Assembly: GCF_028713855.1 (NCBI RefSeq)
Contig: NZ_JAQTNN010000005.1
Coordinates: 62,001-126,000, forward strand
Source: Sulfuricurvum sp.
GTDB taxonomy: Bacteria; Campylobacterota; Campylobacteria; Campylobacterales; Sulfurimonadaceae
Length of the DNA stretch: 64,000 bases
Reading direction: 5' to 3'
Positions 1-64,000 of this stretch are shown here, in pieces. Made by a program: the position numbers and the translations under genes. Positions within the stretch are counted from its first letter, which is position 1. The number at the start of each line of letters is the position of its first letter. The notes below the pieces were generated by a model that was given only the letters and a program-made list of their open reading frames with translations, made no database searches and was not told where the DNA came from.

Positions 1-99
1 GACAACTCTTTCGATACAGTGCGACGCGACTGCAAATATGTTTTAAAACGGACGGGTGCCATGACTGGATCAGGTGATGATAAGAATCTTCTTTCTTAA
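1..99 (+). CDS. rnpA: Ribonuclease P protein component, C-terminal end (partial)
   Basis: The reading frame open at base 1 runs to a TAA at 97-99 and gives a basic tail (FDTVRRDCKYVLKR) of the kind that ends RnpA, the protein subunit that helps RNase P RNA process tRNA 5' ends. Position supports it: rnpA usually precedes yidD and yidC. The end overlaps the yidD start by about 20 nt, a common arrangement. Only about 32 codons are visible, so the identity rests mainly on context; the other plus frames stop earlier or look less like RnpA. Confidence 0.6.
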   Translation, partial: DNSFDTVRRDCKYVLKRTGAMTGSGDDKNLLS

Positions 100-409
100 G
101 CTCCTGTGGCTTTATCGGCACTCTTTCTCTTTGGTGACACGCGGTGCGTGTCGTCACTATCCTTCATGCTCCGAATATGCTCTATGGCAGTTTGAGCGTA
201 ATACCCTCCCACGCGCATTCTTATCCACTTTTTTACGAATTTTACGGTGCAATCAGCTTTTTTCCGGCGGTATCGATTATCCGATTATCGGCAAACCGAT
301 GATAAAACCCTCCGAACTCTCCATAAATACGATAAAATACTGGTTTGTTCCATATCAACAGAATTATTTTCTGATCAAAAATTTTAAGTTTAAAGGGTCA
401 CAGTGCTAG
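77..409 (+). CDS. yidD: YidD membrane protein insertion efficiency factor
   Basis: A 110-residue protein with the family signature CRHYPSCSEYA (residues 25-35) behind an amphipathic, hydrophobic N-terminus. YidD is a small inner-membrane-associated protein thought to help Sec/YidC insertion. ATG at 77 is chosen over GTG at 74. The gene overlaps the rnpA tail and the GTG start of yidC by 7 nt, giving the classical rnpA-yidD-yidC order. The C-terminal 40 residues are hydrophilic and longer than in minimal YidD proteins. Confidence 0.93.
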   Translation: MIRIFFLKLLWLYRHSFSLVTRGACRHYPSCSEYALWQFERNTLPRAFLSTFLRILRCNQLFSGGIDYPIIGKPMIKPSELSINTIKYWFVPYQQNYFLIKNFKFKGSQC

Positions 410-2013
410 AAAAGTTTACTCCCAATCAGCGACTCATCGTTGCCGTCGCTTTATCTTTTGCCTTTTTTATAGGTTATACCACGCTCGTTCCACCAAAATC
501 ATCTGTTAACGAATCCAATGTTACTAAAGCAAACACAGTAAAAGAAAGCGTATCACAGAGTGCTGTAGTGACAAAACAATCTGATAGTACCCCTGCGGCT
601 GCTACAGAGATGAAAACAACGAAAACCGATACGCTTACCACAGTTTCTGCAAAAGAGTTCACCCTCAAAATTGATACTCTTGGACGGATTGGATCGGTCA
701 TCCTGAGTGATAAAAAACATAATGGAAAAGACGGTAAATTATCCGAATTGGTTGCGCCGGAAGGTGCCAAACCGATTCAAATCCGATTTGCCGATCAAGC
801 ATTGAATGAAGCAGCGGCAAAAGTCCCTTATACGAGTGATGCGAGTAATATCGCTTTAGGTGAGAACGGTAAATCAACCGTTGTATTGACACAAAACCTT
901 CCGGAATTGACTGTTACAAAAACATTGACGTTTTACGCAGACGGCCATTATGATGCAAAAATAGCGCTCTCCAATGAAAAACGTTATTTCGTTTACCTCG
1001 GGCAACATCCGCAAATTATAGAGCAGATGATGACCGTTGTCGGTGGGATGGTCTACTCCGGAGATAAACTTACGACAATTTTCAAAGACGGCGATGTTGA
1101 AGGACAATCACTTTTTACCGATGTCCATTTCGTTTCTGCATTTGATCAATATTATGCAAGTATGATGTACGGATTTGACAAATCGACCCAAGTGACGATT
1201 GAACGTGATGCCAAAAGCAATGCGGTTACTTATTTGGAAGGGAATACTAACTTTACCTTTAACGGGTATATCGGTCCTAAAGAGTATAAAACACTTGAAG
1301 CAATCAATCCTGTTTTGGTCAATGCAATCGAATACGGCTGGTTTACGTTTGTTGCCGCTCCGATTTTTAAAATCTTAATGTGGTTGCATGGAATGATCGG
1401 AAACTGGGGTTGGTCAATCATTGCATTAACCATTTTAATTCGTGTATTTCTCTACCCTTTGACTCACAAAGGGATGGTTTCGATGCAGAAAATTAAAGAG
1501 ATTGCTCCACGAATCAAAGAAGTTCAGGAAAAATATAAAGGGGATCCGGCACGTATGAATGCTGCGGTCATGGAGATGTATAAAAAACATGGAGCTAATC
1601 CATTGGGCGGGTGTTTACCACTTGTATTACAAATTCCAGTCTTTTTTGCAATCTATCGAGTTCTTCTTAACGCAGTTGAACTGCAAGGTGCTCCGTGGGT
1701 ACTGTGGGTAACTGATCTATCCCGTATGGATCCGTATTACATTCTCCCTATTTTGATGGGTGCAACGATGTATTATCAACAAAAAATTACTCCGAGCAAT
1801 TTCACCGATCCATTGCAGGAGAAAATCTTTAAATTCTTGCCGGTTATTTTCACGTTCTTCTTCTTCACATTCCCAGCTGGGCTTGTGTTGTACTGGTTTG
1901 TGAATAATATTTTCTCGATCGCACAGCAGTTTATGGTTAATAAACAGTTTGAAGCGGCGCGTGCAATGCGTCATGAAACTCATCTTGCGGAAAAGCATCA
2001 TGAAAAAGATTGA
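403..2013 (+). CDS. yidC: YidC membrane protein insertase
   Basis: 536 residues beginning at a GTG that overlaps the yidD stop. There is an N-terminal membrane anchor (about residues 10-28), a large periplasmic domain, and the conserved C-terminal insertase core from about residue 310: a helix around WGWSIIALTILIRVFLYPLT, then the coiled KIKEIAPRIKEVQEKYKGD cytoplasmic hairpin, then further membrane helices. The length matches the Gram-negative type. YidC inserts and folds inner-membrane proteins alone or with SecYEG. It is followed by jag with a 14-nt overlap, so the genes are co-transcribed. Confidence 0.97.
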   Translation: MLEKFTPNQRLIVAVALSFAFFIGYTTLVPPKSSVNESNVTKANTVKESVSQSAVVTKQSDSTPAAATEMKTTKTDTLTTVSAKEFTLKIDTLGRIGSVILSDKKHNGKDGKLSELVAPEGAKPIQIRFADQALNEAAAKVPYTSDASNIALGENGKSTVVLTQNLPELTVTKTLTFYADGHYDAKIALSNEKRYFVYLGQHPQIIEQMMTVVGGMVYSGDKLTTIFKDGDVEGQSLFTDVHFVSAFDQYYASMMYGFDKSTQVTIERDAKSNAVTYLEGNTNFTFNGYIGPKEYKTLEAINPVLVNAIEYGWFTFVAAPIFKILMWLHGMIGNWGWSIIALTILIRVFLYPLTHKGMVSMQKIKEIAPRIKEVQEKYKGDPARMNAAVMEMYKKHGANPLGGCLPLVLQIPVFFAIYRVLLNAVELQGAPWVLWVTDLSRMDPYYILPILMGATMYYQQKITPSNFTDPLQEKIFKFLPVIFTFFFFTFPAGLVLYWFVNNIFSIAQQFMVNKQFEAARAMRHETHLAEKHHEKD

Positions 2014-2830
2014 AGCACCTACCTTAGAACTGGCATATGCCAAAGCGGCCGCTGAGTTTGGGTGTTCTGTAACCCTACTTCAAGTGGAGATTGTCCAATT
2101 CCCTTCCAAAGGGGTATTGGGGCTCTTTAAAAAATCGGCAATCATTATTGCCAATCTTCCTCATGCAAATGTCAATATTCCTGCATCTGCTACAACAGCT
2201 GCACCTGCAATAGAAAGTGATGAATCTTTTGTTGCTGAAGACGATGTTGCGATTGTTGCACCATCATCGATTGAACCTGAAGAATTGGTTTTAGGAGATG
2301 AATTTTACGAGCAAGCGGATGATTTTGAAGAAGCTGGGGAGATGGAGGGTGATTTTTATGAACTCTCTGCCCAAGAGTGTGCCGATGAAGTCAAAGAACA
2401 GATCAATATCCTTTTTAAAGATATTTGTTTTGATATCAATGATATCGACGTCAGTGTTTACGATGAGAATACCTTGCTGGTCGAGTTCACCGGTGCTGAT
2501 GCTGCATTGATGATTGGCAAAGAGGGGTATCGTTACAAAGCACTCTCCTATATGTTGTTCAATTGGATCAATGCAGTTTACGGGATGCAGTTGCGTCTTG
2601 AAATCGCAGAATTTTTGAAAAATCAGGAAGAGTCGATTTCCCGTTATTTGATCAATGTGTGTGATATCATCGATCAAGAGGGACGCGCACAGACGAAAGT
2701 CTTGGATGGTGTACTAGTCCAAATAGCCCTTAAACAGCTCCGTGATCGTTATCCTGATCGTTATGTGGCTATCCGTTCTACCCGTGATGGCGGCAAATTT
2801 ATCGTCATTAACAGCTATCACGAATATTGA
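2000..2830 (+). CDS. jag: Jag/KhpB (EloR-type) RNA-binding protein
   Basis: 276 residues from the ATG at 2000, which overlaps the end of yidC. The N-terminal Jag-N domain (about 1-50, KKIEAPTLELAYAKAAAEFG) is followed by an acidic linker (60-125), a KH-like domain with the IGKEGYRYKAL loop, and a C-terminal R3H domain (PDRYVAIRSTRDGG). Jag proteins bind RNA and are encoded beside yidC in many bacteria. An upstream in-frame ATG at 1949 lies deep inside yidC and is rejected. The TGA overlaps the ATG of mnmE by one base. Confidence 0.9.
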   Translation: MKKIEAPTLELAYAKAAAEFGCSVTLLQVEIVQFPSKGVLGLFKKSAIIIANLPHANVNIPASATTAAPAIESDESFVAEDDVAIVAPSSIEPEELVLGDEFYEQADDFEEAGEMEGDFYELSAQECADEVKEQINILFKDICFDINDIDVSVYDENTLLVEFTGADAALMIGKEGYRYKALSYMLFNWINAVYGMQLRLEIAEFLKNQEESISRYLINVCDIIDQEGRAQTKVLDGVLVQIALKQLRDRYPDRYVAIRSTRDGGKFIVINSYHEY

Positions 2831-4173
2831 TGAACGACACGATTGCCGCTATCGCCACCGCTAACGGTGTCGGTTCTATCTCGATTCTCCGTCTTAGCGG
2901 GGATCGTTCTCACTCAATTGCTTTAAAACTTACCCAAAAAACAGAGCTTCAGCCACGTCATGCAACATTAACTTCTTTGCATCATAATGACGGGACACTC
3001 ATCGATGAAGCGATCGTGATCTATTTCCAATCACCGCGAAGTTTTACTGGTGAAGAGGTTGTTGAATTCCAATGTCACGGCGGTTATGTCGTAGCCGAGT
3101 CGCTGTTACGTGCTGTTCTTTTTGAAGGGGCACGTTTAGCTGAACCGGGTGAATTCAGTAAACGGGCTTTTTTAAACGGGCGCCTCGATCTGACCCAAGC
3201 CGAAGCAACTGCAGCATTGATCGAAGCCAAAAGCGACGATGCCGCACGAATTTTAGCCCGTCAGATGAAGGGAGAATTGCGCGGTTATATCGAGGGAATT
3301 CGTGATTCGCTTCTTGAAATCTTGGCGTACTCAGAAGTGGTGATCGATTATGCTGAAGAGGATTTGCCTCAAGATGTCGTAGAGCAGATCGAAGTGAAGC
3401 TGGAAAAGATAAAACATACCCTCTCTCGTACCCTCGAATCAAGCCGACGACGCAGTGGATTGATGCAGGGATTTCGGGTTGCTATCATCGGTAAACCCAA
3501 TGTCGGGAAAAGTTCCCTTCTTAACGCGTTACTTGATTATGAACGTGCCATAGTCAGCGACATTGCAGGTACTACCCGTGACACGATCGAAGAACAGGTA
3601 CGTATTGGTACTCATCTGATCCGTTTGGTCGATACGGCGGGGATACGTAACGCTCACGATGAGATTGAACGAATCGGGATAGAGCGCTCCATTTCAGCTA
3701 TTGAAAATGCCGATGTGGTGATTGCTCTGTTTGATTCTTCGCGTGAGATCGATGGAGAAGATCGTGCTATTATCGATTTGATCGAACGTTACCGCGAAGA
3801 GAAACCGTTTATCTGCATTTTGAACAAATCGGATTTGCCGGAATGTTTTGAATCAACCGTGATTAGTGAATACGCTCCGATACGGTTGAGTTGTAAACAG
3901 GAAATGCAATCGTTGATTACTACTTTGAGTTCTCTCATGGATTATGAAAACGACGGTGAGGAGATGATGTTGATCTCTCAACGTCAGATCAGTGCAACCG
4001 AGAAAGCCGTTCTCTCTATCGATGAAGCGTATGAGCCTCTTCGTGATGGTGAATTAGAGTTTTTCTCCTTTCACATCAATGCCGCGATCCGAGCTGTCGC
4101 TTCAATCAGCCGTCCGTATGAACTCGATGAGATGTTCGACAAAATGTTCGGACAGTTTTGTTTGGGGAAATGA
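2830..4173 (+). CDS. mnmE: tRNA uridine-5-carboxymethylaminomethyl modification GTPase MnmE
   Basis: 447 residues. The N-terminal formyl-THF-binding domain is followed by a helical domain and an inserted G domain with G1 GKPNVGKS (221-228), switch residues GTTRDTIEE, G3 DTAG and G4 NKSD. The C-terminus is FCLGK, so the invariant cysteine is kept (the usual ending is CIGK). MnmE works with MnmG to make cmnm5U34 in tRNA wobble positions. ATG at 2830 shares a base with the jag stop; a TTG one codon earlier is disregarded. Translation is coupled to ruvX downstream. Confidence 0.97.
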   Translation: MNDTIAAIATANGVGSISILRLSGDRSHSIALKLTQKTELQPRHATLTSLHHNDGTLIDEAIVIYFQSPRSFTGEEVVEFQCHGGYVVAESLLRAVLFEGARLAEPGEFSKRAFLNGRLDLTQAEATAALIEAKSDDAARILARQMKGELRGYIEGIRDSLLEILAYSEVVIDYAEEDLPQDVVEQIEVKLEKIKHTLSRTLESSRRRSGLMQGFRVAIIGKPNVGKSSLLNALLDYERAIVSDIAGTTRDTIEEQVRIGTHLIRLVDTAGIRNAHDEIERIGIERSISAIENADVVIALFDSSREIDGEDRAIIDLIERYREEKPFICILNKSDLPECFESTVISEYAPIRLSCKQEMQSLITTLSSLMDYENDGEEMMLISQRQISATEKAVLSIDEAYEPLRDGELEFFSFHINAAIRAVASISRPYELDEMFDKMFGQFCLGK

Positions 4174-4571
4174 TGGGAACTATTATCGCAATCGACTTAG
4201 GCTTAAAACGGATCGGATTAGCACTGAGTGCGGGATCGGGAATCGTCACACCGCTTCCGGCGGTAGAGCGCAAAAACCGTAACCAAGCCGCCAACGATGT
4301 CAAAAAAGTGTTAAACGAATATGAAGCAACAACGGTTGTGGTTGGTATCCCGATGGGAAGCACGACCGAGGATGAGATGCGACGTCGTGTAGCGCATTTT
4401 ATGAACCTCGTTGAATTCAGTGGCGAAATCGCCTACCAAGACGAATCTCACAGCTCCCAAGAAGCGGAAGCGCTGATGAAGGGTGAAATCCGCTACAAAC
4501 GGGACGGTCGTATCGACTCTCTTTCGGCGAAGATTATTTTAGAACGGTATCTCGATCAGCTTAAGAAATAA
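4170..4571 (+). CDS. ruvX: Putative pre-16S rRNA nuclease RuvX/YqgF
   Basis: 133 residues with an RNase H-like fold. The N-terminal IIAIDLGLKRIGLAL carries the first acidic active-site residue, GIPM follows a beta strand, YQDE carries another acidic residue, and the C-terminal segment RIDSLSAKIILERYL contains the last conserved Asp. The family acts in 16S rRNA maturation and was earlier called a Holliday junction resolvase. ATG at 4170 overlaps the mnmE TGA; an adjacent ATG at 4173 is equally possible. In many relatives ruvX follows dprA; here it is coupled to mnmE. Confidence 0.9.
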   Translation: MMGTIIAIDLGLKRIGLALSAGSGIVTPLPAVERKNRNQAANDVKKVLNEYEATTVVVGIPMGSTTEDEMRRRVAHFMNLVEFSGEIAYQDESHSSQEAEALMKGEIRYKRDGRIDSLSAKIILERYLDQLKK

Positions 4572-5191
4572 TCTTTGGCTTCTGCTTCATCGTCGGTTAG
4601 GATGGCAAAATCTTCATCATTTGCCAGTTTCTTTTGTATGGCCGTTACACAATAATCAAACCCGATCTTTCTTGCACGCTCGATATCAAATACAAATCCC
4701 AATCCGCTGAACTGATACGGCTCTTCTTGCTCAATACAGAGTAAAATCCCATCACATTGTACTTCAAACTGTTCAACAATCTCACGATAACCGATATTAA
4801 ATTCGGTTGCATGCCATCCGATATCTTCCAGTGTTTTATCCGAGAATTCGGCGATTCCATCACCTGTTGTATCATCGTAGAGTGCGCGTTTTTGGTTATA
4901 TCCGATAATGTTTTGCCATGCACCGGAGGCTTTGATCAAAATACGATCGTCATCTTCGACAATACGGTAGTTATCACCGAGCATTGAACTGATCGGACGG
5001 GCGAGATTAGTTGCAAGCGGTGAGAGAGGGGGGATTGAGCCTTCAAAAATCGAGATGAACGTTGCAGGGAAGGGTTCATACACGATTTCACCGTTATAGC
5101 TGATAGCAAACCGTTTTGCCGAATTGGCGGCACGTAAAAAATCATCTTTGGTAACAATAATAATCTCTTTAAAAAGGTTAAATTTTTTCAT
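4556..5191 (-). CDS. Conserved hypothetical protein
   Basis: 211 residues, convergent with ruvX and overlapping its last 16 nt. The start at 5191 is preceded by GGGGAT about 6 nt upstream. The protein is acidic, soluble and without signal peptide or membrane helices, with a globular alpha/beta composition. I recognise no domain or catalytic motif. The well-formed reading frame and ribosome-binding site argue that it is real; probably a lineage-specific cytoplasmic protein. Confidence 0.75.
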   Translation of the reverse strand: MKKFNLFKEIIIVTKDDFLRAANSAKRFAISYNGEIVYEPFPATFISIFEGSIPPLSPLATNLARPISSMLGDNYRIVEDDDRILIKASGAWQNIIGYNQKRALYDDTTGDGIAEFSDKTLEDIGWHATEFNIGYREIVEQFEVQCDGILLCIEQEEPYQFSGLGFVFDIERARKIGFDYCVTAIQKKLANDEDFAILTDDEAEAKDYFLS

Positions 5192-5308
5192 AAAAATCCC
5201 CATTCTTTTTTGGGTGAATTGTAGCATGGGATCGTTTAGACACCCTTAGTGAACGATTTAGCATAACGGTATAAGGGTACGCTAATATATTTTTATGCAA
5301 AAGTGGGG

Positions 5309-5314
5309 TATAAT
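5309..5314 (+). promoter_or_regulatory. Promoter -10 box upstream of ilvC
   Basis: A perfect TATAAT lies 43 nt upstream of the ilvC ATG, within an AT-rich stretch with T-runs upstream and no clear -35 box, as is typical of the housekeeping promoter in Campylobacterota. AAGGA at about 5345-5349 is the ribosome-binding site. Confidence 0.65.
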
Positions 5315-5336
5315 TCGCCAAATTTTAAGCCTATGA

Positions 5337-6380
<1,044 letters not shown>

Positions 6381-6387
6381 TTTTCCC

Positions 6388-6410
6388 TTTCAGAGCATGA
6401 CGCTCTGAAA
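6388..6410. terminator. Hairpin behind ilvC
   Basis: A 9-bp stem TTTCAGAGC/GCTCTGAAA with a 5-nt loop begins 8 nt after the ilvC stop. No strong T-run follows, so it may attenuate rather than fully terminate before the next gene 28 nt further on. Confidence 0.5.
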
Positions 6411-6437
6411 ACTTCCAAACAAGAGGTTCTTTCTAGA

Positions 6438-7472
6438 ATGAGTAAACGACCTCGATCTTCCAAATCTCCCTTTTTAAAATGGTTTCTTTTTGGGCTTACG
6501 GCACTTCTTCTAATTTTTACTGCAGTATTAGTCGGCTATTTTATCGGATTTCATCAGGCTGAAAACGAACTTGCCGCTGAACGTATGCAGACGGAAAAAC
6601 TGGTTGCACAGATTCAGCAAATTGCAACTATCGATGAAAACAACCTTCCGGTTATAAAACCTCAAAATGTGACACAAGCAAATGAAATCCGCCGTCTTAA
6701 AAAAGAACTCGAAGATTTATTAAGACGTGAGAAAATCCATGAAGAGGTTAATCCTCAGCATGAATATGCGCCCAACGATAAAAAAATTCCACCGCCACCG
6801 CCGGAAAAGCGACCTCTTCGTCCTGCTGGAACAGAAGCCAAATTGGTCATTATAATGGATGACGTATCGTATGCACATGATGTTAAGGCAATCCAATCAA
6901 CGGGATTACCATTGGTCATGTCTTTCCTCCCTCCAAGCTCACGTCATCCCGATTCGGCGATATTGGCGAAACAACATCGTATGTATATGGTGCATTTACC
7001 TTTGGAAGCGGTTGCTTTTCAGGATGAAGAACCAAATACCTTGCGGATAGGTAGTACAGAAGAGGAGATCGAACAACGGCTCAATGCACTAAAGCAGCTT
7101 TTTCCTAATGCTCATTATATGAACAATCATACAGGTTCAAAGTTTACGTCTGATCCGGTTGCGATGGATAGATTGATCCGAATCATGCAAAAAGAGGGAT
7201 TGCAATTTGTAGACAGCCGTACGATTGCTACGAGTAAAGGGCGAGAGACGACGGGTAAATATGGAATGCGTTATTTGGTACGAGATGTCTTTTTAGACGA
7301 TAAAGATGGTGTGGCAAATGTCAAAAAACAGATCAAAGAGGCGGTAGCAAAAGCAAAACGCTACGGAACCGCTATTGCGATTGGACACCCCAGAGTCGAT
7401 ACGATTCAAGCACTTAAAGAATCGAAAGAAATCTTAAAAGAGGTACAACTGGTCGGAATTGATCAAATCTGA
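6438..7472 (+). CDS. Divergent polysaccharide deacetylase family protein (YibQ-like)
   Basis: 344 residues: a cytoplasmic basic N-terminus, one membrane helix (about 14-36), a coiled-coil and proline-rich linker (40-130), then a periplasmic domain starting KLVIIMDDVSY. The DD pair, MVHLPLEA, NNHTGSKFTSD and the late GHPR segment match the divergent polysaccharide deacetylase (DUF610) family, which has the NodB-like barrel and is probably involved in envelope glycan processing. The substrate is unknown. It lies between ilvC and dprA with terminator-like hairpins on both sides, so it may be monocistronic. Confidence 0.85.
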   Translation: MSKRPRSSKSPFLKWFLFGLTALLLIFTAVLVGYFIGFHQAENELAAERMQTEKLVAQIQQIATIDENNLPVIKPQNVTQANEIRRLKKELEDLLRREKIHEEVNPQHEYAPNDKKIPPPPPEKRPLRPAGTEAKLVIIMDDVSYAHDVKAIQSTGLPLVMSFLPPSSRHPDSAILAKQHRMYMVHLPLEAVAFQDEEPNTLRIGSTEEEIEQRLNALKQLFPNAHYMNNHTGSKFTSDPVAMDRLIRIMQKEGLQFVDSRTIATSKGRETTGKYGMRYLVRDVFLDDKDGVANVKKQIKEAVAKAKRYGTAIAIGHPRVDTIQALKESKEILKEVQLVGIDQI

Positions 7473-7497
7473 CAAATTGTCAGATATTTTATTTTTC
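7467..7497 (+). terminator. Rho-independent terminator
   Basis: The stem ATCTGACA/TGTCAGAT with a 3-nt loop incorporates the stop codon of the deacetylase gene and is followed by a T-rich tail at 7486-7497. Confidence 0.75.
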
Positions 7498-7534
7498 TCT
7501 CATTTTTTGCTATCGTTATGTATTATCATAAAGA

Positions 7535-8317
7535 ATGGACATGAACAACGAAATTCCTTTTCTCATCCCCGAACTCACCTGTATGAAGCGTTATCCTGAA
7601 AAACTTTATTATCGGGGTGATTCGAGGCTGCTTGATCGCCCTAAAATATCGATCGTCGGAACGCGTCGGCCTAACCCATATACCCGTGCAACGACATATG
7701 AACTTTCTAAAAAATTATCCCTTTCCGGAATGGTGGTAGTCAGCGGCGCGGCCGCAGGGGTAGATGCAATAGCTCATCAGGGGGCGGGATCGGAAAATAC
7801 GATAGCGATATTGCCTTGTGGTATTGATATACGTTATCCTGCTGCCAATGCTTCGCTGATTGAGGCGATTGAACAATATGGCCTTACTATGACTCCGTTT
7901 GAACCAGATTTTTCGGCACGTGAATGGAGCTTCGTGGTACGAAACGAAATTGTAGTAGCCCTAGGCGATGCACTGATAGTGACTGAAGCCGATATCGGTA
8001 GTGGGAGTATGCGGAGTGTTGAATATGCTTTATCAATGGGCAAAGAGATCTATGTTCTTCCACATCGTCTTCGAGAAAGTACTGCAACGCGGCAGCTTTT
8101 GAGTGATGGGAAAGCGACTGCTATAGATGATATTGACACGTTTGTTGCCCTTATGAGTCAAAAAGGGCGTAACGCAATCGATGATACACCCTTTATCGCC
8201 TATTGTCGTAATAACCCAACCTATGAAGAGGTAGTTGGGAAATTTCCGAGTGATATTTTTGAAGCTGAGTTAAGCGGCATCATTGAAGTACGAAACGGAA
8301 GAGTGGCTGTAGTATGA
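7535..8317 (+). CDS. dprA: DNA processing protein DprA
   Basis: 260 residues, a short DprA consisting essentially of the Rossmann-like core: SIVGTRRPNPY, VVSGAAAGVDAIAH, PCGIDIRYP, then VVRNEIVVALGDALIVTEA and SGSMRSVEYALSMGKEIYVLP. The C-terminal winged-helix part is short. DprA binds incoming single-stranded DNA and loads RecA during natural transformation, which suggests competence in this organism. recQ begins 21 nt downstream, so the two probably form an operon. Confidence 0.93.
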   Translation: MDMNNEIPFLIPELTCMKRYPEKLYYRGDSRLLDRPKISIVGTRRPNPYTRATTYELSKKLSLSGMVVVSGAAAGVDAIAHQGAGSENTIAILPCGIDIRYPAANASLIEAIEQYGLTMTPFEPDFSAREWSFVVRNEIVVALGDALIVTEADIGSGSMRSVEYALSMGKEIYVLPHRLRESTATRQLLSDGKATAIDDIDTFVALMSQKGRNAIDDTPFIAYCRNNPTYEEVVGKFPSDIFEAELSGIIEVRNGRVAVV

Positions 8318-8338
8318 GAAAAATAATGAAAGAGTCTT

Positions 8339-10165
8339 ATGATAGATAATTCCACGGATGATCGTCGCCTTCACGCAACACTGAAAGAGGTATTCGGTTT
8401 TAGCGAATTCAGAGAACATCAAGCGTTAGCGGTTCAAAGTATTATCGATAATAAAGATACGCTAATGCTGCTTCCTACCGGAGGGGGAAAATCGCTTTGT
8501 TATCAATTGCCTGCCATTATGAAAGAGGGGGTGACTATTGTTGTTTCTCCTCTTTTGGCATTGATGTACGATCAAGTCTCTGCACTCAAAGTGATGGGAG
8601 TAAAAGCCGAATCGCTCTCCTCGATGCAAAGTGAAGCAGAAGTACAACGTATCCAAAGAGAACTGATGGAACAAAAGATTAAACTTTTGTATGTTTCACC
8701 GGAGAGAATGGCAGCAAGAGGGTTCATCGAATTTTTACAACACTTGAAGATCAGTACCTTTGTTATCGATGAGGCGCACTGTATCAGTGAGTGGGGGCAC
8801 GAATTTAGAGATGATTACCGAAAGCTCAGTTCCATCCGCAGTACATTCCCTCATGTTTCCATAGCAGCTTTTACCGCTACGGCAACACAAAAAGTTAAAT
8901 CGGATATTATCAACCAACTCCATTTGAATGATCCGGAACTGATCAAAGCAGTTGCTTTTCGAAGCAATATTACGATTAGGGCAAAAAACAGAGAGGGAAA
9001 TGGGCAAAAGCAGTTATTGGCGCTTATTCGGCAAAAACAAGGGGAAAGTGGCATAGTATATGCCTTTTCACGCAAAGAGACGGAAGAGATATCCCGATTT
9101 CTAAATGTTAATGGGGTTATTTCGCGTGCGTATCATGCCGGAATGAGCATAGATGAGAGGACTTCTGTTCATAAAGCGTTTATGGACGATTCTCTTCAGG
9201 TAGTAGTCGCGACTGTAGCATTTGGTATGGGAATTGATAAGAGTAACATCCGCTTTGTTATTCACACTTCAATGCCCAAATCGATCGAAAATTACTATCA
9301 AGAAATTGGTCGTGCCGGAAGAGACGGACTGGAAGCGCAGACACTATTACTTTACTCCATGTCAGATGTGGTCAATCGAAAGTCGTTGATTGAAAAAAAT
9401 GACGGGAGCGATGAGTATAAACGTGTTGCCCTGCAACAATTGAATGATTCCATCCGATTTGCGAGTGGAGAGGTGTGCCGTCATAAAGGGATAGCAGCCT
9501 ATTTCGGAGATAAAATCGATGATTGTAAGGGAGTATGTGATAATTGTCTTGAAGCGGGCAGTTTTCAGATCACTGATATTTCCGTTGAAGGACAAAAGTT
9601 TTTATCTACGGTTCATAAAACAGCACAAAGTTTTGGTTCCCATTATGTTATCGATGTACTACGTGGATCTGAATCTCAAAAAGTTTTGAGTACGCAACAC
9701 AATCTTCTCAGTGTCTATGGCATCGGTCGAGATCGCTCTAAACAAGAGTGGCTTACTATTGCCAATCGACTTATAGAGATAGAAGCACTTTTTCAAGCCG
9801 ATTTCGGAGTGTTAAAAATTACTGAAAAGGGGGTTGCTATTTTAAAAGGGGAGCAAAAAGTTAGTATCAAAGAAACAACACTCAATCCGCCAAAATCACC
9901 GATTAAATCGGAAACATCGCTTAATAATGAGATACACAGTCCTGAATTTGAGACACTCAGGGTTCTGAGATCGCATTTGGCACGCGAGGAAAAAGTTCCT
10001 GCATATGTTATCTTTAGCGATAAAACCTTACTTGAAATGTCACACAAAATGCCAAAAATGAAAGAGGATATGTTAGCGATTTCCGGTATCGGTATGGTGA
10101 AGTATGATAAATACGGAGAACAGTTTTTGGAGGTTTGCAGAGAGTTGTCGAGGGCTAAGGGGTGA
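8339..10165 (+). CDS. recQ: ATP-dependent DNA helicase RecQ
   Basis: 608 residues. Superfamily 2 helicase core with motif I LPTGGGKSLCYQLPA (about residues 41-55), DEAHCISEWGHEFRDDY (motif II plus the RecQ aromatic loop) and QEIGRAGRDG (motif VI). An RQC zinc-binding segment follows with four cysteines in CRHKGIAAYFGD and CKGVCDNC. A C-terminal HRDC-like domain (about 520-600) completes it. RecQ unwinds DNA 3' to 5' in recombination and fork repair. It is convergent with the sulfite dehydrogenase genes. Confidence 0.95.
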   Translation: MIDNSTDDRRLHATLKEVFGFSEFREHQALAVQSIIDNKDTLMLLPTGGGKSLCYQLPAIMKEGVTIVVSPLLALMYDQVSALKVMGVKAESLSSMQSEAEVQRIQRELMEQKIKLLYVSPERMAARGFIEFLQHLKISTFVIDEAHCISEWGHEFRDDYRKLSSIRSTFPHVSIAAFTATATQKVKSDIINQLHLNDPELIKAVAFRSNITIRAKNREGNGQKQLLALIRQKQGESGIVYAFSRKETEEISRFLNVNGVISRAYHAGMSIDERTSVHKAFMDDSLQVVVATVAFGMGIDKSNIRFVIHTSMPKSIENYYQEIGRAGRDGLEAQTLLLYSMSDVVNRKSLIEKNDGSDEYKRVALQQLNDSIRFASGEVCRHKGIAAYFGDKIDDCKGVCDNCLEAGSFQITDISVEGQKFLSTVHKTAQSFGSHYVIDVLRGSESQKVLSTQHNLLSVYGIGRDRSKQEWLTIANRLIEIEALFQADFGVLKITEKGVAILKGEQKVSIKETTLNPPKSPIKSETSLNNEIHSPEFETLRVLRSHLAREEKVPAYVIFSDKTLLEMSHKMPKMKEDMLAISGIGMVKYDKYGEQFLEVCRELSRAKG

Positions 10166-10181
10166 AGGGCTTAATGCCCTT
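10165..10181. terminator. Small hairpin between convergent recQ and sorB
   Basis: AAGGGC/GCCCTT with a 5-nt loop spans the stop codons of both convergent genes. It is short and without a long T-run; a weak bidirectional terminator is possible. Confidence 0.35.
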
Positions 10182-10491
10182 GTCCTGATGTTGCCTCATA
10201 TCCGTAGTGTTTTACGAGATAATTGATGATGGTTTGTTGATCTTCTTTTCCTATCGGGGCTTTGAACTCATTAACCATTTTTTGAACGGTTCCTGTCCAA
10301 TAGGGACGGCTTTTTTTACCTTGATTAAGAATGTATCCCCATGAGTGGCAGATAAGGCAGTATTGCTGTGCTACTTCATCATGGTCACCTTGTACCATTG
10401 GATAATCAACGTAAGGCATCTCAATCGGTTTATCAACTTGAGCGAATGCGGTAGCAGCCAAAAATGCGCTGAGTATTAGTAATTTTTTCAT
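10171..10491 (-). CDS. sorB: Periplasmic c-type cytochrome, SorB-like subunit of sulfite dehydrogenase
   Basis: 106 residues with a Sec signal peptide (about 1-17) and one heme c attachment motif CLICH (45-49). The size and the following WGY/RPYWTGTV context resemble SorB, the monoheme cytochrome that takes electrons from the molybdenum subunit SorA and passes them to the cytochrome c pool. It lies 9 nt behind the sorA-like gene. The axial second ligand is not certain; a Met at 87 or Met in the W-x-M-V segment are candidates. Confidence 0.8.
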   Translation of the reverse strand: MKKLLILSAFLAATAFAQVDKPIEMPYVDYPMVQGDHDEVAQQYCLICHSWGYILNQGKKSRPYWTGTVQKMVNEFKAPIGKEDQQTIINYLVKHYGYEATSGQGH

Positions 10492-10500
10492 TTTTGAACC

Positions 10501-11727
10501 TTATACAATTTTCACATTAACGCTATCAACAGCGTTGTATTGATATCCGCCGGCATTCCAACCGATCTCATCCGCAAGTGGCTGAATATTGCCGATACGG
10601 TTGATAGCACGTGCCATAATCGTAAAATTACCTTTTGTTTTGGTTTCCCATTCAAAACTCCATGGCCGGAAGGCAAATTTGCCGTAATCTTGACCCAGTT
10701 TTGCCGCACTCCAGCTTTTACCGCCATCGAGAGAAATCATAACTTCTTTGATCCCTTTACCCTGATCGAAGGCTACACCTGCAATTTTTACTTTGGAGCT
10801 TTTTTTGATTACGGTATTGGAAGATGGATAACCAATGACCGATTTGACTTTCATGGCAGCTATGGGTTTACGTTTGTATTCAAAATCGCTTCCTGAAACG
10901 ACACATTCGCAATCGTTATCCGGTACGGTGTAGGCTACGTCCATAAAGAAGCTTGTACGGTAGGTATCCATAACCATAATCTCACTTAGCATTTTTACCC
11001 AGCTGTCCGAGAAGTGTCCCGGAATGACGAGACGGATCGGGAAACCGTTGAGATAGGGGAGATCTTCGCCGTTCATGGAATAGGCAACGATGATTTGATC
11101 CTCAAGTGCTTCTTTGATCTCCATTTCACGGAAAAAGTCAGGAGTCTCCTCCATCGCCGGTTTTTCTAAACCGTTAAGGCCAACCCATGAAGCGCTTTCT
11201 TTGACTCCGGCACGGTTCAAAATGTCTTTGAGTCGTACCCCTTTCCATACGGCACAGCCCATTGCGCCATGGTCCCATTGGACACCATGGGTTGCTTGTC
11301 CGGTAACTGCATAATATTTGCGGCTGTTACCGCCACACTGCAAGACTGCAGTAATCTCTGCAGGTTCAAATTTAGATTTTAAATCATCAACACTGAGGGA
11401 AAGAGGGGTATTGACTGATCCTTTTACCTCCAGACGAAACTCATTCAAATCGATGTGAGTCGGGATATCCGGAAGATGCCAACGGACGAAAAATTCATCA
11501 TTCGGAGTGATAGCTTGGGTAAAAATATCACGTCCTTTTGAGGACTTAAGCAACGGAGGACGGTCGGAAATCGTGACCATTGGCTTTTTTTCCGGAAATG
11601 CAATAATGGGCGTTGTAAATTCTTGTGGAATGGCAATAGGTTTTGACGGTGTCTCTTTTCCAAGAAGGCTTGTCGCCCCAAGGAGTAAGCCGGCACCTAA
11701 AAAATGTCTGCGGTTAAGATATCTCAT
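10501..11727 (-). CDS. sorA: Sulfite:cytochrome c oxidoreductase molybdopterin subunit (SorA/SoxC-like)
   Basis: 408 residues of the sulfite oxidase family. The N-terminus carries a Tat-type signal (NRRHFLGAG followed by a hydrophobic stretch to about residue 22). The oxidoreductase molybdopterin-binding domain contains LQCGGNSRK, with Cys131 as the expected molybdenum ligand. The C-terminal dimerisation domain has the SLDGGKSW and WSFEWE motifs. It oxidises sulfite to sulfate in the periplasm, feeding electrons to the adjacent cytochrome. SoxC is a close relative, but the monoheme partner fits SorAB. tatC and tatB lie two genes upstream. Confidence 0.88.
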   Translation of the reverse strand: MRYLNRRHFLGAGLLLGATSLLGKETPSKPIAIPQEFTTPIIAFPEKKPMVTISDRPPLLKSSKGRDIFTQAITPNDEFFVRWHLPDIPTHIDLNEFRLEVKGSVNTPLSLSVDDLKSKFEPAEITAVLQCGGNSRKYYAVTGQATHGVQWDHGAMGCAVWKGVRLKDILNRAGVKESASWVGLNGLEKPAMEETPDFFREMEIKEALEDQIIVAYSMNGEDLPYLNGFPIRLVIPGHFSDSWVKMLSEIMVMDTYRTSFFMDVAYTVPDNDCECVVSGSDFEYKRKPIAAMKVKSVIGYPSSNTVIKKSSKVKIAGVAFDQGKGIKEVMISLDGGKSWSAAKLGQDYGKFAFRPWSFEWETKTKGNFTIMARAINRIGNIQPLADEIGWNAGGYQYNAVDSVNVKIV

Positions 11728-11778
11728 ACGATCTGCCTTCGATTATAATATCACTATTTTATCATAATCTGGAATGAT

Positions 11779-12810
11779 TTAGAGTATAAGCATTGCATCA
11801 CCGTAGGAAAAAAAGCGGTATTTTTCATCTATCGCCTCTTGATAAATTCGGTGCGTTTCTTCGAGTCCTACAAATGAGGCAACAAGCATCAGAAGTGTCG
11901 ACTGGGGAAGATGGAAATTGGTGAGGAGATGATTGATACGTTTTGGGGGATTATTCGGGTGTAAAAAGAGGTTTGCCTCTCCACTTTTTGCATCGTGACG
12001 AACATGGTATTCGACTGTACGCGTCGAGGTTGTTCCGATGGATAGCAAGGGGATGTCGCTGTGGATAAGGTCATGTGCCGAGGGTGAGATATTAAAATAT
12101 TCCGAGTGCATTGGATGGTCGGTAATGATCTTTGCTTCGACGGGTTTAAAGGTTCCAGAACCTACATGTAGGGTTACAAAAGCATGTGGATGCTGTGAAC
12201 AAACCGACTCAAATAGCTCATCGGTAAAATGCAAAGAGGCTGTCGGTGCGGCAACGGCACCTTCGTGGTGTGCAAAGACGCTTTGGTACTCGCGCTCATC
12301 TTCGGAGTCATCTTCACGTCCTAGATAAGGGGGGAGTGGGATATGCCCGATCTTTTCTAGAATGGGTAGGAGATCTTCAAATCGGATAAGGGTGTCATGG
12401 GAATAAAAGTTGACTTCACGGCTACCGTCTTCAGATAATGCAATAACTCGGGCACTAAGATTATCATCGAAGTGTAACAGGGTAGACTCTTTTACCCGTC
12501 CTTTGATATAGACATTGATGGTATGGGCATCATGGGGGCGATTGATAAGGAGCTCAATTGCTCCTCCACTCTCTTTTTTCCCGTAAAGCCGTGCTTTGAT
12601 GACTTTGGTATCATTGAAAATAATTCCGCAGCTTTCGGGTAAAAAGGATTCAAGAGCATCAAAACGGGCATGAGTGATCGTTTTATCACAGCGATTATAG
12701 ACGAGAAGTCGTGCATGGTCTCTTGGATAGGCCGGATGGGTTGCTATGAGACCCTCGGGGAGTTGGTAATCATAGCTTTCGGTTAGAAGAGGGTCGAGTG
12801 GTTCAGTCAA
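11779..12810 (-). CDS. queA: S-adenosylmethionine:tRNA ribosyltransferase-isomerase QueA
   Basis: 343 residues with typical QueA blocks: YDYQLPEGLIATHPAYPRDHARLLVY near the N-terminus in two stretches, GIIFNDTKVIKARL, HVGSGTFKPV, GTTSTRTVEY and the terminal TNFHLPQSTLLMLVASFVG region. It transfers the ribosyl part of SAM to preQ1-tRNA, giving epoxyqueuosine at the wobble base. The start overlaps the tatC end by 8 nt, and sorA follows after 51 nt. Confidence 0.96.
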   Translation of the reverse strand: MTEPLDPLLTESYDYQLPEGLIATHPAYPRDHARLLVYNRCDKTITHARFDALESFLPESCGIIFNDTKVIKARLYGKKESGGAIELLINRPHDAHTINVYIKGRVKESTLLHFDDNLSARVIALSEDGSREVNFYSHDTLIRFEDLLPILEKIGHIPLPPYLGREDDSEDEREYQSVFAHHEGAVAAPTASLHFTDELFESVCSQHPHAFVTLHVGSGTFKPVEAKIITDHPMHSEYFNISPSAHDLIHSDIPLLSIGTTSTRTVEYHVRHDAKSGEANLFLHPNNPPKRINHLLTNFHLPQSTLLMLVASFVGLEETHRIYQEAIDEKYRFFSYGDAMLIL

Positions 12811-13585
12811 TGGTCTCTTCTTCGTCTTCTTCGATGTAAGGATCTTCTTTAGGGGCTGGATTGACTGCTTTAACGATCAAAATAGAGATACCATATAGAA
12901 GAATCAACGGTACTGCCATCATGATTTGGCTGAGAACATCCGGCGGGGTTAAGACAGCGGCAATGATGAAAATCAGAACAATCGCATAGCGGAAAAAGCC
13001 GGTCATCATTCGATCATCAATCAGACCCAAGAGGGCGAGAAAATAACAAAAGACGGGAAGCTCAAATGCCAAACCGAATCCCAATATTATTTTGGTGAAA
13101 AAATCAACATATTCACTGATGTTGTACATAGGGACGAACGAAGCACTTCCGAATTCGATGAAAAAAGCAAATCCTAGCGGAGTGACAAAATAGTACGCAA
13201 ATGCCCCACCTATGAGGAACATGATTGTTCCCCCTGCAACGATAGGGATAATCATCTTTTTTTCATTGGCATAAAGCCCCGGTGCGATAAAAAGCCATAT
13301 CTGTGCGAGTATAACAGGGAGTGAGACGATCAGACCGGCAAAAAAGGAAACTTTCATCGCAACAAAAAAGGCTTCGGACAGCTCTTTGGTAACCAGCATA
13401 CCCTTAGCGGCTTTCGGAGAGATTTTAGCAGCTACGGTTAATGCGTCAATAAGCGGTTGAGTAATCCATGCGAGTATGTCATCATGAAAATTCCACATAA
13501 CAAAAAACATAATAATAACAGTTGCAACGCTGATGCCGAGGCGTTTACGAAGCTCGACTAAATGGGGACGTAAATCATCAAACAT
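12803..13585 (-). CDS. tatC: Sec-independent protein translocase TatC
   Basis: 260 residues, six predicted membrane helices. The N-terminal LRPHLVELRKRLGIS motif with conserved acidic and basic residues is the Tat signal receptor site. Further hallmarks are the ELSEAFFVAMKVSF loop, FIAPGLY, and the FAFFIEFG...FFTKIILGFGLAFELPV region. TatC recognises twin-arginine signals. The acidic C-terminus (EEDEEETID) is cytoplasmic. Its start codon abuts the tatB stop, and the SorA-like Tat substrate is encoded downstream. Confidence 0.97.
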   Translation of the reverse strand: MFDDLRPHLVELRKRLGISVATVIIMFFVMWNFHDDILAWITQPLIDALTVAAKISPKAAKGMLVTKELSEAFFVAMKVSFFAGLIVSLPVILAQIWLFIAPGLYANEKKMIIPIVAGGTIMFLIGGAFAYYFVTPLGFAFFIEFGSASFVPMYNISEYVDFFTKIILGFGLAFELPVFCYFLALLGLIDDRMMTGFFRYAIVLIFIIAAVLTPPDVLSQIMMAVPLILLYGISILIVKAVNPAPKEDPYIEEDEEETID

Positions 13586-13998
13586 TAGGCATTCTCTAGG
13601 GTAGTTTTGGTTTCTATTGTTTTAATCTCTTTTGGCTTTGGCGCAAAAGTGACTACCTCAGGTTCTTTAGGCGCTGATGGTGCGGAAGGGGCAATGGTAT
13701 TAAAATCAAGTTCACTTTTAATTCCGGTCAGTTCGGCACCGATTTCAGTGACATTGGTCATACGTTCCAATTCCGAACTGGCATTTGTGAGCTCATTTTT
13801 ATAATTGAGTACCTCTTCTTTGAGTTCGGAGAGTTTCATCTCCTCTTCAATGGTTGCACGTGCTGTGTTGACCGTACTTTTGACGCTTCGAAAAAATTTA
13901 GCGATTTCGACCATTGTACTGGGGAGCTTTTCCGGTCCTAAAAACAATATCGCAATAATAGCGATAAGAAAAATTTCACCTAAACCCATTCCAAACAT
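13585..13998 (-). CDS. tatB: Sec-independent protein translocase TatB
   Basis: 137 residues: an N-terminal membrane helix beginning MFGMGLGEIFLIAIIAILF, the LGPEKLP hinge, a long amphipathic helix and a charged, proline-rich tail (about 105-137). The glutamate in the membrane helix (GEIF) and the length favour TatB over TatA. It sits immediately upstream of tatC in the same operon. No tatA is visible in the window. Confidence 0.92.
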   Translation of the reverse strand: MFGMGLGEIFLIAIIAILFLGPEKLPSTMVEIAKFFRSVKSTVNTARATIEEEMKLSELKEEVLNYKNELTNASSELERMTNVTEIGAELTGIKSELDFNTIAPSAPSAPKEPEVVTFAPKPKEIKTIETKTTLENA

Positions 13999-14050
13999 AA
14001 TAAGTGCCTACTTCTTGATGTGATAAGGAGGGATTTTATCCAAATAAAGT

Positions 14051-15112
14051 TTAAAACCCTTCTACTCTCAATGCGATTTCATCGGCCAGAAGAAAATCGG
14101 GATTAAAATAGCGCTCATTATGGCAGGTGAGCATTTTCTCATGGCAAAGAAGTTCGGCTTGTCTCTTTTGTTTAGGATTGAGATGTTTTACCTCAACACC
14201 GACACAGCTGCGAAAGCCTAAAAAGAGTTTTTCACTTAAAAGTGCTTCCGCTTCAATCTCCTCGAGCCTAATTTCACAGGGGGTTTGGATGTAGTGTTCG
14301 ACACTTGTTATCGGATAATAACGGCAATTTTCTAAAAATCCGACAGCGCCGGCTCCCAGCCCTATGTAGGGTTTATGCTCCCAATATCCGATATTGTGGT
14401 GTGAGCGGTATTTACCGAAATTGGAAATTTCATACTGATCAAATCCGTGAGAAGTGATTTCACGAAATAGCCATCGGGTCAGTTCTAACTCCTCATTTGC
14501 CATTTCGGGTGTTTTTTCGAACGCCGTCTCCTCTTCGATAGTGAGGGCATAGAGACTGATATGATCGATGGGAAGGGCAAGTGCTTGGGTTACATCCGCT
14601 TTTAAAAGGGCTTTTGTATCACCTTGTACACCATAGATTAAATCAACACTGAGATGTTTGTATCCGATAGCGGAAGCGGTACGGATTGCTTCGAGGGCAT
14701 GCTGGGTGTGGTGAGCGCGTCCTAGAATCTTTAATTTTTCATTGTTGAAGCTTTGAACACCGAAGCTCAGACGGTTAACTCCCAATTCATACATTCCCTC
14801 CAGCCATGAACGGGTGGCACTGTTGGGATTGGCTTCGGAAGTAATCTCACAGTTACGGGCTAAATAAGGGTCGATCATCTCAAAAAGCGGTCGATAAAGC
14901 GAGGGCTCTACTGTAGAAGGAGTGCCTCCTCCTATAAATACTGTTTCAATAGGGTTGCTTGCGCTTACATTAAAACGGAGCAACTCTGTTTTGAGCTGTA
15001 GGATAAGGGCATTCATATACGCTTCGCGCAGGGAAAATTTATCAACATAAGAATTAAACGCACAGTAGGAGCATTTGCTATCGCAAAAAGGGATGTGAAT
15101 ATATAAAAGCAT
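14051..15112 (-). CDS. hemW: Radical SAM heme chaperone HemW (coproporphyrinogen dehydrogenase-like)
   Basis: 353 residues with the radical SAM cluster motif CDSKCSYC (CX3CX2C, residues about 9-16) followed by AFNS, and the family segments VFIGGGTPS, EANP and RLSFGVQSFN. In HemW proteins the fourth cysteine found in HemN is absent after the cluster, as here (AFNSY). HemW delivers heme to respiratory proteins rather than oxidising coproporphyrinogen. It is expressed from the minus strand, divergent from rppH. Confidence 0.88.
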   Translation of the reverse strand: MLLYIHIPFCDSKCSYCAFNSYVDKFSLREAYMNALILQLKTELLRFNVSASNPIETVFIGGGTPSTVEPSLYRPLFEMIDPYLARNCEITSEANPNSATRSWLEGMYELGVNRLSFGVQSFNNEKLKILGRAHHTQHALEAIRTASAIGYKHLSVDLIYGVQGDTKALLKADVTQALALPIDHISLYALTIEEETAFEKTPEMANEELELTRWLFREITSHGFDQYEISNFGKYRSHHNIGYWEHKPYIGLGAGAVGFLENCRYYPITSVEHYIQTPCEIRLEEIEAEALLSEKLFLGFRSCVGVEVKHLNPKQKRQAELLCHEKMLTCHNERYFNPDFLLADEIALRVEGF

Positions 15113-15181
15113 ATGAGATTATAGTATTTTTAATAGCGAATAGTTTACAATACCCATCCAAAATACACTAAAAGATGGTGA

Positions 15182-15652
15182 ATGACCGAAAAAAAGTTCT
15201 ACCGACCGAATGTGGCGGCGATTATTGTTTCTCCCGAGTATCCCGAGACGAAAGATATTTTTATCGCCGAACGTAATGATTTGGTGGGGGTTTGGCAGTT
15301 TCCTCAAGGGGGAATTGATGAAGGCGAATCGAGTGAAGAAGCGCTTTTTAGGGAACTTGAGGAAGAGATCGGTACTAAAAAAGTAGAGATCATTGCCGAG
15401 TATCCTGAATGGATCGCGTATGACTTTCCTCCTCATGTCGCAGCAAAAATGGCTCCGTATGCAGGTCAAAAACAGCGCTATTATTTGGTACGTTTGAAAA
15501 AAGGGGCAAAAATCGATTTGGATACCAAGCACCCTGAATTTAAAGCGTACCGTTTTGTTGCGATCGATGAGCTATTGGGCCACATCGCCCATTTTAAAAA
15601 ACCGGTCTATGAACGTGTCATCTCCCATTTTAGAGCCAAGGGGTATCTGTAA
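15182..15652 (+). CDS. rppH: RNA pyrophosphohydrolase RppH (Nudix)
   Basis: 156 residues. The Nudix box [20 protein letters not shown] (and following IG) matches GX5EX7[20 protein letters not shown] at the N-terminus and WQFPQGG before the box are typical of RppH/NudH, which removes pyrophosphate from mRNA 5' ends and starts decay. The ATG is preceded by AAAGATGG. A TTTACAAT element at about 15144-15151 is a likely -10 region. Its stop overlaps the lysC ATG. Confidence 0.93.
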
Positions 15653-16863
15653 TGCTAATTGTTCAAAAATTCGGAGGCACCAGCGTCGGCGATTTGGAGC
15701 GGATCCAAAACGTCGCCAACCGTGTTTCTAAAACGCTTAAAGAAGGGCACCAAGTTGTCGTCGTCGTATCGGCAATGAGCGGTGAAACTAATAAATTGAT
15801 TGCGTATGCGGAACATTATACGACGACGCCGGAACGCAGTGAAGTCGATATGCTGCTTAGTTCGGGTGAACGGGTAACGGCGGCGCTTCTTTCGATTGCC
15901 CTCAATGCGATGGGACATAAAGCAACCTCTATGAGTGGCCGCCGCGCAGGGATTGTGACGGATAGTATTCATACGAAAGCTCGAATCGAGAGTATCGATC
16001 CAAGTGCGATGCATTCAGAACTCTCGTCAGGTAAAGTTGTTGTAGTTGCCGGATTTCAAGGTGTGAGTGAGAGTGGTCAAGTAACGACGCTTGGACGCGG
16101 AGGCTCAGACCTCTCTGCCGTTGCCCTTGCGGGAGCATTGGAAGCGGATTTATGTGAAATTTATACCGATGTAGACGGTATTTATACTACTGACCCAAGA
16201 ATCGAGCCGAAAGCACGTAAGATGGATCGAATCAGTTACGATGAGATGTTGGAACTGGCTTCTTTAGGAGCAAAAGTGCTCCAAAACCGTTCTGTCGAAT
16301 TGGCTAAAAAATTAAACGTTAACCTCGTAACCCGTTCCAGCTTTAGTGATGCGGAAGGGACACTTATCACAAAGGAAGAGAATATTATGGAAAAACCACT
16401 TGTCAGCGGTATCGCACTCGATAAAAACCAAGCACGAGTATCACTCAGCGGCGTGATCGATCGTCCCGGAATTGCTTCGGATATTTTTACCCGTTTGGCC
16501 GACAACAGTGTAAATATCGATATGATTATCCAAACTTCAGGTCATGATGGCAAAACCAATTTGGATTTTACCGTCCCTAAAACGGAACTTTTGGATGCCA
16601 AAAAAGTGGTTGAAACCTTCATCGCCGATGATGAGATCAGTGAAGCATCATACGATGAAAATATTTGTAAAGTATCCATTGTCGGTGTCGGTATGAAATC
16701 ACATACCGGCGTAGCGGCAAAAGCGTTCCAAACCATGGCACGTGAAAACATTAACATAATGATGATCTCGACATCGGAAATCAAAGTGTCGATGGTTATC
16801 GACGAAAAATACGCGGAGCTTGCAGTGCGATCGTTGCACAGTGCTTACGCATTGGATCAATAA
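15652..16863 (+). CDS. lysC: Aspartate kinase
   Basis: 403 residues. The kinase domain begins [36 protein letters not shown] and the [15 protein letters not shown] stretch bind ATP and aspartate. Two C-terminal ACT domains (about 265-400) give feedback regulation. It phosphorylates aspartate, the first step toward lysine, diaminopimelate, threonine and methionine. It heads the hobA-holB-folP cluster, whose order with lysC is conserved in Helicobacter and relatives. Confidence 0.97.
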
Positions 16864-17412
16864 GTGCGCCGTTTTGATCAATGGACATTAGAATCGATTC
16901 GCTCCGAGGGGGCATCGATGAGCTGGTTCGAAGAACAGCGTTTCGAATGGACCCCTGCTATTGCTAATGCCATGGATCAGATGATGGGGGGGAAAAGTCT
17001 CGTCCTCATTACCGACCATGACCGTAAATGGTTTTCGCACTATATTACGGCATCATTGAACAAACGTTCCCCCGACCGTCCGATGATCCCTATTGTTTGC
17101 ATTGATGCGTTGTATCCCCATTATGATCATGTCAGCGGTGGCGAGTCGATTGATATGCTCAGCGATATGCTTGATATCACTTTTAAGGGTGAATATCTTT
17201 TTTGGTACATCGGTAAGGGTGATGATCGTCGCGCAGATATTGCCAAACGCAGTACGAACTCGCTGTTATGGATTATGGATGAGCGCTTTCAAAACGCATT
17301 AGTATTGCGTTCGCATGACCCTCTCATCGATATCAAGCTATTGCAGCTTTACCGCCTTTTTGATAAAACACTCAGTGCCGTACTGTTCGGGGAGATTAAT
17401 GTTCGCGAATGA
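16864..17412 (+). CDS. hobA: DnaA initiator-associating protein HobA
   Basis: 182 residues starting at a GTG directly after the lysC stop. The segments WTLESIRSEGASMSWFEEQRFEW, read in two parts around the SMSW core, and LITDHDRKWFSHYI match HobA, the SIS-fold protein that binds DnaA domains I-II and promotes oligomerisation at oriC. The function corresponds to E. coli DiaA but the protein is characteristic of Campylobacterota. The lysC-hobA-holB-folP order is strong supporting context. Confidence 0.9.
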   Translation: MRRFDQWTLESIRSEGASMSWFEEQRFEWTPAIANAMDQMMGGKSLVLITDHDRKWFSHYITASLNKRSPDRPMIPIVCIDALYPHYDHVSGGESIDMLSDMLDITFKGEYLFWYIGKGDDRRADIAKRSTNSLLWIMDERFQNALVLRSHDPLIDIKLLQLYRLFDKTLSAVLFGEINVRE

Positions 17413-18022
17413 ACGGGGCGGAATTCTTATCACCTCTGAGATAGAAGAGAGAGCCAGAGAAATAGAGGAATCGTTACGCCCCCTTCGCAGTGTCACCTTT
17501 ATGCGAGACGATTTTAAAATCGAAGATGCCAAAGAGGTGATTGCCGAGGCGTATAAAAGTGAAGAAAACACCAAAACGCTGATCCTTGGAGCCAAAAGTT
17601 TTACGGTTCCGGCTCAAAATGCCCTTCTAAAAATTCTTGAAGAGCCTCCCCGCAATATCGTTTTTATCCTTATCGCGCCTAACAAAAGCACGTTTCTCCC
17701 AACCGTACGTTCCAGGCTTAGCCTTACCCAAGAACATACACAACGCACTCATGAAGCTCTTCCGATTAGCCTCAAAACACTTGACCTTTCAGGGCTATTC
17801 GCTTTTGTCAAAGAGAATGATCGTCTTAAAAAACATGAAGCCAAAGCACTGATAGAGCAACTCATGCATCAGGCGATTCATATCGAGAAGCTCCCTCTTT
17901 CAACAGTACAGCTTGAAGGGTTTGATAAAGCACTCCGCCTGATAGAACTGAACAGCCGGTTGCAAAGCGTATTAGTGATGGTGCTCATGAATTTTCTCAA
18001 AGAGGTCAAACGTGGTCGTTGA
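17399..18022 (+). CDS. holB: DNA polymerase III subunit delta'
   Basis: 207 residues from the ATG at 17399, which overlaps the hobA end. It keeps the clamp-loader signature PAQNALLKILEEPP and LPTVRSR but lacks an N-terminal P-loop, as expected for delta'. It is shorter than the E. coli protein, as in other members of the phylum. An upstream in-frame start at 17315 is inside hobA and rejected. The stop overlaps the folP GTG start by 11 nt. Confidence 0.9.
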   Translation: MFANERGGILITSEIEERAREIEESLRPLRSVTFMRDDFKIEDAKEVIAEAYKSEENTKTLILGAKSFTVPAQNALLKILEEPPRNIVFILIAPNKSTFLPTVRSRLSLTQEHTQRTHEALPISLKTLDLSGLFAFVKENDRLKKHEAKALIEQLMHQAIHIEKLPLSTVQLEGFDKALRLIELNSRLQSVLVMVLMNFLKEVKRGR

Positions 18023-19151
18023 AAAACTCTCAAACACTATAAATCTGCATCGTGAACTCAAATCTTTAGGTGTAGATGGCGGCGGCGTTTCGATTTTAGA
18101 GGATAAAGGGACACTCCATCTGATCCGTATCCGTGATCTGCATGTGGGGGCTGCCAATATCCTCAAGCAAGATGCTCTTAGCATCGGTGCCGATGTTGCG
18201 GTTCCGCGAGGTACGGTAACAGCATCGATTCCTCAAGTGGATGTCCTTTTGATCGCAACCGAGCGCCAACTCCAACAACTTGTGAAAAAAGAGAAGGCCC
18301 AACCGTTTGGCCTAAAACAGCTTTCGATTGAACTGGAAAGTTTTTGTCGTTTGAAACACGATGACGATATCTCCATTATGGGAATTCTTAACGCTAACGA
18401 CGACAGCTTCTATCACGCCAGCCGGTTTCAGGGTTCAAGTGCGGTTGAACGTATCGAGACGATGATTGAAGAGGGTGCCGATATCATTGATCTGGGAGGC
18501 GTATCGAGCCGTCCGGGAAGTATTGCGGTGAGTGTGGAAGAGGAACTTGAGCGGGTACGTCCGATTATCGATGTATTGTATGAGCAAAAATTCTATGAAA
18601 AAACGCGTCTTAGTCTGGACAGTTATGAGCCTCGTGTCGTTCAGTATGCGTTAGAAAGAGGATTTCATATTATTAATGATATTACGGGTTTAGCGAATGA
18701 TGAGGTTGCACGGCTTTGTGGCAGCTACGGTGCAACGGCTGTGATTATGCACATGCAGGGCACTCCAGTGAATATGCAGGAAAATCCGATTTACTCATCT
18801 GTCATTCATGATGTAGAACTTTTTTTTAGTGAGCGGATTGCTAAAGCGGAATCATTTGGAGTTAAAGATGTGATTTTGGATTGTGGGATTGGATTTGGTA
18901 AACGATTAGAAGATAATCTCACCCTGATTACCCACCAGAGCCATTATCTGCGTTTTGGTAAAAAACTGTTAGTTGGAGCAAGCCGTAAATCGATGATTAA
19001 TTCGATTTCACCTTCAAATAGTTCTGAGCGTCTTTCCGGCACACTGGCCCTTCATCTTAAAGCAATAGAACAGGGCGCTTCGATTGTCCGTGTTCATGAT
19101 GTGAAAGAACATGCTCAGGCTATCCGAGTATGGAAGGCGCTAAGGGGATGA
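18012..19151 (+). CDS. folP: Dihydropteroate synthase (epsilon-type, with N-terminal extension)
   Basis: 379 residues, about 100 longer than the standard enzyme. The catalytic barrel begins near residue 115 with SIMGILNANDDSFYHASRF, where the usual ILNVTPDSF loop is altered. It continues with IDLGGVSSRPGS, HIINDITG, VIMHMQGTP, GIGFGK and a final RVHDV. The N-terminal approximately 110 residues are an extra domain seen in Campylobacterota FolP. The enzyme condenses pterin and p-aminobenzoate in folate synthesis and is the sulfonamide target. GTG start. Confidence 0.93.
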   Translation: MVVEKLSNTINLHRELKSLGVDGGGVSILEDKGTLHLIRIRDLHVGAANILKQDALSIGADVAVPRGTVTASIPQVDVLLIATERQLQQLVKKEKAQPFGLKQLSIELESFCRLKHDDDISIMGILNANDDSFYHASRFQGSSAVERIETMIEEGADIIDLGGVSSRPGSIAVSVEEELERVRPIIDVLYEQKFYEKTRLSLDSYEPRVVQYALERGFHIINDITGLANDEVARLCGSYGATAVIMHMQGTPVNMQENPIYSSVIHDVELFFSERIAKAESFGVKDVILDCGIGFGKRLEDNLTLITHQSHYLRFGKKLLVGASRKSMINSISPSNSSERLSGTLALHLKAIEQGASIVRVHDVKEHAQAIRVWKALRG

Positions 19152-20311
19152 TTATGAGCAATAGTGTTGTTATTATTACCTTATCCCTATTAGTGTTGCT
19201 CTCTCCCTTTTTATCTCGTGTTACCAAAGTGCCGGTAGTTGTTGTCGAGATTATGTTAGGGAGCCTGGCCGCTTATTTTGGATTTTTAGTTGAAAATGAG
19301 CTCTTTAAAATTATTGCTAAAGTAGGATTTTTATACCTAATGTTTTTGGCAGGGATGGAAGTTAATCTCAAAGAATTCGGATTTGCTAAATCATCACTTT
19401 TGCGGCGCACGGTGATCTATTTTACGATGCTCTATGGGTGCTCTTTTACCCTGTTTATGTACATGGATTTAAGCGCAGTATATCTTGTGGTATTCCCTAT
19501 CTTTTCGCTTGGGATGCTAATGGCATTAGTAAAAGAATATGGTAAACACCAGCCGTGGCTGGCTCTTGCGCTCAACATCGGAATTATCGGGGAGTTGGTA
19601 AGCATTATGGCTATCACCATTCTCAGCGGTGGCTTAGAGCATGGATATAATCGTGAATTTCTCTTTACGTTAGGGGGATTGTTTGCCTTTTTAATCGGCT
19701 TCATCCTATTTTTTCGAGGAATACGAATCCTTTTTTGGTGGTATCCCGGACTTAAAACGCTTATTATGCCTCATGATGATAGTAAAGATCAGGATATCCG
19801 TTTTTCGATGGCACTGATGTTTATCATGGTTGCCGTGATGCTGTATCTCAAAATCGATGTGGTTCTAGGGGCATTTTTGGCCGGGATGTTTATTGCCACG
19901 TACTTTAAACACAAAACTGAGCTTCCTGAAAAACTCTCTTCGTTCGGATTCGGATTCTTGGTTCCGATCTTTTTTATTCATGTCGGTTCAACCCTATCTC
20001 TGGATGCCTTTAGTGACCCTAAAATACTTCAGTTGGCCCTTTTCATAGCCGGAGCGATTATCGGTATTCGTCTTTTAAGCTCTTTTGTGGCTTATAGCGG
20101 GTATCTTGGGTTCAAAAATACGATTCTATTTTCATTGAGTGATTCGATGCCGCTAACATTTACGGTTGCGATTGCTACTCTCGGATACGGTGCGAAAGCG
20201 ATTAGTCATGATGAGTATTACGCGTTTATAGTAGCAAGTATGGGAAGCGGGATATTTTTAATGATTGTAATTAAGATGCTATTTTCATTTTTCAATCAGA
20301 ATAAGGGTTAA
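19148..20311 (+). CDS. Cation:proton antiporter (CPA2/Kef family membrane domain)
   Basis: 387 residues with about 12 hydrophobic segments and little else: the Na+/H+ exchanger domain. It contains the VVVEIMLGSLAAYFG and FLAGMEVNL segments of the CPA2 family. There is no C-terminal TrkA-N/TrkA-C regulatory part, so it is a short Kef/Nha type. The ATG at 19148 overlaps the folP TGA. The transported ion cannot be read from the sequence. Confidence 0.88.
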   Translation: MIMSNSVVIITLSLLVLLSPFLSRVTKVPVVVVEIMLGSLAAYFGFLVENELFKIIAKVGFLYLMFLAGMEVNLKEFGFAKSSLLRRTVIYFTMLYGCSFTLFMYMDLSAVYLVVFPIFSLGMLMALVKEYGKHQPWLALALNIGIIGELVSIMAITILSGGLEHGYNREFLFTLGGLFAFLIGFILFFRGIRILFWWYPGLKTLIMPHDDSKDQDIRFSMALMFIMVAVMLYLKIDVVLGAFLAGMFIATYFKHKTELPEKLSSFGFGFLVPIFFIHVGSTLSLDAFSDPKILQLALFIAGAIIGIRLLSSFVAYSGYLGFKNTILFSLSDSMPLTFTVAIATLGYGAKAISHDEYYAFIVASMGSGIFLMIVIKMLFSFFNQNKG

Positions 20312-20325
20312 AAATAGGTTGCATT

Positions 20326-20356
20326 TTGACAATTTTTAGTGAAAACAAGGTACAAT
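20326..20356 (+). promoter_or_regulatory. Candidate promoter for motAB
   Basis: TTGACA at 20326-20331 and TACAAT at 20351-20356, separated by 19 nt, lie about 62 nt upstream of the motA GTG. This resembles a sigma70 promoter more than a flagellar sigma28 one. AAAAGGAG just before the GTG is the ribosome-binding site. Confidence 0.55.
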
Positions 20357-20418
20357 CGAAAAATTTGGCTAGGTAACACTATCATGGATGAAAGTTACTT
20401 ATTGCGAAAAGGAGTCAC

Positions 20419-21189
20419 GTGGATTTAACGGTCGTTTTGGGAATATTGGGGGCGATTGCTAGTATTTCTATTGGAGACTTGATGGAGGGGGGGAACCCTG
20501 TCCATGTTGTCCATATTACTTCACTTATTATTATTATGCCGACAACGCTATTGGCGTCAATGATAAGTACTGACCCTGAGCATGTTAAAGGGGCATTTAA
20601 AAGCGTTTCGATTATTTTCAAAAAGTCTCAGGTTAACCTACATGAGCGGATCAAAGAGATCGTTGATTTATCGATTATGGCTCGGCGTGACGGTTTATTG
20701 TCTTTGGAACAAAAAGTGGCACAATTAGATAATGACTTTTTGAAGCAAGGCCTTAGTATGGCCGTTGACGGTAATGAGATCCATACCATTGAGGAAACCC
20801 TTGAACTGGTGATTGAAGAGACGGAACACTATTATCACGGTTGTGCCCACTATTGGATTCTAGCAGGGGAGACATCACCCGTTTTGGGTCTCGTTGGGGC
20901 AGTTTTGGGTCTGATCTTGGCGCTGCAAAAACTCGATAATCCAGCTGAAATGGCAGCCGGTATCGCCGGAGCGTTTACCGCTACTGTAACGGGTATTTTC
21001 AGTGCGTACGTTCTTTTTGGACCTATGGGTAATAAATTGAATAAAAAAGCACACCACATTGTTAAAGAACAAAAATTGATGCTGGAAGGGATTATTGGAA
21101 TTGTTCACGGCGATAACCCTCGTACCCTTGAAGCAAAATTATTAAATTTCCTTTCACCTGTTGAAGCGAAACACAGTCAATTTAATTAA
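20419..21189 (+). CDS. motA: Flagellar motor stator protein MotA
   Basis: 256 residues, GTG start with a strong AAAAGGAG upstream. Four membrane segments; the second pair is in SPVLGLVGAVLGLILAL and ITGIFSAYVLFGP-like sequence. The prolines in TSPVLG and LFGP are the functional motor residues, and charged residues occupy the large cytoplasmic loop. MotA forms a pentamer around the MotB dimer and conducts protons to turn the flagellum. motB follows after 12 nt. Confidence 0.96.
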   Translation: MDLTVVLGILGAIASISIGDLMEGGNPVHVVHITSLIIIMPTTLLASMISTDPEHVKGAFKSVSIIFKKSQVNLHERIKEIVDLSIMARRDGLLSLEQKVAQLDNDFLKQGLSMAVDGNEIHTIEETLELVIEETEHYYHGCAHYWILAGETSPVLGLVGAVLGLILALQKLDNPAEMAAGIAGAFTATVTGIFSAYVLFGPMGNKLNKKAHHIVKEQKLMLEGIIGIVHGDNPRTLEAKLLNFLSPVEAKHSQFN

Positions 21190-21201
21190 TGAAGTACATG
21201 C

Positions 21202-22050
21202 ATGGGTAAGAAATGTAAAAAGTGTCCTGAATGTCCTCCGGCAGAGAAGTGGGCAGTACCAACAGCCGACTTCTTCAGTCTTTTGTTGGCACTTTTCATT
21301 GCCCTTTATGCGATTGCCTCGGTCAATAAAGAGAAGTTGCGGGCAGTCAAAGAAGAGTTTGTTAAAATCTACGATTATGCCCCTGCCCCGGAAACAACCA
21401 GTCCGGTTGTGCCGATGGAAGCGGAAGTTAAGCCTGTTCCTAATGCTTCGGCAAATCCTGCAGGGCAAATGCCGGTTGCAGAGGGCGGATCACTTTTAAC
21501 GGGCGAACCTATGGTTCAGCAAACGGTTGAAAAAATGCTCAGTAAACTAGAGCAAGACATGGGTGATCAAACCGGAAGCGGAGCCGGTCCTTTGGACGAA
21601 ACAGTGGACGGTGTCTTATTGAAGCTGCCGGTGAGTGTATCGTTCCGAGGCTCTGATGCAACGATTGACGATGAAGAAAAACATATGTTTATCAGACGGA
21701 TTGCAGAAATCATAAATACGCTTCCTGCAAGTGTTGATATCTCGGTTCGAGGCTATACGGATAATGCAAAGCTTCCCGTAGGCAGCCGTTTTCAGGATAA
21801 TTTGGAATTATCAAGCGCACGTGCCGCCAATGTAGTCAGAGAACTCATTCGCAACGGCGTAAAAGCAGAACGCTTGTCATCAGCAGGCTTTGGCGAATCA
21901 AATCCGATTGCCTCCAATGCGATTGAAGAACAGCGAGTCAAAAATAGACGTGTTGAATTCTATATGTTTGTTTCTGACAAGAAAGCGGTTGAACCGCAGA
22001 AACAGCAAACCGTTTTGGATGCATTAGGTAAAATAAAGAAACCTCAATAA
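21202..22050 (+). CDS. motB: Flagellar motor stator protein MotB
   Basis: 282 residues. A short cytoplasmic tail with a CKKCPEC cysteine cluster, then a single membrane helix VPTADFFSLLLALFIALYAI with the proton-binding Asp23. A periplasmic linker and a C-terminal OmpA-like peptidoglycan-binding domain (about 150-265: SVRGYTDNA, LSSARAANVVREL, GFGESNPIA, RRVEFY) complete it. The plain Asp and surrounding residues suggest a proton-driven rather than sodium-driven stator. A good terminator follows. Confidence 0.96.
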   Translation: MGKKCKKCPECPPAEKWAVPTADFFSLLLALFIALYAIASVNKEKLRAVKEEFVKIYDYAPAPETTSPVVPMEAEVKPVPNASANPAGQMPVAEGGSLLTGEPMVQQTVEKMLSKLEQDMGDQTGSGAGPLDETVDGVLLKLPVSVSFRGSDATIDDEEKHMFIRRIAEIINTLPASVDISVRGYTDNAKLPVGSRFQDNLELSSARAANVVRELIRNGVKAERLSSAGFGESNPIASNAIEEQRVKNRRVEFYMFVSDKKAVEPQKQQTVLDALGKIKKPQ

Positions 22051-22062
22051 CCGCAATTATAA

Positions 22063-22094
22063 GGGGAAAAGAGATGTCTTTTCCCCCATTTTTC
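22063..22094 (+). terminator. Rho-independent terminator after motB
   Basis: A 10-bp stem GGGGAAAAGA/TCTTTTCCCC with a GATG loop is followed by CATTTTTC, 12 nt after the motB stop. Confidence 0.85.
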
Positions 22095-22160
22095 TTAGAT
22101 ATTTTATCTTCATTTGCACTTTATCATTACAATGCAAGAGAATAATAGACTTGCTTTTTC

Positions 22161-22259
22161 GTTCGTGGTGAGCTCAAGGAAACATCGCTTCGCGAGCAGT
22201 ACCCTTGTTTTGTCGAACCATGAGCAACTACATACCCTTCGACAGGCTCAGGGTGAACC
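22161..22259. repeat. Interrupted REP-like palindromic repeat
   Basis: GTTCGTGGTGAGC (22161-22173), TGTCGAACCATGAGCAAC (22211-22228) and CCCTTCGACAGGCTCAGGG (from 22235) form a nested palindromic element. The last piece matches a sequence I recall as scattered in many unrelated bacterial genomes. Between the first two pieces sits a roughly 36-nt insert that can form its own stem (CAAGG/CCTTG). The 22051-22379 gap holds this element, the motB terminator and the hairpin at 22321; I see no gene in it. Confidence 0.6.
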
Positions 22260-22320
22260 GTGTCCTATTTTCCCAACTCGAAGTTATGCAAGAAAGTCTA
22301 ATGAATCGAATATTGAGGAA

Positions 22321-22344
22321 GTATTTGGCTGAAAAGCCAAATAC
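22321..22344. terminator. Hairpin between convergent motB and pit
   Basis: A 10-bp perfect stem GTATTTGGCT/AGCCAAATAC closes a GAAA tetraloop, 36 nt beyond the stop of the minus-strand phosphate transporter. It has no good T-run in either direction, so the role as terminator is tentative. Confidence 0.45.
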
Positions 22345-22379
22345 CATTAGAAGGAAAAAGCGTTGATTGCTAAATGAGT

Positions 22380-23855
22380 TTATTTAGCAATAAAGCTGAG
22401 GCAGTAATAGATTGCCGCACTCATCAATGCGGTTATTGGCAATGTGAAAATCCATGATAGCAAAATAGTTTTGATCATCCCTTTTTGGACTCCCCCTTCA
22501 GGTTCTGCAACCATCGATCCGGCAACGGAGCTGGAAACAATATGGGTTGTACTGACCGGAGCATGAAAAAAGTTTGAAAGCAAAATCGTTACCATTGCGA
22601 TGGCTTGTGCCACTGTGCCTTGCATATAGTTAAGCGGTTGTGTTCCGATTTTTTCACCGATAGTATGGACGATTCTTTTATACCCGATCATGGTTCCGAT
22701 ACTGATAGCCAAGGCTACGGCAACAATAACCCAATACGGGATATATTCAGAAGTATTTACTAAAGTTTTACGCTGATTCGCAACGTAATCGGATTTGTCT
22801 TTATCCACCGCTTTTTCAACTTGGCTGAAAAAGTTATCGGTACACAAAATAGCGGTATGAACGCTCCAACGATCTCCTTCTGAGAGTTCCGAATATGATT
22901 TGATACCATTAAATTTATCGGCAATCAAGGCCGTAGTCTGATGTACTTGATTCACATCACATTCAGCAATCGTATTTTTAACTTTCAAGGCACTGATGAG
23001 ATGCTTATCACTGACCAATTGGTTTAATGTTTCATTATTTTCAGCGTAAAAATTGGCAAGATTGGCGGCACTGTCCTGCGTTTGCTTAATTTTGTACTCA
23101 TGAGAGCTCATATCCAAAGCGTAATAGGTAGGGAGAATGCCGATTAAAATAATCATGATTAAACCCATCCCTTTTTGGCCGTCATTCGAACCATGTGCGA
23201 AGCTGACACCGGCACCTGTGGCGATGATCCCCATGCGCATCCAGAAATTTGGACGTTTTCGTTTTGTTTCATCTTCGGGAGATTTATAAAACTTTGGGCT
23301 TGGCATAAATTTGCGGGCTGCTTTCATCATTAGATAGGCAAAACCGAAACCAACCAAAGGGGAGAGTGCTAATGCGGTCAAAACTTTATAAACAGCAGAC
23401 CAGTTGACGCTTTGTGAGAATTCGAAACCGTGCATCATGCTAAATGCAACACTTACCCCTATTAATGAACCGATTAGGGAATGTGAACTCGATACCGGAA
23501 TACCGAAGTACCATGTACCAAAATTCCAAATGACTGCGGCAATGAGCAATGAATAGATCATAACTAATGTAGCGCTTTGGTTTGATGAAACAATGATATC
23601 CAATGGAAGAAGATGGACAATCGTGTACGCAACACCAATCCCTCCGAGCATGACACCGAAGAAATTCATAATCCCTGCCATCAAAACGGATTGTCCCGGT
23701 GTTAGAGAATTAGTATAAATGATCATCGATACTGCATTCGCGGTATCATGAAAGCCGTTAATCATCTCATAAAATAGAGCAATACCTAATGAAAGAAGTA
23801 ATAAAAAAATAGTGATTGTGCCGACATTGTTCAGCGCATCCAAAATTATAGACAT
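22380..23855 (-). CDS. pit: Inorganic phosphate transporter, PiT family
   Basis: About 491 residues with two halves of membrane helices and the duplicated PiT signatures GFHDTANAVS near residue 38 and FAHGSNDGQKGMG around 220; ...SNFFHAPVSTTHIVSS and the SSSHSLIGSLIG block are the repeated substrate-site segments. A hydrophilic cytoplasmic loop (about 250-360) separates the halves. It is a low-affinity symporter for phosphate or metal phosphate. ATG at 23855 follows GAGGATAAC. Expressed alone. Confidence 0.93.
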   Translation of the reverse strand: MSIILDALNNVGTITIFLLLLSLGIALFYEMINGFHDTANAVSMIIYTNSLTPGQSVLMAGIMNFFGVMLGGIGVAYTIVHLLPLDIIVSSNQSATLVMIYSLLIAAVIWNFGTWYFGIPVSSSHSLIGSLIGVSVAFSMMHGFEFSQSVNWSAVYKVLTALALSPLVGFGFAYLMMKAARKFMPSPKFYKSPEDETKRKRPNFWMRMGIIATGAGVSFAHGSNDGQKGMGLIMIILIGILPTYYALDMSSHEYKIKQTQDSAANLANFYAENNETLNQLVSDKHLISALKVKNTIAECDVNQVHQTTALIADKFNGIKSYSELSEGDRWSVHTAILCTDNFFSQVEKAVDKDKSDYVANQRKTLVNTSEYIPYWVIVAVALAISIGTMIGYKRIVHTIGEKIGTQPLNYMQGTVAQAIAMVTILLSNFFHAPVSTTHIVSSSVAGSMVAEPEGGVQKGMIKTILLSWIFTLPITALMSAAIYYCLSFIAK

Positions 23856-23985
23856 CAAGTTATCCTCAAATTGAATTTAGGGCCGGAATAATATTACGAA
23901 ACCGTTACAAAATGGTTACGAAATGATTACAGAATTATGCCCGGTTATCTCTTTGAAGAGACTTTGACGGGCGAATAGGGAGAGG

Positions 23986-24519
23986 TTAAGGAAGTAATGT
24001 GGCTTTGATAATTTTTTGTGTTTGGAGCGGTTTGTCACCGCCGTATTGCCCGTTGGTTTGGACATTGTTAAGTTTAGCGAGTGTATCCATACCTGCTACG
24101 ACACGACCGAAGATTGTATGGTAGCCGTTAAGCCATGGTGTAGGTGCGGTTGTAATGAAAAACTGGCTTCCATTGGTTCGGGGTCCTGCGTTTGCCATCG
24201 CTAAAATACCTGCTTTGTCGAATACGACACCCGATTTAAACTCATCTTTAAACGGTTTTTTCCAAATAGATTCACCGCCTGCCCCTGTCCCGGTTGGATC
24301 ACCCCCCTGAACCATGAAATTTTTGATGATACGGTGGAATATAAGACCATTGTAATAGCCATTTTTGGCAAGGGTTGTGAAGTTTTCAACAGCCATTGGG
24401 GCGACATCTTCATAAAGCTCCAACGTGATATCTCCTTGAGTTGTTTGGAGTAGAACTTTTGGATGGGAAGCGGCAAATGAAAGCGTTGCCGCGAACAGTA
24501 AGGTAAGTAGTAATCGCAT
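23986..24519 (-). CDS. Cyclophilin-type peptidyl-prolyl cis-trans isomerase, exported
   Basis: 177 residues: a signal peptide [17 protein letters not shown], then a cyclophilin domain with FHRIIKNFMVQGGDPTGTG, FITTAPTPWLNG and VFGRV-like segments. FHR, Q and FIT residues form the active site. It should fold proteins in the periplasm. The start at 24519 has AGGAG upstream and shares one base with the msrB stop; the longer upstream reading frame is rejected. Confidence 0.93.
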   Translation of the reverse strand: MRLLLTLLFAATLSFAASHPKVLLQTTQGDITLELYEDVAPMAVENFTTLAKNGYYNGLIFHRIIKNFMVQGGDPTGTGAGGESIWKKPFKDEFKSGVVFDKAGILAMANAGPRTNGSQFFITTAPTPWLNGYHTIFGRVVAGMDTLAKLNNVQTNGQYGGDKPLQTQKIIKATLLP

Positions 24520-24923
24520 TAAGACTCCTGGTGGTGTGGTGTAAAGGTAAGCGTGACCGAATTTATACAATAACGTAATCCTGTTGGTGCGGGACCGTCG
24601 GGAAAAACATGCCCTAAATGGGCATCACATGCGGCGCACAGCACTTCAACACGGATCATACCGTGTGAATTGTCCCGATTCTCCTCTAACGCGTCAGGGG
24701 AAATAGGATGATCAAAGCTTGGCCAGCCCGTACCCGAATCGAATTTGGCACTTGAATCGAACAGTGCTGCACCGCAACAGACGCATTGGTAGACACCATC
24801 CCCTTTAAATAGGGCATATTCACCGCTAAAGGCTCTTTCTGTTCCGTGCTGACGAGCGACATGATACGCTTCGGGCGATAGAAGGGCTTGCCACTCTTGA
24901 TCGGTTTTTGTGATTTTTGTCAT
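24519..24923 (-). CDS. msrB: Peptide-methionine (R)-S-oxide reductase MsrB
   Basis: 134 residues from the ATG at 24923 with AGGAAG before it. Two zinc CXXC pairs (CVCC, CAAC), the SGTGWPSF block and the late [11 protein letters not shown] segment with the catalytic cysteine are all present. It reduces R-methionine sulfoxide in proteins. No signal peptide, so cytoplasmic. Its coupling with an exported cyclophilin suggests a shared protein-quality operon. The extra 46 codons of the open frame upstream overlap the next gene and are rejected. Confidence 0.95.
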
Positions 24924-24943
24924 CGATTTCTTCCTCTTAGCTA

Positions 24944-26377
24944 TTATGCAACTGAGATTATAGTTGCTGTTTCTGATGCACGGCTTAGTATATAGGGATA
25001 GTCGTGATTTTCGACTGCAGAGATAAGATAGAGGTGCTGAATTGATAAACCGCTCAGACATTCTGGTGTCGTCAGGATCACATCGTCGAGGTTTTGATAT
25101 TGGAGGCTAAATGCGGGAGTCAAAATCCGGCAGTTATTATGAAGATATTCATCAATAGCTATTTTGTATTCTTTGAGCATTTCATAATCATCGAGGACTA
25201 CCATAATTTGTGACGTAGGCGATTGAGTAAGCTGTTTACGTAAAAGGCTTAAAAGTGTCATTAAAATGGCATTTTCTTTACATCGGACAAGATGATGACG
25301 TGCATCATAGCGGTAATGATTGATAAGCTTAACTGTACAAGAGGAGACAACCGGCTCTAGAGCGCAGACCAAGAGTAACCGGCCTTTACTTTCATGACGC
25401 AGAGTTTCGATAAAAGCACTCTTCATTCGGTCGGCATCATCACAAAAAAGATGGGTAGAATCTTGAAAATGTTTTCTATAGTCAGCAGAGTTGCTTTGTT
25501 CTGGAGTGTAAAAAGAGAAAGAAGCGAGTTCAACACTGAAGGCTCCATATTCAATAAGTGCGAGAAGCTCATCCCGCAAAAGTTCCCCGCCTAGTTTTGT
25601 AGGCGTGAAGATAATAATCTTTTTCGTTGGATCATCGAGCAGTATTTGTATCGCTTTACGGAGTAAGAGGGTACTTTTTCCACTTCCGTAATCCCCACAT
25701 AATTGTGTAATCGGAGTCTCAAGCGGAGTATCCAAAAAACGGATTTGTTCATCGCAAAGCAAAGAACCAAAAGGGTTAGAAGGGTTTGGGAGTAATAAGG
25801 TGTGAGATAAAAGGGAACCGATCACTTTGACTTTAGAATAGGGTTCCTTTTGAAGGGTCGAAAGGGCTTCAAATTTCTCTCGAATCATCTTTTTTGAATC
25901 ATTGGAAAATATCAATCGCCCTTTTGGCAAAAGTTCTTGGAAAGAGGAATCAAGAGTATCAAACTCATGTTCACTCATATGTGTCATCCAAAAAAATCGT
26001 TCAATGGGGGTTGAATCAAAAGATAATACATCTTCTAATTTTTTTTGGATTCTCCATTGTGTATTTTCCAAATGGGTTGCAGGGGATTTATTGCTTTGTT
26101 TGGATGAACGCTCGACGTGTGCCCCTTTTAGTTCATCAAAAGTCCATGTGATTTTTTCTCCAAAATAAATTCCTCTATCCGGTAGAAACATAAGGAGATC
26201 GATGGGGGTAACTGCATTATGGTGGTAAAGTGCAAAGTTCTCAAAAAAAGCTCCATTCACTTCTTGAGCGATTGTTTGGAAGAACTCTTTTTGGAATAAA
26301 TCATCTTTGTTTTGTTCTATTGGCTCAGTAGATAGAGGCTTTTTGGATTTAAAGCGATTAAAAAAAGATAAAAACAC
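24944..26377 (-). CDS. NERD-like/UvrD-like P-loop ATPase of unknown role
   Basis: 477 residues. Residues about 37-120 ([31 protein letters not shown]) resemble a nuclease-related NERD domain. From about 205 a helicase-like ATPase begins with a Q-like motif (DEQIRFL), Walker A GDYGSGKS (228-235) and LFCDDADR (310-317) as Walker B. The C-terminus ends near TLYLIS/SRA-like sequence but canonical motifs IV-VI are not evident and the length is short for a UvrD helicase. It may be a degenerate or ATPase-only family member. Sequence identity to a named protein is not claimed. Confidence 0.65.
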
Positions 26378-26489
26378 TTAAAATGCCCCTTTTTAGAGTA
26401 TAGATAATTTTATAAATACGATATAAGTTAAAAATTATAACAGAATTTAAATGATACAGTGTAAACAGGTTAGAAGTACAGAAGAGAAG

Positions 26490-26512
26490 TTTCGAGGGAT
26501 AACCCCTCGAAA
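26490..26512 (-). terminator. Hairpin behind the HU gene
   Basis: A 9-bp stem TTTCGAGGG/CCCTCGAAA with a 5-nt loop lies 14 nt after the HU stop on the minus strand. Confidence 0.6.
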
Positions 26513-26525
26513 AAGAAAGAGAAAA

Positions 26526-26810
26526 TTATTTTCCGGCAGCAACGCTGTCTTTAAGACTTTTGCCCGGTTTGAATTTAGGAACCATTTTATCAGCTGTGCT
26601 GTAAGTTTTAGTTGTTCCTGGAACTTTACCGCTTTTCCCTTTTTGAAGAGAAGAAGCAAAACTTCCGAATCCTACCAATGAAACTTCTTCTTTCGCAACA
26701 AGAGCTGCGGTTACCGCTTCTGTGAAAGCTTTAATAGCTGTTTCAGCTTCAACTTTTGTTTTATAACCGCCGCTTTTTTGAACCAACTCTACGAATTGCG
26801 CTTTATTCAT
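26526..26810 (-). CDS. hup: HU family DNA-binding protein
   Basis: 94 residues: MNKAQFVELVQ start, a helical dimerisation half, the VSLVGFGSFASS turn and the PGTTKTYSTADKMVPKFKPGK arm region read in parts. HU bends DNA and compacts the nucleoid. The arm lacks the usual RNPxTG and has GKVPGTTKTY in its place, a variant seen in this phylum. Preceded by an RBS-like AAGGGC and a long leader (26811-26915). Confidence 0.93.
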   Translation of the reverse strand: MNKAQFVELVQKSGGYKTKVEAETAIKAFTEAVTAALVAKEEVSLVGFGSFASSLQKGKSGKVPGTTKTYSTADKMVPKFKPGKSLKDSVAAGK

Positions 26811-26915
26811 TTATTGCCCTTGATTTAGATATGCGAATAACACTCGAACCTCCCGTACATAGGAGTACGTGAGGGATAAAGTGTTTTAGCCGCGAATACT
26901 TTAATATCTCTTACC

Positions 26916-27161
26916 TTAAATTTTTCTTCTTTTTTGCATTTTGTTGAACAGTTTAGTGATTTTGTGGTTTTTTAGGCCATTTTTTATCCATATTCTTGGA
27001 ACTTGTGTCAATAAGAGGGGAGAAGCAAACTTTTTTGCATCGAAACGGAGAGAGAGGTTTTTACTCCAAACGGACCATTTCTTCATAAAATTTTTAGAAG
27101 AAGAGATAGATAAAAATACCTCTTCCAATCCGATGCGTTCTTGTTCACTTAAACTGCTCAT
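26916..27161 (-). CDS. Small basic hypothetical protein coupled to XRE regulator
   Basis: 81 residues, strongly basic with W and F residues (KKWSVWSKNLSLRFDAKKF; ending QKRRKI). Its ATG overlaps the stop of the XRE gene by 4 nt, so the pair is translated together. I recognise no family. A partner of the regulator, or a toxin-antitoxin-like arrangement, is possible but only from layout. Confidence 0.6.
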   Translation of the reverse strand: MSSLSEQERIGLEEVFLSISSSKNFMKKWSVWSKNLSLRFDAKKFASPLLLTQVPRIWIKNGLKNHKITKLFNKMQKRRKI

Positions 27162-27403
27162 GATTTATCCCCTAACTTATTTATTTTTCGTACTACCCGA
27201 ATGATCTCATCATCATCTAGCATACCCAGCATATCGATTACCGCTTTTGCAGCTTGGGGCTTCGCGTTCCCAAGTCTCCAGTCTTGATATGTTCGCATGG
27301 AAATTCCGAGTTTACCGGCCATCTCTTTTTGGGAAATCTTCTTACCGTTGCTTTGTGCCTCTACGGCATTGTGAAGAAGATTAAAAAGATCACTCATTTC
27401 CAT
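27158..27403 (-). CDS. XRE-family helix-turn-helix regulator
   Basis: 81 residues with a lambda-repressor-like HTH: KKISQKEMAGKLGISMRTYQDW is the two-helix core (in parts), followed by a helical tail. ATG at 27403 has GGAGCA a few bases upstream. The upstream region carries repeated ATTAAAACGTATAAA motifs that could be its operators. Cytoplasmic DNA-binding protein; target unknown. Confidence 0.8.
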   Translation of the reverse strand: MEMSDLFNLLHNAVEAQSNGKKISQKEMAGKLGISMRTYQDWRLGNAKPQAAKAVIDMLGMLDDDEIIRVVRKINKLGDKS

Positions 27404-27437
27404 TGCTCCATTGTAGTATTCTTTCCTTAAAATAAAC

Positions 27438-27579
27438 ATTAAAACGTATAAAATATAATTAATATATCATATAAAGTGCAATAAATAGAGTAAAAATGTA
27501 TATTTAATAGATATAGCATAAACTATACCAGTTTTATAAATAATTAAAACGTATAAAACATACGGAATAACGTATATTA
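27438..27579. repeat. Repeated ATTAAAACGTATAAAA motifs upstream of the XRE gene
   Basis: ATTAAAACGTATAAAA occurs at about 27438-27453 and again at about 27543-27558, with a related ATAACGTATATTA at 27567-27579. The region is very AT-rich. Position makes autoregulatory operator sites plausible. The 27404-27718 gap contains these repeats, the hairpin at 27696 and no gene that I can support. Confidence 0.5.
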
Positions 27580-27695
27580 ATTGTATGGATTTAATAAAAA
27601 GTTGGTAGAAATAGGAAGTAAAACAGCAAATTTGAATAGTACTAGAACGTTTGGAGGATGATTTTAGAGCAGAAGGGAGATTGAAGAAGGGCTGG

Positions 27696-27720
27696 TGAGG
27701 GGGAAATCCCCCTCATTTTT
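27696..27720. terminator. Hairpin adjacent to the DUF3972-like gene end
   Basis: TGAGGGGGA/TCCCCCTCA with a 2-nt to 4-nt loop, followed on the plus strand by TTTTT. It begins directly behind the minus-strand gene stop at 27719, so it can terminate that gene, although the T-run faces the plus strand. Confidence 0.6.
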
Positions 27721-28375
27721 AGAGAAAATCGGTGTAATCGTATTTGGAGAGGTCGACGTAGAATTCTCCCTCTTTTTGAATAATCCGTACATCACTACCG
27801 AAAGCAAACTCAAAACGTCGTTTCACCGCTTTACGTTCTTCTGAACTCATACCGATGAACTTTAGATAACGTTTGAGTTCGATAATGCCGGTTGCAAGTG
27901 TCGGTGCGACAGAAGATATGGCGGTAACATCCACATCGTGCACCGTATTGCCTTGCGAAAGGAGAAGTTTGGTATTGATCACTTCCAACAGATTTTTCAA
28001 CTGTTCATCTTTGGCCGTATAAATCTCTTCAATGCGTTCACGTTCGGCGATGAGCATTTGCTCTTTATCATTAACAAGACGATCAACTTTGGCTTCAAGC
28101 TCTTTAATTTTAAGTTTGAGCTGCTGATTCTCTTTCTGATAAAGGGTGATAATCATTCCCACAGTTGTTTTTTGAGGAGTGGGTGCCGGAGCTGAAGATT
28201 TGATAGTTTGAGCAATTTCTTGTCGTTTTTCTTCATCCAAAGAGCTTCGAGGTACGATGATATACGTCACCCCTCCCTCTATAATGTAGTTAAGCCGTTT
28301 GGTGCGGAGCTTATTTTGGATCATCTCTTTAGACATTTTGAATGTCTTTGCATATTCATCAATACTAAAACGCAC
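27719..28375 (-). CDS. DUF3972-like protein with coiled coil
   Basis: 218 residues. The N-terminus (FSIDEYAKTFKMSKEMIQNKL) looks like a small helix-turn-helix, residues about 80-130 form a coiled coil (ENQQLKLKIKELEAKVDRL) and the C-terminus is a compact domain ending in YVDLSKYDYTDF. This layout matches my recollection of DUF3972, a family restricted to Campylobacterota; the assignment is not checked. Cytoplasmic, function unknown. Next to a cyclase-fold protein on the same strand. Confidence 0.65.
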   Translation of the reverse strand: MRFSIDEYAKTFKMSKEMIQNKLRTKRLNYIIEGGVTYIIVPRSSLDEEKRQEIAQTIKSSAPAPTPQKTTVGMIITLYQKENQQLKLKIKELEAKVDRLVNDKEQMLIAERERIEEIYTAKDEQLKNLLEVINTKLLLSQGNTVHDVDVTAISSVAPTLATGIIELKRYLKFIGMSSEERKAVKRRFEFAFGSDVRIIQKEGEFYVDLSKYDYTDFL

Positions 28376-28433
28376 ACATCCTCCTTATGGGATATTATTG
28401 ATGTTATCTTACCAAAAAAATCATTGTCCCTGA

Positions 28434-29087
28434 TTAGCGTTTTTTGGAAGGAATCATCCAATCGGGTTTGGGAGGGGGAATGATCCCTCCCTTACGCATC
28501 CAAATCAGATAGCCGTTGCGAGTAACCTTGTGTTTGTCTTGGAAGGTATGAAGAGAGCTATGTCGAAATTCACATTTTTCCAAAAGAGCATGAAAATCGC
28601 CGTGAAGAAGTAAAAACTCTTGCAGTACTTCATACGCACGATCGGAAATGATAACGGTACTGATAATGAGATTTTTGATTTCAATGTAGCGCGCGCATTC
28701 ATTTAATCCGTCACCGACAAAGTTTTCATGCCCTAGAATATCTTCAAAACGGTGTACTTTGCCGGTATGTACTGCCACTCGGATCCCTCTAAAATAGGGG
28801 TATTCTTTTGCAATCAAATCAGAAAAATGGATAAAAGAGAGTCCTAAAATAGGACCAAATCCTTTTAGACTCGGATGTAGAATACAGTAAAAACCATCTC
28901 CGGTCGGGATAATTCCCTGCAACATTTTTTCCATCGGAATCCCAGAAATCTTGACCATTTTTTGGATCATTTTTTTGTAAGTCAAGGAGAGATAAGAGAT
29001 GATTTCAAGTTGCTCCTCCATACCAAGGCGGGAGAAGTCGATGATATCGATAAGAACAATATCCGTATCAATCACTCTTTGGGTCAT
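28434..29087 (-). CDS. Degenerate class III nucleotide cyclase-fold protein
   Basis: 217 residues. DIIDFS (D14) near the N-terminus, PTGDGFY (D64) in the middle, GIRVAVHTG and VGDGLNECARY follow the order of class III adenylyl/guanylyl cyclase motifs, including both metal-binding aspartates. The Lys/Asp purine-specificity and the transition-state Asn/Arg region are not clearly present. No sensor, HAMP or membrane part is attached, so it would be a stand-alone cytoplasmic domain. It may be a regulator rather than an active cyclase. ATG at 29087 has GGATGG upstream. Confidence 0.6.
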   Translation of the reverse strand: MTQRVIDTDIVLIDIIDFSRLGMEEQLEIISYLSLTYKKMIQKMVKISGIPMEKMLQGIIPTGDGFYCILHPSLKGFGPILGLSFIHFSDLIAKEYPYFRGIRVAVHTGKVHRFEDILGHENFVGDGLNECARYIEIKNLIISTVIISDRAYEVLQEFLLLHGDFHALLEKCEFRHSSLHTFQDKHKVTRNGYLIWMRKGGIIPPPKPDWMIPSKKR

Positions 29088-29222
29088 AATTCCATCCATA
29101 TTACTTAGATTATCTTATTGTATTCTAAAATCGCTGAGAATGATTAAAAATTCAACCCGGCAATTCCAAGAATATTTCGGAAATGTGTTACCATTTCCAA
29201 AAATTTAAGGCAGGTTACGATT

Positions 29223-30719
29223 ATGCAAAAACGGACCAAAATTTTAGCAACTGTCGGCCCCGCTTCTGATACTGTAGAAATTCTTTCATCATTGATAAAA
29301 GCAGGGGTAAATGTCTTCCGTCTTAATTTTTCGCATGGTACCCATGAATACCATTCCCGCGTTTTAGCCAATATTCGTCTAGCTATGCGTGAAACCGGGT
29401 TGATCGTCGGCGTGTTACAAGATATTTCAGGTCCTAAAATCCGTGTTGGCAAACTTAAAGAAGATTTTTATCTCGAAAGTGGTGATCGGCTCAATTTTTA
29501 TTATGAGTGTGTTGACGGTGAAAAAGTCGTAGAAAATGAATACCGACTTTCCATTAACCAAAGCGAGATATTACGTATGCTTAATATTAATGATCTTATT
29601 TATCTCTATGATGGGACTATTCGTGCCAGAATTGTTTCTCAAAACAGTAGTTATGTTCAAGCCATTGTCGAAAATAGAGGAAAACTCTCGTCGAACAAAG
29701 GGGTAAATTTCCCCAATTCCCATTTGGGGCTTGATGTTTTGACTGAAAAGGACAAAACTGATATGGCATGGGGAGTTACAAATGGGATTGACTTCATGGC
29801 GATTTCGTTTGTTCAAAATGCTCAAGATATGATCAATGCGCGTGAAGTTATCCGTTCCTGTGATGGAGAAGTACAGTTATTTGCAAAGATTGAAAAATTT
29901 GATGCGGTTGAAAATATTGATGAGATTTTACGTCATTCGGACGGCATTATGGTGGCACGGGGTGATCTGGGGATTGAAGTCCCTTATTATCGTGTACCGA
30001 CAATTCAAAAAATGCTCATTGACAAAGCGAATGAACATTCCAAACCTGTCATTACGGCAACGCAGATGTTATTATCGATGACTGAAAAAGATATGGCAAC
30101 GCGCGCAGAAATAAGTGATGTAGCCAATGCTGTTCTGGATGGGACAGATGCGGTAATGCTCTCTGAGGAGAGTTCTATCGGGCATAATCCGGTGCTGGTC
30201 GTTGAGACGATGGTGAATACCATTCAAGCGATTGAAGAGATTTATCCGTTTGGTAAATTCGACTTCGGTTATGATGATGCGATGGATGTGGTCAATGAAT
30301 CAGCTGTCCGTTTGGGTGATTCATTGAGTGCAGAGGGAATCATTGCAATGACAACGTCGGGATCTTCCGCCAAAAAACTCTCCCGTTACCGTCCTAAAAT
30401 GACGATTTATGCGGCGACACATGAAGAGAGAGTCGCGCGGTTACTTACCATAGTATGGGGTGTGGTACCTGCCTATCTTATTAAAAAAGGGCGTATTGAA
30501 GAGATGTTAAGCGATATTATCCAAAGCGGTTTGAAGCGGAAAATTATCGATAAAGACCAAACCTATATCTTTACGGCAGGATACCCGATAGGTATGCCGG
30601 GAACTACTAATATTATTCGAATTTTGCGTGAAAATGAGATTACTTTTTTCGGTGAGACGAAATCTCATCCGAGTAAGACGAAAAAAAGTGAGGAGAATGG
30701 GATTCCAACTTTGTTTTGA
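29223..30719 (+). CDS. pyk: Pyruvate kinase
   Basis: 498 residues. Barrel motifs TKILATVGPASD, FRLNFSHGTHEYH, ISFVQNAQD, the active-site LFAKIEKFDAVEN with the catalytic Lys, VARGDLGIE and PVITATQMLLSM are present, followed by the C-terminal allosteric domain. It makes ATP from phosphoenolpyruvate, the last glycolytic step. The C-terminus extends about 20 basic residues beyond the usual end. Single gene; divergent from the cyclase-fold gene. Confidence 0.97.
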   Translation: MQKRTKILATVGPASDTVEILSSLIKAGVNVFRLNFSHGTHEYHSRVLANIRLAMRETGLIVGVLQDISGPKIRVGKLKEDFYLESGDRLNFYYECVDGEKVVENEYRLSINQSEILRMLNINDLIYLYDGTIRARIVSQNSSYVQAIVENRGKLSSNKGVNFPNSHLGLDVLTEKDKTDMAWGVTNGIDFMAISFVQNAQDMINAREVIRSCDGEVQLFAKIEKFDAVENIDEILRHSDGIMVARGDLGIEVPYYRVPTIQKMLIDKANEHSKPVITATQMLLSMTEKDMATRAEISDVANAVLDGTDAVMLSEESSIGHNPVLVVETMVNTIQAIEEIYPFGKFDFGYDDAMDVVNESAVRLGDSLSAEGIIAMTTSGSSAKKLSRYRPKMTIYAATHEERVARLLTIVWGVVPAYLIKKGRIEEMLSDIIQSGLKRKIIDKDQTYIFTAGYPIGMPGTTNIIRILRENEITFFGETKSHPSKTKKSEENGIPTLF

Positions 30720-30831
30720 TGTAAACTTAAAGATTAAAAATATGGACTGAAAATTGCTTTTTATCGCTTGAGGGGCCTAAACGTTTGTTTCGTCGCATTC
30801 ATTGCCCCTCAAAACACTTTCCCTTTTACGC

Positions 30832-30837
30832 TACAAT
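30832..30837 (+). promoter_or_regulatory. -10 box very close to the cmoA start
   Basis: TACAAT ends only 7 nt before the cmoA ATG at 30845, so transcription from it would start at or next to the initiation codon. I see no Shine-Dalgarno sequence in the space. Confidence 0.4.
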
Positions 30838-30844
30838 ACCCTTT

Positions 30845-31561
30845 ATGAAAACTGATACCTTATTTACCAAACCGATTGTCAAACAATTTGAATTTGACGC
30901 CGAAGTTGCGGCTGTTTTCGATGATATGCTTCTGCGTTCCGTTCCGTTCTATAAAGAATCACAAGCGCTCACACGCCGGTTTGCCCTAAATGCATTGAGC
31001 GAGGGGGGAATTGTATACGATTTGGGATGTTCGACTGCGTCGTTATTACTCGAGATAGAGCGTGCTGTGGGGAAAAACAGCAGCGTCCGGCTCGTCGGTA
31101 TCGATAATTCTCCCGCGATGATTACCCATGCTTGTAAAAAGATCGAAGCGTACGGTTCCGCTATCGAACTGTATGAAGGAGATATCCTTCAGTTTCCGTA
31201 TGAAAAAGCGCAAGTGATTATCAGCAATTATACCCTGCAATTTATCCGTCCGATGGTTCGAGACTCACTCGTGCGTACTATCAGTGATACGCTGAATGAA
31301 GGGGGTGTTTTTATTTTTAGCGAAAAAGTGGTGAGTGAAGATCCGAAATTGAATAAAGAACTGATCGACTGTTATTATGATTTCAAAAAGGTACAAGGGT
31401 ATAGTGAATACGAGATTGTCCAAAAACGGGAAGCGCTCGAAAATGTCCTCATCCCTTATACCATGAATGAAAACATTCAAATGGCTAAGAATAACGGATT
31501 CAAAACGTGTGAAGTGCTATTTCAGTGGGCCAATTTTGCCACGTTTATTGCGATTAAATAG
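30845..31561 (+). CDS. cmoA: Carboxy-S-adenosyl-L-methionine synthase CmoA
   Basis: 238 residues of a class I methyltransferase fold: [15 protein letters not shown] (SAM motif I), [11 protein letters not shown], and the CmoA-specific N-terminus [20 protein letters not shown] and [17 protein letters not shown] segments. It makes carboxy-SAM from SAM and prephenate for cmo5U34 tRNA synthesis. Its partner CmoB is not in the window. ATG at 30845 (MKTDTLF) is preferred over an upstream ATG-like start at 30785, which would precede the only good promoter. Confidence 0.92.
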
Positions 31562-31564
31562 CGT

Positions 31565-31780
31565 CTATCTTACACTTCCTCTTTCAGGGTTTTGCGCCGG
31601 CTGAAGTACCTCTTTTATATCTTTATAATCCACAAGGTTTTTATCGCATTGTTTGTGATAATACCCTTGTGCATCATAATACTCTTCACAGTCGTTATAA
31701 TAACGAAGACTGACTCCACGGTCGTTAAAGCAACCTGCAAATAAAACCGGAAGTACAATTAGAATATAGTATTTTTTCAT
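31565..31780 (-). CDS. Small lipoprotein
   Basis: 71 residues: MKKYYILIVLPVLFAGC is a lipoprotein signal with a LFAGC lipobox (Cys at 17). The mature part is short, tyrosine-rich and with two further Cys residues. Likely anchored in the outer or inner membrane; no family recognised. It follows nth on the minus strand with 14 nt between stop and start. Confidence 0.7.
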   Translation of the reverse strand: MKKYYILIVLPVLFAGCFNDRGVSLRYYNDCEEYYDAQGYYHKQCDKNLVDYKDIKEVLQPAQNPERGSVR

Positions 31781-31794
31781 TTGAATATTGTATC

Positions 31795-32442
31795 TCATCT
31801 GGGTTTAAAGCTATCCGTGCTTTTACAAAACTCTCTTAAAAAACATTCACTGTCACATTTTGGATTTTTAGCAGTGCAGATGTATCGTCCGAAAAGAACG
31901 AGTCCCTGATGGAGTTGATGGAGATTGGTTTTAAACTTTTTGACCAATGTCTCTTCAGTAGCTATAGCGCTGAGATCCTCACTTAAACCTAATCGATGGC
32001 TTACCCGAAAGACATGGGTATCGACCGCCATAAGGTTAGCCTGGGTATATTCGATGAGGACAACATGTGCTGTCTTCTGTCCGACACCGGCTAACGTTAC
32101 CAGTTCTTTTTCATCCAACGGGACTTCACCGCCGTAAACGTCGACAACCCTTTTGGCCATAGCTATAAGATTGATCGCTTTATTGTTAAAAAACGAGCAG
32201 CTTTGAATGAGTGATTTCACATCGTTAATATCCGCGTTTGCGAGGGATTCAGGGGTCGGATAGGCTTCGAATAAAGCGGGAGTGATGAGGTTGACCCGTT
32301 TATCGGTGCATTGAGCGGAGAGGGCTACGGCAATCACCAACTCATAAGCGTTGGCATAGTTGAGTTCCGTTACCGCATCAGAATAGCGTTCCAAAAGAGC
32401 TGCTTTGATCGCAGCAATCTCTTTTTTAGTTGCTTTTTTCAT
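31795..32442 (-). CDS. nth: Endonuclease III
   Basis: 215 residues. LSAQCTDKRVN, the helix-hairpin-helix LAGVGQKTAHVV with the catalytic Lys, AVDTHVFRVSHRLGL with the catalytic Asp, and a C-terminal iron-sulfur cysteine cluster are present. It is a DNA glycosylase/AP lyase that removes oxidised pyrimidines. The cluster spacing is C-X6-C-X3-C-X5-C, one residue longer between cysteines two and three than the standard X2. The ATG at 32442 (MKKATKK) is chosen over a longer frame. Confidence 0.94.
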   Translation of the reverse strand: MKKATKKEIAAIKAALLERYSDAVTELNYANAYELVIAVALSAQCTDKRVNLITPALFEAYPTPESLANADINDVKSLIQSCSFFNNKAINLIAMAKRVVDVYGGEVPLDEKELVTLAGVGQKTAHVVLIEYTQANLMAVDTHVFRVSHRLGLSEDLSAIATEETLVKKFKTNLHQLHQGLVLFGRYICTAKNPKCDSECFLREFCKSTDSFKPR

Positions 32443-32514
32443 CAAAATTATCCGTTTTTTTGGGCCGTATTGTATCACGTTCGAAAAAAAAACATTAGTA
32501 TGATAATTTTGTGT

Positions 32515-32520
32515 TACAAT
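32515..32520 (+). promoter_or_regulatory. -10 box upstream of the tandem histidine kinases
   Basis: TACAAT in the context GTGTTACAATAACC, about 38 nt upstream of the first kinase start. No clear -35 box. Confidence 0.45.
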
Positions 32521-32557
32521 AACCGATTTCCATGCAACATGAATTAAGGGGATAACT

Positions 32558-34504
32558 TTGGGATTACTACGTATGATTCAAAAACTTTTTACAAAAGACG
32601 ATCATCGCTTCGCTGAAGAGAGTGATCAAAGCATCAATAAAGAGCTTTTTTATAAAGTTTTGGACACCGATACCGCTGCCTTACTTTTTTTTACAAAAGA
32701 GAATGGATGGATAGGGGCGAATAAAGCCTTTTTTGATTTGGTTTCGTTTAAAACGATTGAACAACTACGTACGAATCATGAGAGTATCCGGGAACTTTTT
32801 GATCATGAAGATGAAGAGGTATTTACCGAATATGACAAAAGCTGGCTCGATTATTTACGAACCCATTTTCCCAAAGGGTATGGTTTGGGTATGGTCGATC
32901 CTTCCGGAAAGATGCACATTATGTCTGCGACTTCTACTTTGATTCAAGAGGGGGGGACGGATCTTTATCTGTTACGACTGGAAGATCAGAGCAACCTCGT
33001 CGATCTGAAGGCGGAAGTGGTAAAAGTCGAACAGCTTAAAACCAAATTTTTAGCCAATATCGGGCATGAATTCCGTACCCCGATGAACGGTATTTTGGGA
33101 TTTGTAGAGCTTCTTTCCAAAACGTCTCCAAACGATACTCAGCTTGAATACATCCATTCCGTCCAAGGTTCAGCGCGCAACCTGATGTCTAACATCGAAA
33201 ATCTCCTTGACTTGGCACAAATGCAAAATGGACGGCTAAACGTCAGTAAAAGCGAATTTAACATCGTTGCGGAGATGGAAGAGCTTGCTCGTGGAGCCGT
33301 TTCGATGGGTGGGGATAAAGGGGTAGGGGTTTTATTCTTTATTGATCCGAAACTTCCAACCTATATCACGGGAGATATCCGTAAAATTAAACAAGTAATT
33401 AATAACCTCTATAATAACGCACTTAAATTTACTCAGCCGGGCGGACGGATAACGATTGAAGTAAAGCTTCTTAAACGCAATACGACGGGAACGTGTAATA
33501 TTGGTTTTATGGTGAAAGATACAGGTAAAGGGATCAGTAAGTCGGATCTCAGTTACATAACAAGACCGTTTGTATCAGGGGATCATGCCGACAGTCGTTT
33601 AGGTGTTGGGCTAAGCCTTTCGCACGGATTAATTTCATTGATGGGCGGTGAACTTAAAATTACCAGTGATGAAGGGCGGGGTTCTTCATTTAGTTTTGCA
33701 TTAACGTTGGATGGTTCTTCTGATCATGCGATGCAGATGATCAATGCGCATAATGTTAAAGTTGTCCTTGTTGATGAAAAACGATTGGATGATGCCAACC
33801 ATCTCACCAACTACTTGCGTAGTTTCGGGGTGAGTGTAACGAAAACGCAAATGGTTGATGAATCGATTTTTACCGATGCGGAAATAGTTTATATCATCGC
33901 TTCTCAAGAAAAAAGTGACTGGACAATGCCGCTTTCACGAATCAAACGAACGTGTAAAACCGTATTGCTTCTCGAAGAGCATGAACGGCTTCAGGCAAAG
34001 ATGCTTCATCTCATCGATGTATCCCTCACCAAGCCGTTATTGCCGACGTCTTTACTGGAGCATCTAGTGGAAATCCTGAGTATTCCTAAAGAGACTCCTG
34101 TTGTCGTCCCACAAATCCAACGCGGTGTGAATGCTTTGGTCGTCGAGGACAATCTAATTAATCAGCGGTTGATTAAATTATTGCTCAAAGAGTATGGCAT
34201 TAATGTCATCGCAGTTTCAAATGGAGATGAAGCGGTGGAAACGTGTCGTGAACATAAGTTTGATATTGTCTTTATGGATATTGATATGCCGATCAAAGAC
34301 GGTATTTTGGCTACCCAAGAGATTAAAGCTGAAGAAGGTCCTGCACGGGTCGGACGAATGCCTATTATCGCATTAACCGCATTGGCAATGGAAGGGGATC
34401 GGGAGTATATTTTAGGTCGTGGCTTGGATGATTATCTTTCAAAGCCGCTTACACGTGAAAAACTTGAATATATTCTTCACAAATATTTGCATGTTAGTGC
34501 ATAA
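32558..34504 (+). CDS. Cytoplasmic hybrid sensor histidine kinase/response regulator (1)
   Basis: 648 residues from a TTG preceded by AAGGGGAT; an ATG at 32573 is an alternative. N-terminal PAS-like sensor (about 35-145), HisKA domain with LANIGHEFRTPMNG (His170), HATPase with NNLYNNALKFTQPGG and DTGKGISK. A degenerate receiver-like domain (about 400-510) has no obvious phosphorylatable Asp. The C-terminal receiver has DIVFMDIDMPIKDG (Asp574). No membrane segments, so the input is cytoplasmic. No separate output protein is adjacent; the partner kinase follows 9 nt later. Confidence 0.9.
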   Translation: MGLLRMIQKLFTKDDHRFAEESDQSINKELFYKVLDTDTAALLFFTKENGWIGANKAFFDLVSFKTIEQLRTNHESIRELFDHEDEEVFTEYDKSWLDYLRTHFPKGYGLGMVDPSGKMHIMSATSTLIQEGGTDLYLLRLEDQSNLVDLKAEVVKVEQLKTKFLANIGHEFRTPMNGILGFVELLSKTSPNDTQLEYIHSVQGSARNLMSNIENLLDLAQMQNGRLNVSKSEFNIVAEMEELARGAVSMGGDKGVGVLFFIDPKLPTYITGDIRKIKQVINNLYNNALKFTQPGGRITIEVKLLKRNTTGTCNIGFMVKDTGKGISKSDLSYITRPFVSGDHADSRLGVGLSLSHGLISLMGGELKITSDEGRGSSFSFALTLDGSSDHAMQMINAHNVKVVLVDEKRLDDANHLTNYLRSFGVSVTKTQMVDESIFTDAEIVYIIASQEKSDWTMPLSRIKRTCKTVLLLEEHERLQAKMLHLIDVSLTKPLLPTSLLEHLVEILSIPKETPVVVPQIQRGVNALVVEDNLINQRLIKLLLKEYGINVIAVSNGDEAVETCREHKFDIVFMDIDMPIKDGILATQEIKAEEGPARVGRMPIIALTALAMEGDREYILGRGLDDYLSKPLTREKLEYILHKYLHVSA

Positions 34505-34513
34505 GGAACGGAT

Positions 34514-36430
34514 ATGGTTTACTTAGAAAGTTTCGCAAACGATTATGCCCATACGGCTAAATTACTCGCTTCGTGTGCTCATTTGCATTCTGATCCGATG
34601 ATTTATACGGATATGTCAGGAACCTTGCTTGGGTGTAATGAGCTCCTTTTAGAATTTTTAGGGGTGAACGAATTAGATGAGGTTGCTCCGTTAAATATGT
34701 GGTTTGATCCGCAGGGGGTAGATCTCTCTTTTCTCCTCTCTCAATCGGGTAATTACCGTGGAAAAATTACTGCGGGCGGCATATCATATGATGTTGCCGC
34801 AAAATCAGAAACAGTTTTACTGGATGACTATCCGATTATCGGCGTAGTTTTCCGAGATACTTCGATCATTGAACGTGCACGGGCGGCAGAGCGTTATTTT
34901 GAAGATTTTAAAAAGAAATTTTTGACGAATATCTCGCATGAATTTCGCACTCCTATGAATGCCATTATCGGATTCAGCGAATTGCTTAAAAGCTCTCCTC
35001 TGAGTTCATGGCAGCAAGAATATGTGCAGATGACAAGCCGAAGTGCCCAGTCAATGATGCGTAATATCGAAAATCTTCTTGAGATGATGCAGGTTGAAAG
35101 CGGAAGTGTTCATGCCAATCTGGCACTTTTTAATCCTCTTGAAGTGTATGAGAGTTTTTCACAGCAGTTTGGCGATCTTGCCCTCTCAAAAGATATTAAT
35201 CTTATGTTTTTAATCGATCCGCATTTGCCTAAAACAATGATTGGAGATCAGGATAAAATTCTCGCTGTTATGCGTAATCTGGTCCAAAACGGTATTAAAT
35301 TTACCGAAGACGGAGGACGTGTCCTTGTTGAGATTCTTATTGCTAAAGAAGAGGGAAATTTCATTGAGGTTGAATATGCGGTAAGTGATACGGGTATCGG
35401 TATCGAAAATGAAAAAATCAAAACCCTCCTACGCCCTTTTGCTTCAGCATGGGATAATCAACGCAAAGGCAAAGACGGATTGGGGATCGGTCTTAGCTTA
35501 AGCCATAAATATGTGGATATGATGGATTCTCATCTGATGCTTGCTTCTGAAAGTGGGAAAGGGTCACGTTTTTCATTCCGAGTTACTCATCAGCTGAATG
35601 AAGAAGGGAAATTTGATTTTGTCGAAGGTACCCGTGCAGCTATTTATACTCAAGAACATCACCTCTCTGCGCAAGGGGCTTTATTATACAAATATTTAGA
35701 ACTTTTCAATGTCCAAACTAAAGGGATACATGATTTGGTGAATACCGCTTTGCATGAGAGTGATGTCTTATTTTTAGACATACCGCATATTGCAAAATCC
35801 CAAATCGATGCACTAAAATCGACTTATCCAAATCTACGTATCGTTCCGATTATGAAATTGGATTATGGTGAGAAAGCAGATGCCGTCATCGATTCTGTTG
35901 CATCCATCGTTACCTTACCGATTTTGCCAAGTTCGCTTCATAAAACATTGGCTGTTATTTGGAACACGATGCCGAAAGAGTATATTTCACGTAGTCCCGA
36001 GGCGCAAACTATTCCACAAGCCGAGAATATCAAAATTTTGGTTGCAGAAGACAATCTTATCAACCTTAAACTTCTTGAGACGATTTTATTACAGGAACAT
36101 TTCCGAGTCGTAGCAGTTGAGAATGGGCAAAAAGCAGTCGATGCCTATCTGAAAGAGCATTTCGATTTGGTTTTGATGGATATCGATATGCCGGTAATGG
36201 ATGGCTTGATGGCCAATCGGCTTATTAAGGAGATTGATAAGCGTGATTCACGCGGATTTGTACCGGTCATCGCCCTTACGGCACACGCATTGATCGGGGA
36301 TCGTGAACGCATAATTGCAGCCGGATTGGATGCGCACTTAGCGAAACCGATCGATAAACATTTCCTTTTGCAGACGTTGGATCGCTACCTGAAAATTGCC
36401 CAGCAAAGACGCAATAATAACGCCATTTAA
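34514..36430 (+). CDS. Cytoplasmic hybrid sensor histidine kinase/response regulator (2)
   Basis: 638 residues, same architecture as the upstream kinase: PAS-like sensor (about 20-125), HisKA LTNISHEFRTPMNA (His142), HATPase with RNLVQNGIKFTEDGG and DTGIGIENEK, a degenerate middle receiver-like segment, and a C-terminal receiver with LVLMDIDMPVMDG (Asp556). The two are clearly paralogues but diverged most in the sensor, suggesting different signals. Both lack an output domain, so phosphate may go to a distant Hpt or response regulator. Confidence 0.9.
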   Translation: MVYLESFANDYAHTAKLLASCAHLHSDPMIYTDMSGTLLGCNELLLEFLGVNELDEVAPLNMWFDPQGVDLSFLLSQSGNYRGKITAGGISYDVAAKSETVLLDDYPIIGVVFRDTSIIERARAAERYFEDFKKKFLTNISHEFRTPMNAIIGFSELLKSSPLSSWQQEYVQMTSRSAQSMMRNIENLLEMMQVESGSVHANLALFNPLEVYESFSQQFGDLALSKDINLMFLIDPHLPKTMIGDQDKILAVMRNLVQNGIKFTEDGGRVLVEILIAKEEGNFIEVEYAVSDTGIGIENEKIKTLLRPFASAWDNQRKGKDGLGIGLSLSHKYVDMMDSHLMLASESGKGSRFSFRVTHQLNEEGKFDFVEGTRAAIYTQEHHLSAQGALLYKYLELFNVQTKGIHDLVNTALHESDVLFLDIPHIAKSQIDALKSTYPNLRIVPIMKLDYGEKADAVIDSVASIVTLPILPSSLHKTLAVIWNTMPKEYISRSPEAQTIPQAENIKILVAEDNLINLKLLETILLQEHFRVVAVENGQKAVDAYLKEHFDLVLMDIDMPVMDGLMANRLIKEIDKRDSRGFVPVIALTAHALIGDRERIIAAGLDAHLAKPIDKHFLLQTLDRYLKIAQQRRNNNAI

Positions 36431-36468
36431 TTTTGGTTATTTATTGCGTACTATACTCACAAATGTAT

Positions 36469-36474
36469 TATAAT
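36469..36474 (+). promoter_or_regulatory. -10 box upstream of the Peb4-like gene
   Basis: A perfect TATAAT (in GTATTATAATGCC) lies 49 nt before the ATG, with CAAGGATA as ribosome-binding site. Confidence 0.6.
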
Positions 36475-36522
36475 GCCGAAATCAAAACCCCCTCCTAAAA
36501 AGGGAAAAACACAAGGATAGTA

Positions 36523-37365
36523 ATGAAGCGATATTATAGCGCTTGGATTTTAGGCTTATTGTTGAGTGCTCCGATTGCATCGGGGGCTGTTCTAGCGACT
36601 GTTAACGGTGATGAAATCACCACGGATGAAGTTAATAAAGTATTAATGGAAGGGACGCAAGGACGTTTTGATTCTCTTCCGGCCGATAAACAAAACGAAT
36701 TACGCCAACGGATTATCGAAGGGATGATTGCTCAAGAGTTAGTCTATGATGATGCTCAAAAAACGGGTGTCTTGGATACAAAAGAATATAAACAAGAACT
36801 TGATACGCTGGTAAGCCGGTTAAAAGTTCAGCTCGCAGCAAAAGTTTGGGAACAACAACAATTTGAAGCAATTAAAATTGATGCAAAAGAAGTAAAATCA
36901 TATTTTGATGCTAATCCGGATGAATTTGTGGATAAAGAAAAAATCCATGCTCGCCATATTTTGGTAAAAACCGAAGCTGAAGGCAATGCAATCATCAAAA
37001 GCATGAGAGGTCTTAGCGGAGATAAACTGCGTAATGAGTTTATTGCACAGGCCAAATCAAAATCAACCGGACCAAGTGCAGCAAAAGGAGGAGATCTTGG
37101 ATACTTCCCTCGCGGGCAAATGGTTCCATCTTTTAACGATGCGGCATTTGCTATGAAAGAGGGGACAATCTCCTCTACTCCTGTACAAAGCCAGTTCGGG
37201 TATCATGTTATTTATGTCGAAGATAAAAAAGCGGCTAAAAAACTTGGATTTGATGATGTCAAAAACTTTATCGAGCAGCGTTTGAAAATGGATAAGTTTA
37301 AAGCGTATATGGATAAAAAAATGGCTGATTTACGTTCAAAAGCGAAAATTAATTACTCTAAATAA
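36523..37365 (+). CDS. Exported parvulin-type peptidyl-prolyl isomerase, Peb4-like
   Basis: 280 residues: signal peptide (about 1-21), an N-terminal SurA-like helical region, and a central parvulin domain (about 130-240) with HARHILVKTE, GGDLGYFPRGQMVP and SQFGYHVIYVE. It matches the Peb4/HP0175 type, a periplasmic foldase for outer membrane proteins. In Campylobacter and Helicobacter its gene is next to fba; here the two are neighbours but convergent. Confidence 0.92.
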   Translation: MKRYYSAWILGLLLSAPIASGAVLATVNGDEITTDEVNKVLMEGTQGRFDSLPADKQNELRQRIIEGMIAQELVYDDAQKTGVLDTKEYKQELDTLVSRLKVQLAAKVWEQQQFEAIKIDAKEVKSYFDANPDEFVDKEKIHARHILVKTEAEGNAIIKSMRGLSGDKLRNEFIAQAKSKSTGPSAAKGGDLGYFPRGQMVPSFNDAAFAMKEGTISSTPVQSQFGYHVIYVEDKKAAKKLGFDDVKNFIEQRLKMDKFKAYMDKKMADLRSKAKINYSK

Positions 37366-37376
37366 TCTTACTTCAA

Positions 37377-37400
37377 ATATTCCCGCTTTAGCGGGAATAT
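37377..37400. terminator. Bidirectional terminator between peb4-like gene and fbaA
   Basis: A perfect 10-bp stem ATATTCCCGC/GCGGGAATAT with a TTTA loop. T-rich sequence follows on the plus strand and A/T-rich sequence on the other, so it can serve both convergent genes. Confidence 0.8.
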
Positions 37401-37403
37401 TTC

Positions 37404-38486
37404 TTAATTTCTATTAATCGCGTTCAAATCATTAAATGCCGCTTTTACACGTGCTATTAATGTTTTTTGTCCGTCTCGTAACCATTTTCTCGGATCATAA
37501 TATTTTTTATTTGGTTTTTCTTCACCCTCAGGATTTCCGATTTGTCCTTGGAGATAATCTTTGTATTTCTCGTAATAATCTTTGACCCCTTCCCATGTTG
37601 CCCATTGGGTATCGGTATCGATATTCATTTTGATAACGCCGTAGCTGATTGCTTCGCGGATCTCTTCGTGAGTTGAACCTGAACCGCCGTGGAATACGAA
37701 ATTGACAGGTTTATCCGAAGCGGTGGCAAATTTTTCTTTGATGTATTTTTGAGAGTTGTTGAGGATGATAGGGGTAAGGACAACATTGCCTGGTTTGTAA
37801 ACACCGTGGACGTTTCCGAATGATGCGGCGATGGTGAATCGGTTACTCACGGCGCTGAGTCTTTCATACGCATAGGCGACATCTTCAGGTTGAGTGTAAA
37901 GGAGGGCATTGTCGATATTGCTATTATCAACTCCGTCTTCTTCCCCTCCGGTAACACCAAGTTCGATTTCTAACGTCATGCCGATTTTATCCATACGTTT
38001 CATGTATTCAACACACGTTGAAACGTTTTGCTCCAAGCTCTCTTCGGAGAGATCAAGCATGTGAGAACTAAAGAGCGGTTTACCGTATTGGGCGTAATGT
38101 TTTTCACCTGCATCGAGAAGAGCATCAATCCATGGTAACAAATGACGTGCTGCATGGTCGGTATGCAAGATGACTGGGATTCCGTACGCTTCTGCCATCA
38201 TATGTGTGTGGATGGCTCCGCTGATGGCACCAACGATGGCTGCTTGTTCATTGTCATTACTTAATCCTTTACCCGCGTAGTAACTTGCGCCACCGTTGGA
38301 AAACTGAATAATGACAGGAGAATTGACGATTTTGGCCGCTTCTAAAACGGCATTGATAGAATCAGTTCCGACAACGTTTACGGCAGGAAGAGCAAATCTC
38401 TCTTGTTTGGCAATTTCAAATAATTTTTGAACATCATCACCAAAGATTACTCCCGGTTTCATCACTTCTAAAATGTTTACGGACAT
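37404..38486 (-). CDS. fbaA: Class II fructose-bisphosphate aldolase
   Basis: 360 residues, class IIA size. Zinc-ligand and active-site blocks VILHTDHAARH, EIELGVTGGEEDGVDNS, FGNVHGVY and NFVFHGGSGS are all present. It cleaves or forms fructose 1,6-bisphosphate in glycolysis and gluconeogenesis; in an autotroph mainly the latter. It has its own promoter and ends at the terminator shared with the parvulin gene. Confidence 0.97.
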   Translation of the reverse strand: MSVNILEVMKPGVIFGDDVQKLFEIAKQERFALPAVNVVGTDSINAVLEAAKIVNSPVIIQFSNGGASYYAGKGLSNDNEQAAIVGAISGAIHTHMMAEAYGIPVILHTDHAARHLLPWIDALLDAGEKHYAQYGKPLFSSHMLDLSEESLEQNVSTCVEYMKRMDKIGMTLEIELGVTGGEEDGVDNSNIDNALLYTQPEDVAYAYERLSAVSNRFTIAASFGNVHGVYKPGNVVLTPIILNNSQKYIKEKFATASDKPVNFVFHGGSGSTHEEIREAISYGVIKMNIDTDTQWATWEGVKDYYEKYKDYLQGQIGNPEGEEKPNKKYYDPRKWLRDGQKTLIARVKAAFNDLNAINRN

Positions 38487-38515
38487 AACTTTACCCCACA
38501 GTTAAAATAGACGAT

Positions 38516-38521
38516 ATTATA
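38516..38521 (-). promoter_or_regulatory. -10 box upstream of fbaA
   Basis: TATAAT on the minus strand (in GGATATAATATCG), 30 nt before the fbaA ATG. Confidence 0.6.
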
Positions 38522-38554
38522 TCCTTAGAGCAATAATGATAGAATTAAAAAAAA

Positions 38555-39937
38555 ATGGAGTTGGTTTTGGCCCGTGTCAGTATGTTTTTTTTATTGAGTT
38601 TTTTGACACTTAATGCCAAATCTCAGGTAGTATTTGATACGTTGGCTGATCCCCTCCAAAAAAGTACTGTATCGATTGAAAAACTGAGTCAACAACCGGT
38701 AATGGAACCCAATAAAAAAATATTGCGTAATTTTTTGGATAGTGTTCAAGCTACCTTGGCTGTAGGGCAGGAACTTTCTGCTACTAAGGAAGTTGACAGT
38801 GAACTATTAAAAATCTATCTCAAAGATTTAAGAGAGCTGGCAAGTACCAAGGATACAATCGATGCGATGTATCGAAAATCTTTGGATGCAGCGATGGTGC
38901 AATCCGATAAAAAGAGTTTTGAAGATTTGGTATCAGCCCCTTTGGATCCGCTTCATCATCCTCGAATACGTGCGGAAGTGATTGCTTTCTATCAAAAAAA
39001 CTATCCTCACCACTCTATCAAAAGTATTGAAGCATTATGTGATGAACAGGCACTGGAACAAAAAAGTATCCAGATCGCGATTGAACAGGAACAGGCATAC
39101 GAGGAACATTTGCGGATTTTAAAACGTTCCGAAGTATCCGGTATTAAAAAAATAGCGCAAATCGGTTCACGTAACAGCGTTATTTTAAGTGCTGATCAAA
39201 ACGGAGCCGGCGGTTATGAATTTGAAGTGGAAAACCTAAATCCCTATACGGTTACGTTGAGCATCGATTTTGAATCTCTTAGTAATTTAAAAGCCTCAAA
39301 CCGCCTTCCGCTGTTTATCGAAGTCCCAGGTAGAAGCAAAAAAAAAGTATTGGAACTTTCCCGTATTTCAGCTGCCTTGGGAGTTGATTATCGTTCATCC
39401 TATGGGTGGGTAAGGGGATCGGCCTTTGCCATACATCAAGATAATTATCTTTATACACTTCCGTTTGTGAAAGGGGCTAATGTTTATGTTTCCCAAGGCT
39501 ATCATGGGGATACTTCACACAAAGGGCTTTCAGCTTATGCGGTTGATTTTCCTGTAGCTGTAGGAACACCGATATATGCAGCGCGTGAAGGGATCGTCGT
39601 CGGAGCAGAGGGAAGTAATAACCTTGGCGGAGCAAGTCCTGAATATCGTCAATACGCCAATTACGTCATTATTGAACATAGCGATGGGACAATGGGAAAT
39701 TATTACCACCTTAAACAGGGGGGAACTGCCGTCGCAATCGGTCAAAAAGTTCTCAAAGGGGATTTGATCGGTTATTCGGGCAATACAGGATATACGAGCG
39801 GGCCACATTTGCATTTTAGTGTCAGCAAAGTTGATCCGATTTCGATGCGCCGCCCGATGAATCTGCCAATTAAAATGCAAACGGCGCAGGGAATTGTGAT
39901 ATTACCGCAAAAAGGTGATCGATATACGGTACAGTAA
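38555..39937 (+). CDS. Exported M23 family peptidase
   Basis: 460 residues with an N-terminal signal (hydrophobic to about residue 22), a long helical region (about 40-210), a beta segment, and a C-terminal LytM/M23 metallopeptidase domain: DTSHKGLSAYAVDFPV (first zinc His and Asp) and YTSGPHLHFSVSK (HxH). It likely cuts peptidoglycan cross-links or is a cell-shape factor. The start may be ATG 38555 or a TTG at 38567 with GGAG before it. Its stop is 16 nt from the prophage integrase stop. Confidence 0.85.
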   Translation: MELVLARVSMFFLLSFLTLNAKSQVVFDTLADPLQKSTVSIEKLSQQPVMEPNKKILRNFLDSVQATLAVGQELSATKEVDSELLKIYLKDLRELASTKDTIDAMYRKSLDAAMVQSDKKSFEDLVSAPLDPLHHPRIRAEVIAFYQKNYPHHSIKSIEALCDEQALEQKSIQIAIEQEQAYEEHLRILKRSEVSGIKKIAQIGSRNSVILSADQNGAGGYEFEVENLNPYTVTLSIDFESLSNLKASNRLPLFIEVPGRSKKKVLELSRISAALGVDYRSSYGWVRGSAFAIHQDNYLYTLPFVKGANVYVSQGYHGDTSHKGLSAYAVDFPVAVGTPIYAAREGIVVGAEGSNNLGGASPEYRQYANYVIIEHSDGTMGNYYHLKQGGTAVAIGQKVLKGDLIGYSGNTGYTSGPHLHFSVSKVDPISMRRPMNLPIKMQTAQGIVILPQKGDRYTVQ

Positions 39938-39953
39938 TATTTTTGTTTTAGCC

Positions 39954-41051
39954 CTATTTTACGGAGCTTTGAGCGGTTTTGTTATTTGACTGTGACGAAA
40001 ATGAGCCAAACAGGTCGAAATTCTTATCCAGTTTCAGCAATGCTGAATCGATTACAGAGGCATAGTGTGCCAGTGTCGTTTGTACATTTGCGTGACCAAG
40101 CATCCCGGATAGTTCGCTGATGCTTACAATGCTTTCACGGAGCATCGTGGTGGCGAACGTGTGACGGCAAGCGTATAGCCGTCGGTATCGGATACCCGTT
40201 TTTTCTAACAACGGGTGCCAATGCTTCGGCATCTTTCTCGCATCATCATACTCACCGAATAAGAAGATATTTCCACTGTTAAGCTTCAGCACTTCATCGA
40301 TCACGAACTGAGGGCATGGAATCTTACGGATAGAGCTTTTCGTTTTCGGGTGTCGAATCTTTTTATCGGTTCTGACCCGTTTTATATCGATCCATCCATC
40401 TTTCAGATCACCGGCTTGCAACCCGAAGATTTCTTCCGGTCGCATACCCGTATTGAATGCCAATAGCAGATATGGCCGCATTATACCCTCGGCGTTTTCA
40501 ATGAGCGCTCGAGCTTCCTCTTTTGTGAAGTAGTCGATCTCTTTTTTCTGTTCAGGTTTTAAACGGATGTTTAGTGCCGGATTCGCATCGATCACCCGAT
40601 CATCTATCCCCATTTCAAATATCTCATTGAAGAGTGTTTTGAGCGGAGCTTTTGATCGGTTCATAATCGGAACGGATGCTAGGTACTCTTTAACCTCGAA
40701 CCGTGTTATCGTGTCGATATCTCTATAGCCGAATACTTTGTTCGCGATATCCCACTGCGTTTTTTTGTTTCGGTAGGATGAGTTTTCGGATTTACGTTTT
40801 AAGAAAATCTCATAATAATGTCCGAATGTTTTCGGCTTCTTTTTATGGATTTCACCTGTAGCTATCATTGACATTAGTTTCGGTATAATCGTAGTCTCAC
40901 AAAGTTTTCGGTTCTCTTTGGTATCATCGAGTCCCGTTGCTTTTCTCTTACGTTCACCGTCCACCATATAGTCAATATACAGCTTTTTACCTCTGGCATA
41001 TACTTTTGCCATACCTTTGCCCTTTCGGACAGAAACACCATGAAGCGACAT
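39954..41051 (-). CDS. int: Phage integrase, tyrosine recombinase
   Basis: 365 residues. N-terminal arm-binding and core-binding regions (about 15-160), then the catalytic domain with FNTGMRPEEIFGL (Arg), a beta hairpin Lys in HPKTKSSIRKIP, ACRHTFATTML (HxxR), LGHANVQTTLAHYA (His and the nucleophile Tyr). It integrates and excises the prophage. ATG is preceded by AAGGAGTG. It lies at the left edge of the element, transcribed toward the host border. Confidence 0.95.
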   Translation of the reverse strand: MSLHGVSVRKGKGMAKVYARGKKLYIDYMVDGERKRKATGLDDTKENRKLCETTIIPKLMSMIATGEIHKKKPKTFGHYYEIFLKRKSENSSYRNKKTQWDIANKVFGYRDIDTITRFEVKEYLASVPIMNRSKAPLKTLFNEIFEMGIDDRVIDANPALNIRLKPEQKKEIDYFTKEEARALIENAEGIMRPYLLLAFNTGMRPEEIFGLQAGDLKDGWIDIKRVRTDKKIRHPKTKSSIRKIPCPQFVIDEVLKLNSGNIFLFGEYDDARKMPKHWHPLLEKTGIRYRRLYACRHTFATTMLRESIVSISELSGMLGHANVQTTLAHYASVIDSALLKLDKNFDLFGSFSSQSNNKTAQSSVK

Positions 41052-41062
41052 TGTAGCACTCC

Positions 41063-41302
41063 TTAAATGAGTAATCTGTTTAAAATATCATTGACGTTTT
41101 CGGGTTGTGATTTTGCGGTGAGGGCTTCGTGGACTTTTTCAACGTCAAAGCGTACTGTTTTTCGCTCACCCTCGTGCAGTATGATGAAGTGTTCGTTCGG
41201 TTGCATTTCGATCTCTTTAAGCCGTTTTTTCATGGTGTCGGTGTGGAGATCATAGTGACGGGCGAGGTGGGGGAGGGATAGGTATTTAGGTTGCTGTTCC
41301 AC
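41063..41302 (-). CDS. Small HTH protein, candidate excisionase
   Basis: 79 residues, GTG start, overlapping the previous gene by 17 nt and ending 11 nt before int. YLSLPHLARHYDLHTDTMKKRL looks like a MerR/excisionase-type winged helix (given here in sequence order from residue 7), followed by a beta pair FIILHEGERKTVRFD. Position next to int and size suggest Xis, but the sequence alone does not prove it. Confidence 0.6.
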   Translation of the reverse strand: MEQQPKYLSLPHLARHYDLHTDTMKKRLKEIEMQPNEHFIILHEGERKTVRFDVEKVHEALTAKSQPENVNDILNRLLI

Positions 41303-42110
41303 TCATCGCCTCCTCTTTACTAATTCGTTCAAACTCAATCACCCAAACGTATCGGTTATCGAATGAGCCGTTACCGTAGATTGATTCCCAAAGTTTTGCA
41401 AACGCTGATATTGTGTATTCATGATCGTAATATCCAACATACGCATCACACGTATAGCCCATATAATGTGCTACCTCTGCATCAGTAATATTCTTCTCAT
41501 CGATACCTTCAGCTTTAGCATCTGCACTGTTGATCTCATTCAACCGCTCAATACGAACGTCTTTTACTCTGAGGAATAAACGGGCGTACTCTTTTGGCAT
41601 ATGGATAGATGGGGTCCAAAGCAGTTTATACTTTTTATTAGTGTATTCTAAGTTTTCAGCTTTATAGACAATATAACGCATTCTTTCTTCAGCATTTGGA
41701 GGCGAACATCTATTAGACATACCTACTTGTATTTTAGATATGGATTCAAAATTTGATATACAATCGCTTATATTTTTTATTTCACGTTCGCATACCCCAA
41801 AGTCTATATATTCTATTTCAAATACTTCTGCCCACGTCTCCCGCACATAGATAATGTCACCGACTTTGTAGGGAGCGTATTCATCTAAAAATTGTTGGTG
41901 AGTGTAATCAGCCCATACTCCGCTACGCTCTCTGATCGACCAATCATATTCGCCGTGTAGTTTATTTTGATGTTTTAGGCAATAATCTTGACCCATTGAT
42001 TTGACATAATCTCTAATGCACTTTTTAAAAGTAAATGGTCTGCGTGTATTAGTCTTTCGATCATCAAGTATCGCTCTCACCATTTCGTTGTTGAATATTG
42101 CGGGTTTCAT
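41286..42110 (-). CDS. Phage protein with ASCH-like features
   Basis: 274 residues. The N-terminal MVRAILDDRKTNTRRPF, YKVGDIIYVRETWAEV in the middle, FLRVKDVRIERLNEI and the final NRYVWVIEFERI correspond to a phage protein family related to the ASCH fold (RNA or nucleotide-binding beta barrel). Exact role unknown. Its ATG overlaps the previous stop (ATGA) as in most genes of this operon. Confidence 0.75.
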   Translation of the reverse strand: MKPAIFNNEMVRAILDDRKTNTRRPFTFKKCIRDYVKSMGQDYCLKHQNKLHGEYDWSIRERSGVWADYTHQQFLDEYAPYKVGDIIYVRETWAEVFEIEYIDFGVCEREIKNISDCISNFESISKIQVGMSNRCSPPNAEERMRYIVYKAENLEYTNKKYKLLWTPSIHMPKEYARLFLRVKDVRIERLNEINSADAKAEGIDEKNITDAEVAHYMGYTCDAYVGYYDHEYTISAFAKLWESIYGNGSFDNRYVWVIEFERISKEEAMSGTAT

Positions 42111-42319
42111 GGTTGCTCTCCATACTTTTTATCAAACTCATTTCGCTTATCGATGCACTCTTGTAACCACTCGACTTTCAGGTCTTTTTCTCTCATCCGA
42201 TCTTCGTGTTCATCACAGAGCTGATCGATCACTTCGTCAACCGAATGGAGGCTTTTGATGTGTTGTGCGTTTACTACTACTCGACTTCGGATAGTGGCTT
42301 TGGCTTGTTCTCGGTTCAT
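42107..42319 (-). CDS. Small phage hypothetical protein
   Basis: 70 residues, mostly helical and charged (DQLCDEHEDRMREKDLKVEW). ATGA overlaps at both ends with its neighbours. No family recognised; real by layout and codon structure. Confidence 0.65.
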   Translation of the reverse strand: MNREQAKATIRSRVVVNAQHIKSLHSVDEVIDQLCDEHEDRMREKDLKVEWLQECIDKRNEFDKKYGEQP

Positions 42320-42858
42320 AGTTGATCCTTTAATTCTTCTTTCAAGAACTCAGAAAAAGGAACCCAAATATCTTCCCAAAAATCAGTAACATAATTTTTC
42401 ATTTTTGTATTTTCAGGGATTGATTCACAATCATATAAAATACAGTCAAGCTCATCCGCATTAATACATTGACTAAAATACAATTCGTTACTGTTTTGGC
42501 AATAATTAAATATAGATAAAACTTTATCCCAAGCGTCTCTAGCTTGACGTTTAGTGATATTATATTCTTTTCTATATTCAATAATTTTTTCTTTAAATGA
42601 TACGAGCCTAGCATCAAAGTCAGGCTCATACATATTGTCAGCACCACCCATTAATTTTTTCATCGTGTAGTGCATATCAGTTGTTGTTAAAAACTTTTTA
42701 GGGTTCATCCCACAATAACCCCAATAGTGATTAAACTCACCGTAGTCGCTTGAGATCATTACATTAACGCTCTCTTCTCCACAATCAAGGTTTATTTTAG
42801 CCCATAGGCATTTTTCACCTCTTAGGCTATATGTTTCGGTTAAAGTTTTTTGTATCAT
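42316..42858 (-). CDS. Phage hypothetical protein
   Basis: 180 residues, soluble, acidic and rich in aromatic residues (YGEFNHYWGYCGMNPKKFL). No recognised domain. Start and stop overlap the neighbouring genes by 4 nt. The composition is more AT-rich than the host genes around it, in line with phage accessory DNA. Confidence 0.7.
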   Translation of the reverse strand: MIQKTLTETYSLRGEKCLWAKINLDCGEESVNVMISSDYGEFNHYWGYCGMNPKKFLTTTDMHYTMKKLMGGADNMYEPDFDARLVSFKEKIIEYRKEYNITKRQARDAWDKVLSIFNYCQNSNELYFSQCINADELDCILYDCESIPENTKMKNYVTDFWEDIWVPFSEFLKEELKDQL

Positions 42859-42962
42859 CCCGCTCTCCTCATTTCATTTAAAATTCTCTGCGCTTCCAAA
42901 GCATCGAAGTAATGCTCAGGCTTTATAAAATCACTTGGGCTAATTTCTTCCGCGCCTTGCAT
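42855..42962 (-). CDS. Very small coupled phage ORF (35 residues)
   Basis: Reads MQGAEEISPSDFIKPEHYF and continues to a TGA that overlaps the ATG at 42858, the same ATGA junction as its neighbours. It overlaps the 3' end of the preceding gene by 40 nt in another frame. Only the downstream part of a longer open frame (to 43250) looks like protein, which supports this short start. No strong RBS. Confidence 0.45.
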   Translation of the reverse strand: MQGAEEISPSDFIKPEHYFDALEAQRILNEMRRAG

Positions 42963-43252
42963 TTTTGGGAATTCTCGGATCGTCTCGCTTTGATCTGTTC
43001 CGTTGTCCACCCTTTGCGGGATATGCGAGGCGCATACTTCTTTTTTGGCTTCGGTACCATTTTCCCGACGTTGGCAATATGGTTTTCCAAAGTAGCACTC
43101 ATCGGGCGGTTTCTGTTTTTCGGGGTGATGATGAGCGGTTCGCGGTAGGCTTCGTCTTTGGGTGCGTATTCTCTCCGCCATATCTCTTCGGGGAGTGGAA
43201 CGGCCTTGAGATATTCCATTTCTGCACAGTAGTCTTCGTAGGTTTGCCACAT
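42923..43252 (-). CDS. Phage hypothetical protein
   Basis: 109 residues. The N-terminal half is acidic/aromatic (MWQTYEDYCAEMEYLKAVP) and the C-terminal half very basic (KPKKKYAPRISRKGW, SQKCKARKKLAQ), suggesting nucleic-acid contact. The basic half around GWTTEQIKARRSEN may be a short homing-type or HTH-like helix. Its ATG overlaps the previous stop (TAATG). Family unknown. Confidence 0.65.
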   Translation of the reverse strand: MWQTYEDYCAEMEYLKAVPLPEEIWRREYAPKDEAYREPLIITPKNRNRPMSATLENHIANVGKMVPKPKKKYAPRISRKGWTTEQIKARRSENSQKCKARKKLAQVIL

Positions 43253-43491
43253 TAGGTAGCCTTTGACTGGAAATGATCTGTTTTATCTCTATTACAAGTT
43301 ATACAATGTGTTTGAACTCCCCACTTTGCATTTTCAAATACACACCCATCACACGTCTTCGGCTTTTTGAGCTTTGCGTTTTCGGCTTCGAGTGAATTTA
43401 TATATTGAATACATCTTGAAGTGAATGTTACATAATCAATGATGCCGTTTTTGAACATCATCATATTGTTTTGAAATTGCTCTTTGTCCAT
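43252..43491 (-). CDS. Small phage protein with cysteine cluster
   Basis: 79 residues: an N-terminal helical part (LEAENAKLKKP) and a C-terminal CDGC...CITC arrangement with an additional His, likely a single zinc site. Comparable small zinc proteins are common in phage early operons. Upstream, 43492-43620 has no gene that I can support. Confidence 0.65.
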   Translation of the reverse strand: MDKEQFQNNMMMFKNGIIDYVTFTSRCIQYINSLEAENAKLKKPKTCDGCVFENAKWGVQTHCITCNRDKTDHFQSKAT

Positions 43492-43620
43492 AAAATATCC
43501 TTTTTGATTGTCTCACAGTGAACCCGTCGGCGTGAGGAATGGTTGGACGGGTTTAGTGTGGGGCAGGGTGGTGATTTTGGTGGATTGTTTTAGTAGGTGG
43601 TTATGCGGGGAGAACCCGCA

Positions 43621-44544
43621 TTATTTGCTTAAGATACTCCATGCCAACGGTACCATTCTTCCAACCTGTCCGTTTCCAATGGCTTTAATCCTGTGTGGCC
43701 TATTGGCCACGCCATGAGCCACTCTTCCCAGTTTGGGTTCAATAGGCCACCGACCCGATTCCCCTCCATAGTAGTTATGAAATTGCAGAGTCGAATATGT
43801 TGACCCTTTTCCACTCTCTCCTGGACTGTCATATTGTTCCATTTGAAACCGTCCGAAGCCGTTGGAGTTGGATAGAAGTTCATCACCTGCCCCACTATCC
43901 CGTTGCGTTTGTCCGCCGACACTTTTCCCCGCTTCTCTGCGTCGTTCGCTTTTGGAGTATAGAAAAACTCTTGGTGTGATCGATCCTCGTTTAATTCGAT
44001 TTCGTCGAATAGACTTTCGGATTGCTTTGTGTCTTGGGTGTTCAGTGCATTGGCGTGTCGCGACGATCCATATCCGGTCACGCTTGTGTGGAGCGTCGGC
44101 ATTGTGCGCTCCGATAACTCCCCATTTACAGTCATACCCCAACGCGGTAAGGTCTCCAATAACTCGATCTCCTCCCCGAGAAGTGAGAAGCGGAGAATTT
44201 TCCACGAGGACGCGTGGGGGTCGTACTTCGCCGATGATCCGCGCCATTTCTCTCCAAAGCCCCGACCGCGCTCCGTCCAATCCGCATCCGCTTCCGGCAC
44301 TGCTGATGTCTTGACACGGAAACCCGCCAGATATGACATCAACAATTCCTCGCCACGGGTAGCCGTCAAAACTTGACACGTCAGACCATATCGGGAAAGG
44401 TTCGAAGGATCCGTCATTTTGTCGTTGTGCCAAAACTTGTGCGGCGTAGGAATCACGCTCAACGGCGCACACGGTTCGCCATCCGAGAAGTTTACCGCCG
44501 AGTATTCCTCCACCAGCATCTGCGAAAAGAGCCAACTCATTCAC
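43621..44544 (-). CDS. Phage DNA cytosine-5 methyltransferase
   Basis: 307 residues, GTG start overlapping the previous gene. Motif I LALFADAGGGILGG (a D where G is usual), motif IV GGFPCQDIS with the catalytic Cys (about residue 77), VENS for motif VI, HKRDRIWIVA for motif VIII and RIKAIGNGQV for motif X. The region between VIII and X (about 170-265) is low in recognisable structure. It methylates cytosine in host or phage DNA, probably against restriction; no cognate endonuclease is adjacent. Nearly all of it is also open in a second frame (separate entry). Confidence 0.9.
   Translation of the reverse strand: MNELALFADAGGGILGGKLLGWRTVCAVERDSYAAQVLAQRQNDGSFEPFPIWSDVSSFDGYPWRGIVDVISGGFPCQDISSAGSGCGLDGARSGLWREMARIIGEVRPPRVLVENSPLLTSRGGDRVIGDLTALGYDCKWGVIGAHNADAPHKRDRIWIVATRQCTEHPRHKAIRKSIRRNRIKRGSITPRVFLYSKSERRREAGKSVGGQTQRDSGAGDELLSNSNGFGRFQMEQYDSPGESGKGSTYSTLQFHNYYGGESGRWPIEPKLGRVAHGVANRPHRIKAIGNGQVGRMVPLAWSILSK
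43629..44339 (-). CDS. Overprinted phage protein inside the methyltransferase gene
   Basis: 236 residues in the -1/+1-shifted frame of the same strand; the frame is open up to an ATG at 44540. The internal ATG at 44339 is chosen because GAGGAA lies 7-12 nt upstream and because MSYLAGFRVKTSAV matches the N-terminus I recall for a phage protein family often found beside or overlapping such methyltransferases. Further hallmarks: AKYDPHASSW (37-46), LPRWGMTVNGEL (64-75), YPTPTASDG (156-164) and LNPNWEEWLMAWPIGHTGLK (200-219). Function unknown. Both frames look protein-like, so this is dual coding rather than a shadow. Confidence 0.7.
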   Translation of the reverse strand: MSYLAGFRVKTSAVPEADADWTERGRGFGEKWRGSSAKYDPHASSWKILRFSLLGEEIELLETLPRWGMTVNGELSERTMPTLHTSVTGYGSSRHANALNTQDTKQSESLFDEIELNEDRSHQEFFYTPKANDAEKRGKVSADKRNGIVGQVMNFYPTPTASDGFKWNNMTVQERVEKGQHIRLCNFITTMEGNRVGGLLNPNWEEWLMAWPIGHTGLKPLETDRLEEWYRWHGVS

Positions 44545-44920
44545 GTATCCTCCTATTGGTAGAGCTTTTCATAAACGATTGAAAAAGCGGGTTATCTTCT
44601 ATACTATCAAAGCCATATGGACATGGCATCTGATAGTATTGTGTAGCCTCCCCAATTTTTACGTTTTGCAGGTTCCATCTTCGGCAAATTTCTTCACCTA
44701 GAAACTTAGCACTCTCGAAAGTTGCATCCGCATCAATAGCAAGATTTGAATTGTAAAGTTTGATTCGTGCAAAACCTAAATTCATTCCACCGATACAATC
44801 ACTTTTAAAACAAAGCTCAACCGACCCATATCGCTCATTAGACAGACATAACAATTCTAAATTTTCTACGGTGTCGGCGTCAGATGTGGTGATCCCATCG
44901 ATTCGTAATGTCAGTTGCAT
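44537..44920 (-). CDS. Phage hypothetical protein
   Basis: 127 residues, soluble alpha/beta type with several Cys; contains GEEICRRWNLQNVKIGEA and IDADATFESAKF segments. No family recognised. It ends 8 nt inside the methyltransferase start, and its own ATG overlaps the end of the small gene upstream. Confidence 0.65.
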   Translation of the reverse strand: MQLTLRIDGITTSDADTVENLELLCLSNERYGSVELCFKSDCIGGMNLGFARIKLYNSNLAIDADATFESAKFLGEEICRRWNLQNVKIGEATQYYQMPCPYGFDSIEDNPLFQSFMKSSTNRRIRE

Positions 44921-45024
44921 TTTGTACCCCTCATCATCTCTTCAATCTCACGCTTCGCACGTTCAAGCGAAGAAACATTTTGCGATTTGTGAATGTGTTG
45001 CAAAACTCTCAAATGTGTACTCAT
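44911..45024 (-). CDS. Very small coupled phage ORF (37 residues)
   Basis: Starts MSTHLRVLQHIHKSQNVS and is helical and basic. The ATG overlaps the upstream TGA (ATGA), and its TGA lies inside the first codons of the next gene. It fills what would otherwise be a gap in a fully packed operon. No family recognised. Confidence 0.5.
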   Translation of the reverse strand: MSTHLRVLQHIHKSQNVSSLERAKREIEEMMRGTKCN

Positions 45025-45230
45025 AGTATTTCCACCTTATTAATGTCGAAGTTCTGACCCTCTTGGATCGAGATTAAACTGATAACATAACTCATAGCAA
45101 TGTTGTGACCGAGGAACTTATCTCTATAAAATCCATAGAACAACCCGCTATTGACTCCCTGAGTAATGGCATAGTCTTTGCCGTATCGGGCGACGATCTT
45201 CGGGGGTGGGATTTGTATTCTTTTTTTCAT
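45021..45230 (-). CDS. Small phage hypothetical protein
   Basis: 69 residues starting MKKRIQIPPPKIVARYGKDY, a beta-rich small protein. The ATG at 45230 overlaps the previous TGA in an ATGA junction, so it is preferred to the ATG three codons upstream. No family recognised. Confidence 0.6.
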   Translation of the reverse strand: MKKRIQIPPPKIVARYGKDYAITQGVNSGLFYGFYRDKFLGHNIAMSYVISLISIQEGQNFDINKVEIL

Positions 45231-45436
45231 AGGTGACATCCACTATTAAAATCTTTTTGAACTTGCGGACATGGTTTATAATCGCTGTCACACGTAGCAT
45301 TGAACTCAACCTCATTGCGGCTATACTCACAAATAAAGTTATATTCTTCCGGTAATTCAGTGATCGGGGTATCAAGGTGCGGGTCAATAGCATGAGCACA
45401 TGTCCAACACTGCTTTGGCATTGGTTTATCTATCAT
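45227..45436 (-). CDS. Small cysteine-rich phage protein
   Basis: 69 residues with Cys pairs CWTC near residue 10 and further single Cys residues at about 36, 49 and 56, plus a terminal CHL. Probable small zinc protein of unknown role. ATGA overlap with the next gene upstream. Confidence 0.6.
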   Translation of the reverse strand: MIDKPMPKQCWTCAHAIDPHLDTPITELPEEYNFICEYSRNEVEFNATCDSDYKPCPQVQKDFNSGCHL

Positions 45437-45552
45437 CCGCTAATCCTCTTCATCAACAATCCATTTGCGCTATAAACGCTTTTACAAGCTTTGATAAGCT
45501 CACCGCTATCCAATACTTCAAACATTCCGTTGTTGGGGATTATTTCTGCCAT
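45433..45552 (-). CDS. Very small phage ORF (39 residues)
   Basis: Starts MAEIIPNNGMFEVLDSGELI; the predicted start overlaps the 3' end of the small membrane protein gene in another frame (AAATGGCAGAAATAA junction). A longer open frame upstream is rejected because it collides with that gene. The next gene starts with an ATGA overlap. Confidence 0.5.
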   Translation of the reverse strand: MAEIIPNNGMFEVLDSGELIKACKSVYSANGLLMKRISG

Positions 45553-45662
45553 TTTGCACCCTTTGGGTTTTCGCCGTAGCGTCGCTTGGATTTGTATGAA
45601 ACCCATCCGATAGATACGAATAAAGCCAAAACGCAAATAATTCCTATGATTTGATCTTCCAT
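45540..45662 (-). CDS. Very small membrane protein (40 residues)
   Basis: MEDQIIGIICVLALFVSIGW is a membrane helix followed by a positively charged tail with KSKRRYG. It begins 1 nt after the stop of the next upstream gene and overlaps the next downstream start. A single-span phage peptide of unknown role. Confidence 0.55.
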   Translation of the reverse strand: MEDQIIGIICVLALFVSIGWVSYKSKRRYGENPKGAKWQK

Positions 45663-45663
45663 G

Positions 45664-45942
45664 TCACACCGCCATAACTAATAGAGCATATAAGCCAAGT
45701 ACTAGAACAACTGTTCCCCAAAAGCCTTGCGACTTATGACGAAAAACGGTACCATATAAAAAAGCGGCAGTTATAAGATAACCACTCGCTAATACTGGGG
45801 ACACCCAAGCCAAAATAAAAGGAATTAGAATCGCATGAATAGCACCCTTGAAGGCTTTATCATAAGTGTCATAATCTTCGTAGGTTTCAAAATTTATAGC
45901 GACCCCGTTTGGCGTGCTAAGGTTGAGCGTTTCTTCTAACAT
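45664..45942 (-). CDS. Phage membrane protein
   Basis: 92 residues: a soluble N-terminal third, then two or three hydrophobic segments (AIHAILIPFILAWVSPVLAS and WGTVVLVLGLYALLVMAV). CTTTGG-free but with AAAGGAG before the ATG. Inner-membrane protein; it could act in exclusion or be a neutral accessory. No family recognised. Confidence 0.6.
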   Translation of the reverse strand: MLEETLNLSTPNGVAINFETYEDYDTYDKAFKGAIHAILIPFILAWVSPVLASGYLITAAFLYGTVFRHKSQGFWGTVVLVLGLYALLVMAV

Positions 45943-46031
45943 AGTTTCTCCTTTGGTAGTTCTTCAATAATGCGTATCGCCCACCATAATGGCAGACCGT
46001 TGAGGGATGCTAAAATGAGCCTATACTTCAT
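45936..46031 (-). CDS. Very small phage ORF (31 residues)
   Basis: MKYRLILASLNGLPLWWAIR and a short charged tail; possibly membrane associated. ATG shares its first base with the parB TGA, and its stop overlaps the next gene. Its end contains the AAAGGAG ribosome-binding site of that gene, so it may serve mainly to couple translation. Confidence 0.45.
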   Translation of the reverse strand: MKYRLILASLNGLPLWWAIRIIEELPKEKLC

Positions 46032-46834
46032 CAAATCTCCTCGATGGTGATTCTGTACTGTTTCTCAGGGTCTAATGTGGAAATGATCTTGTCAAAGTTG
46101 ATAGACTCAACCGAATCTCCACCCTTTGCGAAAATAGTCGAAACGTGTTTCATTTTCCCGCGGGAAATTTTTTCCGCTTTCGGCTTTGCCGCTTCCTTGA
46201 AATCATCGCGTGTGATTTCGCCTGCTTTGTATCGCTGATAGATTTCACGCTGTTTTTCGGGTTGTTTTATTCGTGCGAGTTCATCGAGTACCGACATTCC
46301 GTATTCTCGTCTTTCACTCTTCACTTCAGCAATGATAGTTGGGTCAAGTTTGTTCACGACGCTGAATGCCTTGGATATATATGAGAGCGGTTTGGCAATC
46401 ACGGATGCGAGATCCTGCTTTTGATCATACGCTCCCGACTCCCATAGCCGAACTATCGCCATTGCTACTTCTAAATCGGTCAGGTCATCACGTTGGATAT
46501 TTTCAATCAGCGCCATTTCATCGATAACCGTATTCTCATACGATGATACTATTGCCCGGATCGTCAATGCTCCGATGATTTTATGAGCTTCCCATCTGCG
46601 CTGACCTGCTATGATCATGTATCTATTCTCTCTGCGTACTACGCTGATAGGTTGGAGCAGGCCTTTTTCTTTGATAGATTCAGCCAGTTCTCCCAATGAT
46701 ACATGGTCGAAGTATTTGCGGGGTTGGTCGGGGTTTGGGTATATCTTCGATATCTCTATCTCCATAAGATCAGTGATACCGTTCGTGCGAGTCGGGGTTT
46801 TGGCTTTAGCATCTAGTAGGGCTGATAAGTTCAT
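46031..46834 (-). CDS. parB: ParB-like partition protein
   Basis: 267 residues from the ATG at 46834. ParB/Srx N-domain with ISKIYPNPDQPRK, the nucleotide-binding AGQRRWEAHK (77-84; canonical GERR) and ENIQRDDLT (111-119). A central HTH follows (about 135-170: ASVIAKPLSYISKAFS) and a C-terminal tail that likely dimerises. ParB binds parS and uses CTP to slide along DNA. It overlaps parA by 29 nt. A parS-like palindrome lies inside its codons at 46154. Confidence 0.9.
   Translation of the reverse strand: MNLSALLDAKAKTPTRTNGITDLMEIEISKIYPNPDQPRKYFDHVSLGELAESIKEKGLLQPISVVRRENRYMIIAGQRRWEAHKIIGALTIRAIVSSYENTVIDEMALIENIQRDDLTDLEVAMAIVRLWESGAYDQKQDLASVIAKPLSYISKAFSVVNKLDPTIIAEVKSERREYGMSVLDELARIKQPEKQREIYQRYKAGEITRDDFKEAAKPKAEKISRGKMKHVSTIFAKGGDSVESINFDKIISTLDPEKQYRITIEEI
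46154..46167. promoter_or_regulatory. parS-like palindrome 1
   Basis: A perfect 14-bp palindrome TTTCCCGCGGGAAA inside the parB coding region. It is one of three copies near parAB; candidate ParB binding site. Confidence 0.55.
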
Positions 46835-47414
46835 ATTTAAGTCCTGATATTTCAGATCGTGCGGTACCGTCAATAGCACCGTGATATACACTCTTTCCAT
46901 CACCCATTGTCGTTCGGTAGATTTTACGGCTTCGGATTATGTTTTTCAGTATGCGGAACCCAGTTCCATATACGGCTTGCTCAATATCTTTGAAGTTACG
47001 AGCGAGTGGGTGGACGTTGTTGAGTACCATACATACCTCTGCATGGCTTCCGATCTCGCTCAAGATATCTTTGAACGTCTCGAAGCCTATCACCTCAGTA
47101 ACGCTATCGCTGATCGGTATCACTACCAAGTCGCTGTACTCGATAGCAGTTCGATTGATCGCCGCATCAAACCCACCTACATCAATAATGACGATTTGAG
47201 TGCTTGGTATGTTTTGGAGTATGGTGATCAACTCCTCAGACGTTTGAGGCTGTATAACGTTCAGCGGTTCACCACCCATAAGGTTTAGATATTTGATGGT
47301 TTGCTGAAAGTCGAGATCGATTACAGTAGTGCCGTGACCGATCGAGTGAGCGAGATGCCAAGCGAGTGTTGATTTTCCGACACCGCCTTTGGTGTGTGCT
47401 AGGGTGAGTATCAT
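46806..47414 (-). CDS. parA: ParA-like partition ATPase
   Basis: 202 residues from the ATG at 47414. Deviant Walker A TKGGVGKST (8-16), Walker A' VIDLDFQQT, Walker B IVIIDVGG. It is a short ParA/MinD-type ATPase without an N-terminal DNA-binding domain, as in type Ib partition systems. It overlaps parB downstream and the DUF551-like gene upstream (ATGA). Together with ParB it suggests active segregation of a circular form. Confidence 0.9.
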   Translation of the reverse strand: MILTLAHTKGGVGKSTLAWHLAHSIGHGTTVIDLDFQQTIKYLNLMGGEPLNVIQPQTSEELITILQNIPSTQIVIIDVGGFDAAINRTAIEYSDLVVIPISDSVTEVIGFETFKDILSEIGSHAEVCMVLNNVHPLARNFKDIEQAVYGTGFRILKNIIRSRKIYRTTMGDGKSVYHGAIDGTARSEISGLKYELISPTRC

Positions 47415-47869
47415 TTGGAACTCTTTGGCACTAGGATATGCATCCACAGTTTTGCTTTTTTAGTAGCCATCCAATGAATATCTTCAACACTATTCCATTC
47501 ATACCATCCCTCAGGCAAATAGTATTCATCCCTTTCTTCATTGTAATCGCAATCACCATCAAAAGTACCGTCACATTCCATATGAAATTCAGGGTAATAC
47601 ACGGCTCTTATTCCATCATGAAACTCGAATACTTTTTCTCCAAGCTCAACATCATTTTCCATATAAGCAAATACAATTTGACCCGCTTTTGGCATTTCAT
47701 CGTTGGTGTTGATCCATTCACAGCTTTTAGGGGCTTCGAGTTCGGCGATTGCTTCATCGATTTGATCCCATGTTTGTAGATCATCTTCGTAATTAGCAAG
47801 GCTTTCTTTGCTTGCACCTAAATGTGTTTGAAACGCTTTTAATAATGCTATCGCTTTCAACTGTTCCAT
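47411..47869 (-). CDS. Phage DUF551-like protein
   Basis: 152 residues. After a helical N-terminus (about 1-55), the segment CEWINTNDEMPKAGQIVFAY is the start of a DUF551-type domain, common in phages and of unknown function. The C-terminus has many acidic and aromatic residues. The start at 47869 is chosen because the upstream frame overlaps the palindrome at 47893 and a hairpin. It probably begins the parAB transcription unit. Confidence 0.7.
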   Translation of the reverse strand: MEQLKAIALLKAFQTHLGASKESLANYEDDLQTWDQIDEAIAELEAPKSCEWINTNDEMPKAGQIVFAYMENDVELGEKVFEFHDGIRAVYYPEFHMECDGTFDGDCDYNEERDEYYLPEGWYEWNSVEDIHWMATKKAKLWMHILVPKSSK

Positions 47870-47892
47870 TACTTTGCCTTTTTTGGTTGGAT

Positions 47893-47906
47893 TTTCCCGT
47901 GGGAAA
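47893..47906. promoter_or_regulatory. parS-like palindrome 2
   Basis: TTTCCCGTGGGAAA differs from the other copies by one central base. It lies 23 nt upstream of the gene that begins the parAB unit, so it could also act in autoregulation. Confidence 0.55.
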
Positions 47907-47978
47907 TTTCGGAAGCTCTCTACGTGACTCAGCGAACCGCAAAGGGAACCTGTGCCTCGTAGAAAGCTCTGTGGGGAT

Positions 47979-48002
47979 GTCTCCGACATTGATGTCGGGG
48001 AC
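47979..48002. repeat. Hairpin between the lipoprotein gene and the par unit
   Basis: GTCTCCGACAT/ATGTCGGGGAC forms an approximately 11-bp stem with a tiny loop, without a T-run. It may be a terminator of the lipoprotein gene or an mRNA-processing site. Confidence 0.45.
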
Positions 48003-48006
48003 ATAG

Positions 48007-48501
48007 TTAAAGTTTGTATGGACTCGTGATAAGTCGCTCTTCGACATATACGGGGGTAAGCTGTTTATTATTTGGGTTCAAGCACATAACATAAGACCCT
48101 TCCGCCGACTCAGGAGAATAAAGACCGTTAGGGTCGGCTTGTGGTAGTACCGCGTTTCCGTAAGCGCTACTTTTCATAGCAATTTGTTGCGGGTTGGTGT
48201 ATTGAGTGCTATATGGGATCGGATACCCTATCGAATCGCATAACTGATGCAGATTCCCGTTCATATCGCGCATATAGGTATAGGTACGAAGCCCTGCGTT
48301 ATCTCGCATTTCCAAGATCATCTTCATATTCTTTTTTTCAGTAAAGTTTATGATAGACGGCATCCCCGTTGATTGAACGGCAATTTTTGTTTGTTCTGCT
48401 TGCTGTCGATCTTGCAGTTGCTCACCTGACTCTTCCTGATTGCATCCGGCAAAAAACATCGCCAAAGTCAACGCCATTAAAAACAGATAAATACGTTTCA
48501 C
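48007..48501 (-). CDS. Phage-encoded lipoprotein
   Basis: 164 residues with a lipoprotein signal: MKRIYLFLMALTLAMFFAGC, Cys20 in the FFAGC lipobox. The mature part starts with an acidic/Gln-rich linker followed by a globular domain with a Cys pair. Exported and lipid-anchored, which is unusual for an early operon gene; a candidate for superinfection exclusion or conjugal-type function. Stop overlap (4 nt) with the membrane protein gene upstream. Confidence 0.7.
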   Translation of the reverse strand: MKRIYLFLMALTLAMFFAGCNQEESGEQLQDRQQAEQTKIAVQSTGMPSIINFTEKKNMKMILEMRDNAGLRTYTYMRDMNGNLHQLCDSIGYPIPYSTQYTNPQQIAMKSSAYGNAVLPQADPNGLYSPESAEGSYVMCLNPNNKQLTPVYVEERLITSPYKL

Positions 48502-48821
48502 TTTAAATCTCCTCCGCTCATCATAGAGCTATAAAACGGCTGTAAGTGCAAAGGCACTTTTTCGCTCGGAAAATTGGCAAACTGATGTTGCACCGTTGAT
48601 CGGATCATTGCTTTCGTCGCATCATCCCCGACCGTGTATTGAACCTGATACTTAGACAAATCACGAACTGAGCCGTCAACGTACTGCTGTGATTCCATAA
48701 ATGTCTTTTGATCGATTGATCGGCTCATTGGTTGAGCGAAATATTTAATACCGATCGATAGTGCTGTTATAGCTACAACCGCTACAATGCCGCCAATAAT
48801 CCATTTGAGATACTCTTTCAT
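48498..48821 (-). CDS. Phage membrane protein with periplasmic tail
   Basis: 107 residues from the ATG at 48821: MKEYLKWIIGGIVAVVAITA is a single membrane helix followed by a soluble domain containing SVRDLSKYQVQYTVGDDATK. It has GGAGAAG upstream. It overlaps the lipoprotein gene, so the two probably act together at the envelope. No family recognised. Confidence 0.65.
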   Translation of the reverse strand: MKEYLKWIIGGIVAVVAITALSIGIKYFAQPMSRSIDQKTFMESQQYVDGSVRDLSKYQVQYTVGDDATKAMIRSTVQHQFANFPSEKVPLHLQPFYSSMMSGGDLK

Positions 48822-49282
48822 TGCTTCTCCTGAACTCTTTGTAGACCACTCCACTATCGGGCAAAGCTCCGAGGAGCAAAGCCTGGCGTAAATCCCGACC
48901 GCAGAATGGTTTATAAAAAGCTCTGCCCCCACCTTGCAATTAAAATCCCATCATTATGGTTTACTCGACTCTGGGGTAGGGGAGGAGTGAAGCAGTCGAT
49001 CGGTAATGCCGTTTCGATTTAGGAGATCGTATGATGGATTGTTCATTGGCACGACTGCTTCGAGTGGTTGGTGGAACCTACCATATAGATAGGCACCATT
49101 AGACACTCTAACTCTTCAAATTTTCCCGCGGGAAAATTACACGGCTGCTTCGCCGCTCAGTCACCCTCACGGTAACTCATCCCAAACCAGCACCACCGAT
49201 CAACGGTTACTTTTCACTGTCAGGTCTCAGGGCAACTCGCCCCGTTTGAGCATAGGATCATCAGATCACACCGAGGTGTAAT
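48822..49282. other. Non-coding segment with the best parS-like palindrome
   Basis: About 460 nt without a convincing gene in either strand. The base composition is closer to the host than to the AT-rich operator region beyond it. It contains the 20-bp palindrome at 49119 and several short inverted repeats; a 19-codon plus-strand frame at about 49031 is too short to support. A leader region, origin or partition locus is possible. Confidence 0.4.
49119..49138. promoter_or_regulatory. parS-like palindrome 3 (longest)
   Basis: A perfect 20-bp palindrome AATTTTCCCGCGGGAAAATT in the non-coding segment. The core TTTCCCGCGGGAAA is the same as in copies 1 and 2. Confidence 0.6.
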
Positions 49283-49393
49283 CTATGAAACTATTTTGAT
49301 TTTTTTTGAAATTTCATCAATACGGTTTTTGTAAAATCCAGTTGGATCAACTTTTTTGCAGTAGGCTTTGAACTTAGGGTCATTGCGTTTCAT
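49283..49393 (-). CDS. Very small phage ORF (36 residues), first of the leftward operon
   Basis: Basic protein starting MKRNDPKFKAYCKKVDPTGF; AAGGAAATAC provides a good ribosome-binding site. It lies between the OL-like operators and the rest of the leftward genes, the position of lambda N or similar early regulators. A GATCACACC/GGTGTAATC hairpin overlaps its end. Function unknown. Confidence 0.5.
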   Translation of the reverse strand: MKRNDPKFKAYCKKVDPTGFYKNRIDEISKKIKIVS

Positions 49394-49424
49394 GTATTTC
49401 CTTTTTTTAACTCTTATGGTAATT

Positions 49425-49473
49425 ATTCCATAATGGAATTTAATTAGAGCTTAAAATAATTCTATTATGGAAT
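49425..49473. promoter_or_regulatory. Left operator cluster (OL-like) for the CI repressor
   Basis: ATTCCATAATGGAAT (49425-49439, perfect 7+1+7 inverted repeat) and ATTCTATTATGGAAT (49459-49473, one mismatch), 34 nt apart start to start. They share the consensus of the sites at 50796-50860 and lie upstream of the first leftward gene. Confidence 0.7.
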
Positions 49474-49578
49474 ATTTTGTAATAAAAATAGGATGTTTAA
49501 AAAATTAAGATGATATGGATTTTTTGAGGGGTAATATTTTGTTTTCAGGGCGAAGCCCTAAAATATAGTTAATATAGA

Positions 49579-50091
49579 TTAAAGAGGAGCCATTTTTACT
49601 GATTCTTTTACTTCTTGCCCGCTTACGTTATAGCACTTCTTTTTTTGAAGATCATAATTATTATGATAAAAGTTGCCTTTTTTTGTTAAAACAGCATATT
49701 CGGTGTTAAGCCCACCAAATCCATTTTGGGCACGATATTTATAACAAACATCTCCGTTATCAGTCATAAAAACAGATTCAAAAACAAGACTATCTGGATT
49801 TCTAAGGCTTGCTTTGATACTTTTTGCCCCGATTAATGTTTTATAAAATTTTTCTTTCCAAATTTTATCTTCTGCTATTTTATTTTCATCAGGAACTACA
49901 GGAGCTGAATTTGCAACATTTTCATTACTCGAAGATGGAGATATAACCTTTAAAACAATAAAAGCGAATATTATCCCAGCAACCCAAGTTGTAGTAGATG
50001 TTTTTTTTGGGATAGATACTCCACATTTTGGGCATTTTTCAGCCTTGTCACTTATTCCCTCATTGCACTCTTTACATTTTACAATTGCCAT
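49579..50091 (-). CDS. Zinc-ribbon membrane protein
   Basis: 170 residues: an N-terminal zinc ribbon CKEC...CPKCG (residues 5-25), one membrane helix (about 35-50, WVAGIIFAFIVLKVIS) and a globular domain outside or periplasmic with two Cys. Encoded directly behind the repressor gene, where lysogenic conversion or superinfection-exclusion genes often lie and are expressed in the lysogen. No specific family identified. Confidence 0.7.
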   Translation of the reverse strand: MAIVKCKECNEGISDKAEKCPKCGVSIPKKTSTTTWVAGIIFAFIVLKVISPSSSNENVANSAPVVPDENKIAEDKIWKEKFYKTLIGAKSIKASLRNPDSLVFESVFMTDNGDVCYKYRAQNGFGGLNTEYAVLTKKGNFYHNNYDLQKKKCYNVSGQEVKESVKMAPL

Positions 50092-50102
50092 TTAAAACCC
50101 CC

Positions 50103-50765
50103 TTATTTTTCTGCTAATGAGCCTAACGATCTAACATGCTTATAGAGTTTTCCTAAAATATGAAGCTCAATATTATTCAATATTGTGTTTTCGGTTGGAT
50201 ATTCTTTGTTATCACTTATGATATCAACCCCTTTTGAACCTCTGAAATGCAATCTTTTTATCTGAATAGATCCATCTTTGCTAATTAGATAAATACTATC
50301 AACCATTTCAACTGATCTGCTATTAACCATATCTACGATAACCCAGTCCTCCGGTCTAATTGTAGGCTCCATCGAATCCCCAACAACTTGAAATATTGAC
50401 AAGTTTTTAGGGTTAATACCGTTTAGAAATTTAGTCCATATTGGAACTCTTTCTTCAGTAATATACTCAGGGAGTAGCCCCTCAGCACCTGCCCCCGCCG
50501 CAATATTTACTACTGGTATAAAAGTGACTCCGTTAGATGGATCGATCCGCTTTTCATCTTGGCTTCCGATAAGATAGGCAACATCAACATTTAAAATATA
50601 AGCAATTTTTGATAATACAGAAATTGGAATATCATTTCGTATATCATCATTTTCACTTAACCATTTAGCAACCGCACTTTGATTTTCGCCTAATCTCTTT
50701 ACCATGTCTTTTTGTTTAATTCCGAGAATGTTCATCTCGGTTCTAATACGCATAACAATATCCAT
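50103..50765 (-). CDS. CI-type phage repressor with LexA/S24 peptidase domain
   Basis: 220 residues. N-terminal HTH (about 10-65: IKQKDMVKRLGENQSAVAKWL in sequence), a linker with an AAGAGAEG likely cleavage segment (89-96), and a C-terminal S24 domain with VVGDSMEPTI (Ser131 nucleophile) and SIQIKRL (Lys170). RecA-stimulated self-cleavage would induce the phage. It should bind the ATTCCAnAATGGAAT operators on both sides and repress both early operons. Confidence 0.93.
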   Translation of the reverse strand: MDIVMRIRTEMNILGIKQKDMVKRLGENQSAVAKWLSENDDIRNDIPISVLSKIAYILNVDVAYLIGSQDEKRIDPSNGVTFIPVVNIAAGAGAEGLLPEYITEERVPIWTKFLNGINPKNLSIFQVVGDSMEPTIRPEDWVIVDMVNSRSVEMVDSIYLISKDGSIQIKRLHFRGSKGVDIISDNKEYPTENTILNNIELHILGKLYKHVRSLGSLAEK

Positions 50766-50795
50766 AATTTACCACCATTTATACCTTAGATAATT

Positions 50796-50860
50796 ATGCC
50801 TTAATGGAATATTCCAAAATAGAATTTATTTTAAGTATCTTTTAAATTCCAAAATGGAAT
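50796..50860. promoter_or_regulatory. Right operator cluster (OR-like) between repressor and Cro-like gene
   Basis: Three 15-bp sites: ATGCCTTAATGGAAT (50796-50810), directly followed by ATTCCAAAATAGAAT (50811-50825), then ATTCCAAAATGGAAT (50846-50860, near-perfect). Spacing and divergent flanking genes fit a lambda-like switch controlling PRM and PR. Confidence 0.75.
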
Positions 50861-50870
50861 AATAAGCCTC

Positions 50871-51122
50871 ATGAAACTACCAACACAATCACAAATGGCA
50901 GCTGTTTTGAAAGTAGAGCAGCCAACAGTATCAAAATACATGAGAGGCAAGCTTGATTTATCAGTTGGTCAAGCTATTCAATTGCGTGATGCGTTTGGCA
51001 TCCCAATCGACGCATGGCTCAACATCAAACAATGGCTACTTGATCGTAAAAGTATGCCCGATGCAGCCGTGCACGTTCAAGTAGAACACGAAAATCAATT
51101 ACACCAAAAGGAGAGTGCGTGA
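50871..51122 (+). CDS. Cro-like HTH regulator
   Basis: 83 residues with a HTH, MAAVLKVEQPTVSKYMRG, near the N-terminus and a helical tail. First gene of the rightward operon, divergent from CI and separated from it by the operator cluster; the position of Cro. A site-3 operator ends 10 nt before its ATG. The next gene's GTG overlaps its stop. Confidence 0.85.
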   Translation: MKLPTQSQMAAVLKVEQPTVSKYMRGKLDLSVGQAIQLRDAFGIPIDAWLNIKQWLLDRKSMPDAAVHVQVEHENQLHQKESA

Positions 51123-51406
51123 AAAAAACATATAGTACAAACCTAACGATCATAAAATATATCAAAGCCATAGACGATATTTTGGCGATTGTAGATGAAG
51201 TAGAAAACCCTAATCGCGGACCTCACGAATTTATTATCCCTGATAAACTTTTAGGGCTATGCAGTGACATCCGAAAAGCCCTAGAGCCACACATGAATGA
51301 AAAATGGATTGATGAAGTTGAAAAACTAAATAGTGACGCATCTGCAATTAATCAAAAAATTGCAGAAAAATTAGGGTTAATTTCAGCATCTAAGGCTCAG
51401 GGATGA
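51119..51406 (+). CDS. Small phage hypothetical protein
   Basis: 95 residues, GTG start, helical and soluble (YIKAIDDILAIVDEVENPN; LNSDASAINQKIAEKLG). No family recognised. GTGA overlap with the Cro-like gene puts it in the same operon. Confidence 0.6.
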   Translation: MKKTYSTNLTIIKYIKAIDDILAIVDEVENPNRGPHEFIIPDKLLGLCSDIRKALEPHMNEKWIDEVEKLNSDASAINQKIAEKLGLISASKAQG

Positions 51407-51635
51407 CCTGCACCGTCACATACGGCATCATAGATGAGAAGATGGGCTTAGTGTCCAAATTAACTGTATGTGTTATCGATTCAACAACGCACGTATGCTC
51501 ACATCTCATATCTCCATCTTTTGACTTTTTGAGCACAATAGTTTCCCCTACTCGGGGTAAAACTCCAAACGAGGCAAGTTCTTCAAACAAACATTCCTCT
51601 TTTTTAAAAACGCTTAACATGACAGTAATTTCCAT
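51390..51635 (-). CDS. Antisense-oriented phage protein in the early rightward operon
   Basis: 81 residues with a natural composition: FEELASFGVLPRVGETIVLK and HTCVVESITHTVNLD. The LPRVGE segment recurs in small beta-rich phage and plasmid proteins. It has AAAGG 8 nt before the ATG and a TATAAT (minus strand, 51674-51679) as promoter. A plus-strand frame (51403-51735) is open over the same region with ATGA junctions at both ends but is Ser/Thr-rich and less convincing; it remains the alternative. Confidence 0.55.
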   Translation of the reverse strand: MEITVMLSVFKKEECLFEELASFGVLPRVGETIVLKKSKDGDMRCEHTCVVESITHTVNLDTKPIFSSMMPYVTVQVIPEP

Positions 51636-51673
51636 TGTAAAAACCTTTGTGAGTGTGATTTTGTTGCAACTCG

Positions 51674-51679
51674 ATTATA
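51674..51679 (-). promoter_or_regulatory. -10 box for the antisense gene
   Basis: TGATATAAT read on the minus strand: an extended -10 box (TG plus TATAAT), about 39 nt before the minus-strand ATG at 51635. Confidence 0.5.
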
Positions 51680-51731
51680 TCACAAAGGCTTTTAGAGTGG
51701 AAAACTCCGAAAAAAAATACAAGGAAATCCA

Positions 51732-52202
51732 ATGAGTTTAGAAGAAATGTTCGGCGATGACACCGCACCGTTCCGCACCGTATACGAAACCGCACAGGCT
51801 GTCATTAATGACTATATGACATTGCATAACTGCAAGATCGAAAAGGTCGCAGAGCAGTTAGGAACGACACGAGGCTATTTATACGGCACCCTTGACCCGA
51901 ATCAAACACATCGCCCTCTATCGGTGGATCGTGTCATCGAAATCACCAACTTAACCGGAGACACCCGTATCATTGATTCAATCAAAGAAGCTTCAAAGGT
52001 TTCGGATATATGGAAGGAGTGTAGCATCACCGACATTATGATGGCAGGGTTGAAAATCCAATCTCATACCGGCTCACTCAGCGAAACCCTTTTTGAGGCG
52101 GTAAAAGACGGAGAGATTGACGAAAAAGAGGGTGAACGTATCCGACGTATGGCGATGGATGAAATCACGGCTCTGTATTCGATTATCGGTATGACTAAGT
52201 AG
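51732..52202 (+). CDS. CII-like phage regulatory protein
   Basis: 156 residues. The N-terminal half (LHNCKIEKVAEQLGTTRGYL, then YGTLDPNQTHRPLSVDRVIE and NLTGDTRIIDSI) matches the phage regulatory CII/CP76 family: an HTH domain followed by a helical part. The C-terminal half is an extra helical region. It probably activates repressor and integrase transcription at lysogenisation. The ATG has AAGGAAATCCA upstream. Confidence 0.75.
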   Translation: MSLEEMFGDDTAPFRTVYETAQAVINDYMTLHNCKIEKVAEQLGTTRGYLYGTLDPNQTHRPLSVDRVIEITNLTGDTRIIDSIKEASKVSDIWKECSITDIMMAGLKIQSHTGSLSETLFEAVKDGEIDEKEGERIRRMAMDEITALYSIIGMTK

Positions 52203-52211
52203 GGGGATGAG

Positions 52212-52439
52212 ATGGCACCTATGACAAAGCGTACCGGAATGATCGAAACGGTTTTGGATTGGCTCAAGAGCGGTCGTGAGATCACGGCACTCGAAGCGGC
52301 AAAAATGTGGAATGAGCTAAACCTGCGTAATAAGATAAGTATTCTCAGATCTGATGGATGGCCTATCCATAGTAGAGAAGAGAAAGCACCGCATGGCGGT
52401 CTATATAAAGTCTATTTTCTCGATGGCGAGAAGAACTAA
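52212..52439 (+). CDS. Phage HTH domain protein
   Basis: 75 residues: MIETVLDWLKSGREITALEA and a winged-helix wing region HGGLYKVYFLDGE, the small HTH type often encoded just before phage replication genes. Stop codon (TAATG) overlaps the next start. Confidence 0.7.
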   Translation: MAPMTKRTGMIETVLDWLKSGREITALEAAKMWNELNLRNKISILRSDGWPIHSREEKAPHGGLYKVYFLDGEKN

Positions 52440-53671
52440 TGAACGAAGAGGAACTTTATAATCTCGCTTTTGAGCGATCGGTTCTTTCATCTATCATCTT
52501 TTACCCTGCATCGTTTAAAGATATCAGCCTCACCGTAAATGATTTTTATCTATCAGCTCATCAAAAAATATATGAGGCTATGGTTTCACTCGATAAAGAA
52601 GATCAGCCGATCGATGAAGAGTTCATCCGATCCTACCTCGTGCCTCGCGGTAGTTTTGATGAGCGTGTGATGGTTGAGATACTCACAGCAAATCCGATAT
52701 CAAATGTCAGAATGTATGTTGCTCGGATACGAGAGCTCGCACAAATGCGTGCACTTGTCCTGCTTGGGGTTCATCTCAAAAGTCAAGAATTCGTTGAAGT
52801 ATCTGCTGCACTTAATTATGCGGAAACGTCCCTCAAATCTATTATTGATATGCATATCGGTGGAGGTATTGGTTGCGTATCGATTACCGATATACCTGAC
52901 GGTCAAACAGAATTTATCCTGAAAAATTGGCTCCCATTCCCACGCGGTACCGTATCGATGATCGCTGCACCTGGAGGAACCGGTAAGAGTTGGACGGCTC
53001 CTCAGATCGCATTTCGATATTGTGATGAGTCGCAATATTCTAAAGTAGCTCTTTGGCTCTCAGAAGATCCAATGCACGAAACCAAAAATCGCGCTAAAGC
53101 TGTGGCTCTTGATGTTATGAGTACTACATTCTCACAATATAAAAACGTCCATCTCATCACCGAACGCCCTCAGCCTATAATCAATAACGGAAAGTATGAC
53201 CCGCAACGATTCTACCGTCTGCGTAAATCGCTCAAGGGATATGATCTCGTCATCTTAGACCCTATGCGCGCCTTTTTCGGAGGTGATGAGAACTCAAATA
53301 GCGACGCTAACATTTTTATGGCTCCTTTCCAAGATTGGGCAGCGGAAGAGAACATTACGATCATATTTCTCCATCATAGTAAAAAGAATAACGATGAGGG
53401 TATGCACTCTAAAGCCCGTGGTGCGAGTGCGTTTGTAGATGCGTGTCGTACCGTGTATGAGATCGGAAAGGTATACAAAAACCAACGTATCGGTGAACTT
53501 GATATGGACAATCAGCATATGAGAGAGTTTATCCTATCAAAGGATAACTTCGGTGTAGTTCGTATGCTTGGAGGGTATAAGGTGCAAAAACACATTACTC
53601 CCAAAAGCAGTGCACGTGCTACAGCGGTACAGATTGACTATGAGATGAAAGCTGAGATGCCTGTAATATGA
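52439..53671 (+). CDS. Replicative helicase, DnaB N-domain plus RepA-like ATPase
   Basis: 410 residues. The first about 135 residues resemble the DnaB N-terminal domain (FERSVLSSIIFYPASFKDIS), and the rest is a RepA/AAA_25-type RecA-fold ATPase: Walker A APGGTGKS (177-184), Walker B DLVILDPM, FLHHSKKNN. It is a phage replication initiator/helicase. The following gene overlaps its stop by 4 nt. Confidence 0.85.
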   Translation: MNEEELYNLAFERSVLSSIIFYPASFKDISLTVNDFYLSAHQKIYEAMVSLDKEDQPIDEEFIRSYLVPRGSFDERVMVEILTANPISNVRMYVARIRELAQMRALVLLGVHLKSQEFVEVSAALNYAETSLKSIIDMHIGGGIGCVSITDIPDGQTEFILKNWLPFPRGTVSMIAAPGGTGKSWTAPQIAFRYCDESQYSKVALWLSEDPMHETKNRAKAVALDVMSTTFSQYKNVHLITERPQPIINNGKYDPQRFYRLRKSLKGYDLVILDPMRAFFGGDENSNSDANIFMAPFQDWAAEENITIIFLHHSKKNNDEGMHSKARGASAFVDACRTVYEIGKVYKNQRIGELDMDNQHMREFILSKDNFGVVRMLGGYKVQKHITPKSSARATAVQIDYEMKAEMPVI

Positions 53672-54414
53672 AGAAGATCGGTGCACGAATTCATTACATC
53701 ATGTTCCCAACTGACTATTATGATGAATTGATTGAAAAAGGAAATCGGGTAAAAGCGGCAGCTCTCATGGAGTATTATCGGGATATGAAGCGTGGGCGTG
53801 TCTATAAGTTCCAAGACTATGCAAAGTACTGGTTAGGTGATTATACGAAGAAAGGGACAGCGTTCAAGTGGATAAAGGAATTTCATGAAGAAATATCCAA
53901 ATTTTTCACCCATTGGCGTGAGCATAATGAACAACACTTTCTCGATGTCGGAAACGAATGGAAACCGTTTGGAAACCACATGGAAACTTTTAACGACTCA
54001 CAAAGCCCAAAAAACAGCAGTTCTATTGATGGTATGGAAACCATACGGAAACCAAATGGAAACATAACTAATAAGAGTAAAGAGAGTAATAATATCTCTC
54101 GTCCGAACGCAAAGCGCCCAGACGTTAGCGATGATGATATCCGACTGTCTGAATTACTCTTCTCGAAGCTACTATCCATCCACCCAACTATCAAGAGACC
54201 AGAAATAATCAAGTGGGCTGTACATATCAAACGTATGAGAGAGATTGATAAACGAACTACTGAAGCTATCAGCAATATGATCAGCATGATATTTGATAAG
54301 AACCAATACTTCGATGGAACGTTTTGGAGATCAAACATACTTAGCACTGAGAAACTTCGTAAGCAATACGACACGATAGCAATACAAATCAAATCAGGAC
54401 GGAGATCAGCATGA
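53668..54414 (+). CDS. Phage replication protein (O/loader-like)
   Basis: 248 residues. An N-terminal helical domain with RGRVYKFQDYAKYWLGDYTKK that resembles a replication-initiator winged helix, a low-complexity linker rich in Asn/Ser (about 90-150), and a helical C-terminal part (LLFSKLLSIHPTIKRPE). Position after the helicase suggests an initiator or loader. No direct family assignment. Confidence 0.65.
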   Translation: MKKIGARIHYIMFPTDYYDELIEKGNRVKAAALMEYYRDMKRGRVYKFQDYAKYWLGDYTKKGTAFKWIKEFHEEISKFFTHWREHNEQHFLDVGNEWKPFGNHMETFNDSQSPKNSSSIDGMETIRKPNGNITNKSKESNNISRPNAKRPDVSDDDIRLSELLFSKLLSIHPTIKRPEIIKWAVHIKRMREIDKRTTEAISNMISMIFDKNQYFDGTFWRSNILSTEKLRKQYDTIAIQIKSGRRSA

Positions 54415-54671
54415 ACGCAAATAGAATGATCGAGATCGTAGAACGAATGAAAGATGTGATTAGTCACGATCATCCGGATAAGAAGATCAAAGACAAACAT
54501 GTTGCTTATGTTCTTTGCATGACTCCGAATAACTTATCAGTGAAGAAGTCACGCGGGTTGATGCCGTATGAGGATATTGTGATGTTCTGCGTCAAACGTA
54601 AAGTCAGTTTAAATTGGATGTTGTTCGGTATCGGAAGCATGAGGTTGGATGATGCCGTCAAAAGTTTGTAA
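54411..54671 (+). CDS. CI-type HTH protein without peptidase domain
   Basis: 86 residues forming a CI-repressor-type HTH: NNLSVKKSRGLMPYEDIVMF then KVSLNWMLFG, the pattern of epsilon/gamma phage CI N-domains, but with no S24 part. It may be a second regulator of late or replication genes. ATGA overlaps on both sides with replication and HNH genes. Confidence 0.7.
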   Translation: MNANRMIEIVERMKDVISHDHPDKKIKDKHVAYVLCMTPNNLSVKKSRGLMPYEDIVMFCVKRKVSLNWMLFGIGSMRLDDAVKSL

Positions 54672-55026
54672 TCAAGCTGGGTGTCACGCATTAGTTCCGA
54701 TGAGTGAACGATACTGCCAAGCGCATCGACGTGAAGTGATCAAGCATAAGAACGAAGTGTACGATCATAACCATCGTAACCGAGAACACGATAAATTTTA
54801 TCACTCGAAAGAGTGGAAGACAGTTCGTGAGCAGGTGATGAAAGATCATGGCGGGTTATGTGTTCAGTGTGATATGTTTGGTATCGTCAATGATGCGAAT
54901 GTCGTGGATCATATCATCCCTATCGAAGTGGATTACTCAAAACGTCTCGACATTACCAATCTCCAACCGCTTTGCCATCAACACCATGCTTTGAAAACTG
55001 CCGATGATCTAAGGAGAAGAAAATGA
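54649..55026 (+). CDS. HNH endonuclease
   Basis: 125 residues. CNQAGC near the N-terminus, CVQCDMFGIV and the HNH core VVDHIIPIEVDYSKRLDITN with CHQHHALKT at the end form the zinc/catalytic site. HNH proteins just upstream of TerS are typical of HK97-like phages and help TerL cut cos DNA. It overlaps the preceding gene by 23 nt. Confidence 0.88.
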   Translation: MMPSKVCNQAGCHALVPMSERYCQAHRREVIKHKNEVYDHNHRNREHDKFYHSKEWKTVREQVMKDHGGLCVQCDMFGIVNDANVVDHIIPIEVDYSKRLDITNLQPLCHQHHALKTADDLRRRK

Positions 55027-55205
55027 AAGAAGAAACAATTTACGTGAACAATTTAAAGTCAAGTCAAAAACTTGTAGTGACAATAAAGCTATCAAAAGAA
55101 ATGAAGATTAGATTATTTTTGGCGAAATTATTATTTAAAATCGCAGGTAAAGTTCTAGGTAATGGAGCAGAACTAAAAAATAGCACGGTAGGGGTAGGGG
55201 GGTGA
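55023..55205 (+). CDS. Small phage hypothetical protein
   Basis: 60 residues, basic and helical (LSKEMKIRLFLAKLLFKIAG); AATGAAAG start with ATGA overlap on the HNH gene. Function unknown. A 77-nt spacer follows before terS. Confidence 0.55.
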   Translation: MKEETIYVNNLKSSQKLVVTIKLSKEMKIRLFLAKLLFKIAGKVLGNGAELKNSTVGVGG

Positions 55206-55282
55206 AATCTCTACAGACCGACCGACGCTACACCGCCTGTCCTCCCATCTTTTTACAAAAACCATTTCTAAGGGGGTAGGGC

Positions 55283-55876
55283 TTGGAAACTGAAACTATT
55301 GATTGGGACGAAATCAAAAAAGACTTTTTAGGTGGAAAATTTAGGTCTGTAAACGCACTCGCTTCACACTATAAAGTTAGCCGACCCGGAATAATGAAAA
55401 AATCCAAAAAAGAGGAATGGGGCGACTTCGTGCCTCTCTCGAAAAATATGCCAGTTTCAACAATTGATAAAAGTGTAACCAACCCTTACATCGACATTTT
55501 AGGACCGATAGCTCTTAGAAAAATTGAACAATTAAAACAAGAACTAGGGAATCACTACAGCAATGTTGATGAACCAATGATTGTGTGTTATGCAAAAACA
55601 TATGAAAGATGGCTCGCTTTAGAAATAAAAATGATGGATCAAGAGGAAGTTTTGGAGAGTGAAAAAACAGGATCAAAATATATTAATCCTCTTTACAATG
55701 TTATTCAAATGACAATAAAAACTCTTACGCTACTGAGTAGCCAGCTTGGGGTTTCAATGCCAAGTAGACACAAAATGAATATTAAAATTGGAGAGCACGA
55801 GGGTCAACTAGTAATTACATTTGCAAGTCAGGTTAGTGGAGAAGTTGAAATGATGAGTGAAACTATTGATGTCTAA
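55283..55876 (+). CDS. terS: Terminase small subunit
   Basis: 197 residues from a TTG preceded by AAGGGGG. The N-terminal HTH (KFRSVNALASHYKVSRPGI) binds the packaging site and the helical remainder forms the oligomer. It overlaps terL. Position before the large subunit and after HNH supports the call; direct similarity to named TerS proteins is weak. Confidence 0.8.
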   Translation: METETIDWDEIKKDFLGGKFRSVNALASHYKVSRPGIMKKSKKEEWGDFVPLSKNMPVSTIDKSVTNPYIDILGPIALRKIEQLKQELGNHYSNVDEPMIVCYAKTYERWLALEIKMMDQEEVLESEKTGSKYINPLYNVIQMTIKTLTLLSSQLGVSMPSRHKMNIKIGEHEGQLVITFASQVSGEVEMMSETIDV

Positions 55877-57533
55877 GCCATACTACGAAAAAACTTTTGA
55901 TCGACATAAAAAAGATTTAAAAGATGTAGAGACTGGAATTAGAGATGACATAAGATTTAATAAAAAGCTTGGGCTATCATATGCGGCAATAATAAATCAA
56001 CTCCACCATTTCGAGGGGGAACTCGCAGGGCAAAAAATCGTTTTAGAGGATTGGCAAGTTAGAGCGTTAGCAATCTGTTTTGGTTGGCAGCGTAAGCGGT
56101 TGGGGTCTGATGGTAAACCGATGTTGCGAGACGGTAAGCCGGTATGGGTTCGTCGGTTTAATACTGCTCTTTGGTTCCTTTCACGAAAAAACGGAAAATC
56201 TATCTTAGCATCAGGGGTAGCACTTGCAGAATCTATCTTAAGTGCAGAAAAAGGGAATCAAATCGTCACATTCGCAACCAAACGCGATCAGGCAAAAATC
56301 GTCTGGAGTGGATGTGAGAAGATGATAGGATATAACAAATTCTTTAGTGATAATTCAAGCATTGCCTATTCTACTATAACCGTACAACAAACCGATACGA
56401 CAATACGTCCGCTTGGGCGTGACAGCAAAACAGAGGACGGGCTAAATATCGGGTTTGGGGTAGGGGACGAGATCCACGCTCATCCTGATCGCTCACTCAT
56501 TGAAGTAGTCCAATCGTCTCAGGGGGCGAGGGTTCAGCCGATGATGTTCTATATCACCACCGCAGGGTTCAACCTAGCGTCACCCGGATACGATGAATAT
56601 GAGTACGCCAAAAAGGTAATGGACGGCGTGATCGAGGATGATGGGTATTTTGCGTTTATCGCGGAGCTCGATAAAGATGATGATCCGTTCGATGAGTCGG
56701 TTTGGTACAAAGCAAACCCGAATCTCGGAATATCAAAGACGTATGATCACATGAGGAATATGGCAAACAGTGCCAAAGAGCGACCGAGTGCGCTAAACAA
56801 CTTCCTCGTCAAAGAGTTGAACCGATGGGTCAACGCGGTCGAGAACTTCATCCCGTTCGCCAAATGGAAAGAGTGTGCCGCACCGGATACCGATGTGAGC
56901 GAAGCATACGGGATCCTTTTGGGAGTTGACCTATCCCGAACGGACGATTTCACCGCAAAAGCAAAGACCTATCTCCTCCCGAATGGCAAAAAACACATAA
57001 AAACGCACTTTTATATCCCTGCTGACACCGTAAAAGAGCGTGAAAGAGAGCTGAGAGCACCGCTGAGTACGTGGATTTTGCAAGGATATATCACCGCAAC
57101 ACCCGGCAATACTATCGATTTGGAGTACATCGAGCGCGATATTATCAATGATATTGAACAATATGGAGTTAATGAAATATGTTATGACCCCTATCGTGCG
57201 GCTACTTTGGTCTCAAATATCGAAAAAAATACGGGTTTTGAGGGGTGTGTGCAGATTCGGCAGGGTTTTTTGACCATATCGGAGCCTACCTCGAACTTCA
57301 AAGACGATATCAAAAAGGGGACGGTGACTCACGATGGAAATCCAGTGATGAACTGGATGGTATCGAATCTCACCGTCCTCACTGATGCGAGCGGAAACAT
57401 CAAGCCCGACAAATCGCACCAAACCCGTAAAATAGACGGATGTGCGGCCGTGATCAACACGTATGCCCGATCGATAACGTTCGAGCCTCCAGTAGTGAGT
57501 GTGTATGAAGAGAGAGGGCTTAGAAGCTTATAG
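55869..57533 (+). CDS. terL: Terminase large subunit
   Basis: 554 residues from MSKPYYEKTF. N-terminal ATPase with Walker A SRKNGKS (105-111), a Walker B-like VGDEIHAH, then the RNase H-like nuclease domain with GVDLSRTDDFTA and a late DGCAAVINTYARS segment. It packages the genome and cuts concatemers (HK97/P27 type). It is followed directly by the repeated hairpin element at 57532. Confidence 0.93.
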   Translation: MSKPYYEKTFDRHKKDLKDVETGIRDDIRFNKKLGLSYAAIINQLHHFEGELAGQKIVLEDWQVRALAICFGWQRKRLGSDGKPMLRDGKPVWVRRFNTALWFLSRKNGKSILASGVALAESILSAEKGNQIVTFATKRDQAKIVWSGCEKMIGYNKFFSDNSSIAYSTITVQQTDTTIRPLGRDSKTEDGLNIGFGVGDEIHAHPDRSLIEVVQSSQGARVQPMMFYITTAGFNLASPGYDEYEYAKKVMDGVIEDDGYFAFIAELDKDDDPFDESVWYKANPNLGISKTYDHMRNMANSAKERPSALNNFLVKELNRWVNAVENFIPFAKWKECAAPDTDVSEAYGILLGVDLSRTDDFTAKAKTYLLPNGKKHIKTHFYIPADTVKERERELRAPLSTWILQGYITATPGNTIDLEYIERDIINDIEQYGVNEICYDPYRAATLVSNIEKNTGFEGCVQIRQGFLTISEPTSNFKDDIKKGTVTHDGNPVMNWMVSNLTVLTDASGNIKPDKSHQTRKIDGCAAVINTYARSITFEPPVVSVYEERGLRSL

Positions 57534-57600
57534 TCAAGTGGAATAAAAAAAAGTTTTCTACTAAAAAGGTTGTTAATTCGCAACCTTTTTGAGGGCGTGA
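57532..57600 (+). repeat. Repeated hairpin element, copy 1 (behind terL)
   Basis: AGTCAAGTGGAAT, an A-run, AGTTTTCTAC, then a hairpin AAAAAGGTTG/CAACCTTTTT (10 bp, 8-nt loop) and GAGGG.GTG. Begins at the terL stop. Terminator-like; a related copy lies at 63460. Confidence 0.65.
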
Positions 57601-57647
57601 ATTTTTTCGTGTTTAAATGGCGATATGAAAAAATTAACGAGGCATAT

Positions 57648-57854
57648 ATGAGCCCAACGGTCAAAGCTGTCCTTTCCTATCATCTTCTCCTTATCGTCCT
57701 TATGGGCGTGCTCTCTTCGGGGGTATATATCCTCCCTTTTGATGAATGTGAAAAAATAGCCCGTGCCGTCTTTGGTTTGTCCGTCGTAGTAATAATCGTT
57801 ATGAGTATGGTCGCTCTGCATAAAGCGATCAGTGTCAAAGGCGATCAGCCATGA
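57648..57854 (+). CDS. Small two-helix membrane protein
   Basis: 68 residues from MSPTVKAVLSYHLLLIVLMG, two hydrophobic helices with a short loop containing Cys. Between terL and portal, a place where small membrane proteins are sometimes found. The upstream frame start (57570) overlaps the repeat element and is rejected. Its stop overlaps the portal start. Confidence 0.6.
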   Translation: MSPTVKAVLSYHLLLIVLMGVLSSGVYILPFDECEKIARAVFGLSVVVIIVMSMVALHKAISVKGDQP

Positions 57855-59080
57855 TTGATTACAACAATTTTATGTCCAACACACAACACGTCGGAGATTC
57901 AAGCGGGTGGCTAACGCTTAAAAATTTCGGAGGGTTTATCGCTAATTCAGGGGTGAATGTCACTCCCGATCTTGCTATGCAACACACAGCGGTTTATGCC
58001 TGTGTTCAGGTACTAGCTGATTCACTGGCAATGCTTCCGCTTGATCTTTACCGCCGTACTAAAAAAAATGGGAAACAGTACAAAGAAAAAGCAACGGACC
58101 ATCGCCTATATAGCATTTTGCACGATACACCAAACCCTGAGACAACATCATTTGCATGGAGACAATCTATGATGTGTATGTTAGGGCTTAGAGGAAACCA
58201 CTACGCTCAAATCATTCGTGATGGAGCAGGGAGAGTAATCGGTATTTATCAATTGCTATCTGATCGAATGGAAGTACGCCGTCGGATACCAAGTGGAAAG
58301 CTTGCGTATTTATATACTCTATTTGATGGGAGTGTCGCCGCGTTGGAACCTGAGGATGTTCTTCATATCCAAGGGCTTACCCTTGATGGTATCAATGGGT
58401 TAAACCCAATTGCCTATAACCGCCATACCATCGGTGCGAGTATGGCGATGGAAGAGTTCGGGTCTACGTTGTTTAAAAATGGGGCAACCCCTAGCGGTGT
58501 AGTATCCGGAGAGGGCGTTAAGTCGATGAGTGATACAGCTTTTGAACGTTTCAAAGAGAGTTTTAAAGCAAATTTTCAAGGCTTAATGAACGCAGGAAAA
58601 CCGCTGATTCTCGAAGATGGTTTTAAATTTACACCGATCACGATCAACAATAAAGACGGTCAATATTTGGAGAGCCGAAAGTTTACTAAATCAGAGATTG
58701 CGTCCATCTATCGAGTACCGCTGCACATGATTAATGACCTCGACAAAGCGACATTTTCAAACATCGAACATCAATCCCTCGAATTTGTCATTCACACCAT
58801 TATGCCTTGGGCGGTTCGTATTGAGCAAAGTCTCAATAAAACACTGCTTTCTGACTCAGAGCGCGGGGAATACTACATTAAATTCAACATATCAGCACTG
58901 TTGCGCGGAGATATGAAAACACGATATGAAGCCTATGGAATGGCGATAAAAGACGGTTGGATGAATCGAAACGAACCGCGTGACCTCGAAGATATGAACC
59001 CTGTTGATGGATTAGATGAATATTTATACCCACTCAATATGGCTCCCGCATCTGAAACCAACAAAAAGGAGAATTTATGA
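57851..59080 (+). CDS. Phage portal protein, HK97 family
   Basis: 409 residues, with TPDLAMQHTAVYACVQVLAD and LPLDLYRRT near the N-terminus, HIQGLTLDGINGL and IASIYRVPLHMINDL in the middle. It forms the dodecameric portal through which DNA passes. The ATG overlaps the stop of the small membrane protein gene. Confidence 0.94.
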   Translation: MIDYNNFMSNTQHVGDSSGWLTLKNFGGFIANSGVNVTPDLAMQHTAVYACVQVLADSLAMLPLDLYRRTKKNGKQYKEKATDHRLYSILHDTPNPETTSFAWRQSMMCMLGLRGNHYAQIIRDGAGRVIGIYQLLSDRMEVRRRIPSGKLAYLYTLFDGSVAALEPEDVLHIQGLTLDGINGLNPIAYNRHTIGASMAMEEFGSTLFKNGATPSGVVSGEGVKSMSDTAFERFKESFKANFQGLMNAGKPLILEDGFKFTPITINNKDGQYLESRKFTKSEIASIYRVPLHMINDLDKATFSNIEHQSLEFVIHTIMPWAVRIEQSLNKTLLSDSERGEYYIKFNISALLRGDMKTRYEAYGMAIKDGWMNRNEPRDLEDMNPVDGLDEYLYPLNMAPASETNKKENL

Positions 59081-59952
59081 AATTACTGAGTGCTATGACC
59101 GGGTATCCGTGGATGATTACTCAGCAGGCACATGAAACGATAGCATCCATCGTTAACCGAACCAACGACATTGAAGCAGTAAGAGCTGCGGTCGGTAAGC
59201 CGATGCAGAACAGCCGATCAACCGAGATTAGAAATGGTGTTGCGATTATCCCCGTTACGGGTCCGATATTCCGGTATGCAAACCTATTTACTGAATTGAG
59301 CGGTGCGACGAGTACGCAAATGTTGTCTTTGGACTTTAACAGCGTGATGAAAGACCCAGAGATCAAAGCAATATTGCTTGATATTGACTCCCCTGGCGGT
59401 CACGCTAACGGTCTTGTAGAGCTTATGAATATGATTGCTTCCGCTCGTGGGGTGAAACCTATCAAAGCATACGTCGGAGGTCAGGGTGCGAGTGCCGCAT
59501 ATGGTATCGCTTCGGCAGCCGATGAAATCATCGTCAGTGAGTCGGCTATTGTCGGAAGTATTGGAACGATGATGGAGTTTGAAGATCGCAGTGAAGCTGA
59601 GATAAGAGATGGTGTTAAGCGTGTTCGCATCGTTTCAAAAGTAAGTCCGAATAAGAACCGAGATCCCTCTACCGAAGAGGGGCTCGGAGATCTGCAAAAG
59701 ATGGCGGACACTCTCGGTGAGGTATTCGTTTCGGCGATTGCCCGCAACCGAGGTGTAAGTGCGGATCATGTCCTCGAAAACTACGGGAAAGGAGGTGTGT
59801 TCGTCGGTGCTGAATCAGTTACCGCAGGACTCGCCGACCGACTCGGAAGTTTTGAGGGTGTGCTCGCTGAACTTTCGGCAGGCAATATGGGTAAAGGTGG
59901 CGGTTCATCCGCTCGGCAAAGACAACTAAACATTCTAAAAATGGAGGAATGA
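59077..59952 (+). CDS. S49-type head maturation protease
   Basis: 291 residues of the SppA/ClpP-crotonase fold: LDIDSPGGHANG (oxyanion hole region), GGQGASAAYGIASAADEI with the nucleophile Ser, and VGSIGTM followed by SKVSPNKNRDPS with the conserved Lys for the S49 dyad. It should trim the capsid delta-domain. Between portal and capsid gene, as expected. Confidence 0.9.
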   Translation: MKLLSAMTGYPWMITQQAHETIASIVNRTNDIEAVRAAVGKPMQNSRSTEIRNGVAIIPVTGPIFRYANLFTELSGATSTQMLSLDFNSVMKDPEIKAILLDIDSPGGHANGLVELMNMIASARGVKPIKAYVGGQGASAAYGIASAADEIIVSESAIVGSIGTMMEFEDRSEAEIRDGVKRVRIVSKVSPNKNRDPSTEEGLGDLQKMADTLGEVFVSAIARNRGVSADHVLENYGKGGVFVGAESVTAGLADRLGSFEGVLAELSAGNMGKGGGSSARQRQLNILKMEE

Positions 59953-59953
59953 A

Positions 59954-61213
59954 GTGAAAAAGATTCTTGAATTAAAACAAACACGATCAGGTGTAATCGC
60001 AAAGATGCAAGAGATGAATACCAATGCTCTCGCTGAAAATCGAGATTTTACAGCAGAGGAAGTAAGCCAGTATGAGGCTTTAAATACTCAGCAATATGGA
60101 TTGAAATCACAAATTTCACGCCTCGAAACTCAATCAGAGCTTAACGAAGAGATGGAAAAACCGGCAGCAAAACCGATCCACGCGTTTAATCACTCAAAAA
60201 ATTTGGGGGATAACAAAGTACTTGACGAGGGTGGGTTTAACTCTTTTGGTGAATATCTTGGTGCAGTTCGTGCCGGTACTGATGCGCGCTTGGAGTTTGT
60301 TGCTCAGGGGATGAGTGCCGGATCAGAGGGTGGGTTCCTTGTCCCTAAACAATTTGGGGAAATGCTGACAGCATTTAAACCGGGAGAATCAATCGTCCGT
60401 CCACGCGCAACAGTTATTCCGAGCGGAAGTTTTGCGGATGGTGATATTTCATTCCCGGCACTTGACCAAAGTGGGGCTAAAGGTGTTTATAGCGGAGTAA
60501 CAACTTCATGGGTTGGTGAGGGAGTAGAAATTCCTGAAACAAATTTCTCTCTACGTGAAATCACCCTGAAATCAAATGGTTTGGCGGCACTAATCCCATT
60601 CTCAAATAAACTTTTGCGTAATGCACCAGCTGCATCAATGTTGGGAGAGATGCTTCTACGTCAAGCACTTGCAAAAGCGGAAGATGATGCTTTCTTGAAT
60701 GGTAATGGGGTGGCAAAACCTCTCGGGATTATCGGGCATAAAGCTACAAAAGCGATTAACCGTACAACTGCAAATCTCGTTAAATATGCTGACCTGGTCG
60801 CTATGGTTGCAGCTGTAAAAATGGGTGGGTCATTGGAATGGACAATTAACCAAACCGTTATCCCTCAATTGCTGACTATGGTTGATCCACATGGTGAACT
60901 CATTTGGCAACCAAACGCTATCGTAGGGATAGGAAGCACTCTTCTCGGTTATCCAGTTAAATTCGTCGATCGTACTCCGGTTCTTGGATCAAAAGGTGAT
61001 GTAATGCTTACCGATTTAAGCTATTACTATATCAAAGATGGTAGTGGAATTATCTTGTCTATGAGTGAACATGTCAAATTTACTCAGGATAAAACACTTA
61101 TTAAAGTGGTTTCAAATGTAGATGGTCAATCATCAATCAACACACCGTTGACACTTGAAGATGGGAATACAACAGTATCTCCATTCGTTGTTCTCGACGT
61201 TCCGGCAGTATAA
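59954..61213 (+). CDS. Major capsid protein, HK97 family
   Basis: 419 residues, GTG start 1 nt after the protease stop. An N-terminal coiled-coil delta-domain (about 1-75, ALNTQQYGLKSQISRLETQS-like) likely removed by the protease, then the HK97-fold body with GGFLVPKQFGEML, LNGNGVAKPLGI and SEHVKFTQDKTL. It forms the icosahedral shell. Confidence 0.95.
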   Translation: MKKILELKQTRSGVIAKMQEMNTNALAENRDFTAEEVSQYEALNTQQYGLKSQISRLETQSELNEEMEKPAAKPIHAFNHSKNLGDNKVLDEGGFNSFGEYLGAVRAGTDARLEFVAQGMSAGSEGGFLVPKQFGEMLTAFKPGESIVRPRATVIPSGSFADGDISFPALDQSGAKGVYSGVTTSWVGEGVEIPETNFSLREITLKSNGLAALIPFSNKLLRNAPAASMLGEMLLRQALAKAEDDAFLNGNGVAKPLGIIGHKATKAINRTTANLVKYADLVAMVAAVKMGGSLEWTINQTVIPQLLTMVDPHGELIWQPNAIVGIGSTLLGYPVKFVDRTPVLGSKGDVMLTDLSYYYIKDGSGIILSMSEHVKFTQDKTLIKVVSNVDGQSSINTPLTLEDGNTTVSPFVVLDVPAV

Positions 61214-61223
61214 GGAGTATAGG

Positions 61224-61616
61224 ATGAAAAAAATCAGTGAACAAATGGACGTAGTAGCGGCAATCGATCCTCAGGACATCGGTACCGCTGATGTCACTGG
61301 ATCTTATGTAGCAGTGGGAGACTATCGCACAATCATGGCAACTCTTCAAACTGCATCACTCACAGCGGGTAAGATCGCAACCGTTGAACTTTTACAAGCT
61401 ACAAGTGCGGAAGGGGCAGGGGCTAAAGCATTAAAAGCGGCAGTCACAGCAACTGCTCCGGTCGGGAATGGTGCAGTAAAAGCGCAAGTTGAAGCACGCG
61501 TTGATGAACTCGATAGCAGTAACGGCTTTGCGTATGTTGCTGTTAAAGTAACATGTGATGAGAACGGAAAAGTAGGTGCCGCGACGTTAGCACTCGGCGA
61601 CAAACGATACTCATAA
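61224..61616 (+). CDS. Putative head decoration or structural protein
   Basis: 130 residues from MKKISEQMDVVAAIDPQ, beta-rich and Ala/Val-rich without other motifs (VGDYRTIMATLQTASLTAGK). Follows the capsid gene closely with AAGGAG-like RBS. Such proteins often decorate the head; identity inferred from position. Confidence 0.65.
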   Translation: MKKISEQMDVVAAIDPQDIGTADVTGSYVAVGDYRTIMATLQTASLTAGKIATVELLQATSAEGAGAKALKAAVTATAPVGNGAVKAQVEARVDELDSSNGFAYVAVKVTCDENGKVGAATLALGDKRYS

Positions 61617-61628
61617 AAGGGGGACATT

Positions 61629-61802
61629 ATGGCAAAGCACGAAGTAATCGAAGCATTTGTAGACAAAGACACAGGTGCTCGTTATGAAAAGAAAAGTACC
61701 TTTGATGGTACGAAAGAGCGCTGCGGTGTTTTGATCAAAGGTGGTTACTTAAACAAAGATGTTTTTGTTGAACCTGAGATTAAAAAAGAAGATGAAGAGT
61801 AA
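61629..61802 (+). CDS. Small phage protein (57 residues)
   Basis: MAKHEVIEAFVDKDTGARYE at the start, then a KSTFDGTKERCGVLIKGGYL segment and an acidic end. GGGGACATT lies before the ATG and the TAA is 3 nt from the next gene. It has the pattern of a small head-region protein of HK97-like phages. Absent from usual length-based gene lists. Confidence 0.7.
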   Translation: MAKHEVIEAFVDKDTGARYEKKSTFDGTKERCGVLIKGGYLNKDVFVEPEIKKEDEE

Positions 61803-61805
61803 CCG

Positions 61806-62381
61806 ATGGGCTTAATTCTCAAAACAGCTCCGCTTAGTGCTCCGGTGACGTTGGATGAAGCGAAAGCGCATCTCAATGTTTTGTCTGATCTCGATGACGA
61901 ACTGATCTCTTTTTTGATCGGTGTCGCTACGGAGCAGGCGGAAGAGATCACCAACCGTCAGCTTATGCGCTCGACGTATGAAATGACGATGGATATTTTG
62001 CCGGATCGTTTTGAGATCAAAAAACCACCGCTTCACGCCGTGGAGAAAATCGAGTATATTCCTGATGGGTCAGATAGCTACGCGATCCTCGATCCGTCGA
62101 AATATATGGTGGATAACACAGTAGAACCCGGCGTGGTGATTCGTCGCAATGATGCAACCTACCCCGCTATCAGTTGGATGGTGAATGCGGTTCGCGTGAC
62201 ATTTACGGCGGGATATGCGGATGCGGCATCGGTTCCAAAGTCTATCAAACAATGGATGCTAATCCGTATCGCTACGCTGTTCGAGCATCGTGAGGAGATT
62301 GTGGTAGGGGTATCGGTTACACCGATCCAAAACAACTACAACGATTATCTCATCAGCAAATATCGGGTGATTTCGTTATGA
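61806..62381 (+). CDS. Head-tail connector protein (gp6-like)
   Basis: 191 residues. Helical N-terminal TLDEAKAHLNVLSDLDDELI and AEEITNRQLMRSTYEM, a beta part, and MVNAVRVTFTAGYAD then IKQWMLIRIATLFEHREE. This is the gp6-like adaptor that joins portal and tail. Confidence 0.9.
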   Translation: MGLILKTAPLSAPVTLDEAKAHLNVLSDLDDELISFLIGVATEQAEEITNRQLMRSTYEMTMDILPDRFEIKKPPLHAVEKIEYIPDGSDSYAILDPSKYMVDNTVEPGVVIRRNDATYPAISWMVNAVRVTFTAGYADAASVPKSIKQWMLIRIATLFEHREEIVVGVSVTPIQNNYNDYLISKYRVISL

Positions 62382-62695
62382 GATCAGGGGCTATGCGCCA
62401 CAAAATCGAGTTTGTCACTATCGGTGAGATTCGTGGTGCTATGGGGGGTGTTTCAGAGGGTGAAACGCATTTTGATGATGCTCGCGCAGAGATCAAACCG
62501 ATCAGCGGTGGAGAACGCTTTATGAGCAATCAACTCTTCGCTGAGGCAACGTCTCAGATTCGATGCCGATTCGTAGCGGGGATCACTCGAAAGCATAAGA
62601 TCAAATTCGGAACACGGACGTTCGATATCCTCGATGTGCAGAACAAAGAGGAAAAAAGTGTCGAGTTGTTCATTGTGGCAAAGGAGATTTTATGA
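62378..62695 (+). CDS. Head closure/head-tail adaptor protein
   Basis: 105 residues, small beta-barrel type. MRHKIEFVTIGEI near the N-terminus and HKIKFGTRTFDILDVQNKEE are typical of the SPP1 gp16-like stopper. ATGA overlap with the connector gene. Confidence 0.85.
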   Translation: MRSGAMRHKIEFVTIGEIRGAMGGVSEGETHFDDARAEIKPISGGERFMSNQLFAEATSQIRCRFVAGITRKHKIKFGTRTFDILDVQNKEEKSVELFIVAKEIL

Positions 62696-63087
62696 GCATT
62701 GAAATCAAAGGGCTTGAAGATATTTTAAAAAAGCTCAACGATTTACCAGATAAGCTTGAAAATAAAATAATTCGTTCCTCATTGAGAAAAGGGGCAAATG
62801 TTATACGTGACGAAGCGAGATTATTTGCTCCAGTTGGAAGCGGTGATTTAAAAAAATCAATAGTTGTGTCTGGGAAACGTGGCAAAAAAGGATCAATAGC
62901 TTTTAAAATAAGACCTGTAGCTAAAAAAAATGGTGTTACTAAATTTTATGGGCTTTCAAATGAATTTGGTACGTCGAAAATGGCGGCTCATCCATTCATG
63001 AGACCTGCTTTTGACAAAGTAGGGCAAGAAGTGCTGGATAAAACTATTGATTCGATTAAGTCAAAAGTTGAAGAGGCTACAAAATGA
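62692..63087 (+). CDS. HK97 gp10-like tail/neck protein
   Basis: 131 residues. MSIEIKGLEDILKKLNDLPD and NVIRDEARLFAPVGSGDLKK, NEFGTSKMAAHPFMRPAFDK match the HK97 gp10 family. More AT-rich than neighbouring structural genes, a sign of mosaic exchange. ATGA overlaps on both sides. Confidence 0.88.
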   Translation: MSIEIKGLEDILKKLNDLPDKLENKIIRSSLRKGANVIRDEARLFAPVGSGDLKKSIVVSGKRGKKGSIAFKIRPVAKKNGVTKFYGLSNEFGTSKMAAHPFMRPAFDKVGQEVLDKTIDSIKSKVEEATK

Positions 63088-63458
63088 TCGCCATCGGTCT
63101 TTTTGATATCCTCAAAACCATCCCGCAAGTCGGCGATAGAGTATTCCCACTCGTAGCACCTCAGGGGACTGCCGCACCCTATATCACATTTCAGCGGATC
63201 AGTAGTTTAGATACGGGTACGATTGACGGAACCGAGAGCCTAGATATGGGTCGGTTTCAAATTAAGGTCTTCTCAAAAACGTATGAGGAGTCGGTGCTTA
63301 TTGCTCTATCTGATGATGAAAATACCAAATCAGTCAAAACAGTTATGAGTGGATACGGAAATAAGGTTATGAGTATGGATGATTATGAGCCTGATACCAA
63401 ACTCTTCGTTCAACAGATAGATTACATCCTCTCTGATGATGTGGTCGGAGCGGTTTAA
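63084..63458 (+). CDS. DUF3168-type tail completion protein
   Basis: 124 residues: VGDRVFPLVAPQGTAAPYIT and FQRISSL near the N-terminus, then a beta-strand pattern. This is the tail terminator (gp17-like) class. Directly followed by the second copy of the repeated hairpin element. Confidence 0.85.
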   Translation: MIAIGLFDILKTIPQVGDRVFPLVAPQGTAAPYITFQRISSLDTGTIDGTESLDMGRFQIKVFSKTYEESVLIALSDDENTKSVKTVMSGYGNKVMSMDDYEPDTKLFVQQIDYILSDDVVGAV

Positions 63459-63459
63459 A

Positions 63460-63528
63460 AGTCAAGTGGAATCGAAAAAAGTTTTCTACCAAAAAGATGT
63501 CAAATTAGACACCTTTTGAGGGTGTGCT
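63460..63528 (+). repeat. Repeated hairpin element, copy 2
   Basis: AGTCAAGTGGAAT and AGTTTTCTAC as in copy 1, then a hairpin AAAAGATGTC/GACACCTTTT with a different stem sequence but retained pairing, and GAGGGTGTG. Located just after the tail-completion gene and before the tail-tube gene. Acts probably as a terminator or RNA-processing site. Confidence 0.65.
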
Positions 63529-63574
63529 TTTCGGTTGGCATAGAATACAAAATTATTAAAAGAGGAGACTCAAA

Positions 63575-64000
63575 ATGTCAAAGGCAAAAAACTCGCTATT
63601 AGCGGCAATTTTCATCGCCACAGGGGTAGGGGCTGAGTTCGTAAAAGTAGGGGAGATGACAGATATACCCGGAATGATGGGGGACAAAGTAGGGCGTATC
63701 GATGTTTCAAGCTTCGACTCTGCGGGGTACAAAGACTATATCAGCGACGGGCTGAAAGATGCCCCTGAGTTTTCACTAAAATGCAACTATATTGCAGATG
63801 ATTTGGGTCAGTTACGGGTATCAGCGCTCGGTACAACAAATGAAAATACACAAATCAAGCTTGTACTAAATGATAAATTGACCGCACTCGGAACCGGCAC
63901 AACTATCATCCGTGATGGGTATGTATCTGCTAACCCAAATATCGTTCCTGGTAAAGGTGCGGCTTTGAGTTTTGAATTTAGCTTCCAATCAAGCGGAGCA
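63575..64000 (+). CDS. Major tail tube protein (N-terminal part)
   Basis: 142 residues, running to the window end. AGAGGAG precedes the ATG. The segment IFIATGVGAEFVKVGEMTDI and GKGAALSFEFSFQ are typical of the tail-tube fold found after DUF3168 proteins. The gene continues outside the window. Confidence 0.75.
   Translation, partial: MSKAKNSLLAAIFIATGVGAEFVKVGEMTDIPGMMGDKVGRIDVSSFDSAGYKDYISDGLKDAPEFSLKCNYIADDLGQLRVSALGTTNENTQIKLVLNDKLTALGTGTTIIRDGYVSANPNIVPGKGAALSFEFSFQSSGA

Follow-up and report, generated by a model that had tools for sequence, protein, structure and literature searches.

C5-cytosine methyltransferases made of two polypeptides have been described before. M.EcoHK31I, an alpha/beta C5-methyltransferase for YGGCCR (Lee, Kam and Shaw 1995, as summarised in PMC3404938), carries motifs I-VIII and X on its larger polypeptide and motif IX on its smaller one (PMC3404938), and its beta gene reportedly also lies inside the alpha gene in another frame. 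M.AquI, for CYCGRG, is a further two-polypeptide C5-methyltransferase (PMC3404938). A search of the open-access literature, which left subscription papers outside its scope, revealed no description of a phage pair such as the one presented here.

Here, we have analysed a locus within a stretch of 64,000 nucleotides of Sulfuricurvum sp. DNA, the whole of which is called the window. Two frames of the same (minus) strand, named M and S, are each open for more than 300 codons (Table 1). S is shifted by +1 with respect to M, starts 4 nt inside it and stops 8 nt ahead of the M stop; an S codon takes its first two bases from positions 2 and 3 of one M codon and its last base from position 1 of the following one. 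An earlier note, made from the sequence alone, had claimed two same-strand ORFs at these coordinates, had quoted the strings AKYDPHASSW, LPRWGMTVNGEL, YPTPTASDG and LNPNWEEWLMAWPIGHTGLK from the second, and had placed GGFPCQDIS of one frame opposite AGFRVKTSAV of the other, all of which held. The single GGAGG core could possibly serve both starts alike. In relatives with a recognised Shine-Dalgarno core, the distance to the M start is typically 4-5 nt and hence 8-9 nt to the S start; in 14 loci, no core was recognised by a simple scan.

Table 1. Coordinates and coding features of the M/S locus in the window
Feature	Position	Strand	Remarks
M frame	43621..44544	-	307 aa, GTG start; putative catalytic subunit of a C5-cytosine methyltransferase; motifs I-VIII and X
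S frame	43629..44540	-	303 aa, ATG start; proposed target-recognition and motif IX subunit
Shine-Dalgarno core GGAGG	44549..44553	-	4 nt before the M GTG, 8 nt before the S ATG
Motif I in M, LALFADAGGG	44506..44535	-	Alignment to M.HhaI and conservation among relatives
Motif IV in M, GGFPCQDIS	44302..44328	-	Contains the catalytic Cys; S reads AGFRVKTSAV there
S block KYDPHASSWK...LPRWGMTVNGEL	44115..44228	-	Opposite M motifs VI-VIII; partly dual-constrained
Motif VIII in M, HKRDRIW	44068..44088	-	M frames of L167 and L179 end just past here
Post-motif VIII region, M codons 165-265	43750..44049	-	S constrained (PTPxASD repeats); M sequence-neutral yet open
Motif IX equivalent in S, LLNPNWEEWLMAWPIGHT	43692..43745	-	Profile match to single-ORF phage methyltransferase C-termini; near-invariant in 48 relatives
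Motif X in M, RIKAIGNGQV	43663..43692	-	Invariant G290, N291, G292, Q293 and V294; confident C-terminal helix in the M model

The locus is set in a prophage, with an integrase (39954-41051), a repressor (50103-50765), a helicase (52439-53671), a terminase (55857-57533) and a portal protein (57851-59080). S was found in only one of 61 genomes sampled from the host family, namely that of the window itself, which fits the expectation for a mobile gene. No restriction enzyme was seen near M/S among the neighbours scanned, which comprised only part of the ORFs. Two other overlaps were observed in the window. Just downstream of the methyltransferase, two overlapping same-strand ORFs of 131 and 109 aa (42855-43250 and 42923-43252, minus strand) both lack a PHROG match, so that the coding member remains undetermined. 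In the early region of the prophage (46031-47447, minus strand), a ParB-like and a ParA-like gene overlap by about 98 nt.

For an assessment of S, 80 viral loci (L001-L080) were chosen via the M protein alone, without regard to S, and are therefore a fair sample for S, though one biased toward close relatives of the window M. Stops were counted in 76 sequences including the window, after exclusion of L006 and L015 (M frame interrupted) and of L004, L030 and L058 (M start outside the fetched DNA). As a null model, synonymous codons were shuffled within each gene, keeping the M protein and its codon usage. The window gene alone displayed no S-frame stop, compared with a mean of 7.0 and a minimum of 3 in 200 shuffles, and across the 76 sequences none was observed against 380 expected, which bears out the statement of the earlier note that the second frame is not random-looking. 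Among 48 representatives with less than 80% nucleotide identity to one another, S stops were absent from each of nine regions (about 252 expected overall). The third frame of these representatives showed no deficit (877 stops observed, about 752 expected), and the three antisense frames had stop numbers at expectation. Conversely, the M frame had no stop in codons 165-265, where 186 were expected when S codons were shuffled.

The S start codon, 4 nt after that of M, is kept in 48/48 representatives (ATG in 45, GTG in 3), even in those with an M start moved upstream. The Asn at M residue 2 is encoded by AAT in 45/45 cases, compared with 268/593 for Asn codons generally. The ATG at 44339, preceded by GAGGAA and put forward by the earlier note as the start of a 236-residue product, does exist in the window; it was dropped as a general S start, since relatives mostly have Thr there (consensus GEELLTxYL). 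The product is thus corrected to 303 residues from the conserved ATG at 44540-44538.

Substitutions were analysed in 83 pairs of sequences 1-22% apart, the changes being sorted by their effect in both frames. The constraint values are summed pairwise counts and not tree-based, and the pairs are non-independent. Within M codons 1-120, M is strongly constrained (0.08-0.26) and S only weakly (0.55-1.4); S residues 1-67, with values of 0.6-1.4, may possibly have little function. Codons 120-145 show dual constraint, with 0.24 for M and 0.24 for S. In codons 165-265 the situation is reversed, M being neutral (NN/SN 0.94) and S constrained (NN/NS 0.26), and the divergence at M positions 1, 2 and 3 of 0.33, 0.13 and 0.14 is the signature of S coding. 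Finally, codons 265-295 are under strong constraint in both frames (0.08 and 0.10). In codons 165-265 the sequence of M is thus free but its frame is kept open, because only by reading on through this stretch can M arrive at motif X.

Dual coding means that both frames are open and under purifying selection beyond the demands of the other frame, and this criterion is met. Dual coding at 43621-44544 is real, and the open frames under selection as well as their complementary constraint are shown by sequence. This supports the claim of the earlier note of true dual coding, by the avoidance of stops in S and by the complementary constraint. Three outcomes had been named there that would refute it, and all three failed: stops of the second frame in relatives are absent; the substitutions are not explained by M alone, M being neutral and S constrained in codons 165-265; and relatives of the second frame occur without full overlap, namely Jamun gp40 as a separate ORF, Lilbooboo gp33, and the single-ORF ChadMasterC gp4, Aggie gp53 and IrishSherpFalk gp71.

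A referee might object that the open S frame is merely a by-product of the codon usage or composition of M, without any product. A reason for caution is provided by Streptococcus phage Javan565 (L089, 2297-3004), whose classical HhaI-like methyltransferase has a +1 frame open for much of its length, with a WGMMRNG-like string that is a by-product of motifs VII-VIII; S is therefore not to be judged by resemblance alone. Some of what looks S-like opposite motifs VII-VIII is seen in this frame as well, so the resemblance is in part forced by M. However, the by-product explanation is refuted by the stop counts in shuffles that keep both the M protein and its codon usage, and it is contradicted by the neutrality of M and constraint of S in codons 165-265 and by the occurrence of S as a separate ORF (Jamun gp40). 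We regard it as all but excluded.

M matches PF00145 with an E-value of 1.3e-29, limited to its N-terminal half (residues 4-172), and phrog_363 along its length (E 1.9e-55). The C5-methyltransferase motifs I, IV (PCQ), VI and VIII are present in order, and G73, G74, F75, P76, C77, E115, N116, R155 and R157 are invariant in the 48 relatives. Motif X also lies inside the catalytic chain, its GNGQV being invariant in M with a constraint of 0.08. An AlphaFold model of M revealed a confident catalytic fold and final helix with residues 181-289 disordered, and Foldseek gave M.HaeIII and M.HhaI as its best matches over about 170 residues. The criterion of a recognition region and motif IX within the M chain is not met, codons 165-265 being neutral and disordered in the model. 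Because of this, and with the motif IX equivalent in S, M is classified as the catalytic part of a PF00145-type enzyme and not as a complete one.

S matches phrog_1008 (E 7.5e-19) and smaller PHROGs, and phrog_1008 was matched by S of all 48/48 relatives, so the phage family invoked in the earlier note exists; its placement "near" methyltransferases needs correction, as in most cases S is found within the methyltransferase gene or straddling it and not beside it. No Pfam or NCBIfam family matched S, and its profile found no matches in PDB or Pfam. AlphaFold provided only a poor model of S by itself (pLDDT 52.9), and a recognition fold is consequently not shown. Such a model could be expected if S folds only together with M, a possibility for which it is by itself no evidence. 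PHROG 363 (M) and PHROG 1008 (S) both carry the label DNA methyltransferase; in these entries and in the depositor annotations, we found no mention of a subunit pair, dual constraint or function.

Further insight into S came from single-ORF enzymes of actinophages. ChadMasterC gp4, Aggie gp53, IrishSherpFalk gp71 and Fitzgerald gp4 combine motifs I-VIII, PTPxxxD repeats, FxEWMMxxPxGxV and motif X, here in the form GNGV, in one ORF. Of these, only ChadMasterC and Aggie were scanned, and each matched phrog_363 as well as phrog_1008. The S profile aligned with the C-terminal family of single-ORF enzymes with an hhalign E-value of 1.1e-13, and the S tail alone with the C-termini of single-ORF phage methyltransferases at 4.5e-9. 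The C-terminal half of S is thus homologous to the VIII-X segment of these enzymes, the homology to their middle and C-terminus being shown by sequence. FxEWMMxxPxGxV precedes GN by about 20 residues, at the place taken by RxLTPRECxRLQGFPD in classical enzymes, and the C-terminal consensus of S, LNPxWVEWLMGWPxGW, is found at the expected place of motif IX. A profile comparison of S with classical motif IX was not significant (E 0.39), and the motif IX equivalent is accordingly identified by position and pattern only. The PTPxASD-repeat part of S is proposed as the target-recognition part.

Alternatively, the methyltransferase could be complete in itself and S, overprinted on it, could act separately as a regulator or accessory protein, for instance as a partner that binds DNA, an inhibitor or a protein directed against restriction. 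Accessory roles are known for many overprinted viral proteins, and S does carry an extra conserved block, KYDPxxSSWK...TWPRWGM, that is impossible in frame for single-ORF enzymes. Against this, the C-terminal half of S is homologous to part of the chain of single-ORF methyltransferases, and the corresponding part of M is neutral, so that M on its own is left without a conserved recognition part. We consider an accessory role unlikely. The suggestion of the earlier note of an overlooked methyltransferase partner is supported, though the function of S itself had not been identified there.

The relatives display a series of gene arrangements. Besides the one-ORF form of the four actinophage enzymes, there is a form with separate ORFs (Jamun gp39/gp40), followed by partial overlaps of 32 nt in Lilbooboo (gp32/gp33), 77 nt in Vagabond (gp6/gp5) and 179 nt in Artemis (gp90/gp89), in all of which the second ORF holds motif X, by a nested internal gene in Shelly (g55/g56) and PhiXhv-28, and by full coextension with motif X in M in the window and its relatives. 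These graded overlaps are shown by sequence; the direction of change along them is inferred, with no tree behind it. Depositors have treated such loci differently. In Pseudomonas phage phPA-G (L086, 2794-3522), S alone was annotated, as a hypothetical protein; in Stenotrophomonas phage SOVA965 (L087, 2713-3213), S alone was annotated as a DNA-cytosine methyltransferase and M was left out; and g56 of Paenibacillus phage Shelly bears the remark "g55 internal gene". Arthrobacter phage Jamun (L095, 1017-4140) has another annotated DNA methyltransferase, gp44, after the split gp39/gp40. The methyltransferase gene of Gordonia phage Ailee, annotated as two joined pieces, harbours an HNH endonuclease gene (L096, 1097-1495); this is an insertion of another kind, which may be related to the ShiLan case (PMC11855218).

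In 80 loci of bacterial genomes found through S, M was present at the +1 offset in 80/80; both frames were open in 72 of them, and the other eight had stops in M. In L167 (about codons 850-1235) and L179 (about codons 825-1195), M ends just after motif VIII with many stops beyond, and S is intact. Either the read-through and motif X of M are dispensable there, or M is decaying. These two loci, together with the neutrality of M codons 165-265, favour the view that the M read-through is itself a by-product, with only S and the N-terminal catalytic part mattering and the extension to motif X being a relic. Yet M is held open in this region (0 stops, 186 expected) and its motif X codons are strongly constrained (0.08), which makes a relic very unlikely.

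It could also be argued that a single polypeptide is made by programmed frameshifting, with translation leaving M for S once motif VIII has been read and returning to M ahead of motif X. The resulting order of M (I-VIII), S (recognition, IX) and M (X) is exactly that of the single-ORF relatives. However, such a mechanism would not need S to be open upstream of the switch, yet it has no stops there; nor would it need M to be open in codons 165-265, yet none of the 186 expected stops occurs; nor would it need the S start codon to be conserved at its distance of 4 nt from that of M. In addition, actinophage relatives have separate ORFs with their own starts. We thus judge frameshifting very unlikely.

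Our preferred reading is that the locus most likely encodes a two-subunit DNA C5-cytosine methyltransferase, with M as the catalytic subunit and S contributing recognition and motif IX. M would provide the catalytic domain, that is motifs I-VIII with the catalytic Cys, followed by a neutral pass-through and then motif X. S would supply what M lacks, the VIII-X segment, comprising the part for target recognition as well as the motif IX equivalent, and would also bear an overprinted N-terminal extension. Both would be translated from GTG 44544 and ATG 44540 behind one Shine-Dalgarno sequence and would assemble as one enzyme methylating prophage DNA, its most likely role being to guard this DNA against restriction. 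Phage methyltransferases are known to protect from restriction, which is the basis for the role inferred here. As to the origin, a frame change downstream of motif VIII would probably have broken up a single-chain methyltransferase; each frame would then have extended across the territory of the other, and in a later step motif X would have come to be read in the M frame. The translation of both frames, the assembly of a heterodimer, methylation, the biological role and the evolutionary order are all inferred, with no expression, complex or methylation data at hand.

A bolder reading, which we also hold to be probable, is that phage and prophage C5-methyltransferases with the specificity subunit written over the full catalytic subunit form a class that is widespread and for the most part unannotated and, taken jointly with this, that the class is likely to have arisen stepwise from a single-chain enzyme by frame change and reciprocal extension, with intermediates still living. 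If so, the birth of a two-frame gene could be traced step by step. Apart from small viruses, it is rare for two full-length frames of about 300 codons to share one strand with selection measurable in each; in M/S, the role of the second product can be tested, and the one-ORF, adjacent and partial-overlap relatives offer a rare route for studying the origin of overlapping genes. As annotation takes one frame or the other, many phage methyltransferases may have been described without their specificity subunit, and cloning of M without S would be predicted to yield an enzyme lacking activity.

Among the known systems, M.EcoHK31I is the nearest precedent, being made of two polypeptides as is proposed for M/S. 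A comparison of N15 gene 58 DNA with E. coli genomes gave no near match, so no EcoHK31I relative was reached. The layout of M (I-VIII and X) matches the large subunit of M.EcoHK31I, and S would correspond to the small one if its motif IX equivalent, assigned by position and single-ORF homology but without a significant match to the classical profile (E 0.39), is indeed motif IX. In M.EcoHK31I, however, the recognition domain is assigned to the larger subunit (PMC3404938), whereas in M/S the constraint there falls on S and M is neutral; moreover, M.EcoHK31I belongs to a restriction-modification system, while M/S is a prophage gene with no restriction partner identified among the neighbours scanned. 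Like the proposed M/S enzyme, M.AquI is cut in two past motif VIII, one polypeptide being catalytic and the other serving recognition, but its small subunit holds motifs IX and X, and with motif X in M the AquI-type criterion is not met in the window. That layout is met in Artemis gp89, Lilbooboo gp33 and Jamun gp40. The single-ORF ChadMasterC gp4, Aggie gp53 and IrishSherpFalk gp71, in turn, unite the M motifs, S-like PTP repeats and EWMMxxPxG in one chain and differ from M/S in having one frame and no overlap.
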